From Agrococcus pavilionensis RW1 (GTDB lineage Bacteria; Actinomycetota; Actinomycetes; Actinomycetales; Microbacteriaceae): DNA of 64,000 nucleotides. The DNA is taken from assembly GCF_000400485.1 (NCBI RefSeq), contig NZ_ASHR01000030.1, positions 1 through 64,000 of the forward strand, read 5' to 3'. Positions within the stretch are counted from its first letter, which is position 1, and every line of letters begins with the position of its first letter. A program made the position numbers and the translations under genes. The notes beneath the pieces were generated by a model. That model searched no databases. It was not told the origin of the DNA and saw nothing but the letters and a program-made list of their open reading frames with translations. Of this stretch, positions 1 through 64,000 are shown one piece after another.

Positions 1-2
1 CC

Positions 3-1688
3 ATGGCCGCGCGACGCCGCCCGATCTGGGAGGGGGTGACGCGCTCGCTGCGGCGCTCGCTGCAGTGGCGCGTCGTCGCGGCGAGCATGGCGCTCTCGAC
101 GCTCGCGCTCGTCGGCGTCTTCGGCTACATGTCGCTCTCGGTCGGGCAGAACCTCTTCGAGACGCGCCGCGACGAGGCGCTCGTCGAGGCCGTGCGCGCC
201 TCGGGCGAGATGCAGCAGATCTTCGACGAGGCGGTCACGGCCACGCTCACGAGCGGTGAGGTGGATGCGCTCCAGGACCGGGCGCTCGACGCCGTCACGG
301 GGCTCATCGCGAGCCGCACGTCGACCGAGTACGCGATGCTCCGCACCGACCGGCAGGGCGAGACGCTCCTGCAGATGAACGACGTGCAGTCGCAGGCCTT
401 CGACACCGACCTGCTCTCGACCGAGCTCCGCACGGCCGTCGCCGACGCATCCGACACCGCGCCGTACTACCAGTCGGTGCGGCTCGAGCAGGGCGGCGGC
501 TCGGAGCCCGCGATCATGGTCGGCACGACCGTCGACGTGCCGCTCGCGGGCCGCTACGAGCTCTACCTGCAGACGAGCCTGCAGTCGACGCAGGCGACGC
601 TCGGCTTCATGCAGCTCACGATGGTGCTCGGCGGCCTCGCGCTCATCGCGCTCATCGGCCTCATCACGTGGTTCGTCGCCCGCATGGTCGTCGGGCCGGT
701 GCAGCAGGCGGCCGACTCGGCCGCGCGCATCGCTGCCGGCGAGCTCGACGTGCGCATCCCCGTGCGGGGCGACGACGAGGTCGCGACGCTCGGGCGCTCG
801 TTCAACGACATGGCTGACTCGATCGAGGTGCAGATCAACGAGCTCGCGACCCTCTCGACCGTGCAGCAGCGCTTCGTGAGCGACGTCTCGCACGAGCTGC
901 GCACGCCGCTCACGACGATCAAGCTCGCGGGCGACGTGCTGCACGACCGGCGGGAGGCGTTCGATCCCGTCGCCGGCCGCACGGTCGAGCTGCTGCACAC
1001 GCAGATCGAGCGCTTCGAGCGGCTGCTCGCCGACCTGCTCGAGCTCAGCCGCTTCGACGCGGGCGCCGCGCAGCTCGAGATCGAGCCGACGAACCTCGTG
1101 CGTCTCGCGGAGGGCGAGATCGCGGCGCTCGAGCCGCTCGCCGCCGAGCACGGCAGCGAGCTGCGGCTCGTCGCGCCCGGCGGGCACTTCGAGGCGGAGG
1201 TCGATCCACGCCGCATCCGCCGGATCCTGCAGAACCTGCTCGGCAACGCGATCGACCACGGCGAGGGGCGCCCGATCGTCGTCACCGTCGACTCGTCGAG
1301 CGACGCGGCCGCCATCGCGGTGCGCGACCACGGCGTCGGCATGACCGAGGAGCAGGCGTCGCGCGTGTTCGACCGCTTCTGGCGGGCCGATCCGTCGCGC
1401 CAGCGACGCACGGGCGGCACGGGCCTCGGCCTCTCGATCAGCCGCGACGACGCGGCCCTGCACGGCGGCTGGATCGACGTGTGGTCGCGGCCGGGGGAGG
1501 GCACCGCGTTCCGGCTCACGCTCCCGCGCGCCGGCGCGCGCGCCGTCGTCTCGCCCATCGACCTGCCGCCCGCCGAGGAGCCGCCGAGCGAGGCGCCGCC
1601 CGCGCAAGCGGCCGACGACACGGCGAGCGCGCCCATCGCGCTCGTCGACCCCGCGACCCGCACGACCACCGAGGAGGTGGAGCGATGA
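3..1688 (+). CDS. mtrB: MtrB-type sensor histidine kinase
   Basis: Membrane sensor kinase of the MtrAB two-component system, which in actinobacteria controls cell-wall and division genes; the response regulator gene mtrA should lie just upstream, outside the window. Two membrane segments (about residues 25-47 and 203-226) bracket an extracytoplasmic sensor region. A HAMP domain follows, then a HisKA box with HELRTPL (phospho-acceptor His near residue 297), then an HATPase domain with N, G1 and G2 boxes (TGGTGLGLS). The C-terminal tail is rich in Pro, Ala and Glu. The stop overlaps the lpqB start as ATGA, the usual mtrAB-lpqB order. The first ATG is at base 3, so the true start could lie further upstream. 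Confidence 0.93.
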   Translation: MAARRRPIWEGVTRSLRRSLQWRVVAASMALSTLALVGVFGYMSLSVGQNLFETRRDEALVEAVRASGEMQQIFDEAVTATLTSGEVDALQDRALDAVTGLIASRTSTEYAMLRTDRQGETLLQMNDVQSQAFDTDLLSTELRTAVADASDTAPYYQSVRLEQGGGSEPAIMVGTTVDVPLAGRYELYLQTSLQSTQATLGFMQLTMVLGGLALIALIGLITWFVARMVVGPVQQAADSAARIAAGELDVRIPVRGDDEVATLGRSFNDMADSIEVQINELATLSTVQQRFVSDVSHELRTPLTTIKLAGDVLHDRREAFDPVAGRTVELLHTQIERFERLLADLLELSRFDAGAAQLEIEPTNLVRLAEGEIAALEPLAAEHGSELRLVAPGGHFEAEVDPRRIRRILQNLLGNAIDHGEGRPIVVTVDSSSDAAAIAVRDHGVGMTEEQASRVFDRFWRADPSRQRRTGGTGLGLSISRDDAALHGGWIDVWSRPGEGTAFRLTLPRAGARAVVSPIDLPPAEEPPSEAPPAQAADDTASAPIALVDPATRTTTEEVER

Positions 1689-3331
1689 AGCGCGCCCTCG
1701 CCGCCCTCGCCGCGCTGCTCGTGCTCACCGGCTGCGTCGCGATCCCCGACTCCGGCCCGGTGACCGCCGGCCGCGTCGACGACGCCGAGCAGGCGAGCGA
1801 CCTCGTCTTCATCGCCGAGTCGCCGCGCGTCGGGGCGACGCAGGAGGAGATCGTGCGCGGCTTCCTCGCGGCCGCGATCACCCCCGACGACGACTTCGCG
1901 ATCGCCCGCGAGTACCTCGTCTCGGGCGAGGCCGAGCGCTGGCGCCCCCAGGCGGGCGTCATCGTGCGCTCGGGGCAGCCCGAGATCTCGCTCGGCGGCG
2001 AGACCGCCGCGACGGCGGTCGTGACGGCGGTGTCGGAGCTCGACGAGGGCGGCGCGCTCGAGCTCGTCGGCAGCGACCGGATGCTCGAGTTCCGGATGCT
2101 GCGGGTCGCGGGGGAGTGGAGGATCGCGCAGGCGCCCGACGGCATCGTGCTCTCCGCCTTCCACTTCGCCCAGCTCTTCCGCTCGCACGCGCTCGCGTGG
2201 GTCACGCCCGACGGCGCTCGCGCGGTGCCGGAGGTGCGCTGGTTCGAGCGCACCGCCTCGACGCTCGCGGGCCGCATGGTCGACGCGCTGCTCGAGGGCC
2301 CGTCGACGTGGATCTCGCCGGCGGTCACGACCGCGGGCGCGCCCGAGGCGCGGCGCGTCGGGGAGCCCGTGGTCGAGGGCTCCGTCGCGACCGTGACGCT
2401 CGACTTCGCCCAGGTGGAGCAGCGCGGCAGCGCGAGCCTCCAGCAGCTCGCCGCGCAGCTCGCGCTCTCGCTGCGGTCGCTCGGGGTGCGGGAGGTGCGC
2501 GTCGAGATCGACGGACTCGACGGGCTCGCCGCCTCGAGCGCCGACGCGGCGCCGCTCGACGACGGCGACGTCGACCAGCGACCGCTCGTGCTCGACGGCT
2601 CGACGCTGCGGCCGATCGGCGGCGGCGCGTCGAGCATCGACGACGTCGGCCCGACCCTCGCGTCGATCGGCGCGACCGACTACACCGTGGGCGCCGCGGG
2701 CGGCGTCGCGACGACCGGCACGACCGCGCTCTGGCTCGCGCCCGGCGCCGACACCGTCGCGGTCTCGGCCGACGCCGCGCTGCCCGCGACGACCGACGAC
2801 AGCGGCTGGGTGATCGTGCAGGAGGCCGCGGCGCCGCAGCGGCTGCTCGCGTGGCGCGCGGGCGAGCGCGCAGAGCTGCAGCTGCCCCCGGGCGCCGATC
2901 GCATCGCGGCGATCGAGCTCTCGCGCGACGGCGCGCGGCTCGCGATGACGACCGTCGACGGGAGCGTGAGCCAGGTCTGGGTCGCCGCGGTCATCCGCGA
3001 CGCCGCGGGCCGCCCCGTCGCGCTCGGGGAGCCGTACGCGCTCCCGCGCGTCGACGGCGCCGCGAGCGACGTCACGTGGGCGAGCGCGACGCAGGTCGCG
3101 GTGCTCGCCGCTGCCGGCGACCAGTCGCAGATCGTGCTGCTCGAGGTCGGCGGCGCCTCCGAGCAGCTGCCCGCGCCGGGCGAGCCCGTGCGGGCGGTCG
3201 TCGGCGGGAGCGAGGGGGCGTCGACGCTCCGCGCGCTCGGCGTCGACGGCTCGCTGCTCGCGCTGCGCGGCAGCGTCTGGAGCCCCGTGCCGGGCCTCGG
3301 CCCCGTCGCGCTCGTCGCGACGCAGCAGTGA
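1685..3331 (+). CDS. lpqB: Lipoprotein LpqB
   Basis: Secreted lipoprotein that works with the MtrAB system in actinobacterial envelope homeostasis. The signal peptide ends in a lipobox with LTGC (lipidated Cys at residue 17). A GerMN-type domain occupies the first half (about residues 180-300), and the C-terminal half resembles the LpqB beta-propeller region. The protein is 548 residues, a normal size for the family. The start is chosen at the ATG overlapping the mtrB stop because it begins the signal peptide directly and implies translational coupling. Family identity rests on the lipobox, the domain pattern and the conserved gene order. Confidence 0.9.
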   Translation: MKRALAALAALLVLTGCVAIPDSGPVTAGRVDDAEQASDLVFIAESPRVGATQEEIVRGFLAAAITPDDDFAIAREYLVSGEAERWRPQAGVIVRSGQPEISLGGETAATAVVTAVSELDEGGALELVGSDRMLEFRMLRVAGEWRIAQAPDGIVLSAFHFAQLFRSHALAWVTPDGARAVPEVRWFERTASTLAGRMVDALLEGPSTWISPAVTTAGAPEARRVGEPVVEGSVATVTLDFAQVEQRGSASLQQLAAQLALSLRSLGVREVRVEIDGLDGLAASSADAAPLDDGDVDQRPLVLDGSTLRPIGGGASSIDDVGPTLASIGATDYTVGAAGGVATTGTTALWLAPGADTVAVSADAALPATTDDSGWVIVQEAAAPQRLLAWRAGERAELQLPPGADRIAAIELSRDGARLAMTTVDGSVSQVWVAAVIRDAAGRPVALGEPYALPRVDGAASDVTWASATQVAVLAAAGDQSQIVLLEVGGASEQLPAPGEPVRAVVGGSEGASTLRALGVDGSLLALRGSVWSPVPGLGPVALVATQQ

Positions 3332-3394
3332 CGTCCTCCACAGCGGCGCCGACGGCCTGAGCGGACCGGCGCGCCCGCGTGCGACCGTGCGGGC

Positions 3395-4129
3395 ATGCGG
3401 ATGCGCTCGGCACGCCACGCGGCACCGGTCGCGGCACCCGTCGAGGGGCTCGGCACCGCTCTGCGCGCGGCGCTCCGCGAGGCGGCGAGCGTGCTGTGGC
3501 CGGTGGAGTGCGCCGGCTGCGGCGCCCCCGACATCGCCGTCTGCCCGGCGTGCGCCGGACTGCTGCTCGCCGGCGCCGAGCGCGAGCTCCTCGACGGCGT
3601 GCCGCTCGTCGCCGCCGCGCGCTACGAGGGAGCGGTGCGGGCGCTCGTCGGCGCGTGCAAGGAGCGCGGCGACCGGGCGACGGCCCGCGCGCTCGGCGCC
3701 GGGCTCGCCCTCGCGATCGCCGCGGCCCCGGCGGGGCAGCTCGTGCGCGTGCCGTCGAGCCGCGAAGGGCTGCGGCGGCGCGGCTTCGATCCCGTCGAGC
3801 TCGTGCTCCGCGGCGCGGGCATGCGGGCCGTGCCCCTCCGCCGCGTCGCCTCTCGCGCCCCGCCCGGCACGCAGAAGGAGCGCTCCGCCGACGAGCGCGC
3901 GCTCGCGGCGCACGGCTCGCTCGAGCTCGGCCGGCGCCACACCGCGCGGCTCGCCGGCACCGCCGCCGTGCTCGTCGACGACGTCGTCACGAGCGGCGCG
4001 ACGGTGCGCGAAGGAGTCCGGGCGCTGCGCGCCGCGGGCTGCGAGCCGGTCGCGATCGTGGCCGTCGCGCGCACGCCGCGACGCCTCCCGGCGCGCCCGG
4101 CCCACGCTCGGACGAGCGGGGTATGGTGA
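3395..4129 (+). CDS. ComF family phosphoribosyltransferase-like protein
   Basis: ComF-type protein of 244 residues. An N-terminal zinc knuckle has four cysteines (C39, C42, C50, C53) and the C-terminal half carries the phosphoribosyltransferase PRPP loop ([12 protein letters not shown], about residues 191-203). In naturally competent bacteria ComF helps import DNA; in actinobacteria its role is not established and the gene is usually found beside lpqB and hpf, as here. The ATG lies 6 bases after a GACCGT hexamer (3383-3388), fitting the leaderless pattern seen across this window. No other competence gene is visible nearby. Confidence 0.85.
4122..4127 (+). promoter_or_regulatory. Probable -10 element of hpf
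   Basis: TATGGT lies at the very end of the comF-like gene and would start a transcript with a leader of about 55 bases. The leader carries a good ribosome binding site (GGGAGG) just before the hpf ATG at 4190. No convincing -35 box is visible. Confidence 0.4.
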
Positions 4130-4189
4130 TCGCCACGCAAGTCGGCCCGCAGCCGCTGGCGCCGACGCCGTACCTGATGGGAGGCAACG

Positions 4190-4873
4190 ATGGAGATCAC
4201 ATTCGGCGCGAGGGGCGCGAACATCACCGACAGGTTCCGGGCCTACGCGGAGGAGAAGCTCGGCAAGGTCACGCAGCTCCTGCCGCGAGCCACCGCCCTC
4301 GACGTCCGGCTCTCGCGCCACGCCGACCCGCATGCGGCCGCCGGCGGCCGGGTCGAGATCACGGTGCACGGACCGGGCTCGATCATCCGCGCCGAATCCG
4401 ACGGCCCCGACAAGTACATCGCCTTCGACGCCGCGTTCCACCGCATCATGGAGCGCGCCCGCCGCGTGCACGACAAGCGGCACGATCACAGCGCCCGACG
4501 CCGCACGCCGCTGCGCGAGGCGGTCGTGACCGGCTTCGAGCAGGTCGCGATCACGCCCGCCGACCCCGAGATCGTCGAGGCGGTCGCGACCGGCGCCATC
4601 CCGGTCGTCGAGCAGCAGCCCGAGCAGGAGCAGGAGTGGTCGCCGGTCGTGATCCGCAAGAAGCGGTTCCCGGCCAAGAAGATGAGCGTGAGCGACGCCG
4701 TCGACCAGATGGAGCTCGTCGGGCACCCCTTCTACCTCTTCGTCGACGAGGCCACCGACGAGTGCGCCGTCGTCTACCGCCGCAAGGGCTGGTCCTACGG
4801 CGTCATCTCGCTCGACGCATCCATCGCCGAGCCCGAGGCCAGCGAGGAGAGCGCTCCCGCGGCCGCATCCTGA
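4190..4873 (+). CDS. hpf: Ribosome hibernation-promoting factor, long form
   Basis: Binds the ribosome at rest and promotes 100S dimer formation, protecting idle ribosomes. The 227 residues fit the long HPF form: an N-terminal RaiA/YfiA-like domain (about residues 1-105) that sits in the mRNA/tRNA channel, a variable linker rich in Glu and Gln, and a C-terminal dimerisation domain (about 160-215, with the conserved stretch around [11 protein letters not shown]). A GGGAGG Shine-Dalgarno precedes the ATG. Placement between a comF-like gene and secA is the common actinobacterial order. Confidence 0.93.
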
Positions 4874-4927
4874 CGCGACCCCGCGGCGCCGCTGAGCATC
4901 GCAGGGGCGCCGCAGGGCGCCGGTTGC

Positions 4928-4933
4928 TACGAT
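4928..4933 (+). promoter_or_regulatory. Probable -10 element of secA
   Basis: TACGAT occurs 53 bases before the secA GTG. Just upstream is a pair of GGCGCC boxes (about 4906-4921) that could form a small hairpin ending hpf transcription. The leader has a GGGAGG ribosome binding site about 9 bases before the start. Confidence 0.4.
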
Positions 4934-4986
4934 GGGCAGTCGGTCAAGGACCGTCCCTTTCCCCCAACGCACGGGAGGCATCCCTC

Positions 4987-7784
<2,798 letters not shown>

Positions 7785-7788
<4 letters not shown>

Positions 7789-7798
7789 CGCGCGTCAG
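7785..7798. other. Palindrome covering the convergent stop codons of secA and the protease gene
   Basis: CTGACGCGCGTCAG is a perfect 14-base palindrome containing both opposing TGA stops, which are only 6 bases apart. It could act as a minimal bidirectional end signal, but it is short and has no T tract. Confidence 0.3.
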
Positions 7799-8856
7799 CC
7801 GTCGATCGACCGCAGCCCGTTCCAGGCGGTGACGCCGAGCGGCGGACCGTAGGCGCCGGTCGCGCCGCCGTTGGAGAAGACCGCGGTGATGTGGCCGGCG
7901 CCGGTCGTCGGGTCGAGGTTCGAGACGAACGCCGAGCCTGAGGCGCCGTCGCCCATCTCGCAGTCCGCGCCGTAGTTCGCGTCGCCGCCCGCGCCGTAGT
8001 CGAGCCGGTCCTCGGCGCAGTGCCGCAGCACCTCGCTGTCGAACGGGTCGTTGCCCGGGTAGCCGGCGATCACGACGCCGTTCGTCTCGGCCGTGAAGCT
8101 CACGCCCTGGCCGCCCACCGCATCCTCGAGGGTCGCGCCGTCCTGCGGCGCGAAGCGGATGAAGCCGAAGTCGAAGCCCATCCAGCCGTCGTCGTCGGCG
8201 CCGTCGAGCCAGCGGTCGTTCGCCTCGAGGTACTGCTCAGGCACCCACCACTCCTCGGCGACCCAGGTGCCGAAGGGCGCCTCGCCGCGCTCGTAGGCGG
8301 GCGCGAACGAGATGCGGTCGTACCAGTCGCGCGTGTCGTCGTCGAAGATGCAGTGCGCGGCGGTGAGCACGATGAGGCCCGACTCGCTGTTGATGACGGT
8401 GCCACTGCACGTGTACTCCGCGCCGCCCGCCGAGAGCTCGAGCCGGCCGCTCGTCGTCAGCAGCAGGTTGCCGCTGCCCTCGTGCGCCGTGCCGGGCAGC
8501 AGCTCGTCGCCGTCCTCGTGCACGGGGAGCGCGATGCCGGGCCGCACGACGGGGGTGCCGGCCGTCGGCGGCAGCACGACGTCGACCGCGGCGTCGGGGA
8601 GGAACCCGTCGCTCGTCTCGCCGGCCTCGCCCGCGTAGAGCTCGCCCGTGTCGCTCGCGGTCGTGTCGCCGCTCGTGACGGGCGCGTCGGGCTCGACGGG
8701 CACGACCTCCGGTGCCGCTGCGCCGCTCGGCGTCGTCGGGGCGCGCGGAGCGGTGCGCTCGACGGGCCGCTCGGGTGGGGAGGGCAGCAGGCAGCCGCCC
8801 AGGGTGAGGGCGGCGGCCGCCACGAGGGCGGCGGTCGCGAGTCGGGGGAGGCGCAC
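7795..8856 (-). CDS. Trypsin-like serine protease, secreted lipoprotein
   Basis: Extracellular serine peptidase of the chymotrypsin/V8 fold. The N-terminus is a signal peptide ending in a lipobox (LTLGGC), then a Pro/Thr/Ala-rich linker of about 60 residues. The catalytic His is in VLTAAHC, the Asp in the DFGFIRFA region, and the Ser in the GDGASGSAF stretch. Four further cysteines suggest disulfides. The start is set at the GTG 7 bases after a TAGCGT -10-like hexamer (8864-8869); two in-frame GTGs lie further upstream but fall inside that hexamer or next to it. Convergent with secA. Substrate unknown. Confidence 0.8.
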   Translation of the reverse strand: MRLPRLATAALVAAAALTLGGCLLPSPPERPVERTAPRAPTTPSGAAAPEVVPVEPDAPVTSGDTTASDTGELYAGEAGETSDGFLPDAAVDVVLPPTAGTPVVRPGIALPVHEDGDELLPGTAHEGSGNLLLTTSGRLELSAGGAEYTCSGTVINSESGLIVLTAAHCIFDDDTRDWYDRISFAPAYERGEAPFGTWVAEEWWVPEQYLEANDRWLDGADDDGWMGFDFGFIRFAPQDGATLEDAVGGQGVSFTAETNGVVIAGYPGNDPFDSEVLRHCAEDRLDYGAGGDANYGADCEMGDGASGSAFVSNLDPTTGAGHITAVFSNGGATGAYGPPLGVTAWNGLRSIDG

Positions 8857-8877
8857 TCGCACCACGCTAGCGGCGCG

Positions 8878-9639
8878 TCAGGCGGGCGGCGCGACCGCGA
8901 CGATCACGATCGCGGTGAAGTGGCACACGAAGGCGATGAAGGTGCACGCGTGGAAGATCTCGTGGAAGCCGAAGTGCCCCGGCACGGGGTTCGGCCGCTT
9001 CATCCCGTAGACGATCGCGCCCACCGTGTAGGCGAGGCCGCCCGCGATGACGAGCAGCGCCGTCGTCGGGTTCGCCGCCCAGATCTGCGGCAGGAAGGCG
9101 ACGGCCGCCCAGCCGAGCGCGAGGTAGATCGGCACGTAGAGCCAGCGCGGCGCCCCGATCCAGAAGACGCGGAACGCGATGCCGAGCAGGGCGCCGCCCC
9201 AGATGACGGTGAGGAGGATCCAGTCGGTGGGCGAGGGGAGCGTCAGCAGCGAGATGGGCGTGTAGCTGCCGGCGATGAGCAGGAAGATGTTGGCGTGGTC
9301 GAAGCGCTTGAGCAGCACGCGCGTGCGCTCCCGCCACGTGAAGCGGTGGTAGACGGCCGAGACGCCGAACATCAGCAGGCTCGAGAGCGCGTAGACGGCC
9401 GTCGAGAGCTGCGCGGTCGCGCCGTCGGCGACGAGCACGAGCACGATGCCGGCGACGAGCGCGAGCGGCGCGGTCACCGCGTGGATCCAGCCGCGCCACG
9501 AGGGCTTCGCCTCGACCTCGGCCTCGGCGATCGCGTCGCCGGCCGCCTCGATGAGCGGCAGGTGGGGCACGTCGTCGCCGGGAGCGGGATCCGGCTCGCG
9601 CCGCAGGCCGTCAGCTTCGGGATCGGAGGTCACGGGCAT
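8878..9639 (-). CDS. Hemolysin III / TrhA family membrane protein
   Basis: Seven-helix membrane protein of the hemolysin III (TrhA, PAQR-like) family. The conserved stretch SSLLMFGVSAVYHR, followed by FDHANIFLLIAGSYTP, carries the family His and Asp residues, and a C-terminal HEIFH motif supplies further His ligands for a likely metal site. E. coli TrhA is linked to membrane lipid or energy homeostasis; hemolysis is not established for most members. The start ATG lies 6 bases after TACGCT within an inverted repeat. An extended frame upstream is ignored because it would run into the divergent prenyl transferase gene. Confidence 0.88.
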   Translation of the reverse strand: MPVTSDPEADGLRREPDPAPGDDVPHLPLIEAAGDAIAEAEVEAKPSWRGWIHAVTAPLALVAGIVLVLVADGATAQLSTAVYALSSLLMFGVSAVYHRFTWRERTRVLLKRFDHANIFLLIAGSYTPISLLTLPSPTDWILLTVIWGGALLGIAFRVFWIGAPRWLYVPIYLALGWAAVAFLPQIWAANPTTALLVIAGGLAYTVGAIVYGMKRPNPVPGHFGFHEIFHACTFIAFVCHFTAIVIVAVAPPA

Positions 9640-9646
9640 GCCTACA

Positions 9647-9661
9647 GCGTACGGCGTACGC
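9647..9661. promoter_or_regulatory. Near-perfect palindrome at the trhA-like promoter
   Basis: GCGTAC-GGC-GTACGC is a 6-3-6 inverted repeat that overlaps the putative -10 hexamer of the TrhA-like gene and lies 47 bases before the divergent prenyl transferase. It has the geometry of an operator for a dimeric regulator. Confidence 0.35.
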
Positions 9662-9707
9662 AGTGCCGCTGCGGACATCCGGTCGTGTCCCCCGGTAGAT
9701 TCGACGC

Positions 9708-10484
9708 GTGCGACTGCGCAGCGCCCCGGGGTCACGACTCGTGTACCGCTACTACGAGCGGCGGCTGCGGCGCGACCTCCAGGGCAGCCCCGTGCCGCGC
9801 CACCTCGCGATGATCATCGACGGCAACCGGCGCTGGGCTCGCGAGCAGAAGCTCGCGAGCGTCGGCCACGGGCACCGCGCGGGCGCCGCGAAGCTGCACG
9901 AGTTCGTCGAGTGGTGCGCGCAGATCGGCGTCGAGGTCGTCACGCTCTACCTGCTCTCCCGCGACAACCTCACCGGCCGCGCGAGCGAGGAGCTCGGCGA
10001 GCTGTGCGAGATCATCGCCGAGCTCGCCGACGGCCTCTCGCACACGCCGGGCCGACGCATCCGCCACGTGGGCGACCCGCGCGGGCTCCCCGAGCCGCTG
10101 TGCGCCGCCCTCACCGCGGCGGCGGAGCGCACCGAGGGGGAGCCGGGCATCGTCGTCAACCTCGCGGTCGGCTACGGCGGCCGGCACGAGCTCGTCGAGG
10201 CGGTCAAGCGCATCCTCGAGACGGCCGACGGCGCGAGCCCGGCCGAGATCGCCGAGCGGTTGAGCCCCGAGCTCATCGCCGACCACCTCTCGACCGCGGG
10301 CCAGCCCGATCTCGACCTCGTCATCCGCACCTCGGGCGAGCAGCGGCTGAGCGACTTCATGCTGTGGCAGAGCGCGCACAGCGAGCTCTACTTCGTCGAG
10401 GCGCTCGGGCCCGACCTGCGCGAGGTCGACTTCCTGCGGGCGATCCGCTCCTACGGGCTGCGCGAGCGGCGCTACGGGCGCTGA
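9708..10484 (+). CDS. uppS: Isoprenyl (cis-prenyl) transferase
   Basis: Condenses isopentenyl diphosphate in cis configuration to make the polyprenyl diphosphate carrier for cell-wall synthesis. The 258-residue protein has the family motif MIIDGNRRWA (catalytic Asp near residue 38) and the C-terminal IRTSGEQRLSDFMLWQ block with downstream ELYF. Actinobacteria often carry two paralogues, a short-chain Z-farnesyl and a long-chain synthase, and sequence alone does not tell me which this is. The GTG start is 6 bases after TAGATT (9696-9701), supporting a leaderless message. Confidence 0.9.
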   Translation: MRLRSAPGSRLVYRYYERRLRRDLQGSPVPRHLAMIIDGNRRWAREQKLASVGHGHRAGAAKLHEFVEWCAQIGVEVVTLYLLSRDNLTGRASEELGELCEIIAELADGLSHTPGRRIRHVGDPRGLPEPLCAALTAAAERTEGEPGIVVNLAVGYGGRHELVEAVKRILETADGASPAEIAERLSPELIADHLSTAGQPDLDLVIRTSGEQRLSDFMLWQSAHSELYFVEALGPDLREVDFLRAIRSYGLRERRYGR

Positions 10485-10535
10485 GAACCCTCAACCTCCG
10501 CTCGAGGTGAACTCTCGGTGACGGCGGTGTGTCTT

Positions 10536-10579
10536 CCGACACGGCGCATCGGGAGCGCGCGTACATTCAGCCGTGTCGG
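10536..10579 (+). promoter_or_regulatory. Promoter with flanking 10-base inverted repeat upstream of phoH
   Basis: CCGACACGGC (10536-10545) is exactly repeated in inverted orientation as GCCGTGTCGG (10570-10579), separated by 24 bases that contain a -10-like TACATT (10562-10567). The left arm covers the expected -35 region and the right arm the transcription start, an arrangement typical of a repressed promoter. The resulting leader to the phoH start would be about 100 bases. Confidence 0.45.
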
Positions 10580-10676
10580 GCACCTTCGCCCGGCGAGCGA
10601 GCGGCCTTCGCGCCAGCGAGCACCTCGGGAGGCGACGGCCGCGTGAGATCCGACCTCGGTCGGAAGGGAGCGCCAC

Positions 10677-12011
10677 GTGCCTGCACGCACCACCACCTCC
10701 GGAAGCGCCGTCGAGATCGCCGAGACCGACACGCGCCAGCGCACCTACGTGCTCGACACGAGCGTGCTGCTCTCCGACCCGGGGGCCATCCACCGCTTCG
10801 CCGAGCACTCGGTCGTGATCCCGGTGGTCGTCATCGCCGAGCTCGAGAAGAAGCGGCACGACCCCGAGATCGGCTACTTCGCGCGCAAGGCGCTCCGCAA
10901 CCTCGACGACCTGCGCGTCGAGCACCACCGGCTCGACTTCCCGGTGCCGACCGAGGGCGGCGGCAGCCTGCGGGTCGAGCTCAACCACTCCAACCAGCAG
11001 ATCCTGCCGAGCGGGCTGCAGCTCGGCGACAACGACTCGCGCATCCTCGCGGTCGCCTCGAACCTCGCGGCCGACGGGCTCGACGTGTGCGTCGTCTCGA
11101 AGGACCTGCCGATGCGCGTGAAGGCCGCATCGATCGGCCTCTCGGCGGAGGAGTACCTCGCCGAGCAGGCGGTCGACTCGGGCTGGACCGGCATCGAGCA
11201 GCTCGCGCTCTCGGGGGAGGAGATCAACCGGCTCTACGAGCACGAGCGGCTCGAGACGGCGGCCGTCGCCGACATGCCGGCCAACACGTGCCTCGTCATC
11301 TCGTCCGAGCGCGGCTCGGCGCTCGGCCGCGTCAAGCGCCCGGGCGTCGTGACGCTCGTGCGCGGCGACCGCGACGTGTTCGGCGTGCACGGCCGCTCGG
11401 CCGAGCAGCGGCTCGCGATCGACCTGCTGCTCGACGAGGAGGTCGGCATCGTCTCGCTGGGCGGCTCCGCCGGCACGGGCAAGTCGGCGCTCGCGCTCGC
11501 GGCGGGCCTCGAGGCGGTGCTCGAGCGGCGGCTGCACAAGAAGGTCATCGTCTTCCGCCCGCTCTACGCGGTCGGCGGCCAGGAGCTCGGCTACCTGCCC
11601 GGCGACAAGGACGAGAAGATGAACCCCTGGGGCCAGGCGATCTACGACACGCTCGGCGCGCTCGTGAGCGACAACGTGCTCGACGAGGTGGCCGACCGGG
11701 GGATGCTCGAGGTGCTGCCGCTCACGCACATCCGCGGCCGCTCGCTGCACGACGCGTTCGTGATCGTCGACGAGGCGCAGTCGCTCGAGCGCAACGTGCT
11801 GCTCACGGTGCTCAGCCGCATCGGGCAGAACTCGCGCGTCGTGCTCACCCACGACGTCGCGCAGCGCGACAACCTGCGCGTCGGCCGTCACGACGGCATC
11901 GCGAGCGTCATCGAGACGCTCAAGGGGCAGGACCTCTTCGGCCACATCACGCTGCAGCGCTCGGAGCGCTCGAGGATCGCGGCGCTCGTCACGAGCCTGC
12001 TCGAGGGCTGA
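10677..12011 (+). CDS. PhoH2-type PIN domain and ATPase fusion protein
   Basis: Fusion of an N-terminal PIN ribonuclease domain (acidic site begins with YVLDTSVLL, Asp27) and a C-terminal PhoH ATPase with Walker [10 protein letters not shown] (about residues 262-270) and Walker B region FVIVDEAQS. In mycobacteria PhoH2 proteins unwind and cleave RNA in an ATP-dependent way. The 444-residue length fits. The GTG start is preceded by a strong GGAAGGGAG ribosome binding site, so this gene, unlike many neighbours, has a true leader. No antitoxin-like small gene is visible upstream. Confidence 0.9.
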
Positions 12012-12030
12012 GGCGCTCGAGCCGTCGCCT

Positions 12031-12094
12031 GCGGGACCCCTTCCGCCACGCGGGACCCGGTGCACCGGCTCCCGTTCGGTGGCAGGGGTCCCGC
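12031..12094. repeat. Palindromic intergenic repeat, copy 1
   Basis: A 64-base imperfect palindrome centred between 12062 and 12063 (central CCGGTGCACCGG), with about 32-base arms showing only a few mismatches. It is built of GGGACC/GGTCCC blocks and has related copies at 41875-41934 and 61063-61124. It lies just after phoH and could also end its transcript. Confidence 0.8.
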
Positions 12095-12185
12095 GCGCGA
12101 GGACTCTGCCCGCCCGCGCGGTCGGCGGATGCGTCGGCGAGCGGATGCGTCGGCGCGCGTGGGCGGGCGGGGCTACCGTGGGCGC

Positions 12186-13235
12186 ATGGTCGGGCCCCGC
12201 TCGGAGACGCCGACGCAGGCGCGGCGGCTCCGCCTGGCCTCGCAGCGGCTGCTCGGGTCGACGCTCGCGCCCGCGGACGTCGTCCGCCGCTTCGTCGCGA
12301 TGCAGGGGCAGGACCTCGCGGGCGTGCTGCGCGCGATCGCGATCCGCTCGGCGCCCGGCACGACGCTCGCCGACGTGCGGGCCGCGTTCGACGCGGGGCT
12401 GCTCGTGCGCTCGTGGGCGATGCGCGGCACGCTCTTCGTCGCGGCGCCCGACGACCTCGCCGCGCTGCACGCCGCGACGGCCGAGCGGATGCGACGGCAG
12501 GAGCGGCGCATGTGCGAGCAGCGCGGCATCGACGAGGCGACGGCCGAGCGCGCCGCCGAGGTGCTCGTCGAGCAGCTCGCGGCCGGCCCCACCCGCCGCC
12601 GCTCGATGCTCGAGGCGTGGGAGGCGGCCGGCATCGGCACGGCGGGCGGCGACGGCTACCACCTGCTCGCGCTCTGCGCCTACGACGGCCTCGTGCGCTT
12701 CGGGCCGTTCGAGGGCGACGAGCAGCTGCTCGTCGGGGGAGCGCCGCCCGAGATCGCCGACCCCGAGGCGGCGCTCGGCGCCGCGCTCGAGCGCTTCGCG
12801 ATCGCCCGCGGACCCGTGCGAGCCGACGACGCCGCGTGGTGGCTCGGCGCCGCGAAGCGCCCCGTGCGCGCCGCGCTCGAGCGGGCGAGCCGGCTCGAGC
12901 GCGCGCGGCTCGGCGAGGAGGAGCTGCTCGTCGAGGCCGGCGCCGAGCCGGGCGGCCGCGTCGGCGTCACGCTCGTGCCCGCGTTCGACGAGTGGCTCCT
13001 CGGGTACGAGGGGCGCTCGCGCGACGTGAGCGAAGCGGTGCTGCGCGCCGCGGTGCCGGGCGGCAACGGCGTCTTCCGGCCGCTCGTGCTCGTCGACGGC
13101 GTCGCGGTCGGCACGTGGCGCATCCCCGTCGCGCGAGGCCGCGCGGCAGAGCCGCTGCTCGAGCTCGTCGAGCCGGTGCCGGATCGCACGCGCGCGGCGA
13201 TCGAGCGGGCGCTGGAGCGCTGGCCGCACCGCTGA
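12186..13235 (+). CDS. Winged-helix DNA-binding protein, AlkZ-like (HTH_42 family)
   Basis: 349-residue member of the winged-helix family that includes the DNA interstrand-crosslink glycosylases AlkZ/YcaQ and AlkX. The N-terminal QGQ (Q40, Q42) matches the QxQ motif that carries catalysis in AlkZ, and the region about residues 140-230 has the winged-helix repeats. Many family members have no proven activity, so a glycosylase role is inferred. The ATG is 6 bases after TACCGT (12174-12179), which decides this start over a longer upstream reading. Convergent with the anti-sigma factor gene. Confidence 0.75.
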   Translation: MVGPRSETPTQARRLRLASQRLLGSTLAPADVVRRFVAMQGQDLAGVLRAIAIRSAPGTTLADVRAAFDAGLLVRSWAMRGTLFVAAPDDLAALHAATAERMRRQERRMCEQRGIDEATAERAAEVLVEQLAAGPTRRRSMLEAWEAAGIGTAGGDGYHLLALCAYDGLVRFGPFEGDEQLLVGGAPPEIADPEAALGAALERFAIARGPVRADDAAWWLGAAKRPVRAALERASRLERARLGEEELLVEAGAEPGGRVGVTLVPAFDEWLLGYEGRSRDVSEAVLRAAVPGGNGVFRPLVLVDGVAVGTWRIPVARGRAAEPLLELVEPVPDRTRAAIERALERWPHR

Positions 13236-13241
13236 CGCGGC

Positions 13242-14000
13242 TCAGCTCTCGAGCGCTCCCCGCCAGAGGCTGTCGCCCGAGTGCGTCGGGTCGCCGTCGA
13301 AGGGCTCGACCGAGACGTCGACGATCGGGAACGCGTCGAGGTCGAGGCCGCCCGGCAGCGCGAGCTGCGTCGTCGAGGCGTCCATGACGCCGAGGCTCAC
13401 CATCTGCTGCGCGTCCGGGTCGAGCAGCCACACGTCGAGGTAGCCCTCGACCTCGGGCAGCTCGTCGACGTCGACGACGAGCAGCCGCTGCCCGTCGCGC
13501 TCGACGACCTCGGCGCGAGCCGCCCCGACGGTCGTCGCGAGCGGGTCGAGCGTCGCCTGGGCGACGTTCGTCGACCGGGGGTCGCTGCCGAGCTGCGTCA
13601 CGACGAGCACGGCGATGCTCGCCGCGACGGCCGCGGAGGCGAGCGATGCCGCGACGAGTGCGCCGACGCCGAACCTGCGCCGCCGACGGCGCGCGACGTC
13701 GATCGAGGTCACGGGAGCGCCGGTCGATGCGGGTGCCTCGAGCGAGGCGGCGGATGCGTCGCTCGCGCTCGTCGGCGCGGCGCCCGTCGCGCTCGGCACG
13801 TCGAGCTCCGCCGCGATGCGGTCCCACACGCCGGCGGGCGGCGCGACGGGCACGACGTCGGCGGCGCGGACGCGCTGCGCCGCGGTGCGGAACGCCGCGA
13901 TCTCGGCGCTGCAGGTCGCGCACTCCGCGGCGTGCTCGCCGCCCTCGACGGCCTCTCCGAGGGCGAGCGCGACGAGCGACTCCTCAGGCAGATGCTGCAT
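13242..14000 (-). CDS. Anti-sigma factor, RskA-like with zinc-binding N-terminus
   Basis: Single-pass membrane anti-sigma factor. The N-terminal 60 residues form a zinc anti-sigma domain with intact HxxxCxxC (H23, C27, C30). A basic stretch precedes one transmembrane helix (about residues 110-134), and the extracytoplasmic C-terminus of about 115 residues resembles the RskA sensor domain. It overlaps the 3' end of the ECF sigma gene by 17 bases, so the two are co-expressed. By family, regulated proteolysis or redox change would release the sigma factor. Confidence 0.88.
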   Translation of the reverse strand: MQHLPEESLVALALGEAVEGGEHAAECATCSAEIAAFRTAAQRVRAADVVPVAPPAGVWDRIAAELDVPSATGAAPTSASDASAASLEAPASTGAPVTSIDVARRRRRRFGVGALVAASLASAAVAASIAVLVVTQLGSDPRSTNVAQATLDPLATTVGAARAEVVERDGQRLLVVDVDELPEVEGYLDVWLLDPDAQQMVSLGVMDASTTQLALPGGLDLDAFPIVDVSVEPFDGDPTHSGDSLWRGALES

Positions 14001-14553
14001 GCGACTCCTCCCATCGGTCTCGCAGTCGTCGCAGTCCTCGCGACAAGTGGCTCTTCACGGTGCCGGCCGGCATGGCGAGGCGCTCGGCGATCCAAGCGGT
14101 GGAGCGGTCCTCGACGACGGCGAGCCGCACGATCGTGCGGGCGGGCTCACCGAGCCGCTCGAGCTCCTCCTGCACCGTCAGGGCGTTCTCGACCGCGTCC
14201 GACACCGGATCCCCCTCACCGGCCTCGAGCGCGCCGTGCAGCGTCTCCGGATCGACGGCGAGCTCGCTCGCCGAGCGGGAGCGCCAGTGGTCGGCGATCC
14301 TGCGGCGCGCGATCGCGACGATCCACGCCCCGAGGGGTCCCGCATCCGGGTCGTACGACTCGCGCGAGCGCCACACCGAGACGAAGGTCTGCTGCACGAC
14401 GTCCTCGGCGTCGTGCGGCGCCATCGCGCGGCACGCGATCGCGAAGACCATGCCGCCCCAGCGCTCGTACGCCTGGCGCAGCGCTTCGGGGGAGGGATCG
14501 TGGGCGAAGGCTCGCGAGAGGCGCTCGGCCTCCACCGTCTCCTCGCTCGACAC
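13984..14553 (-). CDS. ECF RNA polymerase sigma factor (SigK-like)
   Basis: 189-residue ECF sigma factor with region 2 (about residues 24-92, including DAEDVVQQTFVSVWR) and region 4 helix-turn-helix (about 135-182, TAWIAERLAMPAGTVKSHL). It is followed in an overlapping operon by its RskA-like anti-sigma factor. SigK/SigL-like sigma factors in actinobacteria control secreted or surface proteins, which fits the DUF4397 and sortase genes immediately upstream. The GTG start is 6 bases after TACGTT (14560-14565), indicating a leaderless message. Confidence 0.9.
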   Translation of the reverse strand: MSSEETVEAERLSRAFAHDPSPEALRQAYERWGGMVFAIACRAMAPHDAEDVVQQTFVSVWRSRESYDPDAGPLGAWIVAIARRRIADHWRSRSASELAVDPETLHGALEAGEGDPVSDAVENALTVQEELERLGEPARTIVRLAVVEDRSTAWIAERLAMPAGTVKSHLSRGLRRLRDRWEESHAASA

Positions 14554-14582
14554 CGCCAGAACGTATCACCCCTCCGGCTCGG

Positions 14583-15335
14583 TCACGGCGCATCGGGCAC
14601 TGCCGTGACGACGATGTTGTCCTCGTAGGCCCCGGCCGCGGCATCCCACTCGCCGCCACACGTGATGAGCCGCACGAGCGGGTCGCCGTCGCGCGCGAAG
14701 ATCGCGTCGAGCGGCAGGTCGTCCTTCGAGAACCGCTCGACGGCGACGATGCGGAACCGCAGGTCGGCGCCCGAGGTGGTCGCGACCTCGACGCTCTCGC
14801 CCGCGCGGGCGCTGAGCAGCTCTGCCATCGGCGCTCGGCCGCGGTCGCTGTCGACGTGGGCCGAGAGCACGGCCGAGCCGCGGTCGGCGCCCGGCGCGGG
14901 GCCGAAGCGGTACCAGCCGACCTCGCGCACGAGCTCCGGCACGTCCATCTGGCCGTCTTCGCGCACCCCGACCGGGATGACCTCGAGGTCGATGCCGACG
15001 GAGGGCACCTGCACGCGCGTCGGAGCGTCGACCGCGGTCGTCGCGGCGCCGATCGACGCGTCGCGGGTGCCGACCGCGCTCGGCACGGGCGCGGCCGTCG
15101 CGGCCGCGTCGGGCAGGGCGGATGCGCTCGGCGCGCTCGTGGGGGTCGGCTCGGCCATCGGCGTCATCGACGCCGTCGGCGAGTCCGGCTCGAGCGAGTC
15201 GGGCAGCAGGAGCCACACGCCGATCGCGGTGGCCGCGGCTGCCGCGATCGCGGCGAGCACGGCTGCCGGCCGCCACGCGCGCCGAGCGGGCTCCCGCCGC
15301 GCGGTGCGCGGAGGGAGCCCGTCGGTGGTGCGCAT
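14583..15335 (-). CDS. Class F sortase
   Basis: Membrane-anchored transpeptidase expected to attach proteins to the cell wall. One N-terminal membrane helix (about residues 25-45), a Ser/Thr/Pro-rich linker, then the sortase barrel from about residue 108. The catalytic His is in LSAHVDS (H160) and the Cys in LITCGGEW (C226). Notably no Arg occurs between C226 and the C-terminus, where other sortases have their third catalytic residue. It starts 1 base after the DUF4397 gene stop, so the pair is an operon. Confidence 0.85.
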   Translation of the reverse strand: MRTTDGLPPRTARREPARRAWRPAAVLAAIAAAAATAIGVWLLLPDSLEPDSPTASMTPMAEPTPTSAPSASALPDAAATAAPVPSAVGTRDASIGAATTAVDAPTRVQVPSVGIDLEVIPVGVREDGQMDVPELVREVGWYRFGPAPGADRGSAVLSAHVDSDRGRAPMAELLSARAGESVEVATTSGADLRFRIVAVERFSKDDLPLDAIFARDGDPLVRLITCGGEWDAAAGAYEDNIVVTAVPDAP

Positions 15336-15336
15336 G

Positions 15337-16146
15337 TCAGCCGCGCTGCTTCGCGAGCTGCTGCTGCCGCACCGCGATGGTGGTGAGCCCGAGCGCGCCG
15401 GCGAGGGCGAGCAGGAGCGCGAGGGCCGACGGCGACGCCGCGCCGCCGTTGCCCGAGGGGACGCCGCTCGGGGCGCTGTGCGCCTCGACGGTCTGCACCG
15501 CGAGCGCGAGGTTGCCGTCAGCGGCCGAGCCCCACGCGGTCACGATCGTGTGGACGCCCTCGGCGAGCTCGAGCTCGGCCGGGCCGATCGCGACGTCGGT
15601 CGTGCCCGCGAGCACGACATCCGCCGACACCGTGCCGGCCGTCGTGACGAGCGAGGCCTCGTTCGGGTTCGTGAGTCCGGGGGCGACGACCGTCTCGTTC
15701 GCGCGGATGTCGACCGCGGGAGCCGCGGCGAGGTGGCGGACGGTGAGGCGGGCCTCGCCGGCGGCGACGGGCTCGGTGCTGTTCGCGAAGGCCGCGAGCG
15801 CGGGCTCGCCGGCCTCGGTCAGGTGCGCGTAGAGCGTCAGGTTGGCGTTCGCGGGCACCTCGACGCCCATCGCCTCGATCGCGGGCTCGGCCGTGTCGGG
15901 CGTGCCGCCGTCGGCGAAGACCTGGATGTCGTAGCTGCCGGCGGGCAGCATCATCGGGTCGGTGAGCGTGCCCGGCGCGAAGTCGCTGATGGCCTCGTCG
16001 CCGTTGATGAAGACGTCGACCGTGAGGCCGGGCACGCCGTGCAGGACAGACACGGTCGAGTCGCCCTCGGCGGCGAACGCGGGGGCGCCGCCGAGCGTGG
16101 CGAGAGCGAGAGCGGCGCCGGCGCCGATCGCGAGCTTGCGCTTCAT
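15337..16146 (-). CDS. DUF4397 domain surface protein
   Basis: Exported protein of 269 residues: signal peptide ending near GGAPAFAAEG, two DUF4397 repeats (beginning STVSVLHGVPG and EARLTVRHLAAAP), then a Gly/Ser linker, one C-terminal membrane helix and a short positively charged tail (ending QLAKQRG). This is the layout of a sortase substrate, yet no LPxTG-like pentapeptide is visible before the helix. DUF4397 proteins are commonly linked to class F sortases and SigK-type sigma factors in actinobacteria. A strong AAGGAG ribosome binding site precedes the ATG. Confidence 0.85.
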   Translation of the reverse strand: MKRKLAIGAGAALALATLGGAPAFAAEGDSTVSVLHGVPGLTVDVFINGDEAISDFAPGTLTDPMMLPAGSYDIQVFADGGTPDTAEPAIEAMGVEVPANANLTLYAHLTEAGEPALAAFANSTEPVAAGEARLTVRHLAAAPAVDIRANETVVAPGLTNPNEASLVTTAGTVSADVVLAGTTDVAIGPAELELAEGVHTIVTAWGSAADGNLALAVQTVEAHSAPSGVPSGNGGAASPSALALLLALAGALGLTTIAVRQQQLAKQRG

Positions 16147-16231
16147 GGTGTTCTCCTTGATGTCTGGTCGGGCACTCGGTGCGCCCTCTCTGCCCCCATA
16201 TCGGCGGAGGGCCCCGGATCGGTTGCAGGTA

Positions 16232-16245
16232 GTTCGAAATCGAAC
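16232..16245. promoter_or_regulatory. Dyad upstream of the DUF4397-sortase operon
   Basis: GTTCGA-AA-TCGAAC lies 86 bases upstream of the DUF4397 start, in the only AT-richer patch of this divergent intergenic region. It is a plausible operator or part of an alternative-sigma promoter for the surface-protein operon. Confidence 0.35.
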
Positions 16246-16323
16246 ATCCCGGGCGTGTCGCGCCGCCGTGGTGGTTGTGGAGAGCGGCCGCGCGCTGCGC
16301 TCCGCCGCGGCTACCGTGACCGC

Positions 16324-16887
16324 GTGACGACCGCAGCGACCGCACCGACGCCGACCCTGGCGCCGCCGCTGCGGCTGCGGCCGGTCGATGCGCTCGGTGT
16401 GCCCCTCGCGCTCGCGACCGCGTGGTCGCTCATCGACGCGGGCCTCGACGCCGCCGCGGTCGTGCCGCTCTTCGCGGCCGCGCTCGCGGCGCCGCTCCTG
16501 TGGCGCGTCGACGTCGCCGAGCACCGGCTGCCCAACGCGGTCACGCTCCCGCTCCTGCTCGTCGGCGCGGTCGGCGCCGCCGCGCGCCTCGCGACCGGCG
16601 ACCTCGCGCCGGTCGCGGCGCTCGCGAGCGCGGGCGTGCTGCTCGTGATGGCGGTCGCGGGCGGGATGGGGATGGGCGACGTCAAGCTCGGCGCGGCGCT
16701 CGCGCTCGCGACCTCGACCCTCGGCTGGATCGCGCCCCTCGCCGGACTCGCCGCCGCCGTCGTGGTGGGCGGGCTCGCGGGCCTCGTCGCGCTCGCGGCG
16801 GGGCGCCGCTCGCTCGCCTTCGGGCCCTCGCTGCTCGCGGGGCACGCGCTCGTGGGCGCGCTCGCCGTCGCGTCGTCGGCAGTGTGA
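16324..16887 (+). CDS. A24 family prepilin peptidase
   Basis: Integral membrane aspartic peptidase that removes leader peptides from type IV or Tad pilins. The 187-residue protein is the short form without an N-terminal methylase domain. The two catalytic aspartates are visible as D63 in WRVDVAEHRLPN and D119 in GMGMGDVKLG, the canonical GxGD. At least six hydrophobic segments. The GTG is 6 bases after TACCGT (16312-16317). No pilin or Tad gene is nearby, so its substrates are encoded elsewhere. Confidence 0.85.
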   Translation: MTTAATAPTPTLAPPLRLRPVDALGVPLALATAWSLIDAGLDAAAVVPLFAAALAAPLLWRVDVAEHRLPNAVTLPLLLVGAVGAAARLATGDLAPVAALASAGVLLVMAVAGGMGMGDVKLGAALALATSTLGWIAPLAGLAAAVVVGGLAGLVALAAGRRSLAFGPSLLAGHALVGALAVASSAV

Positions 16888-16918
16888 CGATCCGTGACGG
16901 CGCCGCTGGCGGCCGGTG

Positions 16919-16944
16919 CTGTCTGATTCCTACCATGGAGACAG
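16919..16944 (+). promoter_or_regulatory. Promoter and inverted repeat upstream of metQ
   Basis: A -10-like TACCAT (16931-16936) is enclosed in a perfect 6-base inverted repeat CTGTCT-N14-AGACAG. Its position over the -10 suits a repressor of the methionine import operon. There is not enough room for a SAM riboswitch before the start codon. Confidence 0.4.
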
Positions 16945-16969
16945 TCCCACCCCACGAAGGAGTCCGCCC

Positions 16970-17878
16970 ATGTCCACCCGACGCATCCGCCCGCTCGCCA
17001 TCGCCGGTTCGCTCGGCCTCGCCGCCGCCCTCGTCGGCTGCAGCGCGAGCGCCGGAGCCGGCGACGCCTCCGCAGCCCTCGGCTCGGCCGACAACCCCGT
17101 GCAGCTCGGCGTGGTCGGCGCCGCCGAGCCGTACTGGGCCGCCTACGAGGAGGCCGTCGAGGCCGAGGGCATCGAGCTCGAGATCGTCGACTTCACCGAC
17201 TACAACCAGCCGAACCCCGCCGTGAGCGAGGGCGAGCTCGACATCAACCAGTTCCAGCACATCATCTACCTCGCGAACTACAACGTGCAGGCGGGCGACG
17301 ACCTGCAGCCGATCGGCTCGACCGCGATCTACCCGATCGGGCTCTACTCCGACAAGCACCAGTCGCCCGACGAGATCCCCGACGGCGCCGAGGTCATCGT
17401 GCCGAACGACGACACGAACCAGGCGCGTGGCCTGCTCGTGCTGCAGTCGGCCGGCCTCATCGCGCTCGAGGGCGGCGGCAGCCCCTACTCGACCGTCGAG
17501 GACGTCATCGAGGGGGAGTCGCGCGTCACCGTGCGCGCCGTCGACGCCGCGCTCACCGCGACGTCGCTGCCCGATGTCGCCGCGGCGATCATCAACAACG
17601 ACTTCATCACCGACGCGGGCCTGAGCCCCGAGGACGCGATCGCGCAGGACGACCCGAACGACCCGGCCGCGGCGCCCTACATCAACATCTTCGCGACGAC
17701 CGCCGAGAACGCCGACGACGAGGTGCTGAACCGCCTGGTCGAGATCTACCAGACGAACGAGGAGGTCCAGGCGGGTGCGCTCGAGGCCTCGGGCGGCTCC
17801 GGCATCTTCACCGTCACGCCGAAGGCCGACCTGCAGGCGGCGCTCGAGGCCGTGCAGGCGGAGCTCGAGGCGAACTGA
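16970..17878 (+). CDS. metQ: MetQ-type substrate-binding lipoprotein
   Basis: Extracellular methionine-binding lipoprotein of the MetNIQ ABC importer. The signal peptide ends in LVGC (lipidated Cys24), followed by a NlpA-family body of 302 residues in total. Typical family stretches include DFTDYNQPNPAVSEGELD and NQFQH. A GAAGGAG ribosome binding site precedes the chosen ATG; an upstream in-frame start at 16916 would add residues before the signal peptide and is rejected. It leads the operon metQ-metN-metI. Confidence 0.92.
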   Translation: MSTRRIRPLAIAGSLGLAAALVGCSASAGAGDASAALGSADNPVQLGVVGAAEPYWAAYEEAVEAEGIELEIVDFTDYNQPNPAVSEGELDINQFQHIIYLANYNVQAGDDLQPIGSTAIYPIGLYSDKHQSPDEIPDGAEVIVPNDDTNQARGLLVLQSAGLIALEGGGSPYSTVEDVIEGESRVTVRAVDAALTATSLPDVAAAIINNDFITDAGLSPEDAIAQDDPNDPAAAPYINIFATTAENADDEVLNRLVEIYQTNEEVQAGALEASGGSGIFTVTPKADLQAALEAVQAELEAN

Positions 17879-17951
17879 CCGATCCGGACGGGCGGGGGAT
17901 GCGTCCCCCGCCCGTCCGCGCGGTCCGGCAGGCAGAGCGAGAGGAGGCGGC

Positions 17952-18983
17952 ATGGCGCAGCACATCGTGCTCGACCGGGTGTCGAAGCGGTTCCCGCCCG
18001 CGAAGCGGGGCGGCGAGGAGATCGTCGCGGTCGACGACGTGTCGCTCTCGATCGACCGGGGCGAGGTCTTCGGCATCATCGGCTACTCGGGCGCCGGCAA
18101 GTCGACGCTCGTGCGGCTCATCAACCAGCTCGAGCCCGTCTCGAGCGGCCGGATCACGATCGGCGACGTGCCGATCACCGAGCTGCGGGGGCGGCGCCTC
18201 CGCGAGCAGCAGACCGGCATCGGCATGATCTTCCAGCGCTTCAACCTGCTCACGTCCCGCACGGTCGCGGGCAACGTCGCCTACCCGCTCGAGGTCGTCG
18301 GCGTCGAGCGGGCGGAGCGGAAGCGCCGCGTCGCGGAGCTGCTCGAGTTCGTGGGCCTCGCCGGCCGCGCCGACGCCTACCCCGAGCAGCTCTCGGGCGG
18401 GCAGCAGCAGCGCGTCGGCATCGCCCGCGCACTCGCGACCAACCCGCAGGTGCTGCTCGCCGACGAGGCCACGAGCGCGCTCGACCCCGAGACGACCGTG
18501 GAGGTGCTCGACCTGCTCGCGCGCGTCAACCGCGAGCTCGGCGTGACGATCGTCGTCATCACGCACGAGATGGAGGTCATCACCCGGATCGCCGATCGCG
18601 TCGCCGTCATGGAGGCGGGCAGGGTCGTCGAGGTCGGCACGACCTACGACGTCTTCACCCGTCCCTCGACGCCCGTCGCGAAGCGCTTCGTGCAGACCGT
18701 CGTGCGGGCGCTCCCGCAGGGCGACGAGCTCGAGCAGCTGCGCGCGAAGCACGAGGGCCGCCTCTTCACGATCTCGTTCACCGACGAGGGCGCCTCCGAG
18801 GCGCGCGTCTTCTCGGCGCTCGCGAAGGCGGGGATCGACTTCAACCTCGTGCACGGCGGCGTCGACGACATCCAGGGCCGGGTCTACGGGCTGCTGACGA
18901 TCGCCGTGCGCGGCGACGCCGACGCCATCGCGTGGGCGCTGCAGCGGGTGGGCGCCGGCGTGCGGGTGGAGGAGCAGCGATGA
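17952..18983 (+). CDS. metN: Methionine ABC transporter ATP-binding protein
   Basis: ATPase of the methionine importer. The nucleotide-binding domain has Walker A GYSGAGKST, the signature LSGGQQQRVGIARAL, and Walker B LLADEATSALDP. The C-terminal 90 residues form a NIL (ACT-like) regulatory domain, which in E. coli MetN binds methionine and inhibits transport, so feedback inhibition is likely here too. 343 residues, preceded by GAGAGGAGG. The stop overlaps the metI start as ATGA. Confidence 0.94.
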   Translation: MAQHIVLDRVSKRFPPAKRGGEEIVAVDDVSLSIDRGEVFGIIGYSGAGKSTLVRLINQLEPVSSGRITIGDVPITELRGRRLREQQTGIGMIFQRFNLLTSRTVAGNVAYPLEVVGVERAERKRRVAELLEFVGLAGRADAYPEQLSGGQQQRVGIARALATNPQVLLADEATSALDPETTVEVLDLLARVNRELGVTIVVITHEMEVITRIADRVAVMEAGRVVEVGTTYDVFTRPSTPVAKRFVQTVVRALPQGDELEQLRAKHEGRLFTISFTDEGASEARVFSALAKAGIDFNLVHGGVDDIQGRVYGLLTIAVRGDADAIAWALQRVGAGVRVEEQR

Positions 18984-19639
18984 GCGAGCTCGCGGGCATC
19001 CTCCCGACCCTGCTCGAGCAGACCGCGATCATGCTGTGGATCGTGGCGGTCTCGCTCGTCTTCGGCGGCTTCGGCGGCCTCGTCATCGGCACGGGCCTCT
19101 ACGTCACCCGCCGCGGCGGCATCCTGCAGCAGCCCGTGATCTGGTGGGTGCTGGGCGTGCTCGTCAACACCTTCCGACCCATCCCGTTCATCATCTTCCT
19201 CGCGGCGATGCAGCCGATCGGACGGCTCGTCGTCGGCAAGGGCATCGGCACCGAGTACGCGATCTTCGCGATCGCGCTCGCGGCGACCTTCGGCATCGCC
19301 CGCATCGTCGAGCAGAACCTCGTCTCGATCCCGACGGGCGTCATCGAGGCGGCGCGCTCGACCGGTGCGAGCCCGTGGCGCATCATCCGCACCGTCATCC
19401 TCCCGGAGGCGCTCGGGCCGCTCGTGCTCGGCTACACCTTCGCGGTCATCGCGATCGTCGACATGTCGGCCGTCGCGGGCCTCGTCGGCGGGGACGGGCT
19501 CGGCAACTGGGCGATCACCTACGGCTACCGCCAGTTCGACCCGCTCGTGACGTGGTCGGCGCTGCTCGTGATCGTCGTCGTGGTGCAGCTCATCCAGGCG
19601 CTCGGCAACTGGCTCGCGCGCCGCATCATGCGGCGCTGA
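18980..19639 (+). CDS. metI: Methionine ABC transporter permease
   Basis: Permease subunit of MetNIQ with about five membrane segments over 219 residues. The EAA loop that docks onto the ATPase is visible as IEAARSTGASPWRIIRTV. The start is taken at the ATG overlapping the metN stop because this gives the usual family length; upstream in-frame starts lie inside metN. Convergent with the TPR gene 35 bases downstream. Confidence 0.94.
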   Translation: MSELAGILPTLLEQTAIMLWIVAVSLVFGGFGGLVIGTGLYVTRRGGILQQPVIWWVLGVLVNTFRPIPFIIFLAAMQPIGRLVVGKGIGTEYAIFAIALAATFGIARIVEQNLVSIPTGVIEAARSTGASPWRIIRTVILPEALGPLVLGYTFAVIAIVDMSAVAGLVGGDGLGNWAITYGYRQFDPLVTWSALLVIVVVVQLIQALGNWLARRIMRR

Positions 19640-19674
19640 GAGCAGCCCTGCCTCAGCAGCGGGCGGCGCGCGCG

Positions 19675-20175
19675 TCAGACGGGCGGATGCGTGAGGTCGG
19701 CTGCGTAGGCGAGCACCGACCGGCGGTAGATCGGCAGCGTCGGCGCGAGCGCTTCGAGCGCGACCCGGAGCGCCTCGTCGTGCCGGCCGGCGCCGTGGAG
19801 CGCGAGCGCGAGGAACGCGTCGCGCGCCGCTCCCGTCGAGGGATGCTCGGGCGCCGCCTCGAGCATCGCGATCGCCTCGTCGACGTGCCCGAGGTTGCGG
19901 AGCGTCGACGCGTGCTGGATCACGAGCTGCGCGGCCCGCGCGGGATCGGCCTCCGCGAGGCCGGCATCGGTCGCCGCGCGGTACAGCACGTCGGCGTCCG
20001 CCTCGAGGCCCGCCGCGTCGTGCGCGCCCGCGAGCTCGAAGAGCCCGATCGCCACGACCGGCGCGCGCTCGGCCAGCGCCGACATCGGTGCGATGCGCGC
20101 CTCGTCGTCGAGCGACTCGTCGTCCCACAGCGCCGCGACCTCGTCCTCCCAGGTCGCGGCCGACGCATCCGTCAT
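19675..20175 (-). CDS. TPR-type protein
   Basis: 166-residue soluble, acidic, Ala-rich helical protein with degenerate tetratricopeptide repeats (about residues 50-130, with repeated A..L......G...EA patterns). Similar small TPR proteins are found in actinobacteria without assigned function. Its ATG overlaps the stop of the prolyl oligopeptidase gene (ATGA), so it is translationally coupled to it. A longer in-frame reading upstream is only the shadow of the peptidase gene. Role unknown; partner binding is the likely mode. Confidence 0.75.
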   Translation of the reverse strand: MTDASAATWEDEVAALWDDESLDDEARIAPMSALAERAPVVAIGLFELAGAHDAAGLEADADVLYRAATDAGLAEADPARAAQLVIQHASTLRNLGHVDEAIAMLEAAPEHPSTGAARDAFLALALHGAGRHDEALRVALEALAPTLPIYRRSVLAYAADLTHPPV

Positions 20176-22226
20176 CGCACGTCCAGCCCGGTGTGGTGCG
20201 CCGCGAACGCGAGCTGGTCGGCGAACTCGAGCGCCGCCGCGTCCTTCGGCTTGCCCATGCCGTGCCCGGCGCGCGTGTCGACCGAGAGCAGCACCGGCGC
20301 ATCCGCCCCCGTCGCCGCTTGCGCGCGCTGCAGCTCGGCGGCGAACTTGAACGAGTGCGCGGGCACGACGCGGTCGTCGTGGTCGCCCGTCGTGATGAGC
20401 GTCGGCGGGTAGGCGACGCCGTCGCGCACGTTGTGGAGCGGCGAGTAGGCGCGCAGGTACGCGTGCGCCTCGGCGTCGTCGGGGTCGCCGTAGTCGCTCG
20501 CCCACGCCCAGCCGATCGTGAAGCGGTGGTAGCGCAGCATGTCGAGCACGCCGACGCCCGGCAGGACCGCGGCCCACAGCTCGGGCCGCTGCGTGAGCGC
20601 GGCGCCCGCGAGCAGGCCGCCGTTCGAGCGGCCGTGCAGCGCGAGCTGCTCGCGCGTCGTCACGCCCGTCGCGATGAGGTGCTCGGCGATCGCGAAGAGG
20701 TCGTCGAAGACCTGCTGCTTGCGCTCCTTCGTGCCGCCCTTGTGCCACTCGGAGCCGAACTCGCCGCCGCCGCGCAGGTTGGGCACGACGAGCACGCCGC
20801 CCGCCTCGACCCACGCCGCGAGCACGGCGCGGAAGGCGGGGTTCATCGGGATGTTGAAGCCGCCGTAGCCCCAGATGAGGGTGGGGCGGGGCGCGTCGCC
20901 CGCGTCGCCTGCGGGCCGCACGAGGAACGCCGGCACCTGCTGCCCGTCGCTCGAGGCGGTGCGGATGCGGTGGGTCGCCGCGCGCGGTGCGGCCGGTCCG
21001 GGCGCGAGGAGCGCGCGGTGCTCGACGAGCCGGGCGCCGTCGACCACGATCACGTGGCGCGTGCCGCGGTCGACGAAGCTCGACGTGGACGCGAAGACGG
21101 TGCCGGTGCCGCTCGACGCCTCGGAGCCGGTGATCGAGACGCCGTCGCCGAGCGGCACGGCGTCGCCGAGCTCGCCCTCAAGGCTCGCGAGCTGCATGCG
21201 GTGGCTCGCGTCGTGCGAGTACTCGAGCACGAGGCCCCGCTCGGTCAGGCTCGCGTCGAGGAGCACGTCCTCCTCGTGCTCCGGCACGATCGTCGACTGC
21301 TCGCCCGTCTCGAGGTCGAAGGCGGCGAGCCGGTAGCGCGGCGCCGACTCGTCGGTCACAGCGAAGAGGCGGCCGCCGTGGATGCCGATCGCGCTCCACT
21401 CGTGCTCGTGCCCCTCGACGAGCTGGCGGAGCGCGGCCGCCTCGTCGCCGTGGCGGCGCACCGCGAGGTCGTTGCCGCTCGACGAGCCCGTGTCGGTCGA
21501 GAGCACGAACCACTCGTCGTCGCGCGGCCAGTGGCGCGCGAAGAGCCGCGGCTCGTCGGGCCGGGCGAAGAGCACGGCGTCGGTCGAGGGGTCGGCGCCG
21601 ATCTCGTGGCGCATGAGCCGGCCCGCGCCCATCTCGTCGGTGAGCGCGTCGCCCGTCGGGGCGTCGTAGGCCCAGTAGCTGAAGGCGCGGCCGCCCGGCA
21701 GCCACACGGGCGGGTTCCACTTCGTCCACGGGATCTCGTCGGCGAGGTCGTCGCCCGTCGCGACGTCGCGCACCCGGATGGTGCGCCAGTCGGAGCCGCC
21801 GTCGGAGACGCCGTAGGCGAGCAGCGCGCCGTCGGGCGAGACGCTCGCGACGTTGACGGCGACGGTGCCGTCGGCCGAGAGCGCGTTCGGGTCGAGCAGC
21901 ACCCGGCCCCGCTCGAGCTCGTCGACGGCGTCGGCGACCACGAGCACCGGCTGGTTCTGCTCGCCGCCGTGCCACGCGAAGACGCGGCCGCCGCGCTCCC
22001 ACGGGCAGCCGCGCGTCGGCGCCGTCAGCAGCGCCGCGACCCGCTCGCGGAACGCCTCCCGGGCCGGGAGCGCCGCGAGGATCGGCTCGGCGAACGCGTT
22101 CTGCGCCTCGATGAACGCGCGCGTCTCGGCGGCGTCGCCGTCCTCGAGCCAGCGGTACGGGTCGGGGATCGCCTCCCCGTGGACCGTCTCGACCGTGCCG
22201 TCTCTTCTCACCTCGGGGTAGCGCAT
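20172..22226 (-). CDS. Prolyl oligopeptidase family serine peptidase (S9)
   Basis: Cytosolic S9A-type peptidase of 684 residues: N-terminal beta-propeller (about residues 60-410) and C-terminal alpha/beta hydrolase domain. The catalytic triad is visible: Ser534 in HGRSNGG, Asp618 in GDHDDRV, His655 in RAGHGMGKP. The N-terminus has the family hallmark DPYRWLED. No signal peptide. It should cleave short peptides after proline, though S9 specificity varies. It leads a two-gene operon with the TPR gene. Confidence 0.92.
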   Translation of the reverse strand: MRYPEVRRDGTVETVHGEAIPDPYRWLEDGDAAETRAFIEAQNAFAEPILAALPAREAFRERVAALLTAPTRGCPWERGGRVFAWHGGEQNQPVLVVADAVDELERGRVLLDPNALSADGTVAVNVASVSPDGALLAYGVSDGGSDWRTIRVRDVATGDDLADEIPWTKWNPPVWLPGGRAFSYWAYDAPTGDALTDEMGAGRLMRHEIGADPSTDAVLFARPDEPRLFARHWPRDDEWFVLSTDTGSSSGNDLAVRRHGDEAAALRQLVEGHEHEWSAIGIHGGRLFAVTDESAPRYRLAAFDLETGEQSTIVPEHEEDVLLDASLTERGLVLEYSHDASHRMQLASLEGELGDAVPLGDGVSITGSEASSGTGTVFASTSSFVDRGTRHVIVVDGARLVEHRALLAPGPAAPRAATHRIRTASSDGQQVPAFLVRPAGDAGDAPRPTLIWGYGGFNIPMNPAFRAVLAAWVEAGGVLVVPNLRGGGEFGSEWHKGGTKERKQQVFDDLFAIAEHLIATGVTTREQLALHGRSNGGLLAGAALTQRPELWAAVLPGVGVLDMLRYHRFTIGWAWASDYGDPDDAEAHAYLRAYSPLHNVRDGVAYPPTLITTGDHDDRVVPAHSFKFAAELQRAQAATGADAPVLLSVDTRAGHGMGKPKDAAALEFADQLAFAAHHTGLDVR

Positions 22227-22263
22227 CCGGCCACCCTACGACTCGGTCGGGCCTGTGCCCGCG

Positions 22264-23184
22264 TCAGCGCGCGAGGATGCGGCCGAGCGTGCGGGCGTAG
22301 TCCTCCTTGATGACGTCGTAGTGCGTCCACGACTCGAGGGCGCTGACCTGCTCGATGCTGCGCAGCTCCTCGATGACGTCGAGCAGCGGACCGGAGGCGG
22401 GGCCGGCGACGGTCGCGATGAAGTCGAAGACGCCGTGCGAACGGGCCGCGAAGTCGATCGCCGCCGACTCGAGCAAGTAGTCGCGGATCGGGGCGGTGTC
22501 GCCGACCGCGGTGATGCCGAGGCCGATCGCGAGCCGGTTGGGGGAGGGGCCGCCCGCCTGGATCGCCGAGATGCGCAGCACGCCCGCGTCGATGAGCCGG
22601 TGCACGCGCGCCCGCGCCGAGGAGGGGGAGAGGTGCACCGCGTCGGCGAGCGCGCGGTAGCTCGCGCGCCCGTCCTGCTGCAGGTGCGCGATGAGCGCCC
22701 GGTCGAGCGCGTCGAGCACGACCTCGTCGCGGCGCTTCGAGACGAAGAACCCCTTGAGCACCTCCGCGTAGGTCGACACGCGCACGCGCCGCACGCTCGG
22801 CAGGCTGCGCATGACGTCGAGCGCCTCGTGCAGCTCGGTCACGCTCCCGTGGCGCGACTCGACGACGAGCGGGAGCGCGCCGCTCGTCATCGAGACGAAG
22901 ACGGCGTCCGGCAGCTCGGCCACGAGCTGCGCGACCGGCCGCACGGGCCCGTCGACCGCGAGCATCGTGTGCACGAGCACGTGGTGCCCGACGACGCCGG
23001 GATCGAGCGCCGCGACGACGCGCAGCCCGTCGCGGTGCAGGCGCTGGAGCCGCTGCGAGACGAGGTCGCGGCTCGCGCCGACCGTCGCGGCGAGCTCGCT
23101 GATGCTCGCGCGACCGTCTGCCTGCAGCGCGCGCGCGAGCGCCGCATCGATTCGGCTGCCGTCCCTGCCGGGCTCCGTGGCCAT
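22264..23184 (-). CDS. Double-length AsnC/Lrp family transcriptional regulator
   Basis: 306-residue regulator made of two AsnC/Lrp units in tandem. Unit one has a helix-turn-helix (about residues 18-60, ISELAATVGASRDLVSQRL) and a ligand-sensing half; unit two repeats this (about 160-205, YRALADAVHLSPSSARARV). Ordinary Lrp proteins are about 150 residues and work as dimers; the fusion builds the pseudo-dimer in one chain. It is divergent from the transporter-amidohydrolase cluster at 23423, which is its likely target. GAGGAG ribosome binding site before the ATG. Confidence 0.88.
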   Translation of the reverse strand: MATEPGRDGSRIDAALARALQADGRASISELAATVGASRDLVSQRLQRLHRDGLRVVAALDPGVVGHHVLVHTMLAVDGPVRPVAQLVAELPDAVFVSMTSGALPLVVESRHGSVTELHEALDVMRSLPSVRRVRVSTYAEVLKGFFVSKRRDEVVLDALDRALIAHLQQDGRASYRALADAVHLSPSSARARVHRLIDAGVLRISAIQAGGPSPNRLAIGLGITAVGDTAPIRDYLLESAAIDFAARSHGVFDFIATVAGPASGPLLDVIEELRSIEQVSALESWTHYDVIKEDYARTLGRILAR

Positions 23185-23217
23185 GCTCGCTCCTCGTCGG
23201 TGTGGCGAAGTCCGCGC

Positions 23218-23339
23218 ATCTGCGGCGCGGGCGACGCAGATCGCCGGTGCCGGCCATCGTACGTGACGCATCCTCGGCCCGATGCCGTCGACCGGCACGC
23301 ACATCGTCGGTCGACGCCCCGGTCCCGCCGCAGATCTGG
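23218..23339. promoter_or_regulatory. Divergent control region with repeated GCAGAT boxes and a GTCGACCG dyad
   Basis: Between the AsnC-type regulator and the transporter gene are ATCTGC (23218-23223), GCAGAT (23236-23241) and GCAGATCTGG (23330-23339), i.e. three related half- or full sites, plus a perfect GTCGACCG-N13-CGGTCGAC inverted repeat (23287-23315). A TATCGT hexamer at about 23373 is a candidate -10 for the transporter. These are good operator candidates for the adjacent regulator. Confidence 0.45.
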
Positions 23340-23422
23340 GGTCGCGGCCGTGCGCCGGCTGGCCTATCGTCGTCGCATCGCCGCACGCAGTGCTGGCGCA
23401 TCCACTGAGCGAGGGAGCTCTC

Positions 23423-24772
23423 ATGACCACCGCCGCCGCGCACCCCAACACGCACCGCCGCGCGCTGAAGTCCGGCACCGCAGCAGCCGTCGGCACCACC
23501 ATCGAGTGGTACGACTTCTACGTCTACGCGACCGCCGCCGCGATCGTGTTCCCGACCGTCTTCTTCCCCGACGCCGACCCCGCGATGGGCACGCTCGCAT
23601 CCTTCGCGACCTACGCCGTCGCGTTCTTCGCCCGCCCGCTCGGCGGCATCATCTTCGGCCACGTCGGCGACCGCCTCGGCCGCAAGCCCGCGCTGACGAT
23701 CACGCTGCTCCTCATGGGCATCGCGACCGTGCTCGTCGGCCTCGTGCCCGACTACAACACGATCGGCATCGCAGCCCCGATCCTGCTCATCGCGCTGCGC
23801 ATCTGCCAGGGCCTCGCGGTCGGCGGCGAGTGGGGCGGCGCGAGCCTCATGTCGGTCGAGAGCGCCCCGCCGAAGTGGAAGACCTTCTACGGCGGCTTCA
23901 CGCAGCTCGGCAACCCGCTCGGCGCGCTGCTCGCGACCGGCGCCTTCTGGATCCTCGCCGCGATGGGCGACGACGTGCTCATGACGTGGGGCTGGCGCGT
24001 GCCGTTCCTCGCGAGCATCGTGCTCATCGGCGTGGGCCTCTGGGTGCGCTGGCGCGTCGAGGAGACGCCGGTGTTCGAGGAGAAGGTGCAGGAGCGCCAG
24101 CAGTCGACGCCGCTCGTCTTCGCGCTCAAGAACAACTGGTATCCGATGCTGCTCGGCTTCGGCATGGTCGGCATCGCGTCGGGCGGCTACTACCTCGCCA
24201 CGACCTACGTGCAGAGCTACGCGACCTCGCCCGACGTCGGCCTCGACGCCGAGATCATCCTCGGCGCCATGACGGTCGCCTCGTTCGTCGAGGCGCTCGT
24301 GACGCTGCCGCTCGCCTACCTCGGCGACAAGTTCGGCCGCAAGCGCCTCATGTACCTCGGCATCGGCCTCTCGGTGCTGCTCGTCGTGCCGCTCATCCTC
24401 GCGATCGGCGCGCACGAGGTCGCGCTCATCTACGTGCTCGTCTCGGCCATCCGCCTGACGATGAGCGGCACGTGGGCCCCGCTGTCGGCGCTCATGTCGC
24501 AGATGTTCCGCCCGCAGTCGCGCTACACCTCGATGTCGCTCTCCTACGGCGTCGGCGCGGCGGTCTGGGGCGGGCTCTCGCCCGTCGTCGCGGCCGCGCT
24601 CTTCGCCGCGACCGGCAACATCTGGACCGTCATCGGGCTCTACGCCTTCCTCGGCGTCGTCGCGTGGGTCTCGACCGCGCTCGCGCCGCAGCACTCCGAC
24701 GAGGCGCCCGTGACGAAGTCGTTCGAGCCGCGGCTCGACACCACCGCCGTCCAGCGACCGAAGGGGGAGTGA
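23423..24772 (+). CDS. MFS transporter, metabolite:H+ symporter (MHS) family
   Basis: Twelve-helix secondary transporter of 449 residues. The MHS subfamily signature is present: VGTTIEWYDFYVYATAAA at the start, then RPLGGIIFGHVGDRLGRK between helices 2 and 3, and a second related loop LGDKFGRKRLMY. Relatives (ProP, ShiA, KgtP) move small organic acids or betaines with protons. It opens a four-gene set with overlapping or 1-base-spaced neighbours, so its substrate is probably what the amidohydrolase, ThDP enzyme and M20 hydrolase degrade. GAGGGAG precedes the ATG. Confidence 0.9.
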   Translation: MTTAAAHPNTHRRALKSGTAAAVGTTIEWYDFYVYATAAAIVFPTVFFPDADPAMGTLASFATYAVAFFARPLGGIIFGHVGDRLGRKPALTITLLLMGIATVLVGLVPDYNTIGIAAPILLIALRICQGLAVGGEWGGASLMSVESAPPKWKTFYGGFTQLGNPLGALLATGAFWILAAMGDDVLMTWGWRVPFLASIVLIGVGLWVRWRVEETPVFEEKVQERQQSTPLVFALKNNWYPMLLGFGMVGIASGGYYLATTYVQSYATSPDVGLDAEIILGAMTVASFVEALVTLPLAYLGDKFGRKRLMYLGIGLSVLLVVPLILAIGAHEVALIYVLVSAIRLTMSGTWAPLSALMSQMFRPQSRYTSMSLSYGVGAAVWGGLSPVVAAALFAATGNIWTVIGLYAFLGVVAWVSTALAPQHSDEAPVTKSFEPRLDTTAVQRPKGE

Positions 24773-24773
24773 C

Positions 24774-26441
24774 GTGCGCCGCCTCGCCACGTTCGACGAC
24801 CGGGACTCGCGCCCGACGATCATCACCGCCGACCGCATCCTGACGGTCGACGACGGGCAGCCCGAGGCGCGCGCGATGCTCACCGCGGGCGGCCGGATCC
24901 TCGCGATCGGCGAGGTCGCCGAGGTCGAGGCGGCCGCGGCCGGGATGGACGCCGAGCGGGTGGACCGGCCGGGGACCACGATCGTGCCGGGCTTCATCGA
25001 CGCCCACGCGCATCCGCTCATGTACGGGCAGCTGCTCACGTGGATCGACGTGTCGCCCGCGAAGGCCGGCTCGATCCCCGAGATCGTCGAGCTGCTCCGC
25101 GAGGGCGCGAAGCGGCTGCCGGCCGGCGTGCCGATCCGCGGCTACGGCTACGAGCAGCGCAACCTCGCCGAGCGCCGCCACCCCACGCGGCACGAGCTCG
25201 ACGAGGTGGCGCGCGACCGCGAGGTGTACATCATGAACGCCTCCGGCCACGGCGGCGTCGTCAACTCGTTCACGCTCGAGCGCTACGGCGTCACGCGCGA
25301 CACCCCGAACCCCGAGGGCGGCGAGTTCTTCCGGGATGCGTCGGGCGAGCTCACGGGGGAGCTCTCGGACGCCGCGTGCAACGTGCTCACTGGCCTCCAC
25401 GGCGTGAAGATCGGCCACCACGGCCCCAACTTCCACCTCGCCGACGAGCCCGCCGAGCACCAGCGGCAGCTCGACCTCGTGCAGCGCGAGTTCCTCGCCG
25501 GCGGCGTGACCGCGATCGGCGACGCGCAGGTGTCGAAGCGCGAGCTCGCCGCCTACCTCGAGATGGCCGACCGCGGCGCCCTCTCGATGCGCGTCTCGAT
25601 GTACTTCCTCTCCCACCTGCTCGACCAGGTGATCGAGCTCGGCATGACCGGCCCGTTCGGCAACGCCTTCCTCTCGGCGACCGGCATCAAGCTCTACGCC
25701 GACGGCACGCTCGGCGGGTGGACCGCCTACTTCCCGGAGGGCTACGTCGGCGACCCGTGCCGCACGGGCCAGCTCTACCACGACCCCGAGGAGTACGCCG
25801 GGCTCGTGCGCCGCGCGCACGCCGCGGGGCTGCAGACCGCGACGCACGCGCAGTCGCCGACCGCGATCGCGATGGTCGTCGACGCGCTCGAGGCGGCGCT
25901 CGCCGAGCGGCCCGACGCCGACGCGCGCCACCGCATCGAGCACTGCGGCCTGCCCACCGAGGGCGACATCGCCCGCATGGCCGAGCTCGGCATCCGGCCC
26001 GTCAACCAGCCGCAGCACCACTACAACTGGGGCGAGGGTGTCGAGCAGGCGATCGGCACGCCCGGCGAGCGCTTCAACCCGCTCGGCGAGTTCGTCGCCG
26101 CGGGCGTGCCCGTGACGATCTCGTCCGACGCGCCCGTCGCCGAGCCGCGCCCGCTCGAGGCCATGCAGGCCGCCGTGACGCGCGTCACCCGCCGCGGCAC
26201 GAAGCTCGGTCCCGACGCGCTGCGGATCGACGCGGCGACGGCGCTCCGCGCCCACACCCTCGAGGGCGCCGTCTCGATCGGCCGCGAGCACGAGCTCGGC
26301 TCGCTCGCGGCCGGCAAGCGCGCCGACTTCGCGGTGCTCTCGGCCGACCCGCTCGCGGTGCCGGGGGAGGAGCTCGCCGCGATCCGCGTGCTCGAGACGT
26401 GGGTCGACGGCTCGGCGCGGTACGCCGCGGAGCAGCCGTGA
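24774..26441 (+). CDS. YtcJ-like metal-dependent amidohydrolase
   Basis: 555-residue amidohydrolase of the YtcJ/amidohydrolase-3 group. The N-terminal metal site FIDAHAHP (H78, H80) is intact; later His residues (ATHAQSP and RIEHC) and an Asp in ISSDAPVAEP complete the usual TIM-barrel metal centre. It would cleave an amide, ester or cyclic C-N bond in the cytosol; the substrate is unknown. It begins at a GTG 1 base after the transporter stop and ends overlapping the next start (GTGA), showing tight coupling. Confidence 0.87.
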   Translation: MRRLATFDDRDSRPTIITADRILTVDDGQPEARAMLTAGGRILAIGEVAEVEAAAAGMDAERVDRPGTTIVPGFIDAHAHPLMYGQLLTWIDVSPAKAGSIPEIVELLREGAKRLPAGVPIRGYGYEQRNLAERRHPTRHELDEVARDREVYIMNASGHGGVVNSFTLERYGVTRDTPNPEGGEFFRDASGELTGELSDAACNVLTGLHGVKIGHHGPNFHLADEPAEHQRQLDLVQREFLAGGVTAIGDAQVSKRELAAYLEMADRGALSMRVSMYFLSHLLDQVIELGMTGPFGNAFLSATGIKLYADGTLGGWTAYFPEGYVGDPCRTGQLYHDPEEYAGLVRRAHAAGLQTATHAQSPTAIAMVVDALEAALAERPDADARHRIEHCGLPTEGDIARMAELGIRPVNQPQHHYNWGEGVEQAIGTPGERFNPLGEFVAAGVPVTISSDAPVAEPRPLEAMQAAVTRVTRRGTKLGPDALRIDAATALRAHTLEGAVSIGREHELGSLAAGKRADFAVLSADPLAVPGEELAAIRVLETWVDGSARYAAEQP

Positions 26442-28072
26442 CGACCACCGTCGGCCACGCGGTCATGGCGACGCTGCGCGCCTATGGCGTCGACACCGTC
26501 TTCGGCATCCCCGGCACGCACAACCTCGAGCTCTACCGGCCGCTCGCCGAGCTCGGCATCCGCCCTGTCACGACGAGGCACGAGCAGGGCGCGGGCTACG
26601 CCGCCGACGGCTGGTCGCAGCGCACGGGCCTCCCCGGCGTCGTCGTCACGACGAGCGGCCCGGGCCTGCTCAACGCGCTCTCGGCCGCCGGCACGGCGTT
26701 CGCCGAGTCGCGGCCGATGATCCTCATCGCGCCCGGACCCGAGCGCGGCCGCGAGTTCGCCGACGCGGGCACGCTCCACGAGACGAAGGACCAACTCGGC
26801 GCCGCGAGCGCGATCGTCGAGCGCGCCGTGCGCGCGCAGTCGCCGGCGGAGGCCGTCGAGGCCGTGCACGACGCCTTCGCGCTCTTCGCGACCGGCCGGC
26901 CCCGCCCCGTCTACCTCGAGCTGCCGCTCGACCTGCTCGCGGAGGACGCGGGCCTGCCCGACGACGCGCTCGTCGCGCGCGAGTCCGCGCCGCGCCCCGC
27001 GATCGACGGCGGCCTCGTCGCCGCGGCCGCCGCGCTGCTGCGCGAGGCGGCCGACCCCGTGATCCTCGCTGGCGGCGGCTCGCGCGGTGCGTGCGAGGAG
27101 CTCCGCGCCCTCGCCGAGCGGCTCGGCGCCCCGGTCGTCACGACGCTCAACGCGAAGGGCGTGCTCGACGAGCGCCACGAGCTCTCGCTCGGCGCGAACC
27201 TCCGCCTCGCCGCGGCCCGCGACCGCGCCCGCGACGCGGATGTGCTGCTCGTCGTCGGCTCGAAGCTCGGCGAGGCCGAGCTCTGGGTCGACCGGCTCGA
27301 GGCGCGCGGCCGCGTCATCCGCGTCGACGTGCTCGAGTCGCAGCTGCAGCGCAACCAGCAGGCCGAGCTCGGCATCGTCGGCGACGCGCGCGCCGTGCTC
27401 GCGGTCCTCGCCGCCGAGCTCGGCGAGGGGCAGCCGCGCGACGCCGCCGCGGGAGTCGCGGCGACGCTCGAGCGCGTGCGCGCCGAGTCGTTCGAGCTCT
27501 CGGCCGAGAACACCGCGATCGCCGAGGCGATCGCCGCGGCGCTCCCGGCCGAGGCGATCGTCGCGACCGACTCCTCGCAGATCGCCTACTGGGGACTCGT
27601 CAACGCGCTGCGCGCGAGCGAGCCCGGCACCGCGCTCTACATGGCGACCTACGCGACGCTCGGCTACGGCCTGCCCGCGGCGCTCGGCGCCCGCGTCGCG
27701 AGCCCCGAGCGGCCGACCTTCGCGGTCGTCGGCGACGGCGCGCTCATGTTCTCGGTGCAGGAGCTCATGACGATCGTCGAGCAGCGGCTCGACGTGACGG
27801 TCATCGTGGTCGACAACGGCGGCTACGCCGAGATCAAGCAGAACGAGCTCGACGCGGGGATCGCGCCCGTCGGCGTCGACCTCGCGCAGCCCGACTGGGC
27901 GAGGCTCGCGGATGCGTTCGGCGGCACGGGCCGCCGGGTCGCCGACGCCGCGGGGCTCGGCGAGGCCGTCGACGCGGCCCTCGCCGCGGGCGGGCTGCAG
28001 CTCATCCACATCGAGCAGGCGGCGTTCGACGCCGGGCCGCGCACGGCCGACGACGCGAAGGAGCAGGGATGA
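26438..28072 (+). CDS. Thiamine diphosphate-dependent enzyme (acetolactate synthase/2-keto acid decarboxylase-like)
   Basis: 544-residue three-domain ThDP enzyme. The catalytic Glu that activates the cofactor is E49 in TTRHEQGAGYAADG, and the ThDP/Mg motif is GDG (432-434) running to NGG about 26 residues on. Relatives include acetolactate synthase, benzoylformate decarboxylase and 5-guanidino-2-oxopentanoate decarboxylase (AruI); the C-terminal active-site lid cannot be assigned by eye. No small regulatory subunit is adjacent, so biosynthetic acetolactate synthase is unlikely. In this operon it may decarboxylate or ligate a 2-keto acid released by the hydrolases. Confidence 0.85.
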   Translation: MTTTVGHAVMATLRAYGVDTVFGIPGTHNLELYRPLAELGIRPVTTRHEQGAGYAADGWSQRTGLPGVVVTTSGPGLLNALSAAGTAFAESRPMILIAPGPERGREFADAGTLHETKDQLGAASAIVERAVRAQSPAEAVEAVHDAFALFATGRPRPVYLELPLDLLAEDAGLPDDALVARESAPRPAIDGGLVAAAAALLREAADPVILAGGGSRGACEELRALAERLGAPVVTTLNAKGVLDERHELSLGANLRLAAARDRARDADVLLVVGSKLGEAELWVDRLEARGRVIRVDVLESQLQRNQQAELGIVGDARAVLAVLAAELGEGQPRDAAAGVAATLERVRAESFELSAENTAIAEAIAAALPAEAIVATDSSQIAYWGLVNALRASEPGTALYMATYATLGYGLPAALGARVASPERPTFAVVGDGALMFSVQELMTIVEQRLDVTVIVVDNGGYAEIKQNELDAGIAPVGVDLAQPDWARLADAFGGTGRRVADAAGLGEAVDAALAAGGLQLIHIEQAAFDAGPRTADDAKEQG

Positions 28073-29637
28073 CGACGCAGCTGACCGCCGAGGCGAAGGC
28101 GACCGCGCAGGCCTGGATCGACGAGCAGCTCGAGCAGCTCACCGAGTGGCACACCCGCATCTGGGAGCTCGCCGAGCCCGCGTGGCGCGAGTACCGCTCG
28201 CAGCGCTGGTACGTCGAGCTGCTGCGCGCGGAGGGCTTCGAGGTCCAGGACGGCTCGGCGGGCATGCCGACCGCGTTCAGCGCCCGCTGGTCGAACGGCG
28301 AGGGCCCCACCCTCCTCACCTACGCCGAGTATGACGCCGTGCCCGGCAACAGTCAGGCGGCCGCGACGAGCGAGCAGCCGCGCGAGGGCCTCTCGCGGTT
28401 CGCGCCCGGCCACACCGACCCGCACTCCGCGCTCGGGATCTCGACGCTCGCGGGGCTCCTCGCGACGAAGCACGCGATGCAGCAGCACGGCATCGGCGGC
28501 ACGCTCCACTACACGGGCGAGCCCGCCGAGAAGATGCACGGCTCGAAGGTCGTGCACGGCCTCCGCGGCTACTACGACGACGCCGACGCGATCGTCTCGT
28601 TCCACCCCTTCTACATGCTGCCGCTGTGCAACACGGCGCGGTGGGACACGCAGTGCGGCGCCTACTACTCGAAGGTCTACTCCTTCGTGTGCGACCACCC
28701 CGAGTCGTGGCAGCTCTCGAGCGCCGACCCGAACTCGCCCATCCCCGCCTCGCACTCCGCGGCGCGGGCGCCGGGCGCGAACGTCTCGCTCATGCAGATG
28801 TACACGGCCTCGCGCACGATGCTCGACTCGATGCTCCCCGCGACGGGCGGCTGGAGCTTCTCCGACGCGATCCTCACCGACGGGCAGGCGACGGCCGACA
28901 ACCTGCCGCAGCGCGTCGCGCGCATCCAGTTCTCGTGGCGCACCCCCGACGTCGAGATGGCCGAGCACATCCTCGCCGTGCTCGACCGCAACGCGCAGGC
29001 GGCGGCGATGATGGGCCACTGCGAGGTCGAGGAGCGCTGGATCGCCCGCAGCCGCCCCGGCCGCACGAACCACGCGATGGCCGAGGTGCTCTACGCCAAC
29101 CTCGAGCGGGTCGGCGCCCCGAGCTACGGCGACGAGGCGATCGCGGTCGCGCAGGAGATCCAGCGGAGCCTCGGCCTCGAGCCGAGCGAGCGGCCGTTCC
29201 TCGCCGAGACCGAGCAGCTCATCGCGCCGCGGGAGGCGGAGCGGCTGCTCCGCGAGCACATGCCGGCGTGGCAGCGCAACTGGACGAGCGACGACTACGT
29301 CGAGATGTCGCACTACGCGCCGCTCGTGCGCTTCTACGTCTCGCGGCCCGCGCTGCAGCCCGTCGAGGGCGCAGGGCCCTACCCCGCGTGGGTCATGAAC
29401 GCGCTCGGCGGCATCCCCGCGACGATCGCGCCGACGATCGTGACGGCGGGCAAGACGGTCGCCGGCACCTTCCTCGACCTCCTCACGCGGCCCGAGCTGC
29501 TCGCGGCGGCGAAGGCAGAGTTCGACGAGCGGGTCGCGGCCGAGCCGATGCCGGCCCTCCTGCCCGCCGACTTCGAGCCGCCGATCGACCTGCCGTGGCC
29601 CGACTACGCCGGCGCGGGCGACGACCGCCGCTGGTGA
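28069..29637 (+). CDS. M20 family hydrolase, AbgB-like
   Basis: 522-residue M20 metallohydrolase resembling AbgB (p-aminobenzoyl-glutamate hydrolase subunit) and related N-acyl-amino-acid amidohydrolases. Visible hallmarks are an early metal-site region LLTYAEYDAVPG, HTDPHSALG, and GEPAEKMHG with the catalytic or bridging Glu. No signal peptide, so it acts in the cytosol. It overlaps the ThDP enzyme stop (ATGA) and closes the cluster, followed by the palindromic terminator that is now split by an IS element. Likely removes an acyl group from an imported amide. Confidence 0.86.
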   Translation: MTTQLTAEAKATAQAWIDEQLEQLTEWHTRIWELAEPAWREYRSQRWYVELLRAEGFEVQDGSAGMPTAFSARWSNGEGPTLLTYAEYDAVPGNSQAAATSEQPREGLSRFAPGHTDPHSALGISTLAGLLATKHAMQQHGIGGTLHYTGEPAEKMHGSKVVHGLRGYYDDADAIVSFHPFYMLPLCNTARWDTQCGAYYSKVYSFVCDHPESWQLSSADPNSPIPASHSAARAPGANVSLMQMYTASRTMLDSMLPATGGWSFSDAILTDGQATADNLPQRVARIQFSWRTPDVEMAEHILAVLDRNAQAAAMMGHCEVEERWIARSRPGRTNHAMAEVLYANLERVGAPSYGDEAIAVAQEIQRSLGLEPSERPFLAETEQLIAPREAERLLREHMPAWQRNWTSDDYVEMSHYAPLVRFYVSRPALQPVEGAGPYPAWVMNALGGIPATIAPTIVTAGKTVAGTFLDLLTRPELLAAAKAEFDERVAAEPMPALLPADFEPPIDLPWPDYAGAGDDRRW

Positions 29638-29649
29638 CACCGGCGCGAG

Positions 29650-29667
29650 AGAGGGGCACCCGCCGCG
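29650..29667. terminator. Left half of an interrupted palindromic terminator
   Basis: AGAGGGGCACCCGCCGCG abuts the IS left end and is the exact inverse complement of 31101-31118 on the other side. Without the IS the two halves would form a long GC hairpin between the convergent M20 hydrolase and fumC genes, i.e. a shared bidirectional terminator. Confidence 0.75.
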
Positions 29668-29724
29668 TGAACTGACCCCCGGGAGTTGGACTGAGTAATT
29701 CAGTTCCGACTCCTGGGGGTCAGT
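29668..29724 (+). repeat. Left IS end with inverted duplicate of the terminal repeat
   Basis: The left terminal repeat (29668-29693) is followed after 7 bases by a second, inverted copy of itself (about 29701-29724). ACTGACCCCCGGGAGT (29671-29686) pairs with ACTCCTGGGGGTCAGT (29709-29724) with one mismatch, and the inner GGACTGA/TCAGTTCC stretches extend the stem. The hairpin ends 3 bases before the orfA ATG and includes the GGGGGT that would serve as its ribosome binding site. Confidence 0.7.
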
Positions 29725-29727
29725 CAT

Positions 29728-30222
29728 ATGGACCAGCGAAGTTCGCTGACGGAGCAGCAGCGCGAGTTCGCTGTAGCGTGCTTCGAGGAAGGTCGCGGCG
29801 AAAAGTCGGTCGTGACGGAGTTGGGCGTGAGCGGGCCGGCGGTGAAGCGGCTGTACGACCGCTGGCGCGTGCGTGGTCGAGGAGCGCTGGTGACCAAGCC
29901 GACGAAGCAGTCCTACCCGTTCGAGATCAAGCTCGCGATCGTCACCCGGTTCCTCGGGGGCGAATCGAAGGTCGCCCTCGCTCGCGAGTTCGAGCTGTCG
30001 TCGCCGAAGCTCATCGAGACCTGGGCGCGCAAGTATCGCAACGATGGTGAGGAAGCGCTGCGGCCGAAGCCCTTGGGCAGGCCGCCCGGCTCGGCGCCGC
30101 CCGCAGGCGGTGAGGAATCGGAGCTGCAGCGGCTCCGGCGGGAGAACGAGTACCTGCGGGCTCAGAACGCCTACCTGGGAAAATTGCAGGCCTTGATGGA
30201 CCAGCGACGACGGACAAGGTGA
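29728..30222 (+). CDS. IS3-family OrfA (transposase DNA-binding subunit)
   Basis: 164-residue OrfA with two helix-turn-helix units (about residues 8-55 and 62-110; VVTELGVSGPAVKRLYDRW and KVALAREFELSSPKLIETW) and a C-terminal leucine zipper (about 130-160, LQRLRRENEYLRAQ). This layout matches the IS150 subgroup. It binds the IS ends and, with OrfB as a frameshift fusion, forms the active transposase; OrfA alone often acts as an inhibitor. Its ribosome binding site lies in the hairpin at the IS left end. It overlaps orfB by 4 bases (GTGA). Confidence 0.92.
   Translation: MDQRSSLTEQQREFAVACFEEGRGEKSVVTELGVSGPAVKRLYDRWRVRGRGALVTKPTKQSYPFEIKLAIVTRFLGGESKVALAREFELSSPKLIETWARKYRNDGEEALRPKPLGRPPGSAPPAGGEESELQRLRRENEYLRAQNAYLGKLQALMDQRRRTR
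30177..30183 (+). other. Candidate -1 ribosomal frameshift site in the IS
   Basis: In the orfA frame the sequence reads G-GGA-AAA, an X-XXY-YYZ heptamer. The -1 frame is open from here through the orfB start at 30219 with no stop, so slipping would produce an OrfAB fusion transposase as in other IS3 elements. Confidence 0.55.
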
Positions 30223-31061
30223 ACGCCGTCGTCGCCCTCAAGGCCGACCACCCCCTCACCGCCCTGCTGACGGTCGCCGGGCTCGCCCGGTCGACGTTCT
30301 TCTACCACCAGGCGCGCCTCGACGCCGAGGACAAGCACGCAGGCCTGAAGGCCGAGATCGAGCGGATCTTCGACCGCTGCAACGGCCGCTACGGGCATCG
30401 CCGCATCCGCGACCAGCTGCGTGCCGCCGGCTGGGCGGTGTCGAAGAAGACGGTGCTGAAGCTGATGCGGGAGCTCGGGCTGCGGTGCCAGATCCGCCGC
30501 AAGCGCTACGCCTCGTTCAAGGGCGAGGTCGGCAAGATCGCCCCGAACCTGCTGCGACGGGACTTCACCACCACCGCCCCGAACCAGAAGTGGGTCACCG
30601 ACGTGACCGAGTTCCGCGTCGGCGACCGCAAGCTCTACCTCTCGACCGTGATGGACCTGTTCGGGCGAGAGATCATCGGCCACGCGACCAGCTCGTCCCC
30701 GAACCTCGAGCTGACCAATAGCTCGCTGCGGCAGGCGCTCACGCGGCTCACGCCGCGCGAGCAGCCGATCGTGCACTCCGACCAGGGCTTCCAATATCAG
30801 CACGCGACCTGGCGCAGGCTGCTGGAAGGTCGCGCGGTCCAGTCGATGTCGCGCAAGGCCAACTGCCTCGACAACGCCGTCATGGAGAGCTTCTTCGGCC
30901 ACCTCAAGGACGAGCTCTACTGCAACACCACGTTCCTCAGCACCGAAGCGCTGACCGCGGCGATCGACGACTACATCGCCTGGTTCAACACCGAGCGCGG
31001 CCACTCAACGCTCGAGGGCCTGAGCCCGGTGCAATACCGGACCCAGGCCCTCGCGGCGTAG
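30219..31061 (+). CDS. IS3-family OrfB (DDE transposase catalytic subunit)
   Basis: 280-residue integrase-core subunit. The DDE residues are visible: first Asp in KWVTDVTEF, second in VHSDQGFQYQ, Glu in NAVMESFFGHLKDE with the IS3-type spacing. The N-terminal HTH_21 region (RYGHRRIRDQL) is also present. Its GTG overlaps the orfA stop, and the upstream -1 frame is open back to the GGGAAAA slippery site, so both reinitiation and frameshift fusion are possible. No truncation or internal stop. Confidence 0.94.
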   Translation: MNAVVALKADHPLTALLTVAGLARSTFFYHQARLDAEDKHAGLKAEIERIFDRCNGRYGHRRIRDQLRAAGWAVSKKTVLKLMRELGLRCQIRRKRYASFKGEVGKIAPNLLRRDFTTTAPNQKWVTDVTEFRVGDRKLYLSTVMDLFGREIIGHATSSSPNLELTNSSLRQALTRLTPREQPIVHSDQGFQYQHATWRRLLEGRAVQSMSRKANCLDNAVMESFFGHLKDELYCNTTFLSTEALTAAIDDYIAWFNTERGHSTLEGLSPVQYRTQALAA

Positions 31062-31074
31062 GCTCCTACTTGGC

Positions 31075-31100
31075 CAGTCCAACCTTCGGGGACCAGTTCA
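31075..31100 (+). repeat. Right terminal inverted repeat of the IS
   Basis: Ends in CAGTTCA and matches the inverted left end at 21 of 26 positions. Unlike the left end it is present as a single copy. It directly abuts the right half of the split terminator palindrome. Confidence 0.85.
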
Positions 31101-31118
31101 CGCGGCGGGTGCCCCTCT
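31101..31118. terminator. Right half of the interrupted palindromic terminator
   Basis: CGCGGCGGGTGCCCCTCT is the exact inverse complement of 29650-29667. It ends 13 bases after the fumC stop (reading on the minus strand), so fumC has lost its intact terminator hairpin unless the IS itself stops transcription. Confidence 0.75.
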
Positions 31119-31131
31119 TCGTGGGGGTCGG

Positions 31132-32535
31132 CTACTTCGCGACGCCCGGGTGCGTCATCGACAGCAGGTCGAGCGCCTTGTCGAGGTCGGCCTCGGTGAG
31201 CTCGCCGCGCTCGACGTAGCCGAGGTCGATGACGGCCTCGCGCACCGTGATGCCCTCCTTGACCGAGTGCTTCGCGATCTTCGCCGCCGCCTCGTAGCCG
31301 ATGAGGCGGTTGAGCGGCGTGACGATCGAGGGGCTCATGCCCGCGAGCGCCGCGGCGCGCTCGAGGTTCGCCTCGAGGCCCGCGATCGTCTTGTCGGCGA
31401 GCACGCGCGAGGCGTTCGAGAGCAGCCGGATCGACTCGAGCAGCGCCGTGCCCATCACCGGGATCTGCACGTTGAGCTCGAACGAGCCCGACGCGCCGGC
31501 CCACGCGATCGTCGCGTCGTTGCCGATGACGCGCGAGGCGACCATGAGCACGGCCTCCGGCACGACCGGGTTGACCTTGCCCGGCATGATCGACGAGCCC
31601 GGCTGCAGGTCGGGGATCGCGACCTCGCCGAGGCCCGTGTTGGGGCCCGAGCCCATCCAGCGCAGGTCGTTGTTGATCTTCGTGAGCGAGACCGCGATCG
31701 TGCGGAGCGCCCCGGATGCCTCGACGAGACCGTCGCGGTTGGCCTGCGCCTCGAAGTGGTTGCGCGCCTCGGTGATGGGCAGCCCGCTCGACGCGGCGAT
31801 CTCGGCGATGACCTTCTCGGGGAAGCCGAGCGGCGTGTTGATGCCCGTGCCGACCGCCGTGCCGCCCTGCGGCACCTCGGCGACGCGGGGGAGCGCCGCC
31901 TCGATGCGCTCGATGCCGTAGCGAATCTGCGCGGCGTAGCCGCCGAACTCCTGGCCGAGCGTGACGGGCGTCGCGTCCATGAGGTGCGTGCGGCCGGGCT
32001 TGACGGCGTCGGCCCAGAGCGCCGCCTTCTCCTCGAGCGCCCCGGCGAGGTGCTCGAGCGCGGGGATGGCCTGCTCGACGAGCGCGCCGGTGACGGCGAT
32101 GTGCACCGAGGTCGGGAAGACGTCGTTCGACGACTGCGAGGCGTTGACGTGGTCGTTCGGGTGCACGGGCTCGCCGCGGTGCTTCGTCGCCAGCGTCGCG
32201 AGCACCTCGTTCATGTTCATGTTCGACGACGTGCCGGAGCCCGTCTGGTAGGTGTCGACCGGGAACTGGTCGTGGTGCGCGCCGCCGATGACCTCGTCGG
32301 CCGCCGCCACGATCGCGTCGGCGATCGACGCCTCGAGGATGCCGAGGTCGCGGTTCGCGATCGCGGCGGCGCGCTTGATGCGCGCGAGCGCGACGATCTG
32401 CGCGGGCTCGAGGCCCGAGCCCGAGATGGGGAAGTTCTCGACCGCGCGCTGCGTCTGCGCGGCGTAGAGCGCGTGCTTCGGCACCCGCACCTCGCCCATC
32501 GTGTCGTGCTCGATCCGGTACTCGACGTCGTTCAC
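31132..32535 (-). CDS. fumC: Class II fumarate hydratase
   Basis: TCA-cycle enzyme interconverting fumarate and malate in the cytosol; iron-independent, heat-stable type. 467 residues with the superfamily signature [16 protein letters not shown] (from about residue 313), the SSNDVFPTS loop and the C-terminal [10 protein letters not shown] region. Length is normal. It lies downstream of DUF4245 and xseB on the same strand, with 49 bases separating it from DUF4245, and converges on the M20 hydrolase gene across the IS. Confidence 0.96.
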
Positions 32536-32584
32536 TGCGCTGTGCCTCTCACTCGGGTTCGCCCTGCCGGGCTCGGTTCTCTCG

Positions 32585-33226
32585 TCACTCGACGGCCGTC
32601 AGCGCTGCGCTGACGGCCTCGACGAACGTCTGGATCTCGTCGTCGGCGGCGGTGCCGGCGACGACGACGGTGGATGCGTCGTGCTCGGTCGTGAGCACGA
32701 ACGCGAAGTTCCCGGGGTCCTCGGCGTCGCGCTGGTCGTGCTCGGTCCACGTGAGCCCGCCGACCGTGCGCTCGCCCGACTGGACGGCGACGGCCCCGTC
32801 GGTCGCGGCGAGCAGCCACGTCGGGTTGGCGTCGAGGGCCTGCGTGAAGGAGACGAACTGCTCGGCGGGCGTCACGTAGCCCGCGTACCAGGTCGTGACG
32901 CCATCGGCGCCGACGCGGATCTCGGCCGCGTTCGAGTCGAAGCCCTCCGGCAGCTCCGGCGCGATGAGCGGTGCGCCCACGCTCGGCTCGGCCGAGGCGG
33001 CGGCAGCGGCGACGTCGATCGGCTCGCGGGGCGGCGGCGAGGGCCGCAGCACGACGAGCACCATGACGAGCACGAGGCCGAGGCACGCGACGATCGCGAC
33101 GATGAGATTGGAGAAGGTCTGGTTCTCGCGGTGCCGCCTCGACGCGGCCGCCTTGCGCGCGGCCGCCTCCTCCGGCGTCTCCGGGCGGCCGAGCTCGGCG
33201 ACGACCCGGGGCTGCTTGGGGCTCAT
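32585..33226 (-). CDS. DUF4245 domain membrane protein
   Basis: 213-residue protein with a short cytosolic N-terminus, one membrane helix (about residues 42-63) and an extracytoplasmic DUF4245 domain of unknown role. The family is found in actinobacteria, typically next to fumC, glpX and exonuclease VII genes, as here. Its ATG overlaps the xseB stop (ATGA), so it is translated in coupling with xseB. A longer in-frame reading upstream is the shadow of xseB. Confidence 0.85.
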
Positions 33227-33459
33227 GCCTCGGCAGCCCCCTCGGCGGGCGCGGTCGCGCGCGCGGCGTCGAGTCGCGCCTTCGCGCCCTGCAGCCACTG
33301 CTCGCAGCGCTCGGCGAGGGCGTTGCCGCGCTCCCACAGCGCGAGCGACTCCTCGAGCGACGCCCCGCCCGACTCGAGCGCCTGGACGACGCGCACGAGC
33401 TCGTCACGGGCCTGCTCGTAGCTCAGCTCTGCGACAGCGTCGCTCGCGGGGGTGGTCAC
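33223..33459 (-). CDS. xseB: Exodeoxyribonuclease VII small subunit
   Basis: 78-residue small subunit of exonuclease VII, which trims single-stranded DNA in repair. The helical family core is visible ([18 protein letters not shown] and [22 protein letters not shown]). The GTG start is 6 bases after TAGACT (33466-33471), so it has its own promoter and a leaderless message. The large subunit xseA, normally immediately upstream, is 2.6 kb away on the same strand, with two opposite-strand genes between. Confidence 0.92.
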
Positions 33460-33570
33460 GGTGCCAGTCTACCGTCGGGCCGCCGACGTCGAGCGCTCAT
33501 GCAGGCGCGATCGGGGGACGCCTGCGAGGATCGATCCATCCCCACCGCCGACCGTCAGGACGTGTTCACC

Positions 33571-34752
33571 GTGCCCTCCGCATCCGCCGCGACCATGGCC
33601 GAGATCGAGCGACTGCTCCGATTCGACACCACGAGCCGCGACTCCAACCTGCCGCTCATCGACCACGTCGCCGCCCTGCTCGGCGACCTCGGCATCGAGT
33701 CGACGCTCGTGCCGAGCCCCGACGGCGCGAAGGCGAACCTGCTCGCGACGATCCCCGCCGCCGATGGCAGCGTGCGCGGCGGCATCGTCCTCTCGGGCCA
33801 CACCGACGTCGTGCCGGTCGACGGCCAGGCGTGGTCGAGCGCGCCGTTCGAGCCCGAGGTGCGCGACGGCCGGCTCTACGCGCGCGGCAGCGCCGACATG
33901 AAGTCGTTCCTCGGCGTGCTGCTCGCGAAGGCGCCCGCGATGGCGTCCGCGCGGCTCGCAGAGCCCATCCACCTCGCCCTCTCGTACGACGAGGAGGTGG
34001 GCTGCGTCGGCGCGATCGACCTCGTGGCCGAGATCGAGCGGCGCGGCATCGAGCCCCGCGGCTGCGTCGTGGGGGAGCCGACGAGCATGCGCATCGTGCG
34101 CGGCCACAAGTCGATGAACGTCTTCCGCGTCGACGTGCGCGGACTCGCTGCGCACTCCTCGCTCACGCCGCAGGGCGAGAACGCGATCGTCGCGGCGGCC
34201 GAGCTCGTGCGCTTCGTGCAGGGCGTCGCCGACGAGCTGCGCGCCGAGGGGCCCTTCGACGAGGGCTACGTCGTGCCGTTCACGACCGTGAGCGTCAACC
34301 GCATCGACGGCGGCATCGCGATCAACACGATCCCCGCCGAGTGCACGGTGCACTTCGAGTTCCGCGCGCTCACGACCGTCGACCACGAGGCACTCGTCGA
34401 GCGCTTCCGCGCCGAGTGCCGGCGCATCGAGGCGGGCATGCGCGAGCGCCACCCCGGCGCGAGCGTCACGCTCACGACCACCGCCGCCGCGCCGGGCGTC
34501 GACACGCCCGCAGACGCCGACATCGTCGCGCTCGCCGCCGCGTGGGGCGCCGAGCCGAGCGACGACAAGGTCACCTACGGCACCGAGGCCGGGCTCTTCG
34601 CCCAGGCCGGCATCCCCACCGTCGTGTGCGGCCCGGGCGACATCGCCCAGGCGCACGCGCCCGACGAGTTCATCGAGCTCGAGCAGATCGCGCGCTGCGA
34701 GGCGTTCGTCGACCGGCTCATCGCCGCCCTCAGCACGCAGGAGACCGCATGA
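33571..34752 (+). CDS. M20 family deacylase, acetylornithine deacetylase-like
   Basis: About 393-residue ArgE/DapE-type zinc hydrolase. Metal ligands and active-site motifs are present: SGHTDVVPVDG, GSADMKSF, SYDEEVGCVG (catalytic Glu), VVGEPTS, and a C-terminal TEAGLF with CGPGDIAQAH. It would remove an acetyl or similar group from an N-acyl amino acid. The start is uncertain: GTG at 33571 follows AGGA at good spacing, but starts at 33499, 33562 and 33595 are in frame. It overlaps the following transporter gene (ATGA) rather than arginine genes, so arginine synthesis is not the obvious role. Confidence 0.83.
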   Translation: MPSASAATMAEIERLLRFDTTSRDSNLPLIDHVAALLGDLGIESTLVPSPDGAKANLLATIPAADGSVRGGIVLSGHTDVVPVDGQAWSSAPFEPEVRDGRLYARGSADMKSFLGVLLAKAPAMASARLAEPIHLALSYDEEVGCVGAIDLVAEIERRGIEPRGCVVGEPTSMRIVRGHKSMNVFRVDVRGLAAHSSLTPQGENAIVAAAELVRFVQGVADELRAEGPFDEGYVVPFTTVSVNRIDGGIAINTIPAECTVHFEFRALTTVDHEALVERFRAECRRIEAGMRERHPGASVTLTTTAAAPGVDTPADADIVALAAAWGAEPSDDKVTYGTEAGLFAQAGIPTVVCGPGDIAQAHAPDEFIELEQIARCEAFVDRLIAALSTQETA

Positions 34753-36020
34753 CCGCCACCGTCCAGGCCACTCCCGAGCGGCTCGCCGCCGCGCGGAAGG
34801 CCGTCATCTCGAGCTCGATCGGCGCCGCCCTCGAGTGGTTCGACATCATCGTCTACGCATCGTTCGCGGTCGTCATCACGCGCAACTTCTTCCCCGACGC
34901 GGGCGAGTACGGGCTCATCTACACGTTCGCGACCTTCGCGACGACCTACCTCATCCGCCCGCTCGGCGGCATGATCCTCGGCAGCTACGCCGACCGCAAG
35001 GGCCGCAAGAACGCGCTGACGCTCACGCTCATGCTCATGATGGTCGGCACGCTGCTCATGGCCGTCGCGCCGACCTACGCCGTGGTCGGCGTGTGGGGCG
35101 GCGTCATCATCCTGCTGTCGCGGCTCATCCAGGGCTTCTCGGCGGGCGGCGAGTTCGGCACCGCCACGACGTTCCTCATCGAGACCGCGCCCCACAAGAA
35201 GATGTTCTACGCCTCGTGGCAGATCGCCGCGCAAGGCGCGTCGATGCTGCTCGCCTCGGCGTTCGGCTTCGCGCTCAACACCTGGCTCACCGAGGAGGCG
35301 CTGAACGACTGGGGCTGGCGCGTGCCGTTCTTCGTCGGGCTGCTCATCGGCCCCGTCGGCCTCTACATCCGCGCGCGGCTCGCCGAGCCCGAGGAGCTCG
35401 GCGTGCAGGAGCGCCGCAAGTCGCCGCTCGGCGCGCTGCTGCGCGAGCACTGGGGCCGGCTGCTCGCCGGCTCGGCGGTCATCGGCGTCGCGACGATCTC
35501 GGTCTACATGATCCTGTACATGCCGACGTTCGCGATCACGAACCTCGACATCCCGCCGACCGCCGCGTACCTCGGCGGCGTCGTCGCCGGCACGATCACG
35601 ATCTTCGGCTCGCCTTACGTCGGGCGGCTCGCCGACCGGGTCGGCCCCGCCAGGATCATGACGTGGGCGGCGGTCGCCGCGCTCGTGCTCGCGTGGCCGA
35701 TCTTCCAGATCATCGTGAGCCTGCGGAGCGTCGCGGGGCTCGTCATCGCGATCGGCCTGCTCGGCATCATCATGACGTTCTACTTCGCGCCGCTGCCGGG
35801 GCTGCTCTCGAACATGTTCCCCGCCGAGGTGCGCGGCACCGGGCTCTCGGTCACCTACAACGTCGGCGTCACGGTGCTCGGCGGCATCGCGCCGCTCGTG
35901 CTCACGTGGCTGCTCGAGGTCACCGGCAACCTCAACACGCCGAGCGTCTACTACATGGCGATCGCGGTGCTGTCGCTCGTCGGCCTGTACTTCGTGCGGA
36001 AGCGCTACCGGCTCTCGTGA
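34749..36020 (+). CDS. MFS transporter, metabolite:H+ symporter (MHS) family
   Basis: 423-residue, twelve-helix symporter of the same MHS subfamily as the gene at 23423. The signature region is GAALEWFDIIVYASFAVV, and the conserved loop is RPLGGMILGSYADRKGRKNA. Coupled by ATGA overlap to the M20 deacylase upstream, suggesting import of an N-acylated compound that is deacylated inside the cell. Together the pair forms a cassette on the opposite strand to xseA and xseB. Confidence 0.89.
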   Translation: MTATVQATPERLAAARKAVISSSIGAALEWFDIIVYASFAVVITRNFFPDAGEYGLIYTFATFATTYLIRPLGGMILGSYADRKGRKNALTLTLMLMMVGTLLMAVAPTYAVVGVWGGVIILLSRLIQGFSAGGEFGTATTFLIETAPHKKMFYASWQIAAQGASMLLASAFGFALNTWLTEEALNDWGWRVPFFVGLLIGPVGLYIRARLAEPEELGVQERRKSPLGALLREHWGRLLAGSAVIGVATISVYMILYMPTFAITNLDIPPTAAYLGGVVAGTITIFGSPYVGRLADRVGPARIMTWAAVAALVLAWPIFQIIVSLRSVAGLVIAIGLLGIIMTFYFAPLPGLLSNMFPAEVRGTGLSVTYNVGVTVLGGIAPLVLTWLLEVTGNLNTPSVYYMAIAVLSLVGLYFVRKRYRLS

Positions 36021-36033
36021 GGGCCAGCGCCGC

Positions 36034-37257
36034 TCACGCCTCGGCGTGGGCGGCGCGCACCTCCGCGTCGAGCGCGCCGCGCGCGAGCGTCACGAGCAGT
36101 GCGTCGCCCGCGCCGAGCTCGGCCGCGTCGCGTGCGACCGAGCCCGATGCCGTCTGCACGACCGCGTAGCCGCGATCGAGCGTCGCCTGCGGGCTGAGCG
36201 CCCGGAGCGTCTGCCTCAGGTGGTCGAGCCGCTGGTGCGCGACGTCGACGAGGCGCGCGGCGAGCTCGTCCGAGCGCGCCGTGAGCCGCGCGAGGTCCTC
36301 CTCGCGCGCGTCGACGATCGACTCGGGGCGCGCGAGCGCCGGGCGCGAGCGCACGGCCTCGAGCCGCTCCGCCTCCCGCGCGACGAGCTGGGTGACGCGC
36401 TGCCGCAGCTGCGCGCGGGCCTGCGCGATGCGGGCGAGCTCCTCGGCGACGTCCGGCACGACGCGCTTCGCCGCGTCCGTCGGCGTCGATGCGCGCAGGT
36501 CGGCGACGTCGTCGAGGAGCGGCCGGTCGGCCTCGTGGCCGATCGCCGAGACGATCGGCGTCGTCGCCGCCGCGACGGCGCGCACGAGCCGCTCGTCGCT
36601 GAAGCCCAGCAGGTTCTGGAAGTCGCCGCCGCCGCGGGCGATGATGATGACGTCGACGTCGGGGTCGGCCTCGAGCCGCTCGAGCGCGGCGAGCACGGTC
36701 GGCACGGTCGCATCGCCCTGCACCGCGGCGTGCTCGACGCGGAACTCGACGCCGGGCCAGCGCAGCTGGGCGTTGCGCAGCACGTCCTTCTCGGCGTCGG
36801 AGTCCCGGCCCGTGATGAGGCCGATGCGCCCGGGGAGGAAGGGGAGCGGGCGCTTCCGCGACGCGTCGAAGAGCCCCTCGGCCGCGAGCGAGCGGCGCAG
36901 CGCCTCGAGCCGCGCGAGCAGGTCGCCGAGCCCGACGTGGCGGATCTGCTGGGTGATCATCGAGAGCGTGCCGGCGCGCGGCCAGTAGTCGGGCTTGACG
37001 AGCAGCACGACGCGGTCGCCCTGGCCGAAGTCGCCTTCGATCCGCGCGAGCGTCGAGCTCCACACGTTGAACGCGACGGTCGAGTCGCCCGAGACGTCCT
37101 TGAGCTTGCCGAAGACGTTGCCGCGCGAGGCCGACCACTGCGTGATCTCGCCCTCGACCCACAGGTGGCCGAGCCGGCCGATGTAGCCCTTGAGCTCGGC
37201 GCCGAGCCGGTCGACGCTCCACGGCTCGTCCGGCGTGCCCGTGATCCGCTCGGCCAT
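36034..37257 (-). CDS. xseA: Exodeoxyribonuclease VII large subunit
   Basis: 407-residue catalytic subunit of exonuclease VII. An N-terminal OB-fold binds single-stranded DNA (WVEGEITQW region). The central nuclease has GRIGLITGRDSDAEKDV and VDVIIIARGGGDFQNLLGFSDE, and a long coiled-coil stretch (about residues 260-360) follows. The ATG is preceded by GAGAGGAGC; a longer reading to 37320 lacks family similarity. It is divergent from ispH, the conserved order, but is no longer adjacent to xseB. Confidence 0.95.
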   Translation of the reverse strand: MAERITGTPDEPWSVDRLGAELKGYIGRLGHLWVEGEITQWSASRGNVFGKLKDVSGDSTVAFNVWSSTLARIEGDFGQGDRVVLLVKPDYWPRAGTLSMITQQIRHVGLGDLLARLEALRRSLAAEGLFDASRKRPLPFLPGRIGLITGRDSDAEKDVLRNAQLRWPGVEFRVEHAAVQGDATVPTVLAALERLEADPDVDVIIIARGGGDFQNLLGFSDERLVRAVAAATTPIVSAIGHEADRPLLDDVADLRASTPTDAAKRVVPDVAEELARIAQARAQLRQRVTQLVAREAERLEAVRSRPALARPESIVDAREEDLARLTARSDELAARLVDVAHQRLDHLRQTLRALSPQATLDRGYAVVQTASGSVARDAAELGAGDALLVTLARGALDAEVRAAHAEA

Positions 37258-37334
37258 CCCGCTCCTCTCGCGGCCGCCCCGCGGAGAACCGGAGGACCGG
37301 GGCAGCCCATAGGTCGGCATCGTAGACTGGACCG

Positions 37335-38363
37335 GTGACCATCACGAACGGCAGAGTGCCCCTCGACGCCCCGCGTCCGGTGCTCCGTCGGGGTCGCCTG
37401 CAGGCCGTCCCGACCGACGAGCCCAAGCGCATCCTGCTCGCGACGCCGCGCGGCTACTGCGCCGGCGTCGACCGCGCGGTGCTCGCCGTCGAGAAGGCGC
37501 TCGAGCAGTACGACGAGCCCATCTACGTGCGCAAGGAGATCGTGCACAACAAGCACGTCGTCTCGGCGCTCGAGGCCGAGGGCGCGATCTTCGTCGACGA
37601 GGTGGATGCGGTGCCCGAGGGCGCGCGCGTCATCTTCAGCGCGCACGGGGTGAGCCCTGCCGTCGTGCAGGCCGCCGAGGATCGCGGGCTCTCGGCGATC
37701 GACGCGACGTGCCCGCTCGTGACGAAGGTGCACCGCGAGGCCGTGCGGTTCAGCCGCGACGACTTCGAGATCCTGCTCGTCGGCCACGAGGGCCACGAGG
37801 AGGTCGAGGGCACCGCGGGCCACGCGCCCGACCGGGTGACGATCGTCAACAACCCCGACGAGGCCGACACCGTGCAGGTGCGGAACCCCGACAGGCTCGT
37901 GTGGCTCAGCCAGACGACGCTCTCGGTCGACGAGACGATGGAGACGGTGCGGCGGCTGCGCGCGCGCTTCCCCAACCTGCAGGACCCGCCGAGCGACGAC
38001 ATCTGCTACGCGACGCAGAACCGCCAGGTCGCGGTCAAGAAGATCGCGCCAGAGGCCGACCTCGTGATCGTCGTCGGCAGCGCCAACTCCTCCAACTCGG
38101 TGCGGCTCGTCGAGGTCGCGCTCGAGCACGGCGCGAAGGCCGCGCACCGCGTCGACTTCTCGACCGAGATCCAGCAGGAGTGGCTCGAGGGCGTGCGCAC
38201 GATCGGCGTCACGAGCGGCGCGAGCGTGCCGGAGGGGCTCGTGCGCGAGGTGCTCATGGAGCTCGAGGACGCGGGCTTCGGCGACGTCACCGAGGTGCGC
38301 ACCGCCGAGGAGGACCTCATCTTCTCGCTCCCGAAGGAGCTGCGGCCGAGCCGTCGCCGCTGA
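37335..38363 (+). CDS. ispH: 4-hydroxy-3-methylbut-2-enyl diphosphate reductase
   Basis: Last enzyme of the MEP isoprenoid pathway; an iron-sulfur protein yielding IPP and DMAPP, which feed the prenyl transferase seen at 9.7 kb. 342 residues with three conserved Cys positions (C42 in [33 protein letters not shown]) and the NSSNS substrate loop. The GTG is 6 bases after TAGACT (37323-37328), the same promoter sequence and spacing as xseB. Confidence 0.97.
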
Positions 38364-38407
38364 CCGGCTTCCTGGCGTCATCCAGCATGCGTGGATACGC
38401 TCGCCGC

Positions 38408-38719
38408 ATGGCAGACGTGCAGCAGGACGACCAGTGGGCCGAGCAGATGGCTGACGGCGAGGACTTCGACGAGTCGATGGGCGACCCGGCGGACGACGAC
38501 CGCGTGCTCGCCACCGACGAGCTCGACGAGATCGGCGACGACGACGCCCCGGAGGGCGCCGAGTCGCGCGACGAGGAGTGGGAGGGCGACGACCCCGCCG
38601 ACATCCCCGACGAGCACGGCGGCACGCAGGCCGGTGTCGACACCGACGACAACGGCGTCGACGACACGACGCTCCCGGAGGGCACGGACAGCATCATCGA
38701 CGCGGGAGATTGGGAGTAG
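38408..38719 (+). CDS. Small very acidic protein of unknown function
   Basis: 103-residue protein made mostly of Asp, Glu and Gly (for example GDDDAPEGAESRDEEWEGDD), likely disordered, without a membrane segment or known domain. The start is chosen at the ATG 6 bases after TACGCT (38396-38401), matching the leaderless pattern; another in-frame ATG at 38387 overlaps that region. It is followed 4 bases later by a second small gene and the pair ends at a strong terminator. I do not recognise a function. Confidence 0.6.
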   Translation: MADVQQDDQWAEQMADGEDFDESMGDPADDDRVLATDELDEIGDDDAPEGAESRDEEWEGDDPADIPDEHGGTQAGVDTDDNGVDDTTLPEGTDSIIDAGDWE

Positions 38720-38723
38720 GACC

Positions 38724-38903
38724 ATGGCGGAGCGACGAGGCTTCATGGCACGGCTCACGCGGTTCTGGCAGGGGCTGACGGGCTCGGGTGTGCGCACGTA
38801 CGGCGACGACTCGCTGCCCGGCGCGCACGACGGCGACCCCGCCGCGCAGGCGAACGCCGAGATCCAGACCCGCAACCGGCTGCAGTTCGGCACGAAGCAC
38901 TGA
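38724..38903 (+). CDS. Small hypothetical protein
   Basis: 59-residue protein, basic at the N-terminus (MAERRGFMARLTRFWQG) with an amphipathic helix, and polar at the C-terminus. The stop of the preceding acidic protein is 4 bases upstream and a GGAGTAGGA ribosome binding site overlaps it, so the two are probably co-translated. A terminator hairpin starts 16 bases after the stop, supporting a real transcription unit. Function unknown. Confidence 0.55.
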   Translation: MAERRGFMARLTRFWQGLTGSGVRTYGDDSLPGAHDGDPAAQANAEIQTRNRLQFGTKH

Positions 38904-38919
38904 CCGCGCACCGGCGTGA

Positions 38920-38949
38920 CGAAGGGCCCCGCCGCGGCGGGGCCCTTCG
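38920..38949. terminator. Bidirectional hairpin terminator between a small gene and fba
   Basis: A 30-base perfect palindrome (CGAAGGGCCCCGCC joined to its inverse) lies between convergent genes. It is structurally like the palindrome at 29650/31118 and the hairpin at 55490. Confidence 0.85.
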
Positions 38950-38958
38950 CACGTCTGC

Positions 38959-39984
<1,026 letters not shown>

Positions 39985-40074
39985 CGTGCGGCTCCTGACT
40001 CGTCTGTGGCGCGAGCCGCCAGGCGCGGCGTCGCGGGATCGGTCTCAGTCTAGGCTTCAGGCATCCGCAGGGGG

Positions 40075-40090
40075 CGAGCCCCTCGGCTCG
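40075..40090 (+). promoter_or_regulatory. Hairpin just upstream of the DhaL-like gene
   Basis: CGAGCC-N4-GGCTCG forms a perfect 6-base stem immediately before the AGGAGGG ribosome binding site of the DhaL-like gene. TAGGCT (40051-40056) is a candidate -10 for this gene. A weak case for translational control. Confidence 0.3.
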
Positions 40091-40102
40091 AGGAGGGTCA
40101 GC

Positions 40103-40708
40103 ATGCAGCACGACGACATCGTCCGCGCGGCGCTCGACCGCATCGTCGCGGCGCTCGCGGAGGCGAGCGACGACCTCGACGGGCTCGACGCGGTCGCGAG
40201 CGACGGCAACCACGGCCAGCACATGCTCTCGGGCGCGACCGCCGCGCGCGACGCGGCCGCGGGCGCGCCCGCGGGCGCAGCGCTCTCGGCCGCCGCCGAG
40301 GCGTGGCGCACGGGCGCGGGCTTCTCGAACCCGCTGTGGGGCACGGTGCTGGGCGCCGCCGCCTCCGTCGAGCGGCAGGGTCCGGTCGCCATGATCGACG
40401 CGGCGCTCTCAGCGCTCCACGCGATGACCGACGCGAACGTCGGCGACAAGTCGGTCGTCGACACGCTCGTGCCCGCGCTCGACGACGCGCGCGACCACCT
40501 CGTGCGCGGCGAGACCGTGACGGTCGCCGCGGCGCGCGCCGCCGACATCGCCGAGGAGGCCGCGCTCGAGACGGCCGCGCTCGAGGCGCGCTTCGACGCA
40601 TCTAACCCCGACATCGGCTACCCCGACCCCGGCGCGACCTCGTCGGCCGTCATCCTCGGGGCGCTCGCCGCGACGATCGCCGAGCTGAGCGACGACGCCG
40701 ACGCGTGA
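40103..40708 (+). CDS. DhaL/DAK2-like protein with altered metal site
   Basis: 201-residue all-helical DhaL-family protein, the ADP-binding subunit of PTS-type dihydroxyacetone kinase. The nucleotide/metal loop is present but altered: the three metal Asp positions read D29, D34 and N36 (DGNHG instead of DGDHG). The later GDKSVVDTL block matches the family. No DhaK or DhaM gene is adjacent, so a classical dihydroxyacetone kinase is doubtful. It may use another partner or substrate; note its position between fba and glpX. AGGAGGG precedes the ATG. Confidence 0.75.
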   Translation: MQHDDIVRAALDRIVAALAEASDDLDGLDAVASDGNHGQHMLSGATAARDAAAGAPAGAALSAAAEAWRTGAGFSNPLWGTVLGAAASVERQGPVAMIDAALSALHAMTDANVGDKSVVDTLVPALDDARDHLVRGETVTVAAARAADIAEEAALETAALEARFDASNPDIGYPDPGATSSAVILGALAATIAELSDDADA

Positions 40709-40793
40709 CGCGCAGTCGCGCCGCGCCCGCATGGCCTGGCCCAGGCATCCGCATCACTAGGCTCGAGGGCAAGGCCAACCGATGGAGGACACC

Positions 40794-41801
40794 GTGGCGA
40801 CCAGCTCCGATTCGATGACGGCACCGGTCTTCGAGCACCCAGACCGCAACCTGGCGATGGAGCTCGTGCGAGCCACCGAGGCAGCGGCGATCCGCGCGGT
40901 GCCGTGGATCGGGCGCGGCGACAAGAACGCCGCCGACGGCGCCGCGGTCAACGCGATGCGCACGTTCCTCGCGACCGTCGCGTTCGACGGCGTGGTCGTG
41001 ATCGGCGAGGGCGAGAAGGACGAGGCGCCGATGCTCTTCAACGGCGAGCACGTCGGCAACGGCCGCGGCCCCTCGTGCGACATCGCCGTCGACCCCATCG
41101 ACGGCACGTCGCTCACGGCGGCCGGGCGCCAGAACGCGCTGAGCGTCATCGCGGTCGCCGATCGCGGCACGATGTACGACCCGGTCGACGCCTTCTACAT
41201 GGACAAGCTCGTCGCCGGCCCCGAGGCGCACGGCGTCATCTCGCTCGAGCAGTCGATCGGCGACAACCTCCGCGAGCTCGCGCGCGCGAAGGGCAAGGAC
41301 GTCGGCGAGATGGTCGTCGCGATCCTCGACCGGCCGCGGCATGCGCAGCTCATCGACGAGATCCGCTCGGCGGGCGCCGGTACGCGCCTCATGCGCGACG
41401 GCGACGTCGCGGGCGGCATCAACGCCGCGCGCTGGGAGACCCGCATCGACATGTGCGTCGGCGCCGGCGGCACGCCCGAGGGCGTCATCACCGCGTGCGC
41501 GATCAAGGCGCTCGGCGGCTTCATGGAGGGCCGCCTCGCGCCGCAGAGCGACGAGGAGCACCGCAAGGTCGTCGCGGCGGGGCACGACCTCGACCGCGTG
41601 CTGGGGCTCAACGACCTCGTCGCGAGCGACAACACCTACTTCGTCGCGACCGGCGTCACCGACGGGCAGCTGCTCGACGGGGTGCGCCGCAAGGGGCCGC
41701 TCATCCGCACCGAGTCGCTCGTGCTGCGCTCGAAGACCGGCACCGCGCGCCGCGTCATCGCCGAGCACCGCAGCGACAAGTGGCTCGAGTCGAAGGCCTG
41801 A
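40794..41801 (+). CDS. glpX: Class II fructose-1,6-bisphosphatase
   Basis: Gluconeogenic phosphatase of the GlpX type, 335 residues. Metal-binding motifs are GEGEKDEAPML and VDPIDGTSLTA, with the conserved GGTPEGVITA loop. The GTG start is chosen because GGAGG lies 5 bases before it; an in-frame ATG at 40782 would overlap that ribosome binding site. TAGGCT at about 40759 is a candidate -10. The stop codon lies in the first unit of a tandem repeat array. Confidence 0.95.
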   Translation: MATSSDSMTAPVFEHPDRNLAMELVRATEAAAIRAVPWIGRGDKNAADGAAVNAMRTFLATVAFDGVVVIGEGEKDEAPMLFNGEHVGNGRGPSCDIAVDPIDGTSLTAAGRQNALSVIAVADRGTMYDPVDAFYMDKLVAGPEAHGVISLEQSIGDNLRELARAKGKDVGEMVVAILDRPRHAQLIDEIRSAGAGTRLMRDGDVAGGINAARWETRIDMCVGAGGTPEGVITACAIKALGGFMEGRLAPQSDEEHRKVVAAGHDLDRVLGLNDLVASDNTYFVATGVTDGQLLDGVRRKGPLIRTESLVLRSKTGTARRVIAEHRSDKWLESKA

Positions 41802-41863
41802 TCGCCTGAGCCGCTGATCGCCTGAGCCGCTGAGCGCCTGCGGGCGCCGAGCGCCTGCGGGCG
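41798..41863. repeat. Four-unit tandem repeat at the glpX stop codon
   Basis: Two identical 16-base units CTGATCGCCTGAGCCG (41798-41813 and 41814-41829) are followed by two diverged 17-base units (41830-41846, 41847-41863). The first unit contains the glpX stop. Probably a slippage-generated array. Confidence 0.75.
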
Positions 41864-42138
41864 TCGAGGCGAACCGGACCCCTTCTCCCGAACGGGACCC
41901 GACATGCGGGGCCCCGTTCGGCGGAACGGGTCCGCGAAGGGCCGGGACTTGACGACTCGACCTGTTCTCGCCGAGTCGAGCCGTTGCAGCGGGTCGAGTG
42001 AGCGAAAGCGGGTCGGCTCGTTGCTGGAGGCGGTCGGGTCGGCGGGAGTGGATCGAGTCGCCGTACCGGTCGTCACCGAGAGCCCCTGGCACGGCGGATG
42101 CGGTGCACTCGGCGAGGCGCGTGCGGCACGATGGTGCC
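41864..42138. other. Noncoding stretch with palindromic repeat and scattered GTCGAG boxes
   Basis: No gene found in this part of the 337-base gap between glpX and the next start. It holds the palindromic repeat at 41875-41934. After that come several GTCGAG/CTCGAC hexamers (41955-42060) in degenerate repeats that resemble scattered intergenic repeats common in this group of bacteria (inference). A CACGAT hexamer at 42127-42132 is the likely -10 of the next gene. Confidence 0.5.
41875..41934. repeat. Palindromic intergenic repeat, copy 2
   Basis: A 60-base imperfect palindrome with 26-base arms (41875-41900 and 41909-41934) and an 8-base centre. It shares the GGACCCCTT, CGGGACCC and GTTCGG blocks with the copy at 12031-12094. 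Confidence 0.75.
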
Positions 42139-43299
42139 GTGGCCGGCACGCGACTCGTGGGCATCGACCTCGCGCGGCTCGCGGCCGTCGCGGGGATGAT
42201 GGCGGCGCACACCGTCCTTTGGGAAGCGCCGGCGCCGGGCGTCGTCGCACTCGTCGACGGACCGCCGTCGACGCTGTTCGCCGTGCTGGGCGGTGTGAGC
42301 GTCGTGCTCGCCGCGCGGCAGCGGCTCGCGGCGGGGGATCGGCGGGGCGCGATCCGCTCGACGCTCGCGCGCGGCGCGGTCGTCGCCGTGCTCGGCGTCC
42401 TCGTGGCGCCGCTCGCGACCGCGGTCTTCGTCGTGCTCGTGCCCTTCGGCGTCGCCATCGCGCTCGCCGGGCTGCTGCTGACGCTGCCGTCGTGGGCGAT
42501 CGCCGCGCTCGCAGCGGCGCTGTGGGCGGCGGGCGGCTCGCTCGCGGCGATCGCCCGCGAGAGCCTGCCCGCGGAGCTCGTCGAGCCCGAGGGGCCCGGC
42601 GACGCGCTGCTCGCCGGGGCGGTCGACGTCGTGCTCACGGGTGTCTACCCGGTCGTGACGTGGCTCGCGTACCTGCTCGTCGGGATGCTCCTCGCTCGCG
42701 CGCTGCTCGCGGCCCGCGCGCGCGGCCGGGAGCGGCGGGCGCTCGCCACCGTCGGCGTGGCCGGTGCGGCGCTCATCGCCGCGGCCGTCGCGGCGAGCGA
42801 GCTCGGCGTGCGGCTCGTCGCCGAGGCGGTGCTCGAGCAGCCCGCCGAGGCGATGCGCGACTCGATCCTCATGAACGCCTACGGCGCCGCGCAGGGCACC
42901 GAGCCCGCGTGGCAGCTCGTCGCCGCGCCGCACTCGGGCACGCCCACCGACATGGCGCGCACGGTCGGCATCGGGCTCGTCGCGATCGCGCTCCTCGGGC
43001 TGCTCGCCGCGTCGCTGCCGCCGCGCGCGCTGCGCGCGCTCGAGCCGCTCCGCGCGGCGGGCGCGGCGCCGCTCACGATCTACGTCGTGCACGTCGTGCT
43101 GCTCTCGACGCTCGCGCTCGCCGCCCCTGAGCTCTCGACGGGGTGGGGAGCGTGGGCCGCGCAGCTCGCCGTCGCGATCGGGATCGGGGCGATCCTCGCC
43201 GCCTCGCGCGCCCGCGGGCCGCTCGAGCGGCTCGTCGGCGCGGCTGCGACGCGCGCCGCGGGCCCGCGCGAGCCGACCGCGCCCGCCCGGGCCGAATGA
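42139..43299 (+). CDS. Multi-pass membrane protein, heparan-alpha-glucosaminide N-acetyltransferase-like
   Basis: 386-residue polytopic protein with about nine or ten membrane helices. The N-terminus (TRLVGIDLARLAAVAGMMAAH) matches the HGSNAT/DUF1624 and DUF418 acyltransferase group, and the C-terminal PLTIYVVHVV segment is typical of these. Such proteins probably acylate surface sugars or lipids, but the substrate is unknown. The GTG start is 6 bases after CACGAT. A TTGACA promoter for the next gene begins 14 bases after the stop. Confidence 0.75.
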   Translation: MAGTRLVGIDLARLAAVAGMMAAHTVLWEAPAPGVVALVDGPPSTLFAVLGGVSVVLAARQRLAAGDRRGAIRSTLARGAVVAVLGVLVAPLATAVFVVLVPFGVAIALAGLLLTLPSWAIAALAAALWAAGGSLAAIARESLPAELVEPEGPGDALLAGAVDVVLTGVYPVVTWLAYLLVGMLLARALLAARARGRERRALATVGVAGAALIAAAVAASELGVRLVAEAVLEQPAEAMRDSILMNAYGAAQGTEPAWQLVAAPHSGTPTDMARTVGIGLVAIALLGLLAASLPPRALRALEPLRAAGAAPLTIYVVHVVLLSTLALAAPELSTGWGAWAAQLAVAIGIGAILAASRARGPLERLVGAAATRAAGPREPTAPARAE

Positions 43300-43312
43300 G
43301 CGCATCCGCCCC

Positions 43313-43360
43313 TTGACACGCCATCCGCGTCGTCGTACATTGCCAAGTGGTTATAGAACT
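43313..43360 (+). promoter_or_regulatory. Near-consensus promoter and dyad for the ArsR-SRPBCC pair
   Basis: Perfect -35 TTGACA (43313-43318), a 17-base spacer and -10 TACATT (43336-43341), the best sigma-70-type promoter in the window. Just downstream, AGTGGTTATAGAACT (about 43346-43360) is a partial dyad in an AT-rich patch, at the right place for autorepression by the ArsR protein. Confidence 0.7.
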
Positions 43361-43368
43361 GGGTGGTG

Positions 43369-43719
43369 ATGAAGATGCGAGCGCAGCGACTCGACGACGA
43401 GCAGCTCGACCGCATCTTCGCCGCGCTCTCCGACCGCACGCGCCGCCGCATCCTGCTGCGGCTGCGGTCGGGGCCCGCGACCGTCACCGAGCTCACCGCG
43501 CTCGCCGGGCTCAGCCAGCCGGCCGTCTCGAAGCACTGCAAGGTGCTCGAGGAGGCCGGCCTCGTCCGACCCGAGCGCGACGCGCAGCGCATCCACCGCA
43601 TCATCGAGCTCGCGCCGCTCATCCGCGCTGCCGTCTTCGTCTCGCAGTTCGAGGTCCAGGTCGACGCCCGACTCGACCGCCTCGAGGCGCACCTCCAGTC
43701 GGGAACCGATGAGGAGTGA
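43369..43719 (+). CDS. ArsR family transcriptional regulator
   Basis: Winged-helix repressor of about 116 residues: recognition helix in LAGLSQPAVSKHCKVLEEAGLV and wing following. No cysteine cluster for metal sensing is visible (a single Cys in the recognition helix), so it belongs to the non-metal ArsR group that pairs with SRPBCC proteins. Start is uncertain among GTG 43363, GTG 43366, ATG 43369 and ATG 43375. Its stop overlaps the region just upstream of the SRPBCC gene, giving coupled translation. Confidence 0.87.
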   Translation: MKMRAQRLDDEQLDRIFAALSDRTRRRILLRLRSGPATVTELTALAGLSQPAVSKHCKVLEEAGLVRPERDAQRIHRIIELAPLIRAAVFVSQFEVQVDARLDRLEAHLQSGTDEE

Positions 43720-43721
43720 CC

Positions 43722-44213
43722 ATGAAGACCCGATTCACGATGCCCGACGACACGTCGATCGCCTACGAGCGCGACTTCCGCGCCCCGGCCGCCGAGGTCT
43801 GGCGGGCCTACACCGACCCCGAGGTCGTCCGCACGTGGCTCCTCGGCCCCGACCCCGAGACCGAGTTCCCCGTGTGCGAGATGGACATGCGCACCGGCGG
43901 CTCGTTCCGCTGGGTGTGGGTCGACGCCGAGGGCGAGCTCGAGATCGCCGGCGAAGTGCTCGAGGCCGACGAGCCCCGCCGGCTCGTCTCGACCGAGCGG
44001 ATGGGCGGCTCGGCGATGGGCGGCATGGATCTGCCGCCGACGCACAACGTCGTCACCTTCGCGGAGTCCGACGGCGTGACGACGATGCGGACCGTCATCA
44101 CGTACGCGTCGAAGGAGCACCGCGACGGCGCCTACGCGAGCGGCATGGCCGATGGGATCGAGGCGGGCTTCGATCGCCTCGACCCGTACTTCGCGAGCCT
44201 CACCGCGCGCTGA
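43722..44213 (+). CDS. SRPBCC (AHSA1-like) domain protein
   Basis: 163-residue START/Bet v1-like fold protein of the activator-of-Hsp90-ATPase homologue 1 group (RDFRAPAAEVWRAYTDPEVVRTWL at the start, then MDMRTGGSFRW). Such proteins bind hydrophobic ligands and are very often encoded with an ArsR partner, as here. GAGGAG is 5 bases before the chosen ATG; an in-frame GTG at 43716 also overlaps the arsR stop. Ligand unknown. Confidence 0.86.
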   Translation: MKTRFTMPDDTSIAYERDFRAPAAEVWRAYTDPEVVRTWLLGPDPETEFPVCEMDMRTGGSFRWVWVDAEGELEIAGEVLEADEPRRLVSTERMGGSAMGGMDLPPTHNVVTFAESDGVTTMRTVITYASKEHRDGAYASGMADGIEAGFDRLDPYFASLTAR

Positions 44214-44305
44214 CGGCGGGCTGCGGGCGGCGCCGGCGAGAGCCGGTTGCCGCCCGCTCTCGCGCGCCGCGAGCATCACGATCCGGTCACGGAAGCGGCA
44301 CCGGT

Positions 44306-44366
44306 TTGACATGCGCGCACGCCTCTTGCATGCTCGAACCTGAAACCTGAACCACCTGTCAGGTTT
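44306..44366 (+). promoter_or_regulatory. Promoter and operator of the 12-gene transport/catabolic operon
   Basis: TTGACA (44306-44311), 17 bases, then CATGCT (44329-44334) as a weak -10. Immediately downstream lie AACCTGA (44337-44343), AACCTGA (44344-44350) and the inverse TCAGGTT (44359-44365). The last two are the cores of a perfect AAACCTGA-N8-TCAGGTTT inverted repeat (44343-44366). This is a strong operator candidate, probably for the TetR-type regulator encoded within the operon. Confidence 0.6.
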
Positions 44367-44450
44367 GGAACCGTGAAGCCGCACGAGGGAGTGCTGTCTC
44401 GCCAGTCGAGCAGCGCCCTGACGGGGCTCGCACCGCTCGAAAGGCAACTC

Positions 44451-45662
44451 ATGCGCAGGACAACGAAGTTCGCCGGCGTGGGCGTCGCCCTCGCCGCGCT
44501 CGCGCTCACGGCGTGCGCGCCGACCGCGTCGACCACCTCGCCCTCCACCGCCGGCTCCGAGGGCGCGGAGGAGACCGTCGCCGTCAACGTGGGCATGATC
44601 ACCTCGATCACCGGCCCGCTCGCGGCGTACGGCGCCGCCTACCAGCAGGGCTTCGAGGCGGGCCTCGACTACGCGACCGACGGCACCGGCGAGATCGACG
44701 GCGTAGAGCTCACGATCGAGTGGGTCGACGACCAGGGCAACCCCGACACGGCCGTCACGCAGGCCAAGGACCTCATCGGCCAGGGCTTCCAGGTGCTCGG
44801 CGGTTCGGCCGCCTCGGGCGTCGCCCTCGCGGTCGCCGAGCAGGCGGCGCAGAACGACGTGCTCTTCCTCTCGGGCCCGGCCGCCGCCGACGCCATCACG
44901 GGCATCAACGAGCAGACGTTCCGCTCGGGCCGCCAGACGCTGCAGGACGTCGCGACTGCCGCGACCTTCCTCGACAGCGTCGAGGGCTCGAACATCGTCG
45001 TCTTCGCGCAGGACAACGCGTTCGGCCAGGGCAACGTCGCCTCGGTCGAGGCCGTGCTCGGCGCGGAGGGCGCGAACGTCACGCCCATCCTCGTCGCCGA
45101 GGACGCGACGGAGTTCACCCCATTCGCGCAGCAGATCTCGGCGGCCTCGCCCGACCTCGTCTTCGTGGCGTGGGCCGGCGCGACGACCGGTGCGATGTGG
45201 GAGGCGCTCGCGCAGCAGCAGGTGCTCGCCTCGACGACCGTCGTCACGGGCCTCGCCGACCGCGCCTCGTACCAGGCCTACGGCCCGGGCTCGGCCGACA
45301 TCCAGTTCCTCAACCACTACTTCCCGCAGGCGACCGACACCGAGGCGGCGCAGGCGATGGATGCGTTCCTCGAGGCCGAGGGCCAGGAGGCCGACCTCTT
45401 CACCGTCGACGGCTTCGTGGGCGCGCAGATGCTCGTGCACGCGATCGCCGAGGGCAAGGGCGACACCGCCGCGATGATCGAGGCGCTCGAGGGCTGGACC
45501 TTCGAGTCGGTCAAGGGCGAGCTCACCATCCGCGCCGAGGACCACGCGCTCATCCAGCCGATGTTCCAGGTGCGGCTCGTCGACGAGGCCGGCACGTGGG
45601 TGCCGGAGCTCATCGAGGTCGCCGACGCCGAGGCCGTCGCGCCGCCGGTCGCGGGCGAGTGA
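44451..45662 (+). CDS. HAAT-type ABC transporter substrate-binding lipoprotein
   Basis: 403-residue lipoprotein of the branched-chain amino acid (LivK) binding-protein class. The signal peptide ends in LTAC (lipidated Cys22), then a type I two-lobe binding fold (GMITSITGPLAAYG at the start). Binding specificity cannot be read by eye; the operon suggests a carboxylate or ester rather than leucine. The ATG is preceded by AAAGGCA; an upstream in-frame GTG at 44373 would put residues before the signal peptide. First gene of the operon. Confidence 0.9.
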   Translation: MRRTTKFAGVGVALAALALTACAPTASTTSPSTAGSEGAEETVAVNVGMITSITGPLAAYGAAYQQGFEAGLDYATDGTGEIDGVELTIEWVDDQGNPDTAVTQAKDLIGQGFQVLGGSAASGVALAVAEQAAQNDVLFLSGPAAADAITGINEQTFRSGRQTLQDVATAATFLDSVEGSNIVVFAQDNAFGQGNVASVEAVLGAEGANVTPILVAEDATEFTPFAQQISAASPDLVFVAWAGATTGAMWEALAQQQVLASTTVVTGLADRASYQAYGPGSADIQFLNHYFPQATDTEAAQAMDAFLEAEGQEADLFTVDGFVGAQMLVHAIAEGKGDTAAMIEALEGWTFESVKGELTIRAEDHALIQPMFQVRLVDEAGTWVPELIEVADAEAVAPPVAGE

Positions 45663-45675
45663 GGGTGATGCAGTG

Positions 45676-46431
45676 ATGGTCGACCGACCCGCGCTCCAGC
45701 TGGACGCCGTCGGCCTGCAGATCGGCGGCGCGCGCATCCTGCACGACGTCACGATGCAGGTCGGGACCGGCGAGATGGTCGGGGTCATCGGCCCCAACGG
45801 CGCTGGCAAGACCACGCTGTTCAACATCATCTCGGGCGTCATGATCCCCACGAGCGGCACCGTCCGCCTCGCGGGGGACGACGTCACCGGTCACAAGGTG
45901 CACCAGCGGGCGCGGGTCGGTCTCGGCCGCACGTTCCAGACCTCGAGCGTCTTCGCCGGCCTCACGGCGGGCGAGAACGTGCGCCTCGCGGCGCAGTCGA
46001 AGCTCGGGGGAGCGACGAGTCCCTGGAGGTTCCCCCGGCAGGGCGACGACGCGGCGCAGGTCGCGGACCGCTGCCTGCAGGAGGTCGGCCTCGCCCACCA
46101 CACCGACACGGCTGCGGGCGTCCTCTCGCACGGCGACAAGCGCAAGCTCGAGATCGCGATGCTCATCGCGACCGAGCCGGAGGTCGTGCTGCTCGACGAG
46201 CCCATGGCGGGCGTCGGCTCCGGCGACGTCGCGGGCCTCGTCGAGGTCATCCGGCGGCTCCACGCCTCTGGCCGCACCGTGCTCATGGTCGAGCACCACA
46301 TGGAGGTGCTGCTCGGCCTCGTCGACCGCGTCGCGGTCATGCACCACGGCGAGCTGCTCGCGATCGACACCCCCAAGGCCGTCATGGCCAATCCGCAAGT
46401 CCAGAAGGCCTACCTCGGGGAGACCGTGTGA
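45676..46431 (+). CDS. HAAT-type ABC transporter ATP-binding protein (LivG-like)
   Basis: 251-residue ATPase with Walker A GPNGAGKTT, signature LSHGDKRKLEIAM, Walker B VVLLDEPMAGVG and H-loop VEHHME. LivG-type features include the RTFQTSSVFAGLT block. It overlaps the second ATPase gene by 4 bases. The ATG is preferred to a GTG one codon earlier because of ribosome binding site spacing (GAGGGTG). Confidence 0.93.
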   Translation: MVDRPALQLDAVGLQIGGARILHDVTMQVGTGEMVGVIGPNGAGKTTLFNIISGVMIPTSGTVRLAGDDVTGHKVHQRARVGLGRTFQTSSVFAGLTAGENVRLAAQSKLGGATSPWRFPRQGDDAAQVADRCLQEVGLAHHTDTAAGVLSHGDKRKLEIAMLIATEPEVVLLDEPMAGVGSGDVAGLVEVIRRLHASGRTVLMVEHHMEVLLGLVDRVAVMHHGELLAIDTPKAVMANPQVQKAYLGETV

Positions 46432-47135
46432 CCGCCATCCTGACCGTCCGCGGCCTCGACGCGCGGATCGCCGGCCAGCAGGTCGTCGAGGGCGCCTCGT
46501 TCGAGGTCGCCGAGCACGGCGTCACCGCCCTCCTCGGCCGCAACGGCGTCGGCAAGTCGTCGAACATCAAGGCGCTGCTCGGCCTCTACGAGCGCTCGGG
46601 TGAGGTGACGTTCGCGGGCGAGCGCATCGACCGGCTCATGACGCACCGCATCGTGCAGCGCGGCATCGCCTACGTGCCCGAGGATCGCGAGGTCTTCGGC
46701 GGCCTCACGGTCGAGGAGAACCTGCGGCTCGCCGAGCGCGGCGGCGCCCCGAACCGCGGCATCGTCGCCGAGCTCTTCCCCGAGCTCATCCAGCGCGCCA
46801 AGCAGCAGGCCGGCACCCTCTCGGGCGGCCAGCAGCAGATGGTCTCGCTCTCGCGCGCGCTCATGAACGACAACCGGCTGCTGCTCGTCGACGAGCCGAC
46901 GAAGGGCCTCGCGCCCCTCATCGTCGGCACCGTCACGAAGGCCCTCGAGGCCGCGGCCGAGCGCACGCCCATGCTGCTCGTCGAGCAGAACCTGCAGGTC
47001 GTGCGCGCGCTCGCGCACTCCGTCATCGTCCTCTCCGGCGGCCGCGTGGTCCACACGGGCCCGGCCGCCGACTTCCTGGACTCCGACCTCGTGCACCGGC
47101 ACCTCGGCGTCTCGACCGACGAGGAGGCAGCGTGA
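46428..47135 (+). CDS. HAAT-type ABC transporter ATP-binding protein (LivF-like)
   Basis: 235-residue second ATPase of the importer, with Walker A GRNGVGKSS (Ser replaces the usual Thr pair), signature LSGGQQQMVSLSRAL, Walker B LLLVDEPTKGLAP, and the LivF hallmark YVPEDREVFGGLTVEENL. Start GTG overlaps livG; stop overlaps the permease start. The two ATPases and two permeases give a full importer. Confidence 0.93.
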   Translation: MTAILTVRGLDARIAGQQVVEGASFEVAEHGVTALLGRNGVGKSSNIKALLGLYERSGEVTFAGERIDRLMTHRIVQRGIAYVPEDREVFGGLTVEENLRLAERGGAPNRGIVAELFPELIQRAKQQAGTLSGGQQQMVSLSRALMNDNRLLLVDEPTKGLAPLIVGTVTKALEAAAERTPMLLVEQNLQVVRALAHSVIVLSGGRVVHTGPAADFLDSDLVHRHLGVSTDEEAA

Positions 47136-48010
47136 GCACCGTCCTGCTCCTGCTCATCACCGGCATCGGCCTCGGCGCCCTCTACTTCCTCGTCGCGAGC
47201 GGCCTCTCGCTCATCTACGGGCTCATGGGCGTGCTCAACTTCGCGCACGGCTCCTTCCTCACCCTCGCCGGCTTCCTCGGCTGGGAGGTGGGGCGGCGGA
47301 TCGGCGACGGCACCTGGGCGGGACTGCTCACGGGCATGCTCGTCGGCCTCGTCGTCGGCGCGGTCGTCGCGGCGCTCACCGAGCTCATCTTCATCCGGCC
47401 GCTCTACAACCGGCACATCGAGCAGGTGCTCGTCACCGTCGGCCTCGGCCTCGCCTCCGTCGCGCTCTTCGAGGGCATCTGGGGCACCGACCCCATCCAG
47501 ATCCGCCTGCCCGAGTGGCTCGGCGGCACGACGGACGTGCTCGGCGCCAACATCCCGAACGACCGCTGGCTGCTCATCGCCACCGCCGTCGTCGTGCTCG
47601 TGCTCATCGTGCTCTTCCTGCAGCGCACGAGCTACGGCCTCGTCATCCGCGCGGGCGTCGAGAACCGCACGATGGTCACCGCGCTCGGCATCGACGTGCG
47701 CCGCGCCTTCACGATCGTCTTCGCGATCGGCGGCGCCGCAGCCGGCCTCGGGGGCGTGCTCGCCTCGGTCTACTACGGCCAGGTCGGCGCGCACCAGGGC
47801 ACGAGCCTGCTGATCTACGCGTTCATCGTGACCGTCATCGGCGGCCTCGGCTCCCTCACGGGCGCGGCCATCGCATCCGTGCTCGTCGCCGTCATCCAGC
47901 AGTTCGCGAACTTCTACCTCGGCGGCACCGGCGACCTCGCCATCGTGCTCGCGCTCGCCGCGGTGCTGCTCGTCCGACCGACCGGCCTCATGGGCAAGGT
48001 CAAGCACTAG
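47132..48010 (+). CDS. HAAT-type ABC transporter permease (LivH-like)
   Basis: 292-residue permease with about eight membrane helices. LivH family stretches are GLSLIYGLMGVLNFAHGSF near the N-terminus and GLGSLTGAAIASVL near the C-terminus, with a coupling loop around ALGIDVRRAFTIVFAIG. GTG start overlaps the livF-like stop (GTGA). Confidence 0.92.
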   Translation: MSTVLLLLITGIGLGALYFLVASGLSLIYGLMGVLNFAHGSFLTLAGFLGWEVGRRIGDGTWAGLLTGMLVGLVVGAVVAALTELIFIRPLYNRHIEQVLVTVGLGLASVALFEGIWGTDPIQIRLPEWLGGTTDVLGANIPNDRWLLIATAVVVLVLIVLFLQRTSYGLVIRAGVENRTMVTALGIDVRRAFTIVFAIGGAAAGLGGVLASVYYGQVGAHQGTSLLIYAFIVTVIGGLGSLTGAAIASVLVAVIQQFANFYLGGTGDLAIVLALAAVLLVRPTGLMGKVKH

Positions 48011-48013
48011 GAG

Positions 48014-49129
48014 ATGAGCGTGCGCACCTTCTTCACCTCCGTCTGGGGCAAGCTCGTCGTCGGCGCCGTCATCGTCGGCGTCGCCGCGATGCTGCCGCTG
48101 CTCGCGATCGACATCCCCGGCATCCTCCCGGGACCGACCTACACGCCCGGCACCCTCACGGTGCTCGCGTACGCGATGCTCATCGCCGCGCTCGCCCTCA
48201 GCTACCACCTGATCTTCGGCGTCGCGGGCCTGCTCTCGTTCGGCCACGCGATGTTCTTCGCCGCCGGCGCCTACGGTCTCGGCATCATCCTCAAGCTGCT
48301 CGCGCCGAGCGGCATGCCCGCCGAGGCCGTCTTCCTCGTCGCGATCGTGCTGACCCTCGTCATCGCGCTCGTGCTCGGCAACCTCGTCGGCGCGCTCGCG
48401 CTGCGCGTCACCGGCATCTCGTTCGCGATGGTGACGCTCGCGGTCGCGCAGGCGATGAACGTCATGATCCGCCGCAACGTCGGCGGCCTCACGGGCGGCG
48501 AGGAGGGCGTGCGGCTGCCGGTCGACGTCGTGCCCGACGTGCTCGTCGGGGTCGTCAACACGCGCAACCTCTACTGGCTCGCGCTCGCGATCCTCGTCAT
48601 CGTCTACCTCGCGTGCGTGTGGATCGAGCGCTCGCGCCTCGGCCACGTCGTCGCGGCGGCGCGCGAGAACGAGCTGCGCGTGACGGTGCTGGGCCTTCGC
48701 CCCTACTTCGTGCGCCTCTTCCTCTTCGCGGGCGCCGCGGTGCTCGCCGCCGTCGCCGGCATCGGCTTCATGCTGCTGCAGTCGAGCGCGACGCCCCGCA
48801 TCTCGACGAGCGACTTCACGCTCACGCTGCTCGTCATCGTCGTGCTCGGCGGCGTCGGCTACCGCTGGGGCGCGATCGTCGGCGGCATCGTCTACACGCT
48901 GCTCGACCAGCGGCTCGCGGCGCTCGCCTCGGCCGAGTGGATCCGGGGGCTGCCCGACGTGCTGCGGATCCCGCTCTCGGAGCCGCTGTTCATCCTCGGC
49001 ATGCTCTTCGTGCTCGTCGTGATGTTCGCGCCCGGCGGCATCGTCGGGCTCTCGCACCGCGTGACGCAGCGGCGCGGCAGCAAGCGCGACGTCGCGGAGC
49101 CCAAGGCGCTCCAGGACATGGAAGCCTAG
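48014..49129 (+). CDS. HAAT-type ABC transporter permease (LivM-like)
   Basis: 371-residue second permease with about ten membrane helices. LivM hallmarks: LALSYHLIFGVAGLLSFGHAMFF is the family N-terminal block (seen here in two parts), and VTVLGLRPYFVRLFLFAGAA with GGVGYRWGAIVGG is the C-terminal block. The C-terminal tail is charged. It starts 3 bases after the LivH-like stop and is followed 4 bases on by the acyl-CoA synthetase gene. Confidence 0.92.
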   Translation: MSVRTFFTSVWGKLVVGAVIVGVAAMLPLLAIDIPGILPGPTYTPGTLTVLAYAMLIAALALSYHLIFGVAGLLSFGHAMFFAAGAYGLGIILKLLAPSGMPAEAVFLVAIVLTLVIALVLGNLVGALALRVTGISFAMVTLAVAQAMNVMIRRNVGGLTGGEEGVRLPVDVVPDVLVGVVNTRNLYWLALAILVIVYLACVWIERSRLGHVVAAARENELRVTVLGLRPYFVRLFLFAGAAVLAAVAGIGFMLLQSSATPRISTSDFTLTLLVIVVLGGVGYRWGAIVGGIVYTLLDQRLAALASAEWIRGLPDVLRIPLSEPLFILGMLFVLVVMFAPGGIVGLSHRVTQRRGSKRDVAEPKALQDMEA

Positions 49130-49133
49130 GACG

Positions 49134-50645
49134 ATGGCACCCGATGCGCTGACGCTCGGCCGCTGGACCACCGACCGCGCCGCGATCGACCCGGCCCGGC
49201 CGGCGATCGTCGACCGCGGCGTCGCGGTCTCCTACGGCGAGCTCGAGGCGCGCGCGACCGCGCTCGCGCACGCGCTCGGCGAGGCCGGGCACGGACGCGG
49301 CGCGCGCATCGCGACGGTGACGGGCTCGACCGCCGACCAGGTCGTGCTGCTCTTCGCGTGCGCGAAGGCCGGCGCGATGCTCGTGCCGCTCTCGTGGCGG
49401 CTCACGGCGGGCGAGCTCGCCGAGCAGCTGCGCATCGCCGACCCCTCGCTCCTGCTCGTCGAGGACGACCACCGGCCCGTCGCCGAGGCCGCGCTCGACC
49501 GCCTCGCCGGGCACCGCATCCCCACGACGGCCCTCGGCGCCGCAGGGATCGAGACGGCGGTGCCGGATGCGTCGGTGCACCTCGGGCACGGAGCCCCGGT
49601 CGACGACGACGGCCTCCTCATGCTCTTCACCTCCGGCACGACGAGCGCCCCGAAGGCGGTCGTGCTGAGCCACGCGAGCTGTGCGTGGAGCAACCTGTCG
49701 CTCTCGCGCGCGACGCCCATGACGCCCGACGACGTCGTGCTGCAGGTGCTGCCGCAGCACCACGTCGCGGGCTGGAACATCCAGCCGCTGCTCGCGTGGT
49801 GGGTCGGCGCGCGCGTCGTGCTCGAGCGCACCTTCGACGCGGGCCGCGCGCTCGCGCTCATCGAGCGGCACCGCGTGACCGCGACGATGGGTGTGCCGAC
49901 GACCTACCGCGCGCTCGTGCAGCACCCCGACTTCCTCGCCCGCGACCTCTCGAGCCTCACGACCGCGATCGTCGGCGGGGGCATGCTCGATCCGCGCGCG
50001 ACCGAGCTGCTGCGGCGGCAGGGCGTGCCGGTGCGGCAGGGCTACGGCCTCACCGAGGCGGCGCCGAACGTGTCGCTCGCGCGCGACGAGAGCGACGACG
50101 GCACCGCCGGGCGCCCCTACCCGCACGTCGACGTCGCGCTGCTCGTCGACGGCCGCGTGCAGACCGCGCCCGGGCGGGGCGAGCTGCTCGTGCGCGGGCC
50201 GGCGCTCTTCCAGGGCTACTTCCGCGACCCCGAGGCGACCGCCGAGGCGCGCTTCGGATCGTGGCTGCGCACGGGCGACCTCGTCGAGCGCGACGCGGCC
50301 GGCCGCATCCGCGTCGTCGACCGCATGAAGGACATCGTGCGCTCGGGCGCCGAGTCGATCGCGCCGATCGAGGTCGAGCTCGCGCTGCTCGAGCACCCCG
50401 CGGTCGCCGAGGCGGCGGTCGCGGGCGTGCCGAGCGAGCGCTGGGGCGAGGAGGTCGTCGCGTGGCTCGTGCTCGAGGGTGAGGCGACCGAGGCCGAGCT
50501 GCGTCGGCACCTCGACGGCCGCATCGCCGACTTCAAGCACCCGAAGCGCTTCGTGGTCGTCGACGCGATCCCGCGCACGAGCACGGGCAAGCCGCTCCGC
50601 CGCGCGCTCACCGCGTCGCTCGAGCAGCAGGGAGCGGCGTCGTGA
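49134..50645 (+). CDS. AMP-dependent acyl-CoA synthetase
   Basis: 503-residue ANL-superfamily ligase that would adenylate a carboxylic acid and transfer it to CoA. The P-loop is FTSGTTSAPKAV (from about residue 166), then QGYGLTEAAPN, the TGDLVERD motif with the conserved Asp, the hinge VVDRMKDIVRSGAE, and the C-terminal catalytic Lys region PRTSTGKPLRR. Acid specificity cannot be assigned; the operon points to acetoacetate, 3-hydroxybutyrate or a related acid. Overlaps the TetR gene (GTGA). Confidence 0.9.
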   Translation: MAPDALTLGRWTTDRAAIDPARPAIVDRGVAVSYGELEARATALAHALGEAGHGRGARIATVTGSTADQVVLLFACAKAGAMLVPLSWRLTAGELAEQLRIADPSLLLVEDDHRPVAEAALDRLAGHRIPTTALGAAGIETAVPDASVHLGHGAPVDDDGLLMLFTSGTTSAPKAVVLSHASCAWSNLSLSRATPMTPDDVVLQVLPQHHVAGWNIQPLLAWWVGARVVLERTFDAGRALALIERHRVTATMGVPTTYRALVQHPDFLARDLSSLTTAIVGGGMLDPRATELLRRQGVPVRQGYGLTEAAPNVSLARDESDDGTAGRPYPHVDVALLVDGRVQTAPGRGELLVRGPALFQGYFRDPEATAEARFGSWLRTGDLVERDAAGRIRVVDRMKDIVRSGAESIAPIEVELALLEHPAVAEAAVAGVPSERWGEEVVAWLVLEGEATEAELRRHLDGRIADFKHPKRFVVVDAIPRTSTGKPLRRALTASLEQQGAAS

Positions 50646-51307
50646 ACCAGCCGAGGACGAAGCGCGGCGAGCAGACGAAGGCGAAGCTGCTCGCGGCCGC
50701 AGAGGGCGTCTTCGCCGAGCAGGGCTACCAGGCGGCGTCGATCGCCCGCATCACCGAGCGCGCGAGCGTCGCCCAGGGCACGTTCTACCTCTACTTCGAG
50801 TCGAAGCTCGACCTCTTCGAGCAGCTCGTCGACGACCTCAACCGGCGCGTGCGGAAGGCGATGAGCGACGGCGCCGCGCGCGGCTCGAACCGCGCCGAGG
50901 CCGAGCGCGAGGGCTTCCGCGAGTTCTTCGCCTTCACCGCCGAGCACCCCGCGCTCTACCGCGTCGTGCGCGAGGCGGAGTTCGTCTCGCCCGGCGCGAT
51001 GCGCGCGCACTACGAGCGCATCGTCGAGGGCTACCGCGAGGGCCTCGAGCGCGCTCGCGCCGCCGGTGAGATCGGCGACGTCGACCCCGAGGTCGCGGCG
51101 TGGGCGCTCATGGGCGTCGGCGAGATGATCGGGATGCGCTACGTGCTGTGGCCGACGGGCGACGACGGCCCGTACGGCACCGGCGCGACGCCCGTGCCCG
51201 ACGATGTGTTCGACGAGATGGTGGCGTTCGTGCAGCGCGCGCTCGGCACCGCCCCGTCGGAGTTGACCGCTGCCGCTCCCGCGGCTCGAACCCAGGAGGA
51301 CTCATGA
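50642..51307 (+). CDS. TetR family transcriptional regulator
   Basis: 221-residue regulator with an N-terminal TetR helix-turn-helix (about residues 10-56; IARITERASVAQGTFYLYFESKLDLF) and a C-terminal ligand pocket, seemingly of the AcrR/FadR style. Embedded within the operon with 4-base overlaps on both sides, so it is made in step with the enzymes and most likely auto-represses the promoter at 44306. The inducer may be the acyl-CoA or the imported acid. Confidence 0.9.
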   Translation: MNQPRTKRGEQTKAKLLAAAEGVFAEQGYQAASIARITERASVAQGTFYLYFESKLDLFEQLVDDLNRRVRKAMSDGAARGSNRAEAEREGFREFFAFTAEHPALYRVVREAEFVSPGAMRAHYERIVEGYREGLERARAAGEIGDVDPEVAAWALMGVGEMIGMRYVLWPTGDDGPYGTGATPVPDDVFDEMVAFVQRALGTAPSELTAAAPAARTQEDS

Positions 51308-52050
51308 GCACGCTCTCCGGCCGCAGGGCCGTCATCACGGGCGGCGCCGCGGGCATCGGCGCCGCGATCGCCCGCTCGTTCGCCGCGGAGGGCGCGCACG
51401 TGGTCATCGCCGACCGCGACGCGGCCGCCGCCGCGGCGCTCGCGAGCGAGCTCGGCGGCGAGTCGTGGGAGGTCGACCTGCTCGACGTCGGCTCGCTCGA
51501 GTCGCTCTCGCTCGAGGCCGACATCCTCGTCAACAACGCGGGCATCCAGCGCGTCGCCCCGATCGAGAGCTACGAGCCCGAGATGTGGCGCCGCATCCAC
51601 ACCCTCATGCTCGAGGCGCCCTTCCTGCTCATCCGCGCGGCGCTTCCCGGCATGTACGAGCGGGGCTTCGGCCGCATCCTCAACCTCTCGAGCGTGCACG
51701 GCCTCCGCGCATCCGCCTTCAAGTCCGCCTACGTCGCCGCGAAGCACGGCCTCGAGGGGCTCTCGAAGGTCACGGCGCTCGAGGGCGCGCCGCACGGCGT
51801 CACCTCGAACTGCATCAACCCCGGCTACGTGCGCACCGCGCTCGTCGAGGCGCAGATCGCCGACCAGGCGAAGACGCACGGCATCCCCGAGTCCGACGTG
51901 CTCGAGCAGGTCATGCTCACCGAGGCGGCCGTCAAGCGGCTCGTCGAGCCCGAGGAGGTCGCCTCGCTCGCGACCTGGCTCGCCGGCCCGCACGCGGGCA
52001 TGGTCACGGGCACCTCGTACGTCATGGACGGCGGCTGGAGCGCCCGATGA
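51304..52050 (+). CDS. 3-hydroxybutyrate dehydrogenase (SDR family)
   Basis: 248-residue classical short-chain dehydrogenase oxidising (R)-3-hydroxybutyrate to acetoacetate with NAD. The nucleotide motif is TGGAAGIGAAIA, followed by NNAGIQ and the triad Ser130, Tyr143, Lys147. Hydroxybutyrate-dehydrogenase-specific stretches are NNAGIQRVAPIE, SSVHGLRASAFKSAYVAAKHG (in two parts) and the insertion with AKTHGIPESDVLEQVML before the C-terminus. Coupled by ATGA overlap to the TetR gene. Its product is the substrate of the CoA-transferase encoded downstream. Confidence 0.87.
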   Translation: MSTLSGRRAVITGGAAGIGAAIARSFAAEGAHVVIADRDAAAAAALASELGGESWEVDLLDVGSLESLSLEADILVNNAGIQRVAPIESYEPEMWRRIHTLMLEAPFLLIRAALPGMYERGFGRILNLSSVHGLRASAFKSAYVAAKHGLEGLSKVTALEGAPHGVTSNCINPGYVRTALVEAQIADQAKTHGIPESDVLEQVMLTEAAVKRLVEPEEVASLATWLAGPHAGMVTGTSYVMDGGWSAR

Positions 52051-52988
52051 CCACCGCGACCCCACCCACCTCGGCGGAGCAGCCGCTGCGCGTCGCCGTC
52101 GACGGCGGCGAGCTCGCCGCGACCGTGTGGCGGGCGGATGCGCCGGGCACGCCCGTCGTCGCGATCCACGGGATCACGGCGAACCACCGCTCGTTCTCGC
52201 CGCTCGCCGAGCGCCTGGGCGCCCCCGTGCTCGCCGTCGACCTGCGCGGCCGCGGCGGCTCGCGCGCGCTGCCCGCGCCGTTCAGCATGGTGCAGCACGC
52301 CGAGGACGTCGCCGCGGCGATGCGCGCCGCGGGCTTCGGGCGAGCGATCGTCGTCGGCCACTCGATGGGCGCCTACGTCGCGACCCGGCTCGCGAGCGCG
52401 CACCCCGAGCTCGTCGCCTCGCTCGTGCTCGTCGACGGCGGCCTGCCGCTGCGGCCCGCACCCGAGGGCTCCGACCTGAGCCCCGAGGACGTGCTCGGGC
52501 CGGCGATCGAGCGGCTGCGCATGACGTTCCCCGACACCGCCGCCTACCGTGACTTCTGGCGCCAGCACCCGGCCTTCGGGCCCTACTGGAGCCCGGCGAT
52601 CGAGGAGTACGTCGACTACGACCTCGTGCCCGACGCGCGGGAGGAGTCGGAGGGCTTCGCGCTGCGCCCCTCGGCGAACCCCGACGCGGTCGTCGCGAAC
52701 CTCGTCGAGCTCGACGGCCGCGGCGGCTACACCGAGGCGCTCGAGGCGCTCGAGCTGCCGATCGCGCTCCTGCGGAGCCCGCGCGGCCTGTTCGACGAGT
52801 CGCCGGGCCTCTACGATGACGAGTGGCTCGCGACATGGCGGTCGCGGCTGCCCGGACTCGAGGTCGACGACGTCGAGGACACCAATCACTACACGATCCT
52901 GATGGGCTCGGGCGTCGACGCGGTCGCGGCCGTCGTCGCGCGCCTGCAGGCAGCGGGGCAGGGATCCCGCACGGAAGGGGCACGCTGA
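52047..52988 (+). CDS. Alpha/beta hydrolase
   Basis: 313-residue alpha/beta hydrolase. Oxyanion region AIHGITANH, nucleophile elbow GHSMGA, and a late His in DTNHYTILMG; the acid is probably the Asp after RSPRGLFDE. No signal peptide, so it acts on imported substrate. Sitting between 3-hydroxybutyrate dehydrogenase and the CoA-transferase (overlaps on both sides), it probably releases hydroxybutyrate or a related acid from an ester. Exact substrate unknown. Confidence 0.85.
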   Translation: MTTATPPTSAEQPLRVAVDGGELAATVWRADAPGTPVVAIHGITANHRSFSPLAERLGAPVLAVDLRGRGGSRALPAPFSMVQHAEDVAAAMRAAGFGRAIVVGHSMGAYVATRLASAHPELVASLVLVDGGLPLRPAPEGSDLSPEDVLGPAIERLRMTFPDTAAYRDFWRQHPAFGPYWSPAIEEYVDYDLVPDAREESEGFALRPSANPDAVVANLVELDGRGGYTEALEALELPIALLRSPRGLFDESPGLYDDEWLATWRSRLPGLEVDDVEDTNHYTILMGSGVDAVAAVVARLQAAGQGSRTEGAR

Positions 52989-53758
52989 TGGCGATCGACA
53001 AGACCTACGGCTCGGCGGCGGAGGCCGTCGCCGACATCCAGGACGGGGCGACCCTCGCGGTCGGCGGCTTCGGCCTCTCCGGCAACCCGATGGCGCTCAT
53101 CCGCGCGATCGAGGAGCGGGGCGTCAAGCACCTCAAGGTCGTCTCGAACAACTGCGGCGTCGACGACTGGGGGCTCGGGCTCCTGCTCCGCAACGGCCAG
53201 ATCGACAAGATGACCTCGTCGTACGTCGGCGAGAACAAGGAGTTCGAGCGCCGCTACCTCACGGGCGAGCTCGAGCTCGAGCTCACGCCGCAGGGCACGC
53301 TCGCCGAGAAGCTCCGCGCGGGCGGCTCGGGCATCGCCGCGTTCTACACGCGCACGGGCGTCGGCACGCAGGTGCAGGAGGGCGGACTGCCGCAGCTGTA
53401 CAACCCCGACGGCACGGTCGCCAAGGCATCCGCCCCCAAGCCGACCGCGACGTTCGACGTCGACGGCACGCCTACGGAGTTCGTGCTCGAGGAGGCCATC
53501 ACGACCGACTTCTCGCTCGTGCACGCGCTGCGCGGCGACCGGCACGGCAACCTCGTCTTCAACAAGGCCGCCCGCCAGTTCTCGCCGCCCGCGGCGATGG
53601 CGGGTCGCATCTGCATCGCGCAGGTCGAGGAGCTCGTCGAGCCGGGCGAGATCGACCCGGATGCGGTGCACCTGCCGGGCGTGTTCGTGCACCGGATCGT
53701 CGAGGTCGGCACCGACATCGAGAAGCGCATCGAGCGACGCACGGTCCGAGAAGACTGA
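52988..53758 (+). CDS. scoA: Succinyl-CoA:3-ketoacid CoA-transferase subunit A
   Basis: 256-residue alpha subunit of the SCOT-type CoA-transferase that activates acetoacetate using succinyl-CoA. Family blocks: [16 protein letters not shown] (CoA-binding glycine loop), [36 protein letters not shown], and [10 protein letters not shown]. The ATG shares a base with the preceding stop (TGATG). The catalytic Glu is in subunit B. Confidence 0.94.
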
Positions 53759-53777
53759 GGGCGAGAGGAGACCAGCC

Positions 53778-54407
53778 ATGGCACTGACCCGCAACGAGAT
53801 GGCCGCGCGCGCAGCGAAGGAGCTCGAGGACGGCATGTACGTCAACCTCGGCATCGGGCTGCCGACGCTCGTGCCGAACTACGTGCCCGACGACGTGACC
53901 GTCGTGCTGCAGAGCGAGAACGGCATCCTGGGCGTCGGCCCGTACCCGACCGAGGACGCGGTCGACCCCGACCTCATCAACGCCGGCAAGGAGACGGTGA
54001 CGACGCTCCCGGGCACGTCGTTCTTCGACTCGGCGACGTCGTTCGCGATGATCCGCGGCGGCAAGATCGACGCCGCGATCCTCGGCGCGATGCAGGTGTC
54101 GGCCTCGGGCGACATCGCCAACTGGATGATCCCCGGCAAGATGGTCAAGGGTCCCGGCGGCGCGATGGACCTCGTGCACGGCGCCGCGAAGGTCATCGTG
54201 CTCATGGAGCACACCGCGAAGGACGGCTCGGCGAAGATCCTGCACGCGTGCTCGCTGCCGCTCACGGGCAAGGGCGTCGTGGACCGCATCATCACCGACC
54301 TCGCGGTGCTCGACGTGACGCCCGAGGGGCTGCGGCTCGTCGAGCTCGCGCCGGGCGTGACGATCGAGGAGCTGCGCGAGAAGACCGAGCCGGAGATCCT
54401 CGAGTGA
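53778..54407 (+). CDS. scoB: Succinyl-CoA:3-ketoacid CoA-transferase subunit B
   Basis: 209-residue beta subunit with the catalytic glutamate E47 in the signature SENGILGVG. Further family blocks are [15 protein letters not shown] and [15 protein letters not shown]. It starts 19 bases after scoA with a GAGAGGAG ribosome binding site, so the two subunits are made together. With the dehydrogenase this gives 3-hydroxybutyrate to acetoacetate to acetoacetyl-CoA; the thiolase must be elsewhere. Confidence 0.94.
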
Positions 54408-55456
54408 CGACGATCCTCGCGGGGATCGAGCAGTCGAGCATCCGCACCGAGCGGCTCGCCGCATCCGTGCTCCGCCGCGAGGTCGATGGTGCGGAGGGTC
54501 AGCGACCCGTCGTGCTCATCCACGGCAACGTGTCGTCGTCGCTGTTCTTCCAGCCGCTCATGCTCGCGCTGCCGCGGCCGTCGATCGCGATCGACCTGCG
54601 CGGCTACGGCGACAGCGAGACGCTGCCGGTCGATGCGACGCGGGGCCTGGGCGACTTCGCCGACGACGTCGCCTCGGTGATGGATGCGCTCGGCCTCGCC
54701 GACGCCCACCTGCTCGGCTGGTCGATGGGCGGCGGCGTCGTCATGCAGCTCATGCTCGACCGGCCCGACCTCATCCGCTCGGTGACGCTCATGGCGCCCG
54801 TGCCGCCGCACGGCTTCGGCACGCGGCTCGACGGGTCGCTCTGCACGCCGGATGCGGCGGGCACGGGCGGCGGGGGAGCGAACCCCGACTTCGTCGCGCG
54901 GCTCGCGGCGGGCGACGCGACCGACGAGGCGCCCACGAGCCCGCGGAGCGTCTTCCGCTCGAGCTACGTCGCACCGGGCTTCGCCGACGAGCACGAGGAC
55001 CTCTGGGTCGAGTCGATGCTCTCGACGAAGACGGGGCCCGACAACCAGCCGGGCGACGGTGTCGCGTCGGAGTCGTGGCCGGGCTTCGCGCCGGGCACGC
55101 GCGGCATCCTCAACACGATGTCGGCGGCGCACCTCGACCTCACCGGCATCGTCGCGATCGAGCGGAAGCCCGCGATCCTGTGGGTGCGGGGCGCGCACGA
55201 CGCGATCGTCTCGGACGAGTCGTTCTTCGACGTCAACACGCTCGGCAAGCACGGCGTCGTGCCGGGCTGGCCGGGCGAGGAGGCGGCGCCGCCGCAGCCG
55301 ATGATCGCGCAGACGCGGCGAGTGCTCGACGAGTACGCCGCCGCTGGCGGTGCCTACGAGGAGCTCGTGTTCGAGACGGCGGGCCACTCGCCGCACATCG
55401 AGGAGCCGGAGCGCTTCCGCGACGCCTTCCTGCGCCACATCGAGGCGAACGACTAG
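54404..55456 (+). CDS. Alpha/beta hydrolase
   Basis: 350-residue hydrolase, last gene of the operon. Oxyanion [13 protein letters not shown], nucleophile elbow GWSMGGGVV, acid in [13 protein letters not shown], and His in [14 protein letters not shown]. An unusually long cap region (about residues 140-240), rich in Gly and Ser, distinguishes it from the other hydrolase. No signal peptide. Its GTG overlaps scoB (GTGA). Like its sister enzyme it may act on hydroxybutyrate esters or oligomers. Confidence 0.84.
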
Positions 55457-55489
55457 CCCAATTCCCCGGCGAAGTCCAGGCAAGACGAA

Positions 55490-55520
55490 GGCCCCGCATC
55501 CGTCACTCGGATGCGGGGCC
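55490..55520. terminator. Bidirectional hairpin terminator
   Basis: GGCCCCGCATCCG-TCACT-CGGATGCGGGGCC, a perfect 13-base stem with a 5-base loop, lies between the convergent catabolic operon and the opuA operon. Confidence 0.9.
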
Positions 55521-55536
55521 TCGCGCGCTCGAGCGA

Positions 55537-56454
55537 CTACTCGGTCGCGGTGAGCGAGTCGACGTACTCCTGGTTCTCGCTGATCCAGGTCGCGACGACC
55601 TCGGGGTAGTCGCTCTGCGTCGCGTCGCTGTTGAACATCGCGTTCTCGAGCGAGAAGAGCAGCTCCGAGTCCATCTCGAACGCCTGCAGCCACGCGGTGA
55701 GCTGCGGGAAGTCCTCCTCGAAGCCCGTGCGGGCGATCGAGTGGATGCCCTCCGCGGCACCGAGCGTGCCCTCGGGGTCCTCGAGGTCGCGGATGGGGAA
55801 CTCGTCGTAGGCCCAGTGCGGGCGCCACAGCGTCACGACGATGTTCTCGCCGGCGTCGATCGCGCCGCTCAGCTCGGCGAGCATCGCGGGCGTCGACGAG
55901 GTCACGAACTCCATGCCCTCGAGGCCGTAGGTCGGGATGACCGAGTCCTGCGTCGCGCCCGTGAGGCCCGCGCCCGGCTCGATGCCGACGATGCGGTTGC
56001 CGAACGCGTCGGCGTTGTCGGCGAGCTCCTCGATCGAGGTGATCGGGGCATCCTCGTTGACCGCGAGGGTCAGCACGGCGTCGTCGTTCCACGAGCCGAG
56101 GTCGACGAGGTCGTCGCCGAACTCGGTCATGTAGTCGGCGTGCGTCATCGGCAGCCAGCCGTCGAGCGTGACGTCGTAGTCGCCGCCCGCGACGCCCGCG
56201 AAGACGGGGCCGGCGTCGGCGTACTCGAGCTCGACGTCGTAGCCCTGCTCCTCGAGGATCGCCTCCCACAGGTAGGAGACGGCCTCGCCCTCGGGCCAGC
56301 CGTTGAAGACGCCGATCGTCAGGTCGGTCTGGTCGCTCGTCGACGCGGCGTCGCCCTCGGGGGCCTCCGCCTCGTCGCCGCTCGACGAGCAGCCGGCCAG
56401 GGCCAGCGCTCCGACGGCAGCCACGGCCGTCGCGCGGATGAATCGCTTGTGCAT
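55537..56454 (-). CDS. opuAC: Glycine betaine ABC transporter substrate-binding lipoprotein
   Basis: 305-residue binding lipoprotein of the OpuAC/ProX class. Signal peptide with lipobox LALAGC (Cys22). Aromatic residues typical of the betaine cage occur in FNGWPEGEAVSYLWE, LDGWLPMTHADY and LWRPHWAYDEFP. The ATG is preceded by GAGGAAGGA; an upstream in-frame start is rejected because it places residues ahead of the signal peptide. Last gene of an ATPase-permease-binding protein operon for osmoprotectant uptake. Confidence 0.92.
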   Translation of the reverse strand: MHKRFIRATAVAAVGALALAGCSSSGDEAEAPEGDAASTSDQTDLTIGVFNGWPEGEAVSYLWEAILEEQGYDVELEYADAGPVFAGVAGGDYDVTLDGWLPMTHADYMTEFGDDLVDLGSWNDDAVLTLAVNEDAPITSIEELADNADAFGNRIVGIEPGAGLTGATQDSVIPTYGLEGMEFVTSSTPAMLAELSGAIDAGENIVVTLWRPHWAYDEFPIRDLEDPEGTLGAAEGIHSIARTGFEEDFPQLTAWLQAFEMDSELLFSLENAMFNSDATQSDYPEVVATWISENQEYVDSLTATE

Positions 56455-56518
56455 GCTGTGTCCTTCCTCGTTCCGTATCTTTCGTCCGTCGGCGGCCACC
56501 TGAGCGGCCGCCGAAGTC

Positions 56519-57475
56519 TCAGCGGCCGCTGCCGGCCGGTGCCGTCTCGACGGCCGCGACCGCGGCGACGTCGTGCGGCGATGCGGCGCTCGACGCGCGC
56601 GCTGCGATCCGTCGCCGCGAGCGCAGCTTCGCGACGGGGCTGTGCGCCTGCAGGCTGCCGAGCGCGTTCGTCACCCGGTCGAGCACGATCGCGAGGATCA
56701 CGACCGACAGGCCCGCTTCGAAGCCGAGCCCCACGTCGATGCGCTGCAGCGCCTGCACGATGTCCTGCCCGAGCCCGCCCGCGCCGACCATCGCCGCGAT
56801 GACGACCATCGAGAGCGACAGCATGATGATCTGGTTGACGCCCGTCATGATCGTCGGCAGCGCGAGCGGCAGCTGGATCTGCCGCAGGATGCGACCGGGG
56901 GAGGCGCCGAAGGCGGCGCCCGCCTCGACGATCTCGCGGTTGACGCCGCGGATGCCGAGCTCGGTCAAGCGCACGCCGGGCGCCATCGCGAACGCGATCG
57001 TCGCGATGATGCCGGGCACGACGCCGATGCCGAACAGGATGATCGCCGGGATGAGGTAGACGAACGCCGGCATCGTCTGCAGGAAGTCGAGCACGGGGCG
57101 GACGATCGCCGAGACGGTGTCGGAGCGCGCCGCCCAGATGCCGAGCGGGATCGCGAGCAGCAGCGCGAGCAGCGCCGCGACGACCGTGAGCGCGAGGGTC
57201 GCCATCGCGTTGTCCCACTGGTCGACGAGCACGATCACGACGAGCCCGACGACCGTGCCCACGCCCATCCGCCACCCCCGCACGAGGAAGGCGATCAGGG
57301 CCAGCACGACGATCATGACGATCGCGGGCGGCTCGGTGAAGACCATCTCGACGACGTCGAAGACGCCGGCGACGACCGTGCGGATCACGTCGAAGAGCAC
57401 GGCGAGGTTGTCGGTGATCCAGTCGACGCCGGTCTCGACCCAGTCGCCGAGCGGCAAGCGGATGTCATCGAGCAT
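56519..57475 (-). CDS. opuAB: Glycine betaine ABC transporter permease
   Basis: 318-residue permease of the ProW/OpuAB type with an N-terminal amphipathic region and about seven helices. The EAA loop is visible as EIVEAGAAFGASPGRILRQIQLP, followed by the conserved NQIIMLSLSMVVIAAMVGAGG stretch (in two parts). It overlaps the ATPase gene by 11 bases. The C-terminal tail is an Arg/Ala-rich extension of unknown use. Confidence 0.92.
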   Translation of the reverse strand: MLDDIRLPLGDWVETGVDWITDNLAVLFDVIRTVVAGVFDVVEMVFTEPPAIVMIVVLALIAFLVRGWRMGVGTVVGLVVIVLVDQWDNAMATLALTVVAALLALLLAIPLGIWAARSDTVSAIVRPVLDFLQTMPAFVYLIPAIILFGIGVVPGIIATIAFAMAPGVRLTELGIRGVNREIVEAGAAFGASPGRILRQIQLPLALPTIMTGVNQIIMLSLSMVVIAAMVGAGGLGQDIVQALQRIDVGLGFEAGLSVVILAIVLDRVTNALGSLQAHSPVAKLRSRRRIAARASSAASPHDVAAVAAVETAPAGSGR

Positions 57476-58820
57476 CGGAGACCTCCTGGGAGTCGAAGCG
57501 AGCGGTCGCGTCGTCGAGCGTCTGCGCGACGAGCGCGGGGTCGAGCGCCGGGGGGAGGTCGACGATCGCCATCTCCGAGGTCTCGGTCGGCACGTTGCCG
57601 AGCGCCGCGAGCAGCATCACGCGCGGGATGACGCCGAGCAGGCGATCGCCGCCGTCGACGACCGCGATCGGCAGGCCGCTCGTGACGGCGAGCTCGGGCA
57701 GCTCGGCGAGGCTCGTGTCGGGCGAGACGCGGTGCACGTCGGCGTCGACGAGCGGGCGCAGCTCGCGGTGCCCGCGCTGCACGGCGCGCAGCACGTCGCG
57801 GTCGCGCACGGCGCCGAGCACGGTGCGGCCGGGGCCCGTGACGAGCAGCGTCGAGCTCTGCACGTCGCGCATCGCGCGCAGCGCGCCGCGCGGTCCGACG
57901 GTGACGGGCACGGATGCGGCGGGCGGCTCCATCACGCTCGCCGCGGTGAGCACGCGAGTGCGGTCGACGTCCTGCACGAACTGCGCGACGTAGTCGTTCG
58001 CGGGATCGGTGAGGATCTCCTCGGGGCTGCCGATCTGCACGATGCGGCCGTCGCGCATGACCGCGATGCGGTCGCCGAGGAACATCGCCTCGTTGAGGTC
58101 GTGGGTGATGAAGACGATCGTCTTGCCGAGCTCGGCCTGCAGCTCGACGAGCTGCTCCTGCATCTCGCGGCGGATGAGCGGGTCGAGGGCGCTGAAGGCC
58201 TCGTCCATGAGCAGCACGGGCGTGTCGGCGCACAGGGCGCGGGCGATGCCGACGCGCTGCTGCATGCCGCCGGAGAGCTCGCTCGGGAGCCGCTCCTCCC
58301 AGCCGGAGAGCCCGACCCGGCGCACGACGTCGCGCGCGAGCTCGAGGCGGCGCTCGCGGTCGACGCCCTGGATCTCGAGCCCGTACGCGACGTTGTCGAG
58401 CACCGTGCGGTGGGGCAGGAGCGCGAAGTGCTGGAACACCATCGAGACCTGCGAGCGGCGCACGGCGCGCAGGCGCTTCGCGTCGACGCCGGTCACGCGC
58501 TCGCCGTCGATCTCGACGGTGCCGTGGGTGGCGTCGAGCAGCCCGTTGAGCATGCGGATGAGCGTCGACTTGCCGGAGCCCGAGAGCCCCATGACGACGA
58601 AGATCTCGCCGCGCCGCACCTCGAAGGAGGCGTCGATGACGGCGGCGGTGCCGAGCTTGGCGACGTCCTCTCGGGAGGCGCCGGCGGCGAGGCGGTCGGC
58701 GGCCTCGAGGGCGCGGCGGCCGAACACCTTCGTGAGGTGCTCGACGCGCACGGCGATGTCGTCGGCGCCACGGGTCTCATCGGCACCCCCGGCGCGCGCG
58801 ATCACTTGCGGTTCGGTCAC
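57465..58820 (-). CDS. opuAA: Glycine betaine ABC transporter ATP-binding protein with CBS domains
   Basis: 451-residue ATPase of the OpuAA/ProV class. Walker A GLSGSGKST, Q-loop region SMVFQHFALLPHRTVLDNVAYG (in parts), signature LSGGMQQRVGIARAL, Walker B LLMDEAFSALDP. The C-terminal 160 residues form a tandem CBS module, which in OpuA senses ionic strength, so osmotic gating is expected. The GTG start follows AGGAG by 5 bases; a GTG five codons upstream overlaps that ribosome binding site. Confidence 0.92.
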   Translation of the reverse strand: MTEPQVIARAGGADETRGADDIAVRVEHLTKVFGRRALEAADRLAAGASREDVAKLGTAAVIDASFEVRRGEIFVVMGLSGSGKSTLIRMLNGLLDATHGTVEIDGERVTGVDAKRLRAVRRSQVSMVFQHFALLPHRTVLDNVAYGLEIQGVDRERRLELARDVVRRVGLSGWEERLPSELSGGMQQRVGIARALCADTPVLLMDEAFSALDPLIRREMQEQLVELQAELGKTIVFITHDLNEAMFLGDRIAVMRDGRIVQIGSPEEILTDPANDYVAQFVQDVDRTRVLTAASVMEPPAASVPVTVGPRGALRAMRDVQSSTLLVTGPGRTVLGAVRDRDVLRAVQRGHRELRPLVDADVHRVSPDTSLAELPELAVTSGLPIAVVDGGDRLLGVIPRVMLLAALGNVPTETSEMAIVDLPPALDPALVAQTLDDATARFDSQEVSDAR

Positions 58821-59130
58821 GGTCACTCCTGCCACGCCGCGAGGGCGTTCAGTCGAGGACGGGTGCCACCGCGCCGGCGGTGTGTCGTCTGCCGTCCATC
58901 GACGACGGAGGTCGTCTGCGAAGCGGCACCATACGCTCGTCGACAGCTGGGAAGCCGACGGTCGCGTCCAATGGGAAGGGCGGCCAGCCGTGGCCGCCGC
59001 AGATCGACGTTACCCCACGTCAGAAGAAGAGCTACGAGCGCCGATCGGCCGCAACCGCGGAATCACGCGGATGGCGATGGATCCTCACCGCGGAAACGTG
59101 ATGGTTTCGTTATAGCCAGGTCTCAGCGAC
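58821..59130. promoter_or_regulatory. 310-base control region of the opuA operon
   Basis: No gene seen. On the minus strand TATAAC (59109-59114) is a good -10, implying a leader of about 280 bases. It is flanked by two dyads: AGGTC-N5-GACCT (59118-59132) over the upstream promoter side and end of the exonuclease gene, and GAAAC-N6-GTTTC (59093-59108) at the start site. A further dyad GACGT-N6-ACGTC is at 59006-59021. The long leader and dyads suggest osmotic or other control. Confidence 0.45.
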
Positions 59131-59769
59131 CTACTGCCACCACGGCCGCTCGCGCTGCGCCGCGCGCCGGGCGGCTTCGAGCTCGGCGAGCTCCTCGTGC
59201 CGCTCGCCGATCTCGTGCACGGCCGACACGCAGCGCTTGACGAGCGCCTCGAGGTCGTCGAGCTCGTGGCGCTTCGCGGCGCCGATCACGATCGCCGCGC
59301 ACGCCTCGGCGTCGCCACCGGCGTCGTGGTGGCGGAAGTCGTCGAAGCCCGCGGCGAGTGCCGCGACTGGCAGCCGGTACGACTCGAGCGCGAACGTCTT
59401 GCGGGCGATGCGCAGCGAGTCGGTCCAGCGCATGTCGGGCACGGGCAGCCGCGCGGCCTTCGCCGCCGCGCGCATGACGCCCTTGTCGAAGCCCGCGTTG
59501 TGCGCGACGTAGATGTCGTCGCCGCCGAACTCGAGGATGAGCCGCTGCGCCTCGGCCCAATCGGGGGCATCGAGCACCTGATGGGCGTAGATGCCGTGGA
59601 TGCGCGTGTTCCACTCCCAGAACTCGTCATGCGGGAAGGACGGCCGGATGAGCGTCGAGAAGCGATCGACGATGAGCCCGTCGCGCACCTTCACGAGGCC
59701 GACCGCGCACGCGGAGGCGGCGCTGCCGTTGGCGGTCTCGAAGTCGATTGCCGTGAAGTCGAGCGCCAT
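59131..59769 (-). CDS. DEDDh 3'-5' exonuclease (DnaQ-like)
   Basis: 212-residue DnaQ-fold exonuclease. Motifs: ExoI FTAIDFETANG (Asp, Glu), ExoII VAHNAGFDKGV (Asp), ExoIII H-x4-D in HHDAGGDAEA, giving a complete DEDDh active site. The C-terminus has a basic, Trp-containing tail. Likely a proofreading-like or repair nuclease rather than the polymerase III subunit itself. The ATG is 6 bases after GAGACT (59776-59781), so probably leaderless. Confidence 0.87.
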   Translation of the reverse strand: MALDFTAIDFETANGSAASACAVGLVKVRDGLIVDRFSTLIRPSFPHDEFWEWNTRIHGIYAHQVLDAPDWAEAQRLILEFGGDDIYVAHNAGFDKGVMRAAAKAARLPVPDMRWTDSLRIARKTFALESYRLPVAALAAGFDDFRHHDAGGDAEACAAIVIGAAKRHELDDLEALVKRCVSAVHEIGERHEELAELEAARRAAQRERPWWQ

Positions 59770-59844
59770 GTGACCAGTCTCCCAGTCGGCGCCCACACCG
59801 CTGGGCGACCCACGGCATCCGCCCCGGTCTGCCAGCATGGATGC

Positions 59845-60204
59845 GTGACCAACCCGACGCTCGACGCCCTGCGCGACATCGACGCGACCGATCACGCCGG
59901 CGCGTGGGCGATCGTGCGCGAGGCTGAGCTCGTCGTGCCCGCGGTCGTCGAGAACCCGCGCGACCCGGGCTCTGGCCGGTTCCTCGTCGTGCCGCACGGC
60001 GAGCTGCAGCTCGTCGTCGCGTTCACGTCGACGAAGCGCATCGGCGGCTTCGTCACGAAGACGCGCCGACACCTGAAGCTCACGGGCGCCGAGCTCGCCG
60101 CGGCGATCCCCGAGGGGCACGCGATCGTGCTCGACCCCGGCCACGACGACGGGCGCGTGTTCCTGCCCGACGTGCTCGACGCGGACGCCGACGCGGCTTC
60201 CTAG
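59845..60204 (+). CDS. SseB N-terminal domain-like protein
   Basis: 119-residue protein resembling the SseB N-terminal domain found in many actinobacterial proteins of unknown role (FLVVPHGELQLVVAFTSTKRI and LKLTGAELAAAIPEGHAIVLDPG). GTG start is 6 bases after CAGCAT. Its TAG stop and the stop of the opposite-strand gene share the palindrome CTAG, so the two genes overlap by 4 bases tail to tail. Function not known. Confidence 0.7.
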   Translation: MTNPTLDALRDIDATDHAGAWAIVREAELVVPAVVENPRDPGSGRFLVVPHGELQLVVAFTSTKRIGGFVTKTRRHLKLTGAELAAAIPEGHAIVLDPGHDDGRVFLPDVLDADADAAS

Positions 60205-60530
60205 GCCAGCCGCTCCTCGATCGCCGCGCGGAGGCGCTCGAGGTCGGCGCCATCCTCGAAGCGCGCCCACCGGTCGAGCTGCGCGACGACCCACCGCCAG
60301 TGCTCGCGCTGCAGCACGATCGCCAGCATCCGATGCGCCGGAGGCCAGCCGAGCGCGTCGTGCTCGTCGGCGAAGGCGGCGGATGCGCGCCAGCCGGCAT
60401 CGCGCACGCACGCGCTCGTGGTCACCGAGCCGATGTCGAGATCCACCACATCGGTGGATGCGCTGTTGTCGACGCACGCGTCGACGAGCTGCCAGTCGCG
60501 CACAGGCAGCTCGATCTGCACGTACTCCAT
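60201..60530 (-). CDS. Hypothetical protein
   Basis: 109-residue protein, rich in Trp and Arg in its second half (HWRWVVAQLDRWARF), no membrane segment or signal. It follows the DUF3515 gene on the same strand after 19 bases, suggesting one transcript. I do not recognise the family. It overlaps the SseB-like gene by the shared CTAG stops. Confidence 0.6.
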   Translation of the reverse strand: MEYVQIELPVRDWQLVDACVDNSASTDVVDLDIGSVTTSACVRDAGWRASAAFADEHDALGWPPAHRMLAIVLQREHWRWVVAQLDRWARFEDGADLERLRAAIEERLA

Positions 60531-60549
60531 CGGCGGCGGTCCCGATCGC

Positions 60550-61008
60550 TCAGGTGCACTCGCCGGTGCGCCCGATGCGGTCGACGGCGTTCGAGACGCC
60601 CTCGAGCGCGGTCACCGCGCTCACGACGTTCGTGTCGATGACGACCTCGGTCGCGGGGGAGCGGCCGTAGCTCACGAACGTCCAGACGTTCTCCTCCTGC
60701 GCGACCTCGAGCCAGTCGACGGGGCCGACCTGGATGCAGCGGTTCGCCGACGGCGCAGGCTCCGGCATGCCGCAGCGCAGCGTCACCGCGCTCGGGTCGC
60801 CCCACGCGGCCGTCGCTTGCGACGTCGTGTCGCGGCGCTCGAGCGGCTCGGGGAGGCTCGCATCGCCGAGCTGCTCGGGGAGCGAGACCGAGACGCGCGC
60901 GCACCCGGGGTCGGATGCGTCGTCGGCGGCCGGGAGCGTCACTGCGCGAGCGCAGCCGGTGAGCGCGAGGAGCGCGGCGGCAGCGGCAGCGAGGGGGAGG
61001 AGGCGCAC
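60550..61008 (-). CDS. DUF3515 family lipoprotein
   Basis: 152-residue exported lipoprotein: signal peptide ending in LTGC (Cys19), then a domain with conserved cysteines (CARVSVSLPEQL, VTLRCGMPEP and a C-terminal GRTGECT). DUF3515 proteins are actinobacterial and commonly flank thiL, as here. Role unknown. The GTG is 6 bases after TAGGCT (61015-61020). Divergent from thiL, with a palindromic repeat in between. Confidence 0.85.
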   Translation of the reverse strand: MRLLPLAAAAAALLALTGCARAVTLPAADDASDPGCARVSVSLPEQLGDASLPEPLERRDTTSQATAAWGDPSAVTLRCGMPEPAPSANRCIQVGPVDWLEVAQEENVWTFVSYGRSPATEVVIDTNVVSAVTALEGVSNAVDRIGRTGECT

Positions 61009-61062
61009 CCGTCGAGCCTACCGAGGGGCCTGCGAGTGCTGCCCGGCGCGGCACCGCCGCCG

Positions 61063-61124
61063 CGGGACCCCTCCCACCCAGCGGGACCTGGTGCACCGGG
61101 TCCCGCGCGGTCGAAGGGGTCCCG
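61063..61124. repeat. Palindromic intergenic repeat, copy 3
   Basis: A 62-base palindrome centred at 61093/61094 (core CTGGTGCACCGG) with 31-base arms and few mismatches. It shares the GGGACCCCT, GCGGGACC and GGTGCACCGG blocks with the copy at 12031-12094. It lies in the divergent gap between the DUF3515 gene and thiL. Confidence 0.8.
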
Positions 61125-61162
61125 GACGGAGCGCATCGGCCTTCCCGGCTAGCGTTGCCGAC

Positions 61163-62155
61163 ATGGACGACGCGACGCTGGCCGACGTCGGCGAGCTCGA
61201 GGTGCTGCGCCGGTTCCTGCCGCTCCTCCCGACGGGCGACGCGACGCTCGTCGGCCCCGGCGACGACGCGGCGGTCGTGCGGGCGCCCGACGGCCGCTTC
61301 GTCGTCACGACCGACACGATGCTCGAGGGCGCCGACCTGCGGCTCGACTGGTCGAGCTGGCACGACCTCGGCTGGAAGGCCGCCGCCTCCAACCTCGCCG
61401 ACATCGCCGCGATGGGGGCCGTGCCCACCTCGCTCGTCGTGGCGCTCGCGGTGCCCCGCGCGACGCTCGTGCGCGACCTCGAGCGCTTCGCCGAAGGCCT
61501 CGCCGACGGCATCGCCGCGATGGCGCCCGGCTGCGGCGTGGTCGGCGGCGACCTCGGCACCGCCGAGCGCGTCACGATCGCAGTGACGGCGTTCGGCGAC
61601 CTGCGGGGCGCGGATGCGGTGCTCCGCTCGGGCGCGCGGGCGGGCGACCGCGTCTGCGCCGTCGGCACCCTCGGCATGTCGGCGACTGGGCTCGGCCGCC
61701 TGCTCGCCGCGAGCGCCGAGGCCGGCGGCACGCTCGAGCCCGGCGCCGCCGAGCGACTCGCCGCCGACGATGCGACCGTGCGCATCCACCTCGCCCCGAC
61801 CGCGCCCGTCGCGGCGGGGCCCGCGCTCGCGGCGATGGGCGGCACCGCGATGCTCGACGTCTCCGACGGCCTCGCGCTCGACGCCGCTCGTGTGGCCCGC
61901 GCATCCGCCGCCCGCATCGCGCTCGACGGCGCCGCCGTCGATGCGCTCGCGGCGCGGCTCGGCGTCGCGCGCGACGCGGTGCTCCACGGCGGCGAGGACC
62001 ACGCGCTGCTCGTGACGCTCCCGCCGAGCATCGACCTCCCGACCGAGGTCGCCGGCGCGCCGCTCACCGAGCTCGGCGTCGTCGAGGCGGGCGAGGGCGT
62101 CACGCTCGACGGCGCGCCGGTCGAGCCGCGCGGCTGGGACCCCTACCGCGCCTGA
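61163..62155 (+). CDS. thiL: Thiamine-monophosphate kinase
   Basis: Makes thiamine diphosphate from thiamine monophosphate; 330 residues. Family motifs: VGPGDDAAVV near the N-terminus (metal/ATP), TTDTMLEGADLRLDW, GWKAAASNLADIAAMGA, GGDLGTAERV, and MLDVSDGLALDAAR. The ATG is 7 bases after TAGCGT (61150-61155). No thiamine riboswitch is visible. Its product is the cofactor of the ThDP enzyme at 26.4 kb. Convergent with rsmD. Confidence 0.95.
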   Translation: MDDATLADVGELEVLRRFLPLLPTGDATLVGPGDDAAVVRAPDGRFVVTTDTMLEGADLRLDWSSWHDLGWKAAASNLADIAAMGAVPTSLVVALAVPRATLVRDLERFAEGLADGIAAMAPGCGVVGGDLGTAERVTIAVTAFGDLRGADAVLRSGARAGDRVCAVGTLGMSATGLGRLLAASAEAGGTLEPGAAERLAADDATVRIHLAPTAPVAAGPALAAMGGTAMLDVSDGLALDAARVARASAARIALDGAAVDALAARLGVARDAVLHGGEDHALLVTLPPSIDLPTEVAGAPLTELGVVEAGEGVTLDGAPVEPRGWDPYRA

Positions 62156-62169
62156 GGCGGCAGGCGCGG
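62146..62169. terminator. Hairpin between convergent thiL and rsmD
   Basis: CCGCGCCTG-AGGCGG-CAGGCGCGG, a perfect 9-base stem that includes the thiL stop codon and ends 1 base before the rsmD stop. Likely a bidirectional terminator. Confidence 0.6.
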
Positions 62170-62170
62170 G

Positions 62171-62743
62171 TCAGCCGTCGACCGTCGTCCCCGCGGTCGC
62201 GAGGTAGTGCAGCGTCGTGTCGCCGTAGTCGCGCGCCCGCTCGAGCACGAGGTCGCCCGGCAGGTCGAGGGCGCCCGAGCGCTTCGACTGCTCGACGACG
62301 ACGACCGCGGGGTGCGACAGCAGCGGCGCGAGCGTCGCGAGCACGAAGCCGATCTCGGCGGGCGGCAGGTCGTAGGGCGGGTCGATGAAGACGAGGTCGA
62401 ACTGCCGCCCCGAGCGCTGCAGGAACTGCGCGACCGACACCGGCTCGACGACGGCGCGCGCCGCGCCCGCCTTCGCGACGGCCGCGGCGTTGCGCTCGGC
62501 GACCTTCGCCGCAGCGCGATCGCGCTCGACGAGCACGACGGTCTCCGCGCCGCGGCTCGCGGCCTCGAGGCCGAGCGCGCCCGAGCCGGCGTAGAGGTCG
62601 AGCACGTTCGCGCCGTCGCACAGCCCGCGCGCGTCGAGCGCGCTGAAGATCGCCTCGCGCACGCGCTCCGACGTCGGCCGCGTGCCCCGCAGCGGCACGT
62701 GCAGCCGCAGCCCGCCCGCGAGCCCTCCGATGATGCGCGTCAC
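62171..62743 (-). CDS. rsmD: 16S rRNA (guanine966-N2)-methyltransferase
   Basis: 190-residue methyltransferase modifying 16S rRNA during 30S assembly. SAM-binding VLDLYAGSGALGLEAASRG and catalytic FIDPPYDLPPAE (DPPY) are both present, and the N-terminal TRIIGG and RPTSERVREAIF blocks are typical of the family. The GTG start follows AGGA at 7 bases; an in-frame ATG is at 62761. Divergent from recG with 72 bases between the starts. Confidence 0.92.
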   Translation of the reverse strand: MTRIIGGLAGGLRLHVPLRGTRPTSERVREAIFSALDARGLCDGANVLDLYAGSGALGLEAASRGAETVVLVERDRAAAKVAERNAAAVAKAGAARAVVEPVSVAQFLQRSGRQFDLVFIDPPYDLPPAEIGFVLATLAPLLSHPAVVVVEQSKRSGALDLPGDLVLERARDYGDTTLHYLATAGTTVDG

Positions 62744-62815
62744 GGACACATCCTGACGCATGAGCACTGTGCGGATGCGCCAGGGCGCGTGGGCGGGAGC
62801 GCCTACCCTGGGCGA

Positions 62816-64000
62816 GTGGTGTCGAAGGCAGCCGGCGGAGCGCTCCCCGAGGGGCTCGAGCGCCCGCTCGAGCGGCTGCTCGGGAAGGCGCAAGCGGGGA
62901 AGCTGCATCGCGCGTTCGGCCTCGAGACGGTCGGCGACCTGCTGTGGCACCTGCCGCGCCGCTACGCGAAGCGCGGCGAGCTCACCGAGCTGCGGAGCCT
63001 CGTGCCGGGCGAGCACGTCACGGTCGTCGCGAAGGTCCGCAGCGTCGAGACGCGCGACCTGCAGCGCGACGCGCGGGGTCGGCCGCGGAGCCTCACGAGC
63101 ATCACGATCACCGATGGCTCGAGCGAGCTCGAGCTCGCCTTCTTCAACCAGGCGTGGCGGAAGGCCGAGCTGCACCAGGGCGTCACCGCGCTCTTCTCCG
63201 GCGTCGTCGGCGACTACAAGGGCAAGCGGCAGCTGACCCACCCCGACTACGAGCTCTTCGACGAGGAGGCGGGCGTCGACGCCGAGCGGTGGGCGCAGCA
63301 GCCCGTGCCGATCTACCCGGCGACGCAATCGCTCGCGACGACGAAGATCCAGGCGATGGTCGCGCAGGCGCTCGACTCGCTCGACGTCGTGCGCGACCCC
63401 GTGCCGGCGGAGGTGCGCGCCGAGCACGGCCTCATGTCGCTGCTCGAGGCGCTCCGCATGGCGCACCAGCCCGAGACCGAGCGCGACGCCTACCGCGCCC
63501 GCCACTCGCTCGCGTGGCAGGAGGCGTTCCTGCTGCAGACCTACCTGCTCGCCACCCGCGACTGGTTCGACACCCTCCCCACCCAGCCGAGGCATCCGGG
63601 TGCCCTGCTCGAGCGCTTCGACGCGGGCCTGCCGTGGCAGCTGACCGATGACCAGCGCGCGGCGGGCGACGCGATCGCCGCCGACCTCGCGAGCGGCACC
63701 GCGATGCACCGGCTCGTGCAGGGCGAGGTGGGCTCGGGCAAGACCGTCGTCGCGACCCGCGCGATGCTCACGGTCGCCGAGTCGGGCGGCCAAGCGGCGC
63801 TCCTCGCGCCCACCGAGGTGCTCGCGGTGCAGCACCTCCGCTCGATCGTGCGCTCGCTCGGGCCCGACCTCGCCGCCGAGCTGCAGCCGACGCTCCTCAC
63901 CGGTCAGATGCCGGCCGCCGACCGCAAGCGCGCGGCGCTCGCGATCGCGGCCGGCTCCGCGCGCATCGTCGTCGGCACGCACGCGCTGCTGAGCGAGCGG
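62816..64000 (+). CDS. recG: ATP-dependent DNA helicase RecG, 5' part
   Basis: First 395 codons of RecG; the gene runs off the end of the window. RecG remodels stalled replication forks and branched DNA. The N-terminal wedge/OB domain is present (ITITDGSSELELAFFNQAW), followed by the first helicase motifs: Q-like LTDDQRAAGDAI, Walker A LVQGEVGSGKTVVATRA, motif Ia LLAPTEVLAVQH and motif Ic-like IVVGTHALLSE. The GTG is 6 bases after TACCCT (62804-62809); a GTG one codon later is also possible. Confidence 0.93.
   Translation, partial: MVSKAAGGALPEGLERPLERLLGKAQAGKLHRAFGLETVGDLLWHLPRRYAKRGELTELRSLVPGEHVTVVAKVRSVETRDLQRDARGRPRSLTSITITDGSSELELAFFNQAWRKAELHQGVTALFSGVVGDYKGKRQLTHPDYELFDEEAGVDAERWAQQPVPIYPATQSLATTKIQAMVAQALDSLDVVRDPVPAEVRAEHGLMSLLEALRMAHQPETERDAYRARHSLAWQEAFLLQTYLLATRDWFDTLPTQPRHPGALLERFDAGLPWQLTDDQRAAGDAIAADLASGTAMHRLVQGEVGSGKTVVATRAMLTVAESGGQAALLAPTEVLAVQHLRSIVRSLGPDLAAELQPTLLTGQMPAADRKRAALAIAAGSARIVVGTHALLSER

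Follow-up and report, generated by a model that had tools for sequence, protein, structure and literature searches.

The 12-gene operon at 44451-55456 in Agrococcus pavilionensis RW1 (GCF_000400485.1, contig NZ_ASHR01000030.1, positions 1-64,000 of the forward strand, a stretch of 64,000 nucleotides that as a whole constitutes the window) is, with modest confidence, best explained as a TetR-repressed system for the uptake and catabolism of 3-hydroxybutyrate (3HB) esters or oligomers, most likely short PHB fragments released extracellularly. Gene order, protein families, conserved synteny and one palindrome tied to TetR are read directly from the sequence. We infer the ligand of the importer, the substrate of ABH1, the role of ACS as well as the DNA binding and the inducer of TetR as follows: the lipoprotein SBP would bind a 3HB fragment, which the HAAT importer would carry into the cell, where ABH1, plus ABH2 in some species, would hydrolyse the ester; BDH would convert (R)-3-hydroxybutyrate into acetoacetate, ScoAB or ACS would turn this into acetoacetyl-CoA, and a thiolase, located elsewhere in the Agrococcus genome and near the cluster in many relatives, would yield acetyl-CoA. 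TetR would occupy a single palindrome that lies downstream of the -35 box, and an acyl-CoA or a 3-hydroxybutyrate-derived ligand would release it. The features are:

44306-44311, + strand: TTGACA, probable -35 box, 32 bases before the palindrome
44344-44365, no strand: 22-bp palindrome AACCTGAACCACCTGTCAGGTT, probable TetR operator, conserved with TetR loci
44451-45662, + strand: SBP, HAAT-type substrate-binding lipoprotein (Peripla_BP_6)
45676-46431, + strand: LivG/UrtD-like ATPase (NCBIfam resemblance)
46428-47135, + strand: LivF/UrtE-like ATPase (NCBIfam resemblance)
47132-48010, + strand: LivH/UrtB-like permease (NCBIfam resemblance)
48014-49129, + strand: LivM/UrtC-like permease (NCBIfam resemblance and Pfam)
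49134-50645, + strand: ACS, acyl-CoA synthetase (AMP-binding)
50642-51307, + strand: TetR-family regulator, probable repressor of its own operon (family and palindrome linkage)
51304-52050, + strand: BDH, D-3-hydroxybutyrate dehydrogenase (TIGR01963, over cut-off)
52047-52988, + strand: ABH1, alpha/beta hydrolase 1, proposed 3HB-oligomer/ester hydrolase (core importer partner)
52988-53758, + strand: ScoA, CoA-transferase subunit A (TIGR02429, over cut-off)
53778-54407, + strand: ScoB, 3-oxoacid CoA-transferase subunit B (TIGR02428, over cut-off)
54404-55456, + strand: ABH2, alpha/beta hydrolase 2, accessory (best NCBIfam match NF050089, below cut-off)
55489-55521, no strand: strong hairpin without T-run, possible shared terminator (predicted fold)

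All 12 genes lie on the + strand, and their 11 junctions comprise six 4-base overlaps, one 1-base overlap and gaps of 13, 3, 4 and 19 bases, which confirms the co-directional order and tight spacing described in the first-pass annotation. That this arrangement exceeds chance is indicated by the recurrence of the cluster across Actinomycetota and by the palindrome conserved alongside it. The same annotation let the genes run from a single promoter/operator to a single terminator. Upstream, there are one TTGACA and one palindrome; a generic promoter scan found no sigma-70-like match. Downstream, the hairpin at about 55489-55521 (13-14 continuous pairs; z = -3.1 for the folded 80-base stretch) is a plausible single operon terminator, although it has no T-run and the OpuAC-domain gene at 55537-56499 converges on it. 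A terminator scan returned two weak intragenic sites, compared with 1.6 +/- 1.2 in shuffles, and this hairpin was not among them.

The predicted route from 3-hydroxybutyrate to acetoacetyl-CoA via BDH and ScoAB, already proposed in the first reading of the locus, is firm by family. BDH exceeds the curated cut-offs of TIGR01963 (311.4 bits, cut-off 307.05) and NF009093 (275.5 bits, cut-off 258), and its top PDB matches are 3-hydroxybutyrate dehydrogenases. The adjacent scoA and scoB genes likewise surpass TIGR02429 (234.5 bits, cut-off 128.5) and TIGR02428 (332.4 bits, cut-off 243.55), and the nearest enzymes are of the SCOT type. Two other pathways were rejected, namely the 3-oxoadipate (beta-ketoadipate, PcaIJ) pathway, which is disfavoured since the genome holds no match to the intradiol ring-cleavage dioxygenase family PF00775 and ScoAB is nearest to SCOT, and turnover of the cell's own PHB, since no PhaC_N match, and thus no PHA synthase, is found in the genome. 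The missing synthase further means that 3-hydroxybutyrate would have an external origin. Four thiolases over cut-off are encoded elsewhere in the same genome and, together with the lack of synthase and dioxygenase and the BDH and ScoAB scores, favour the 3HB ester/oligomer reading.

The remaining enzymes are less clearly assigned. ACS stays below the curated cut-off in each of the 25 NCBIfam families listed. The best NCBIfam match of ABH2 is the intracellular scl-PHA depolymerase family NF050089, with 99 bits against a cut-off of 300, and ABH1 reaches 40 bits against the same cut-off. Foldseek gives ABH1 a generic alpha/beta hydrolase fold, which weakens the favoured reading; a match to B. thuringiensis PhaZ comes 41st.

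With its Peripla_BP_6 SBP, pair of ATPases and pair of Liv/Urt-type permeases encoded in a single operon, the importer falls in the broad HAAT class, an assignment based on Pfam for the SBP and one permease and on NCBIfam resemblance for the other permease and the ATPases. One could imagine a standard importer of branched-chain amino acids or urea that by chance sits ahead of a ketone-body operon, as the top NCBIfam names of the subunits are Liv/Urt proteins. However, every score falls below its curated cut-off: the SBP reaches 56.9 bits against 477 for the LivK/LivJ family NF011933, and none of the five subunits attains any UrtABCDE cut-off. The SBP orthologues moreover form a single-copy group syntenic with ABH1, and the palindrome is shared across loci. 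We hence regard a chance neighbourhood as very improbable and have rejected a branched-chain amino acid or urea importer. The nearest solved relative of the SBP is R. palustris RPA4397 (3n0x, 3nnd; 210 bits, 28% identity; Foldseek TM 0.75), followed by aromatic-acid SBPs, with LivJ more distant, an order that favours 3HB esters or oligomers as cargo. The string '4397' is absent from the main text of the R. palustris SBP screen (PMC3223731).

Orthologues of the SBP occur in 28 of the 297 genomes of the order. In the other loci fetched, the five importer genes and ABH1 were found together throughout (27/27), accompanied by ACS in 22, TetR in 22, BDH in 21, ScoAB and a thiolase in 14 each and ABH2 in 9, where neighbouring ORFs were accepted only when backed by a family match or tblastn. 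The constancy of ABH1 and the frequency of BDH support the 3HB ester/oligomer reading. The earlier idea of two hydrolases freeing the acid applies unequally, with ABH1 belonging to the core and ABH2 being restricted to a third of the loci. BDH is missing from six and ScoAB from 13 of the 27 loci with importer and ABH1 retained (three of the six are short stretches, as L054, L055 and L057 are), and this dispensability counts against the favoured reading. When ABH1 served as the only query, 59 of the best 80 loci also contained BDH. Of these 80, 34 had no importer, and some such absences reflect contig ends, as 11 of the 34 are shorter than 15 kb. In 18 genomes whose ABH1 locus is importer-free, the SBP search found none in 16, so that ABH1-BDH seems able to work importer-free, which again weakens the case. 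A plasmid collection contained the SBP in one record (41%, different gene context) and ABH1 in three, with partner genes absent in the two examined.

This distribution also bears on the possibility that the cargo is another ester or conjugate, for instance of a branched-chain or aromatic acid, which ABH1 would split and ACS would activate, with BDH/ScoAB acting downstream or as a separately recruited ketone-body module. ABH1, ACS and TetR match or surpass BDH in constancy and all are more constant than ScoAB; three loci (L034, L043, L048) keep importer, ACS, TetR and ABH1 without BDH and ScoAB; and aromatic-acid binders are among the structural neighbours of the SBP. However, BDH is also present in lineages with a different regulator and arrangement (L053, L056, L112), and PHA-depolymerase-family genes join the locus in several arrangements, six of them with a palindrome copy. 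We therefore consider a different ester rather unlikely.

TetR is probably the repressor of its own operon via the 22-bp palindrome. The palindrome precedes the importer in 23/23 loci with this TetR and 0/5 without it, counts that come from the same loci from which the consensus was drawn by eye, with locus-level shuffles that preserve base composition only. The whole-genome counts are independent of the shuffles: the site at 44344-44365 is the sole full match in its genome, and 19 of 22 relatives have a single one. A TTGACN hexamer lies 28-32 bases upstream of the palindrome in 21 of the 23 loci (all except L032 and L033). In the three relatives with an extra palindrome, this site precedes an MFS permease, which is intact in G181 and G270 and truncated in the third. 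Relatives of the intact permease occur within the cluster in L042, L119 and L124 (61% identical) and L112 (46%), where they adjoin BDH and the importer remains with ABH1.

This grouping is relevant to a further alternative, in which the cargo would be free 3-hydroxybutyrate or free acetoacetate and the two alpha/beta hydrolases would serve as thioesterases or as housekeeping esterases. BDH-ScoAB use the monomer directly, and the Agrococcus genome lacks a recognised extracellular depolymerase. A monomer as cargo nevertheless appears improbable, given the hydrolase beside the importer in every locus and, in clusters that include the MFS permease, the association of BDH with this permease rather than the importer. 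The permease grouping, the nearby depolymerases and the palindrome copies argue for an ester or oligomer of 3HB.

A PHA-depolymerase-family gene lies nearby in 10 of the 106 distinct loci listed (107 minus one, L049 and L073 being the same locus), in several arrangements; these ten are not independent, as two sets of closely related strains account for five of them (three Cellulosimicrobium-like and two Promicromonospora). The search used tblastn from the L129 gene plus a re-query, and other types may thus escape it. All nine depolymerases scanned pass the NF050058 cut-off, and the tenth (L092) is 95% identical to that of L105; the L095 gene, about 6.5 kb from ABH1, has no obvious signal peptide by eye. 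In six loci (L042, L092, L102, L105, L119, L124) the depolymerase is divergent from the importer, and all six have a second, weaker palindrome on its side (PWM 14.8-22.9 vs a training minimum of 24.3), which among the loci scanned otherwise occurs as a separate site only in L082. A 414-aa secreted-looking hydrolase adjoins ABH1 in L107 and L133, with weak lipase matches only in a PDB search. The Agrococcus genome has no match to Esterase_PHB (PF10503) or NF050058, and co-occurrence of depolymerase and SBP across genomes is not significant (8/28 carriers vs 47/269 others, p = 0.12; over cut-off 4/28 vs 22/269, p = 0.22), both of which weaken the favoured reading. With somewhat less assurance than for the operon reading itself, one can propose a conserved actinobacterial regulon with a dedicated ABC importer for 3HB oligomers, in which one TetR, via AACCTGAATCACCTTTCAGGTT, would tie a secreted PHB depolymerase to oligomer import, intracellular oligomer hydrolysis and ketone-body catabolism, and in which Agrococcus and other depolymerase-free members would use fragments released by their neighbours.

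PHB occurs widely in nature as a storage polyester and is also sold as a biodegradable plastic. A search confined to the open-access literature found no description of a bacterial importer for its fragments. The locus now supplies specific candidates for the importer, the hydrolase and the regulator, the last with a defined putative operator, which makes the missing fragment-import step directly testable. It also hints at 'scavenger' species that would live on PHB fragments without a depolymerase of their own. Overall, the earlier interpretation finds partial support in the ABH1, BDH, depolymerase and MFS associations, with the importer cargo staying an inference; its statement that it knew of no described system with just this gene set agrees with the open-access literature search, but the set is a widespread conserved locus rather than a one-off.

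With Liv/HAAT (LivKHMGF) and UrtABCDE systems, the importer shares the five-part ABC architecture and a Peripla_BP_6 binding protein. Unlike these, it is accompanied by a hydrolase in 27/27 and a 3HB dehydrogenase in 21/27 loci and scores far under their cut-offs. RPA4397 and the aromatic-acid HAAT SBPs are the nearest solved relatives of its binding protein, yet RPA4397 is only 28% identical. Extracellular short-chain PHA depolymerases (NF050058, TIGR01840) lie near relatives' loci (10/106), with none found in the Agrococcus genome. Secreted depolymerases and intracellular oligomer hydrolases have been described, as has PHB/3HB mobilisation by PhaZ or the oligomer hydrolase PhaY, followed by 3HB dehydrogenase, ScoAB and thiolase (PMC7830162). 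The operon would share the pathway logic after hydrolysis, and ABH2 best resembles NF050089. It differs in that ABH1 and ABH2 are under the NF050089 cut-off, that no PHA synthase was found in the genome and that the substrate would be imported.

The 12 genes of Agrococcus pavilionensis RW1 (genome of 2.88 Mb in 50 contigs) form an operon-like cluster that is conserved and has a palindrome of its own, and re-reading of the window bore out the gene coordinates and overlaps of the first-pass annotation. The features are as follows.

44345-44364: palindrome, the only site in this genome with fewer than three mismatches
44451-55456, one direction: genes for the substrate-binding lipoprotein (SBP), two ATPases, two permeases (including the LivH-type PermH), acyl-CoA synthetase (ACS), TetR, 3-hydroxybutyrate (3HB) dehydrogenase (BDH), alpha/beta hydrolase ABH1, CoA-transferase (ScoA, ScoB) and alpha/beta hydrolase ABH2
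55537-56499, minus strand: convergent OpuAC (glycine-betaine-type) binding protein, sharing a downstream hairpin with the operon

Curated cut-offs were passed by BDH (TIGR01963), ScoA (TIGR02429) and ScoB (TIGR02428), while the importer subunits, ACS, TetR, ABH1 and ABH2 matched broader families only.

Among 297 genomes of the order searched at a cut-off of 1e-40, 28 including the own genome encode an SBP orthologue, single in each and with every E value below 1e-117. At the 27 other loci, whose gene content was determined by tblastn (the stretches L054, L055 and L057 being short), ABH1 and the five importer genes (SBP, two ATPases, two permeases) were always present, followed by ACS and TetR (22 loci), ScoA and ScoB (14), thiolase (14) and ABH2 (9). 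The SBP-BDH-ScoAB synteny that the first-pass annotation had proposed as a check held for BDH at 21 loci (about 3 kb from ABH1 in L042, on the opposite strand in L053 and L056), yet for ScoAB it failed at 13. That ABH1 accompanies the importer at every one of these loci suggests a substrate that needs hydrolysis once imported, and BDH and ScoAB indicate 3HB as one product. The predicted model of ABH1 is confident (pLDDT 92), and S106 and H281, which we take to be the nucleophile and the histidine of the fold, are invariant in a 23-sequence alignment.

A separate scan of genome contigs, with the ABH1 alignment alone as query, yielded 80 retained best loci, of which 59 carry BDH, 45 the importer (SBP and PermH), 41 ABH2, 37 ScoA and ScoB, and 37 thiolase; one locus was found in both sets (L049 = L073), leaving 106 distinct loci of 107. 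BDH occurs at 36 of the 45 importer-carrying loci and at 22 of the 34 with neither SBP nor PermH; 11 of these 34 are short contigs. ABH1-BDH also occurs without this importer, and 16 of 18 genomes chosen from these 34 loci had no SBP orthologue at 1e-40; in one of the 16 (L107), a more distant HAAT importer adjoins BDH and ABH1. These importer-free pairs, the absence of BDH from six and of ScoAB from 13 SBP loci, the greater constancy of ACS than of ScoAB and the different gene context of a Rhodococcus SBP relative (41% identity) together make it a serious rival explanation that the imported compound is an ester of another acid, to which 3HB chemistry was attached in some lineages. Putative import of a hydroxybutyrate ester or oligomer, as postulated in the first-pass annotation, is the reading best supported by synteny, operator and neighbouring genes.

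The putative operator, a 22-bp palindrome (consensus AACCTGAATCACCTTTCAGGTT) 5' of the SBP gene, is present with at most five mismatches in the window and at all 22 TetR-carrying loci; at the five loci without ACS and TetR, even the closest stretch differs from it at 10-12 positions, comparable to shuffled sequence (none of 5,600 shuffles had fewer than six mismatches). A whole-genome search allowing one mismatch gave hits in every one of the 22 genomes that carry TetR but in 0 of the other five, the reversed control pattern matched 0 of 27, and the palindrome is single-copy in 19 of the 22. Since a TTGACN hexamer lies 28-32 bases upstream in 21 of 23 loci, the palindrome would overlie the transcription start, as expected of a repressor site.

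Further copies were found in G181 and G270, 58-59 bases upstream of an MFS permease gene (Sugar_tr/MFS_1 match in G270, the G181 gene being 77% identical to it), and in G289, 61 bases upstream of an internally truncated one (L172:8395-8781) that is intact in two relatives. Permease relatives lie between ABH1 and BDH in L042, L119 and L124 (61% identity) and adjoin BDH in L112 (46%). This grouping of the permease with BDH, the importer staying with ABH1, suggests from gene order that the monomer may enter via the permease and the oligomer via the importer.

Other regulators were also observed. In L053 (9681-11732) and L112 (11027-12922), relatives without TetR and ACS, a large, presumably PucR-like regulator with a GAF-like region adjoins ABH1, with BDH beyond, which is a regulator swap. 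In 12 loci from Microbacterium or likely relatives (L040, L041, L045, L046, L090, L100, L104, L114, L121, L122, L132, L135), ABH1 is separated from ScoAB-thiolase by an IclR-type gene, which suggests a second switch for the ScoAB-thiolase half.

All nine neighbouring genes scanned passed the cut-off of NF050058 (extracellular type 1 short-chain polyhydroxyalkanoate (PHA) depolymerase); together with that of L092, 95% identical to its L105 counterpart, this brings the distinct loci with a PHA-depolymerase-family gene to 10 out of 106.

Divergent from the SBP gene (six loci): L092, L102, L105 (Cellulosimicrobium-like), L119, L124 (Promicromonospora), L042
Directly 3' of ABH1: L084, L129, L137 (importer at a separate place in the L137 genome, divergent from ScoAB)
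Farther away: L095

In each of the six divergent gaps a further palindrome stands next to the depolymerase gene and scores lower than the first (14.8-22.9 versus a training minimum of 24.3). When all 107 loci were scanned at score 14, L082 was the sole further locus with a second separate site (2542 and 2617, between ScoB and the SBP gene, BDH-ScoA-ScoB lying upstream of the importer). The neighbouring depolymerases suggest that fragments of poly(3-hydroxybutyrate) could be the substrate source in some lineages. Across genomes, the family is only slightly commoner in SBP carriers (8/28 versus 47/269 non-carriers, p = 0.12; over the cut-off 4/28 versus 22/269, p = 0.22), and the genome of the window yielded neither a PHA-depolymerase-family gene nor a PHA synthase match. 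In Actinophytocola (L107:10853-12094, L133:10790-12037), a secreted-looking hydrolase of 414-416 aa lies between ABH1 and ABH2. It had no Pfam match at 1e-10 (L107) and no NCBIfam match (both), and may be an esterase, as yet uncharacterised, that acts outside the cell and supplies the same pathway.

Three record titles poorly match their sequence, namely L104 (Stenotrophomonas, with a Microbacterium-type arrangement), L105 (Sphaerisporangium, with the Cellulosimicrobium-like depolymerase) and L097 (Myxococcales, with an ABH1 close by eye to that of L038), reflecting mislabelled or contaminated assemblies, or transfer.

Among the open-access titles and abstract openings listed as matches, none described a bacterial 3HB-oligomer importer or such an operon. 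The excerpts of PMC13373117 and PMC7830162 describe a depolymerase, a 3HB dehydrogenase and a CoA-transferase, PMC7830162 additionally an oligomer hydrolase, and neither excerpt contains a 3HB-oligomer importer. Compared with known binding proteins, the SBP is nearer to the structurally solved RPA4397 of R. palustris than to the branched-chain amino acid binder LivJ (210 versus 54 bits), and also by Foldseek it lies nearer to non-amino-acid binders than to LivJ.
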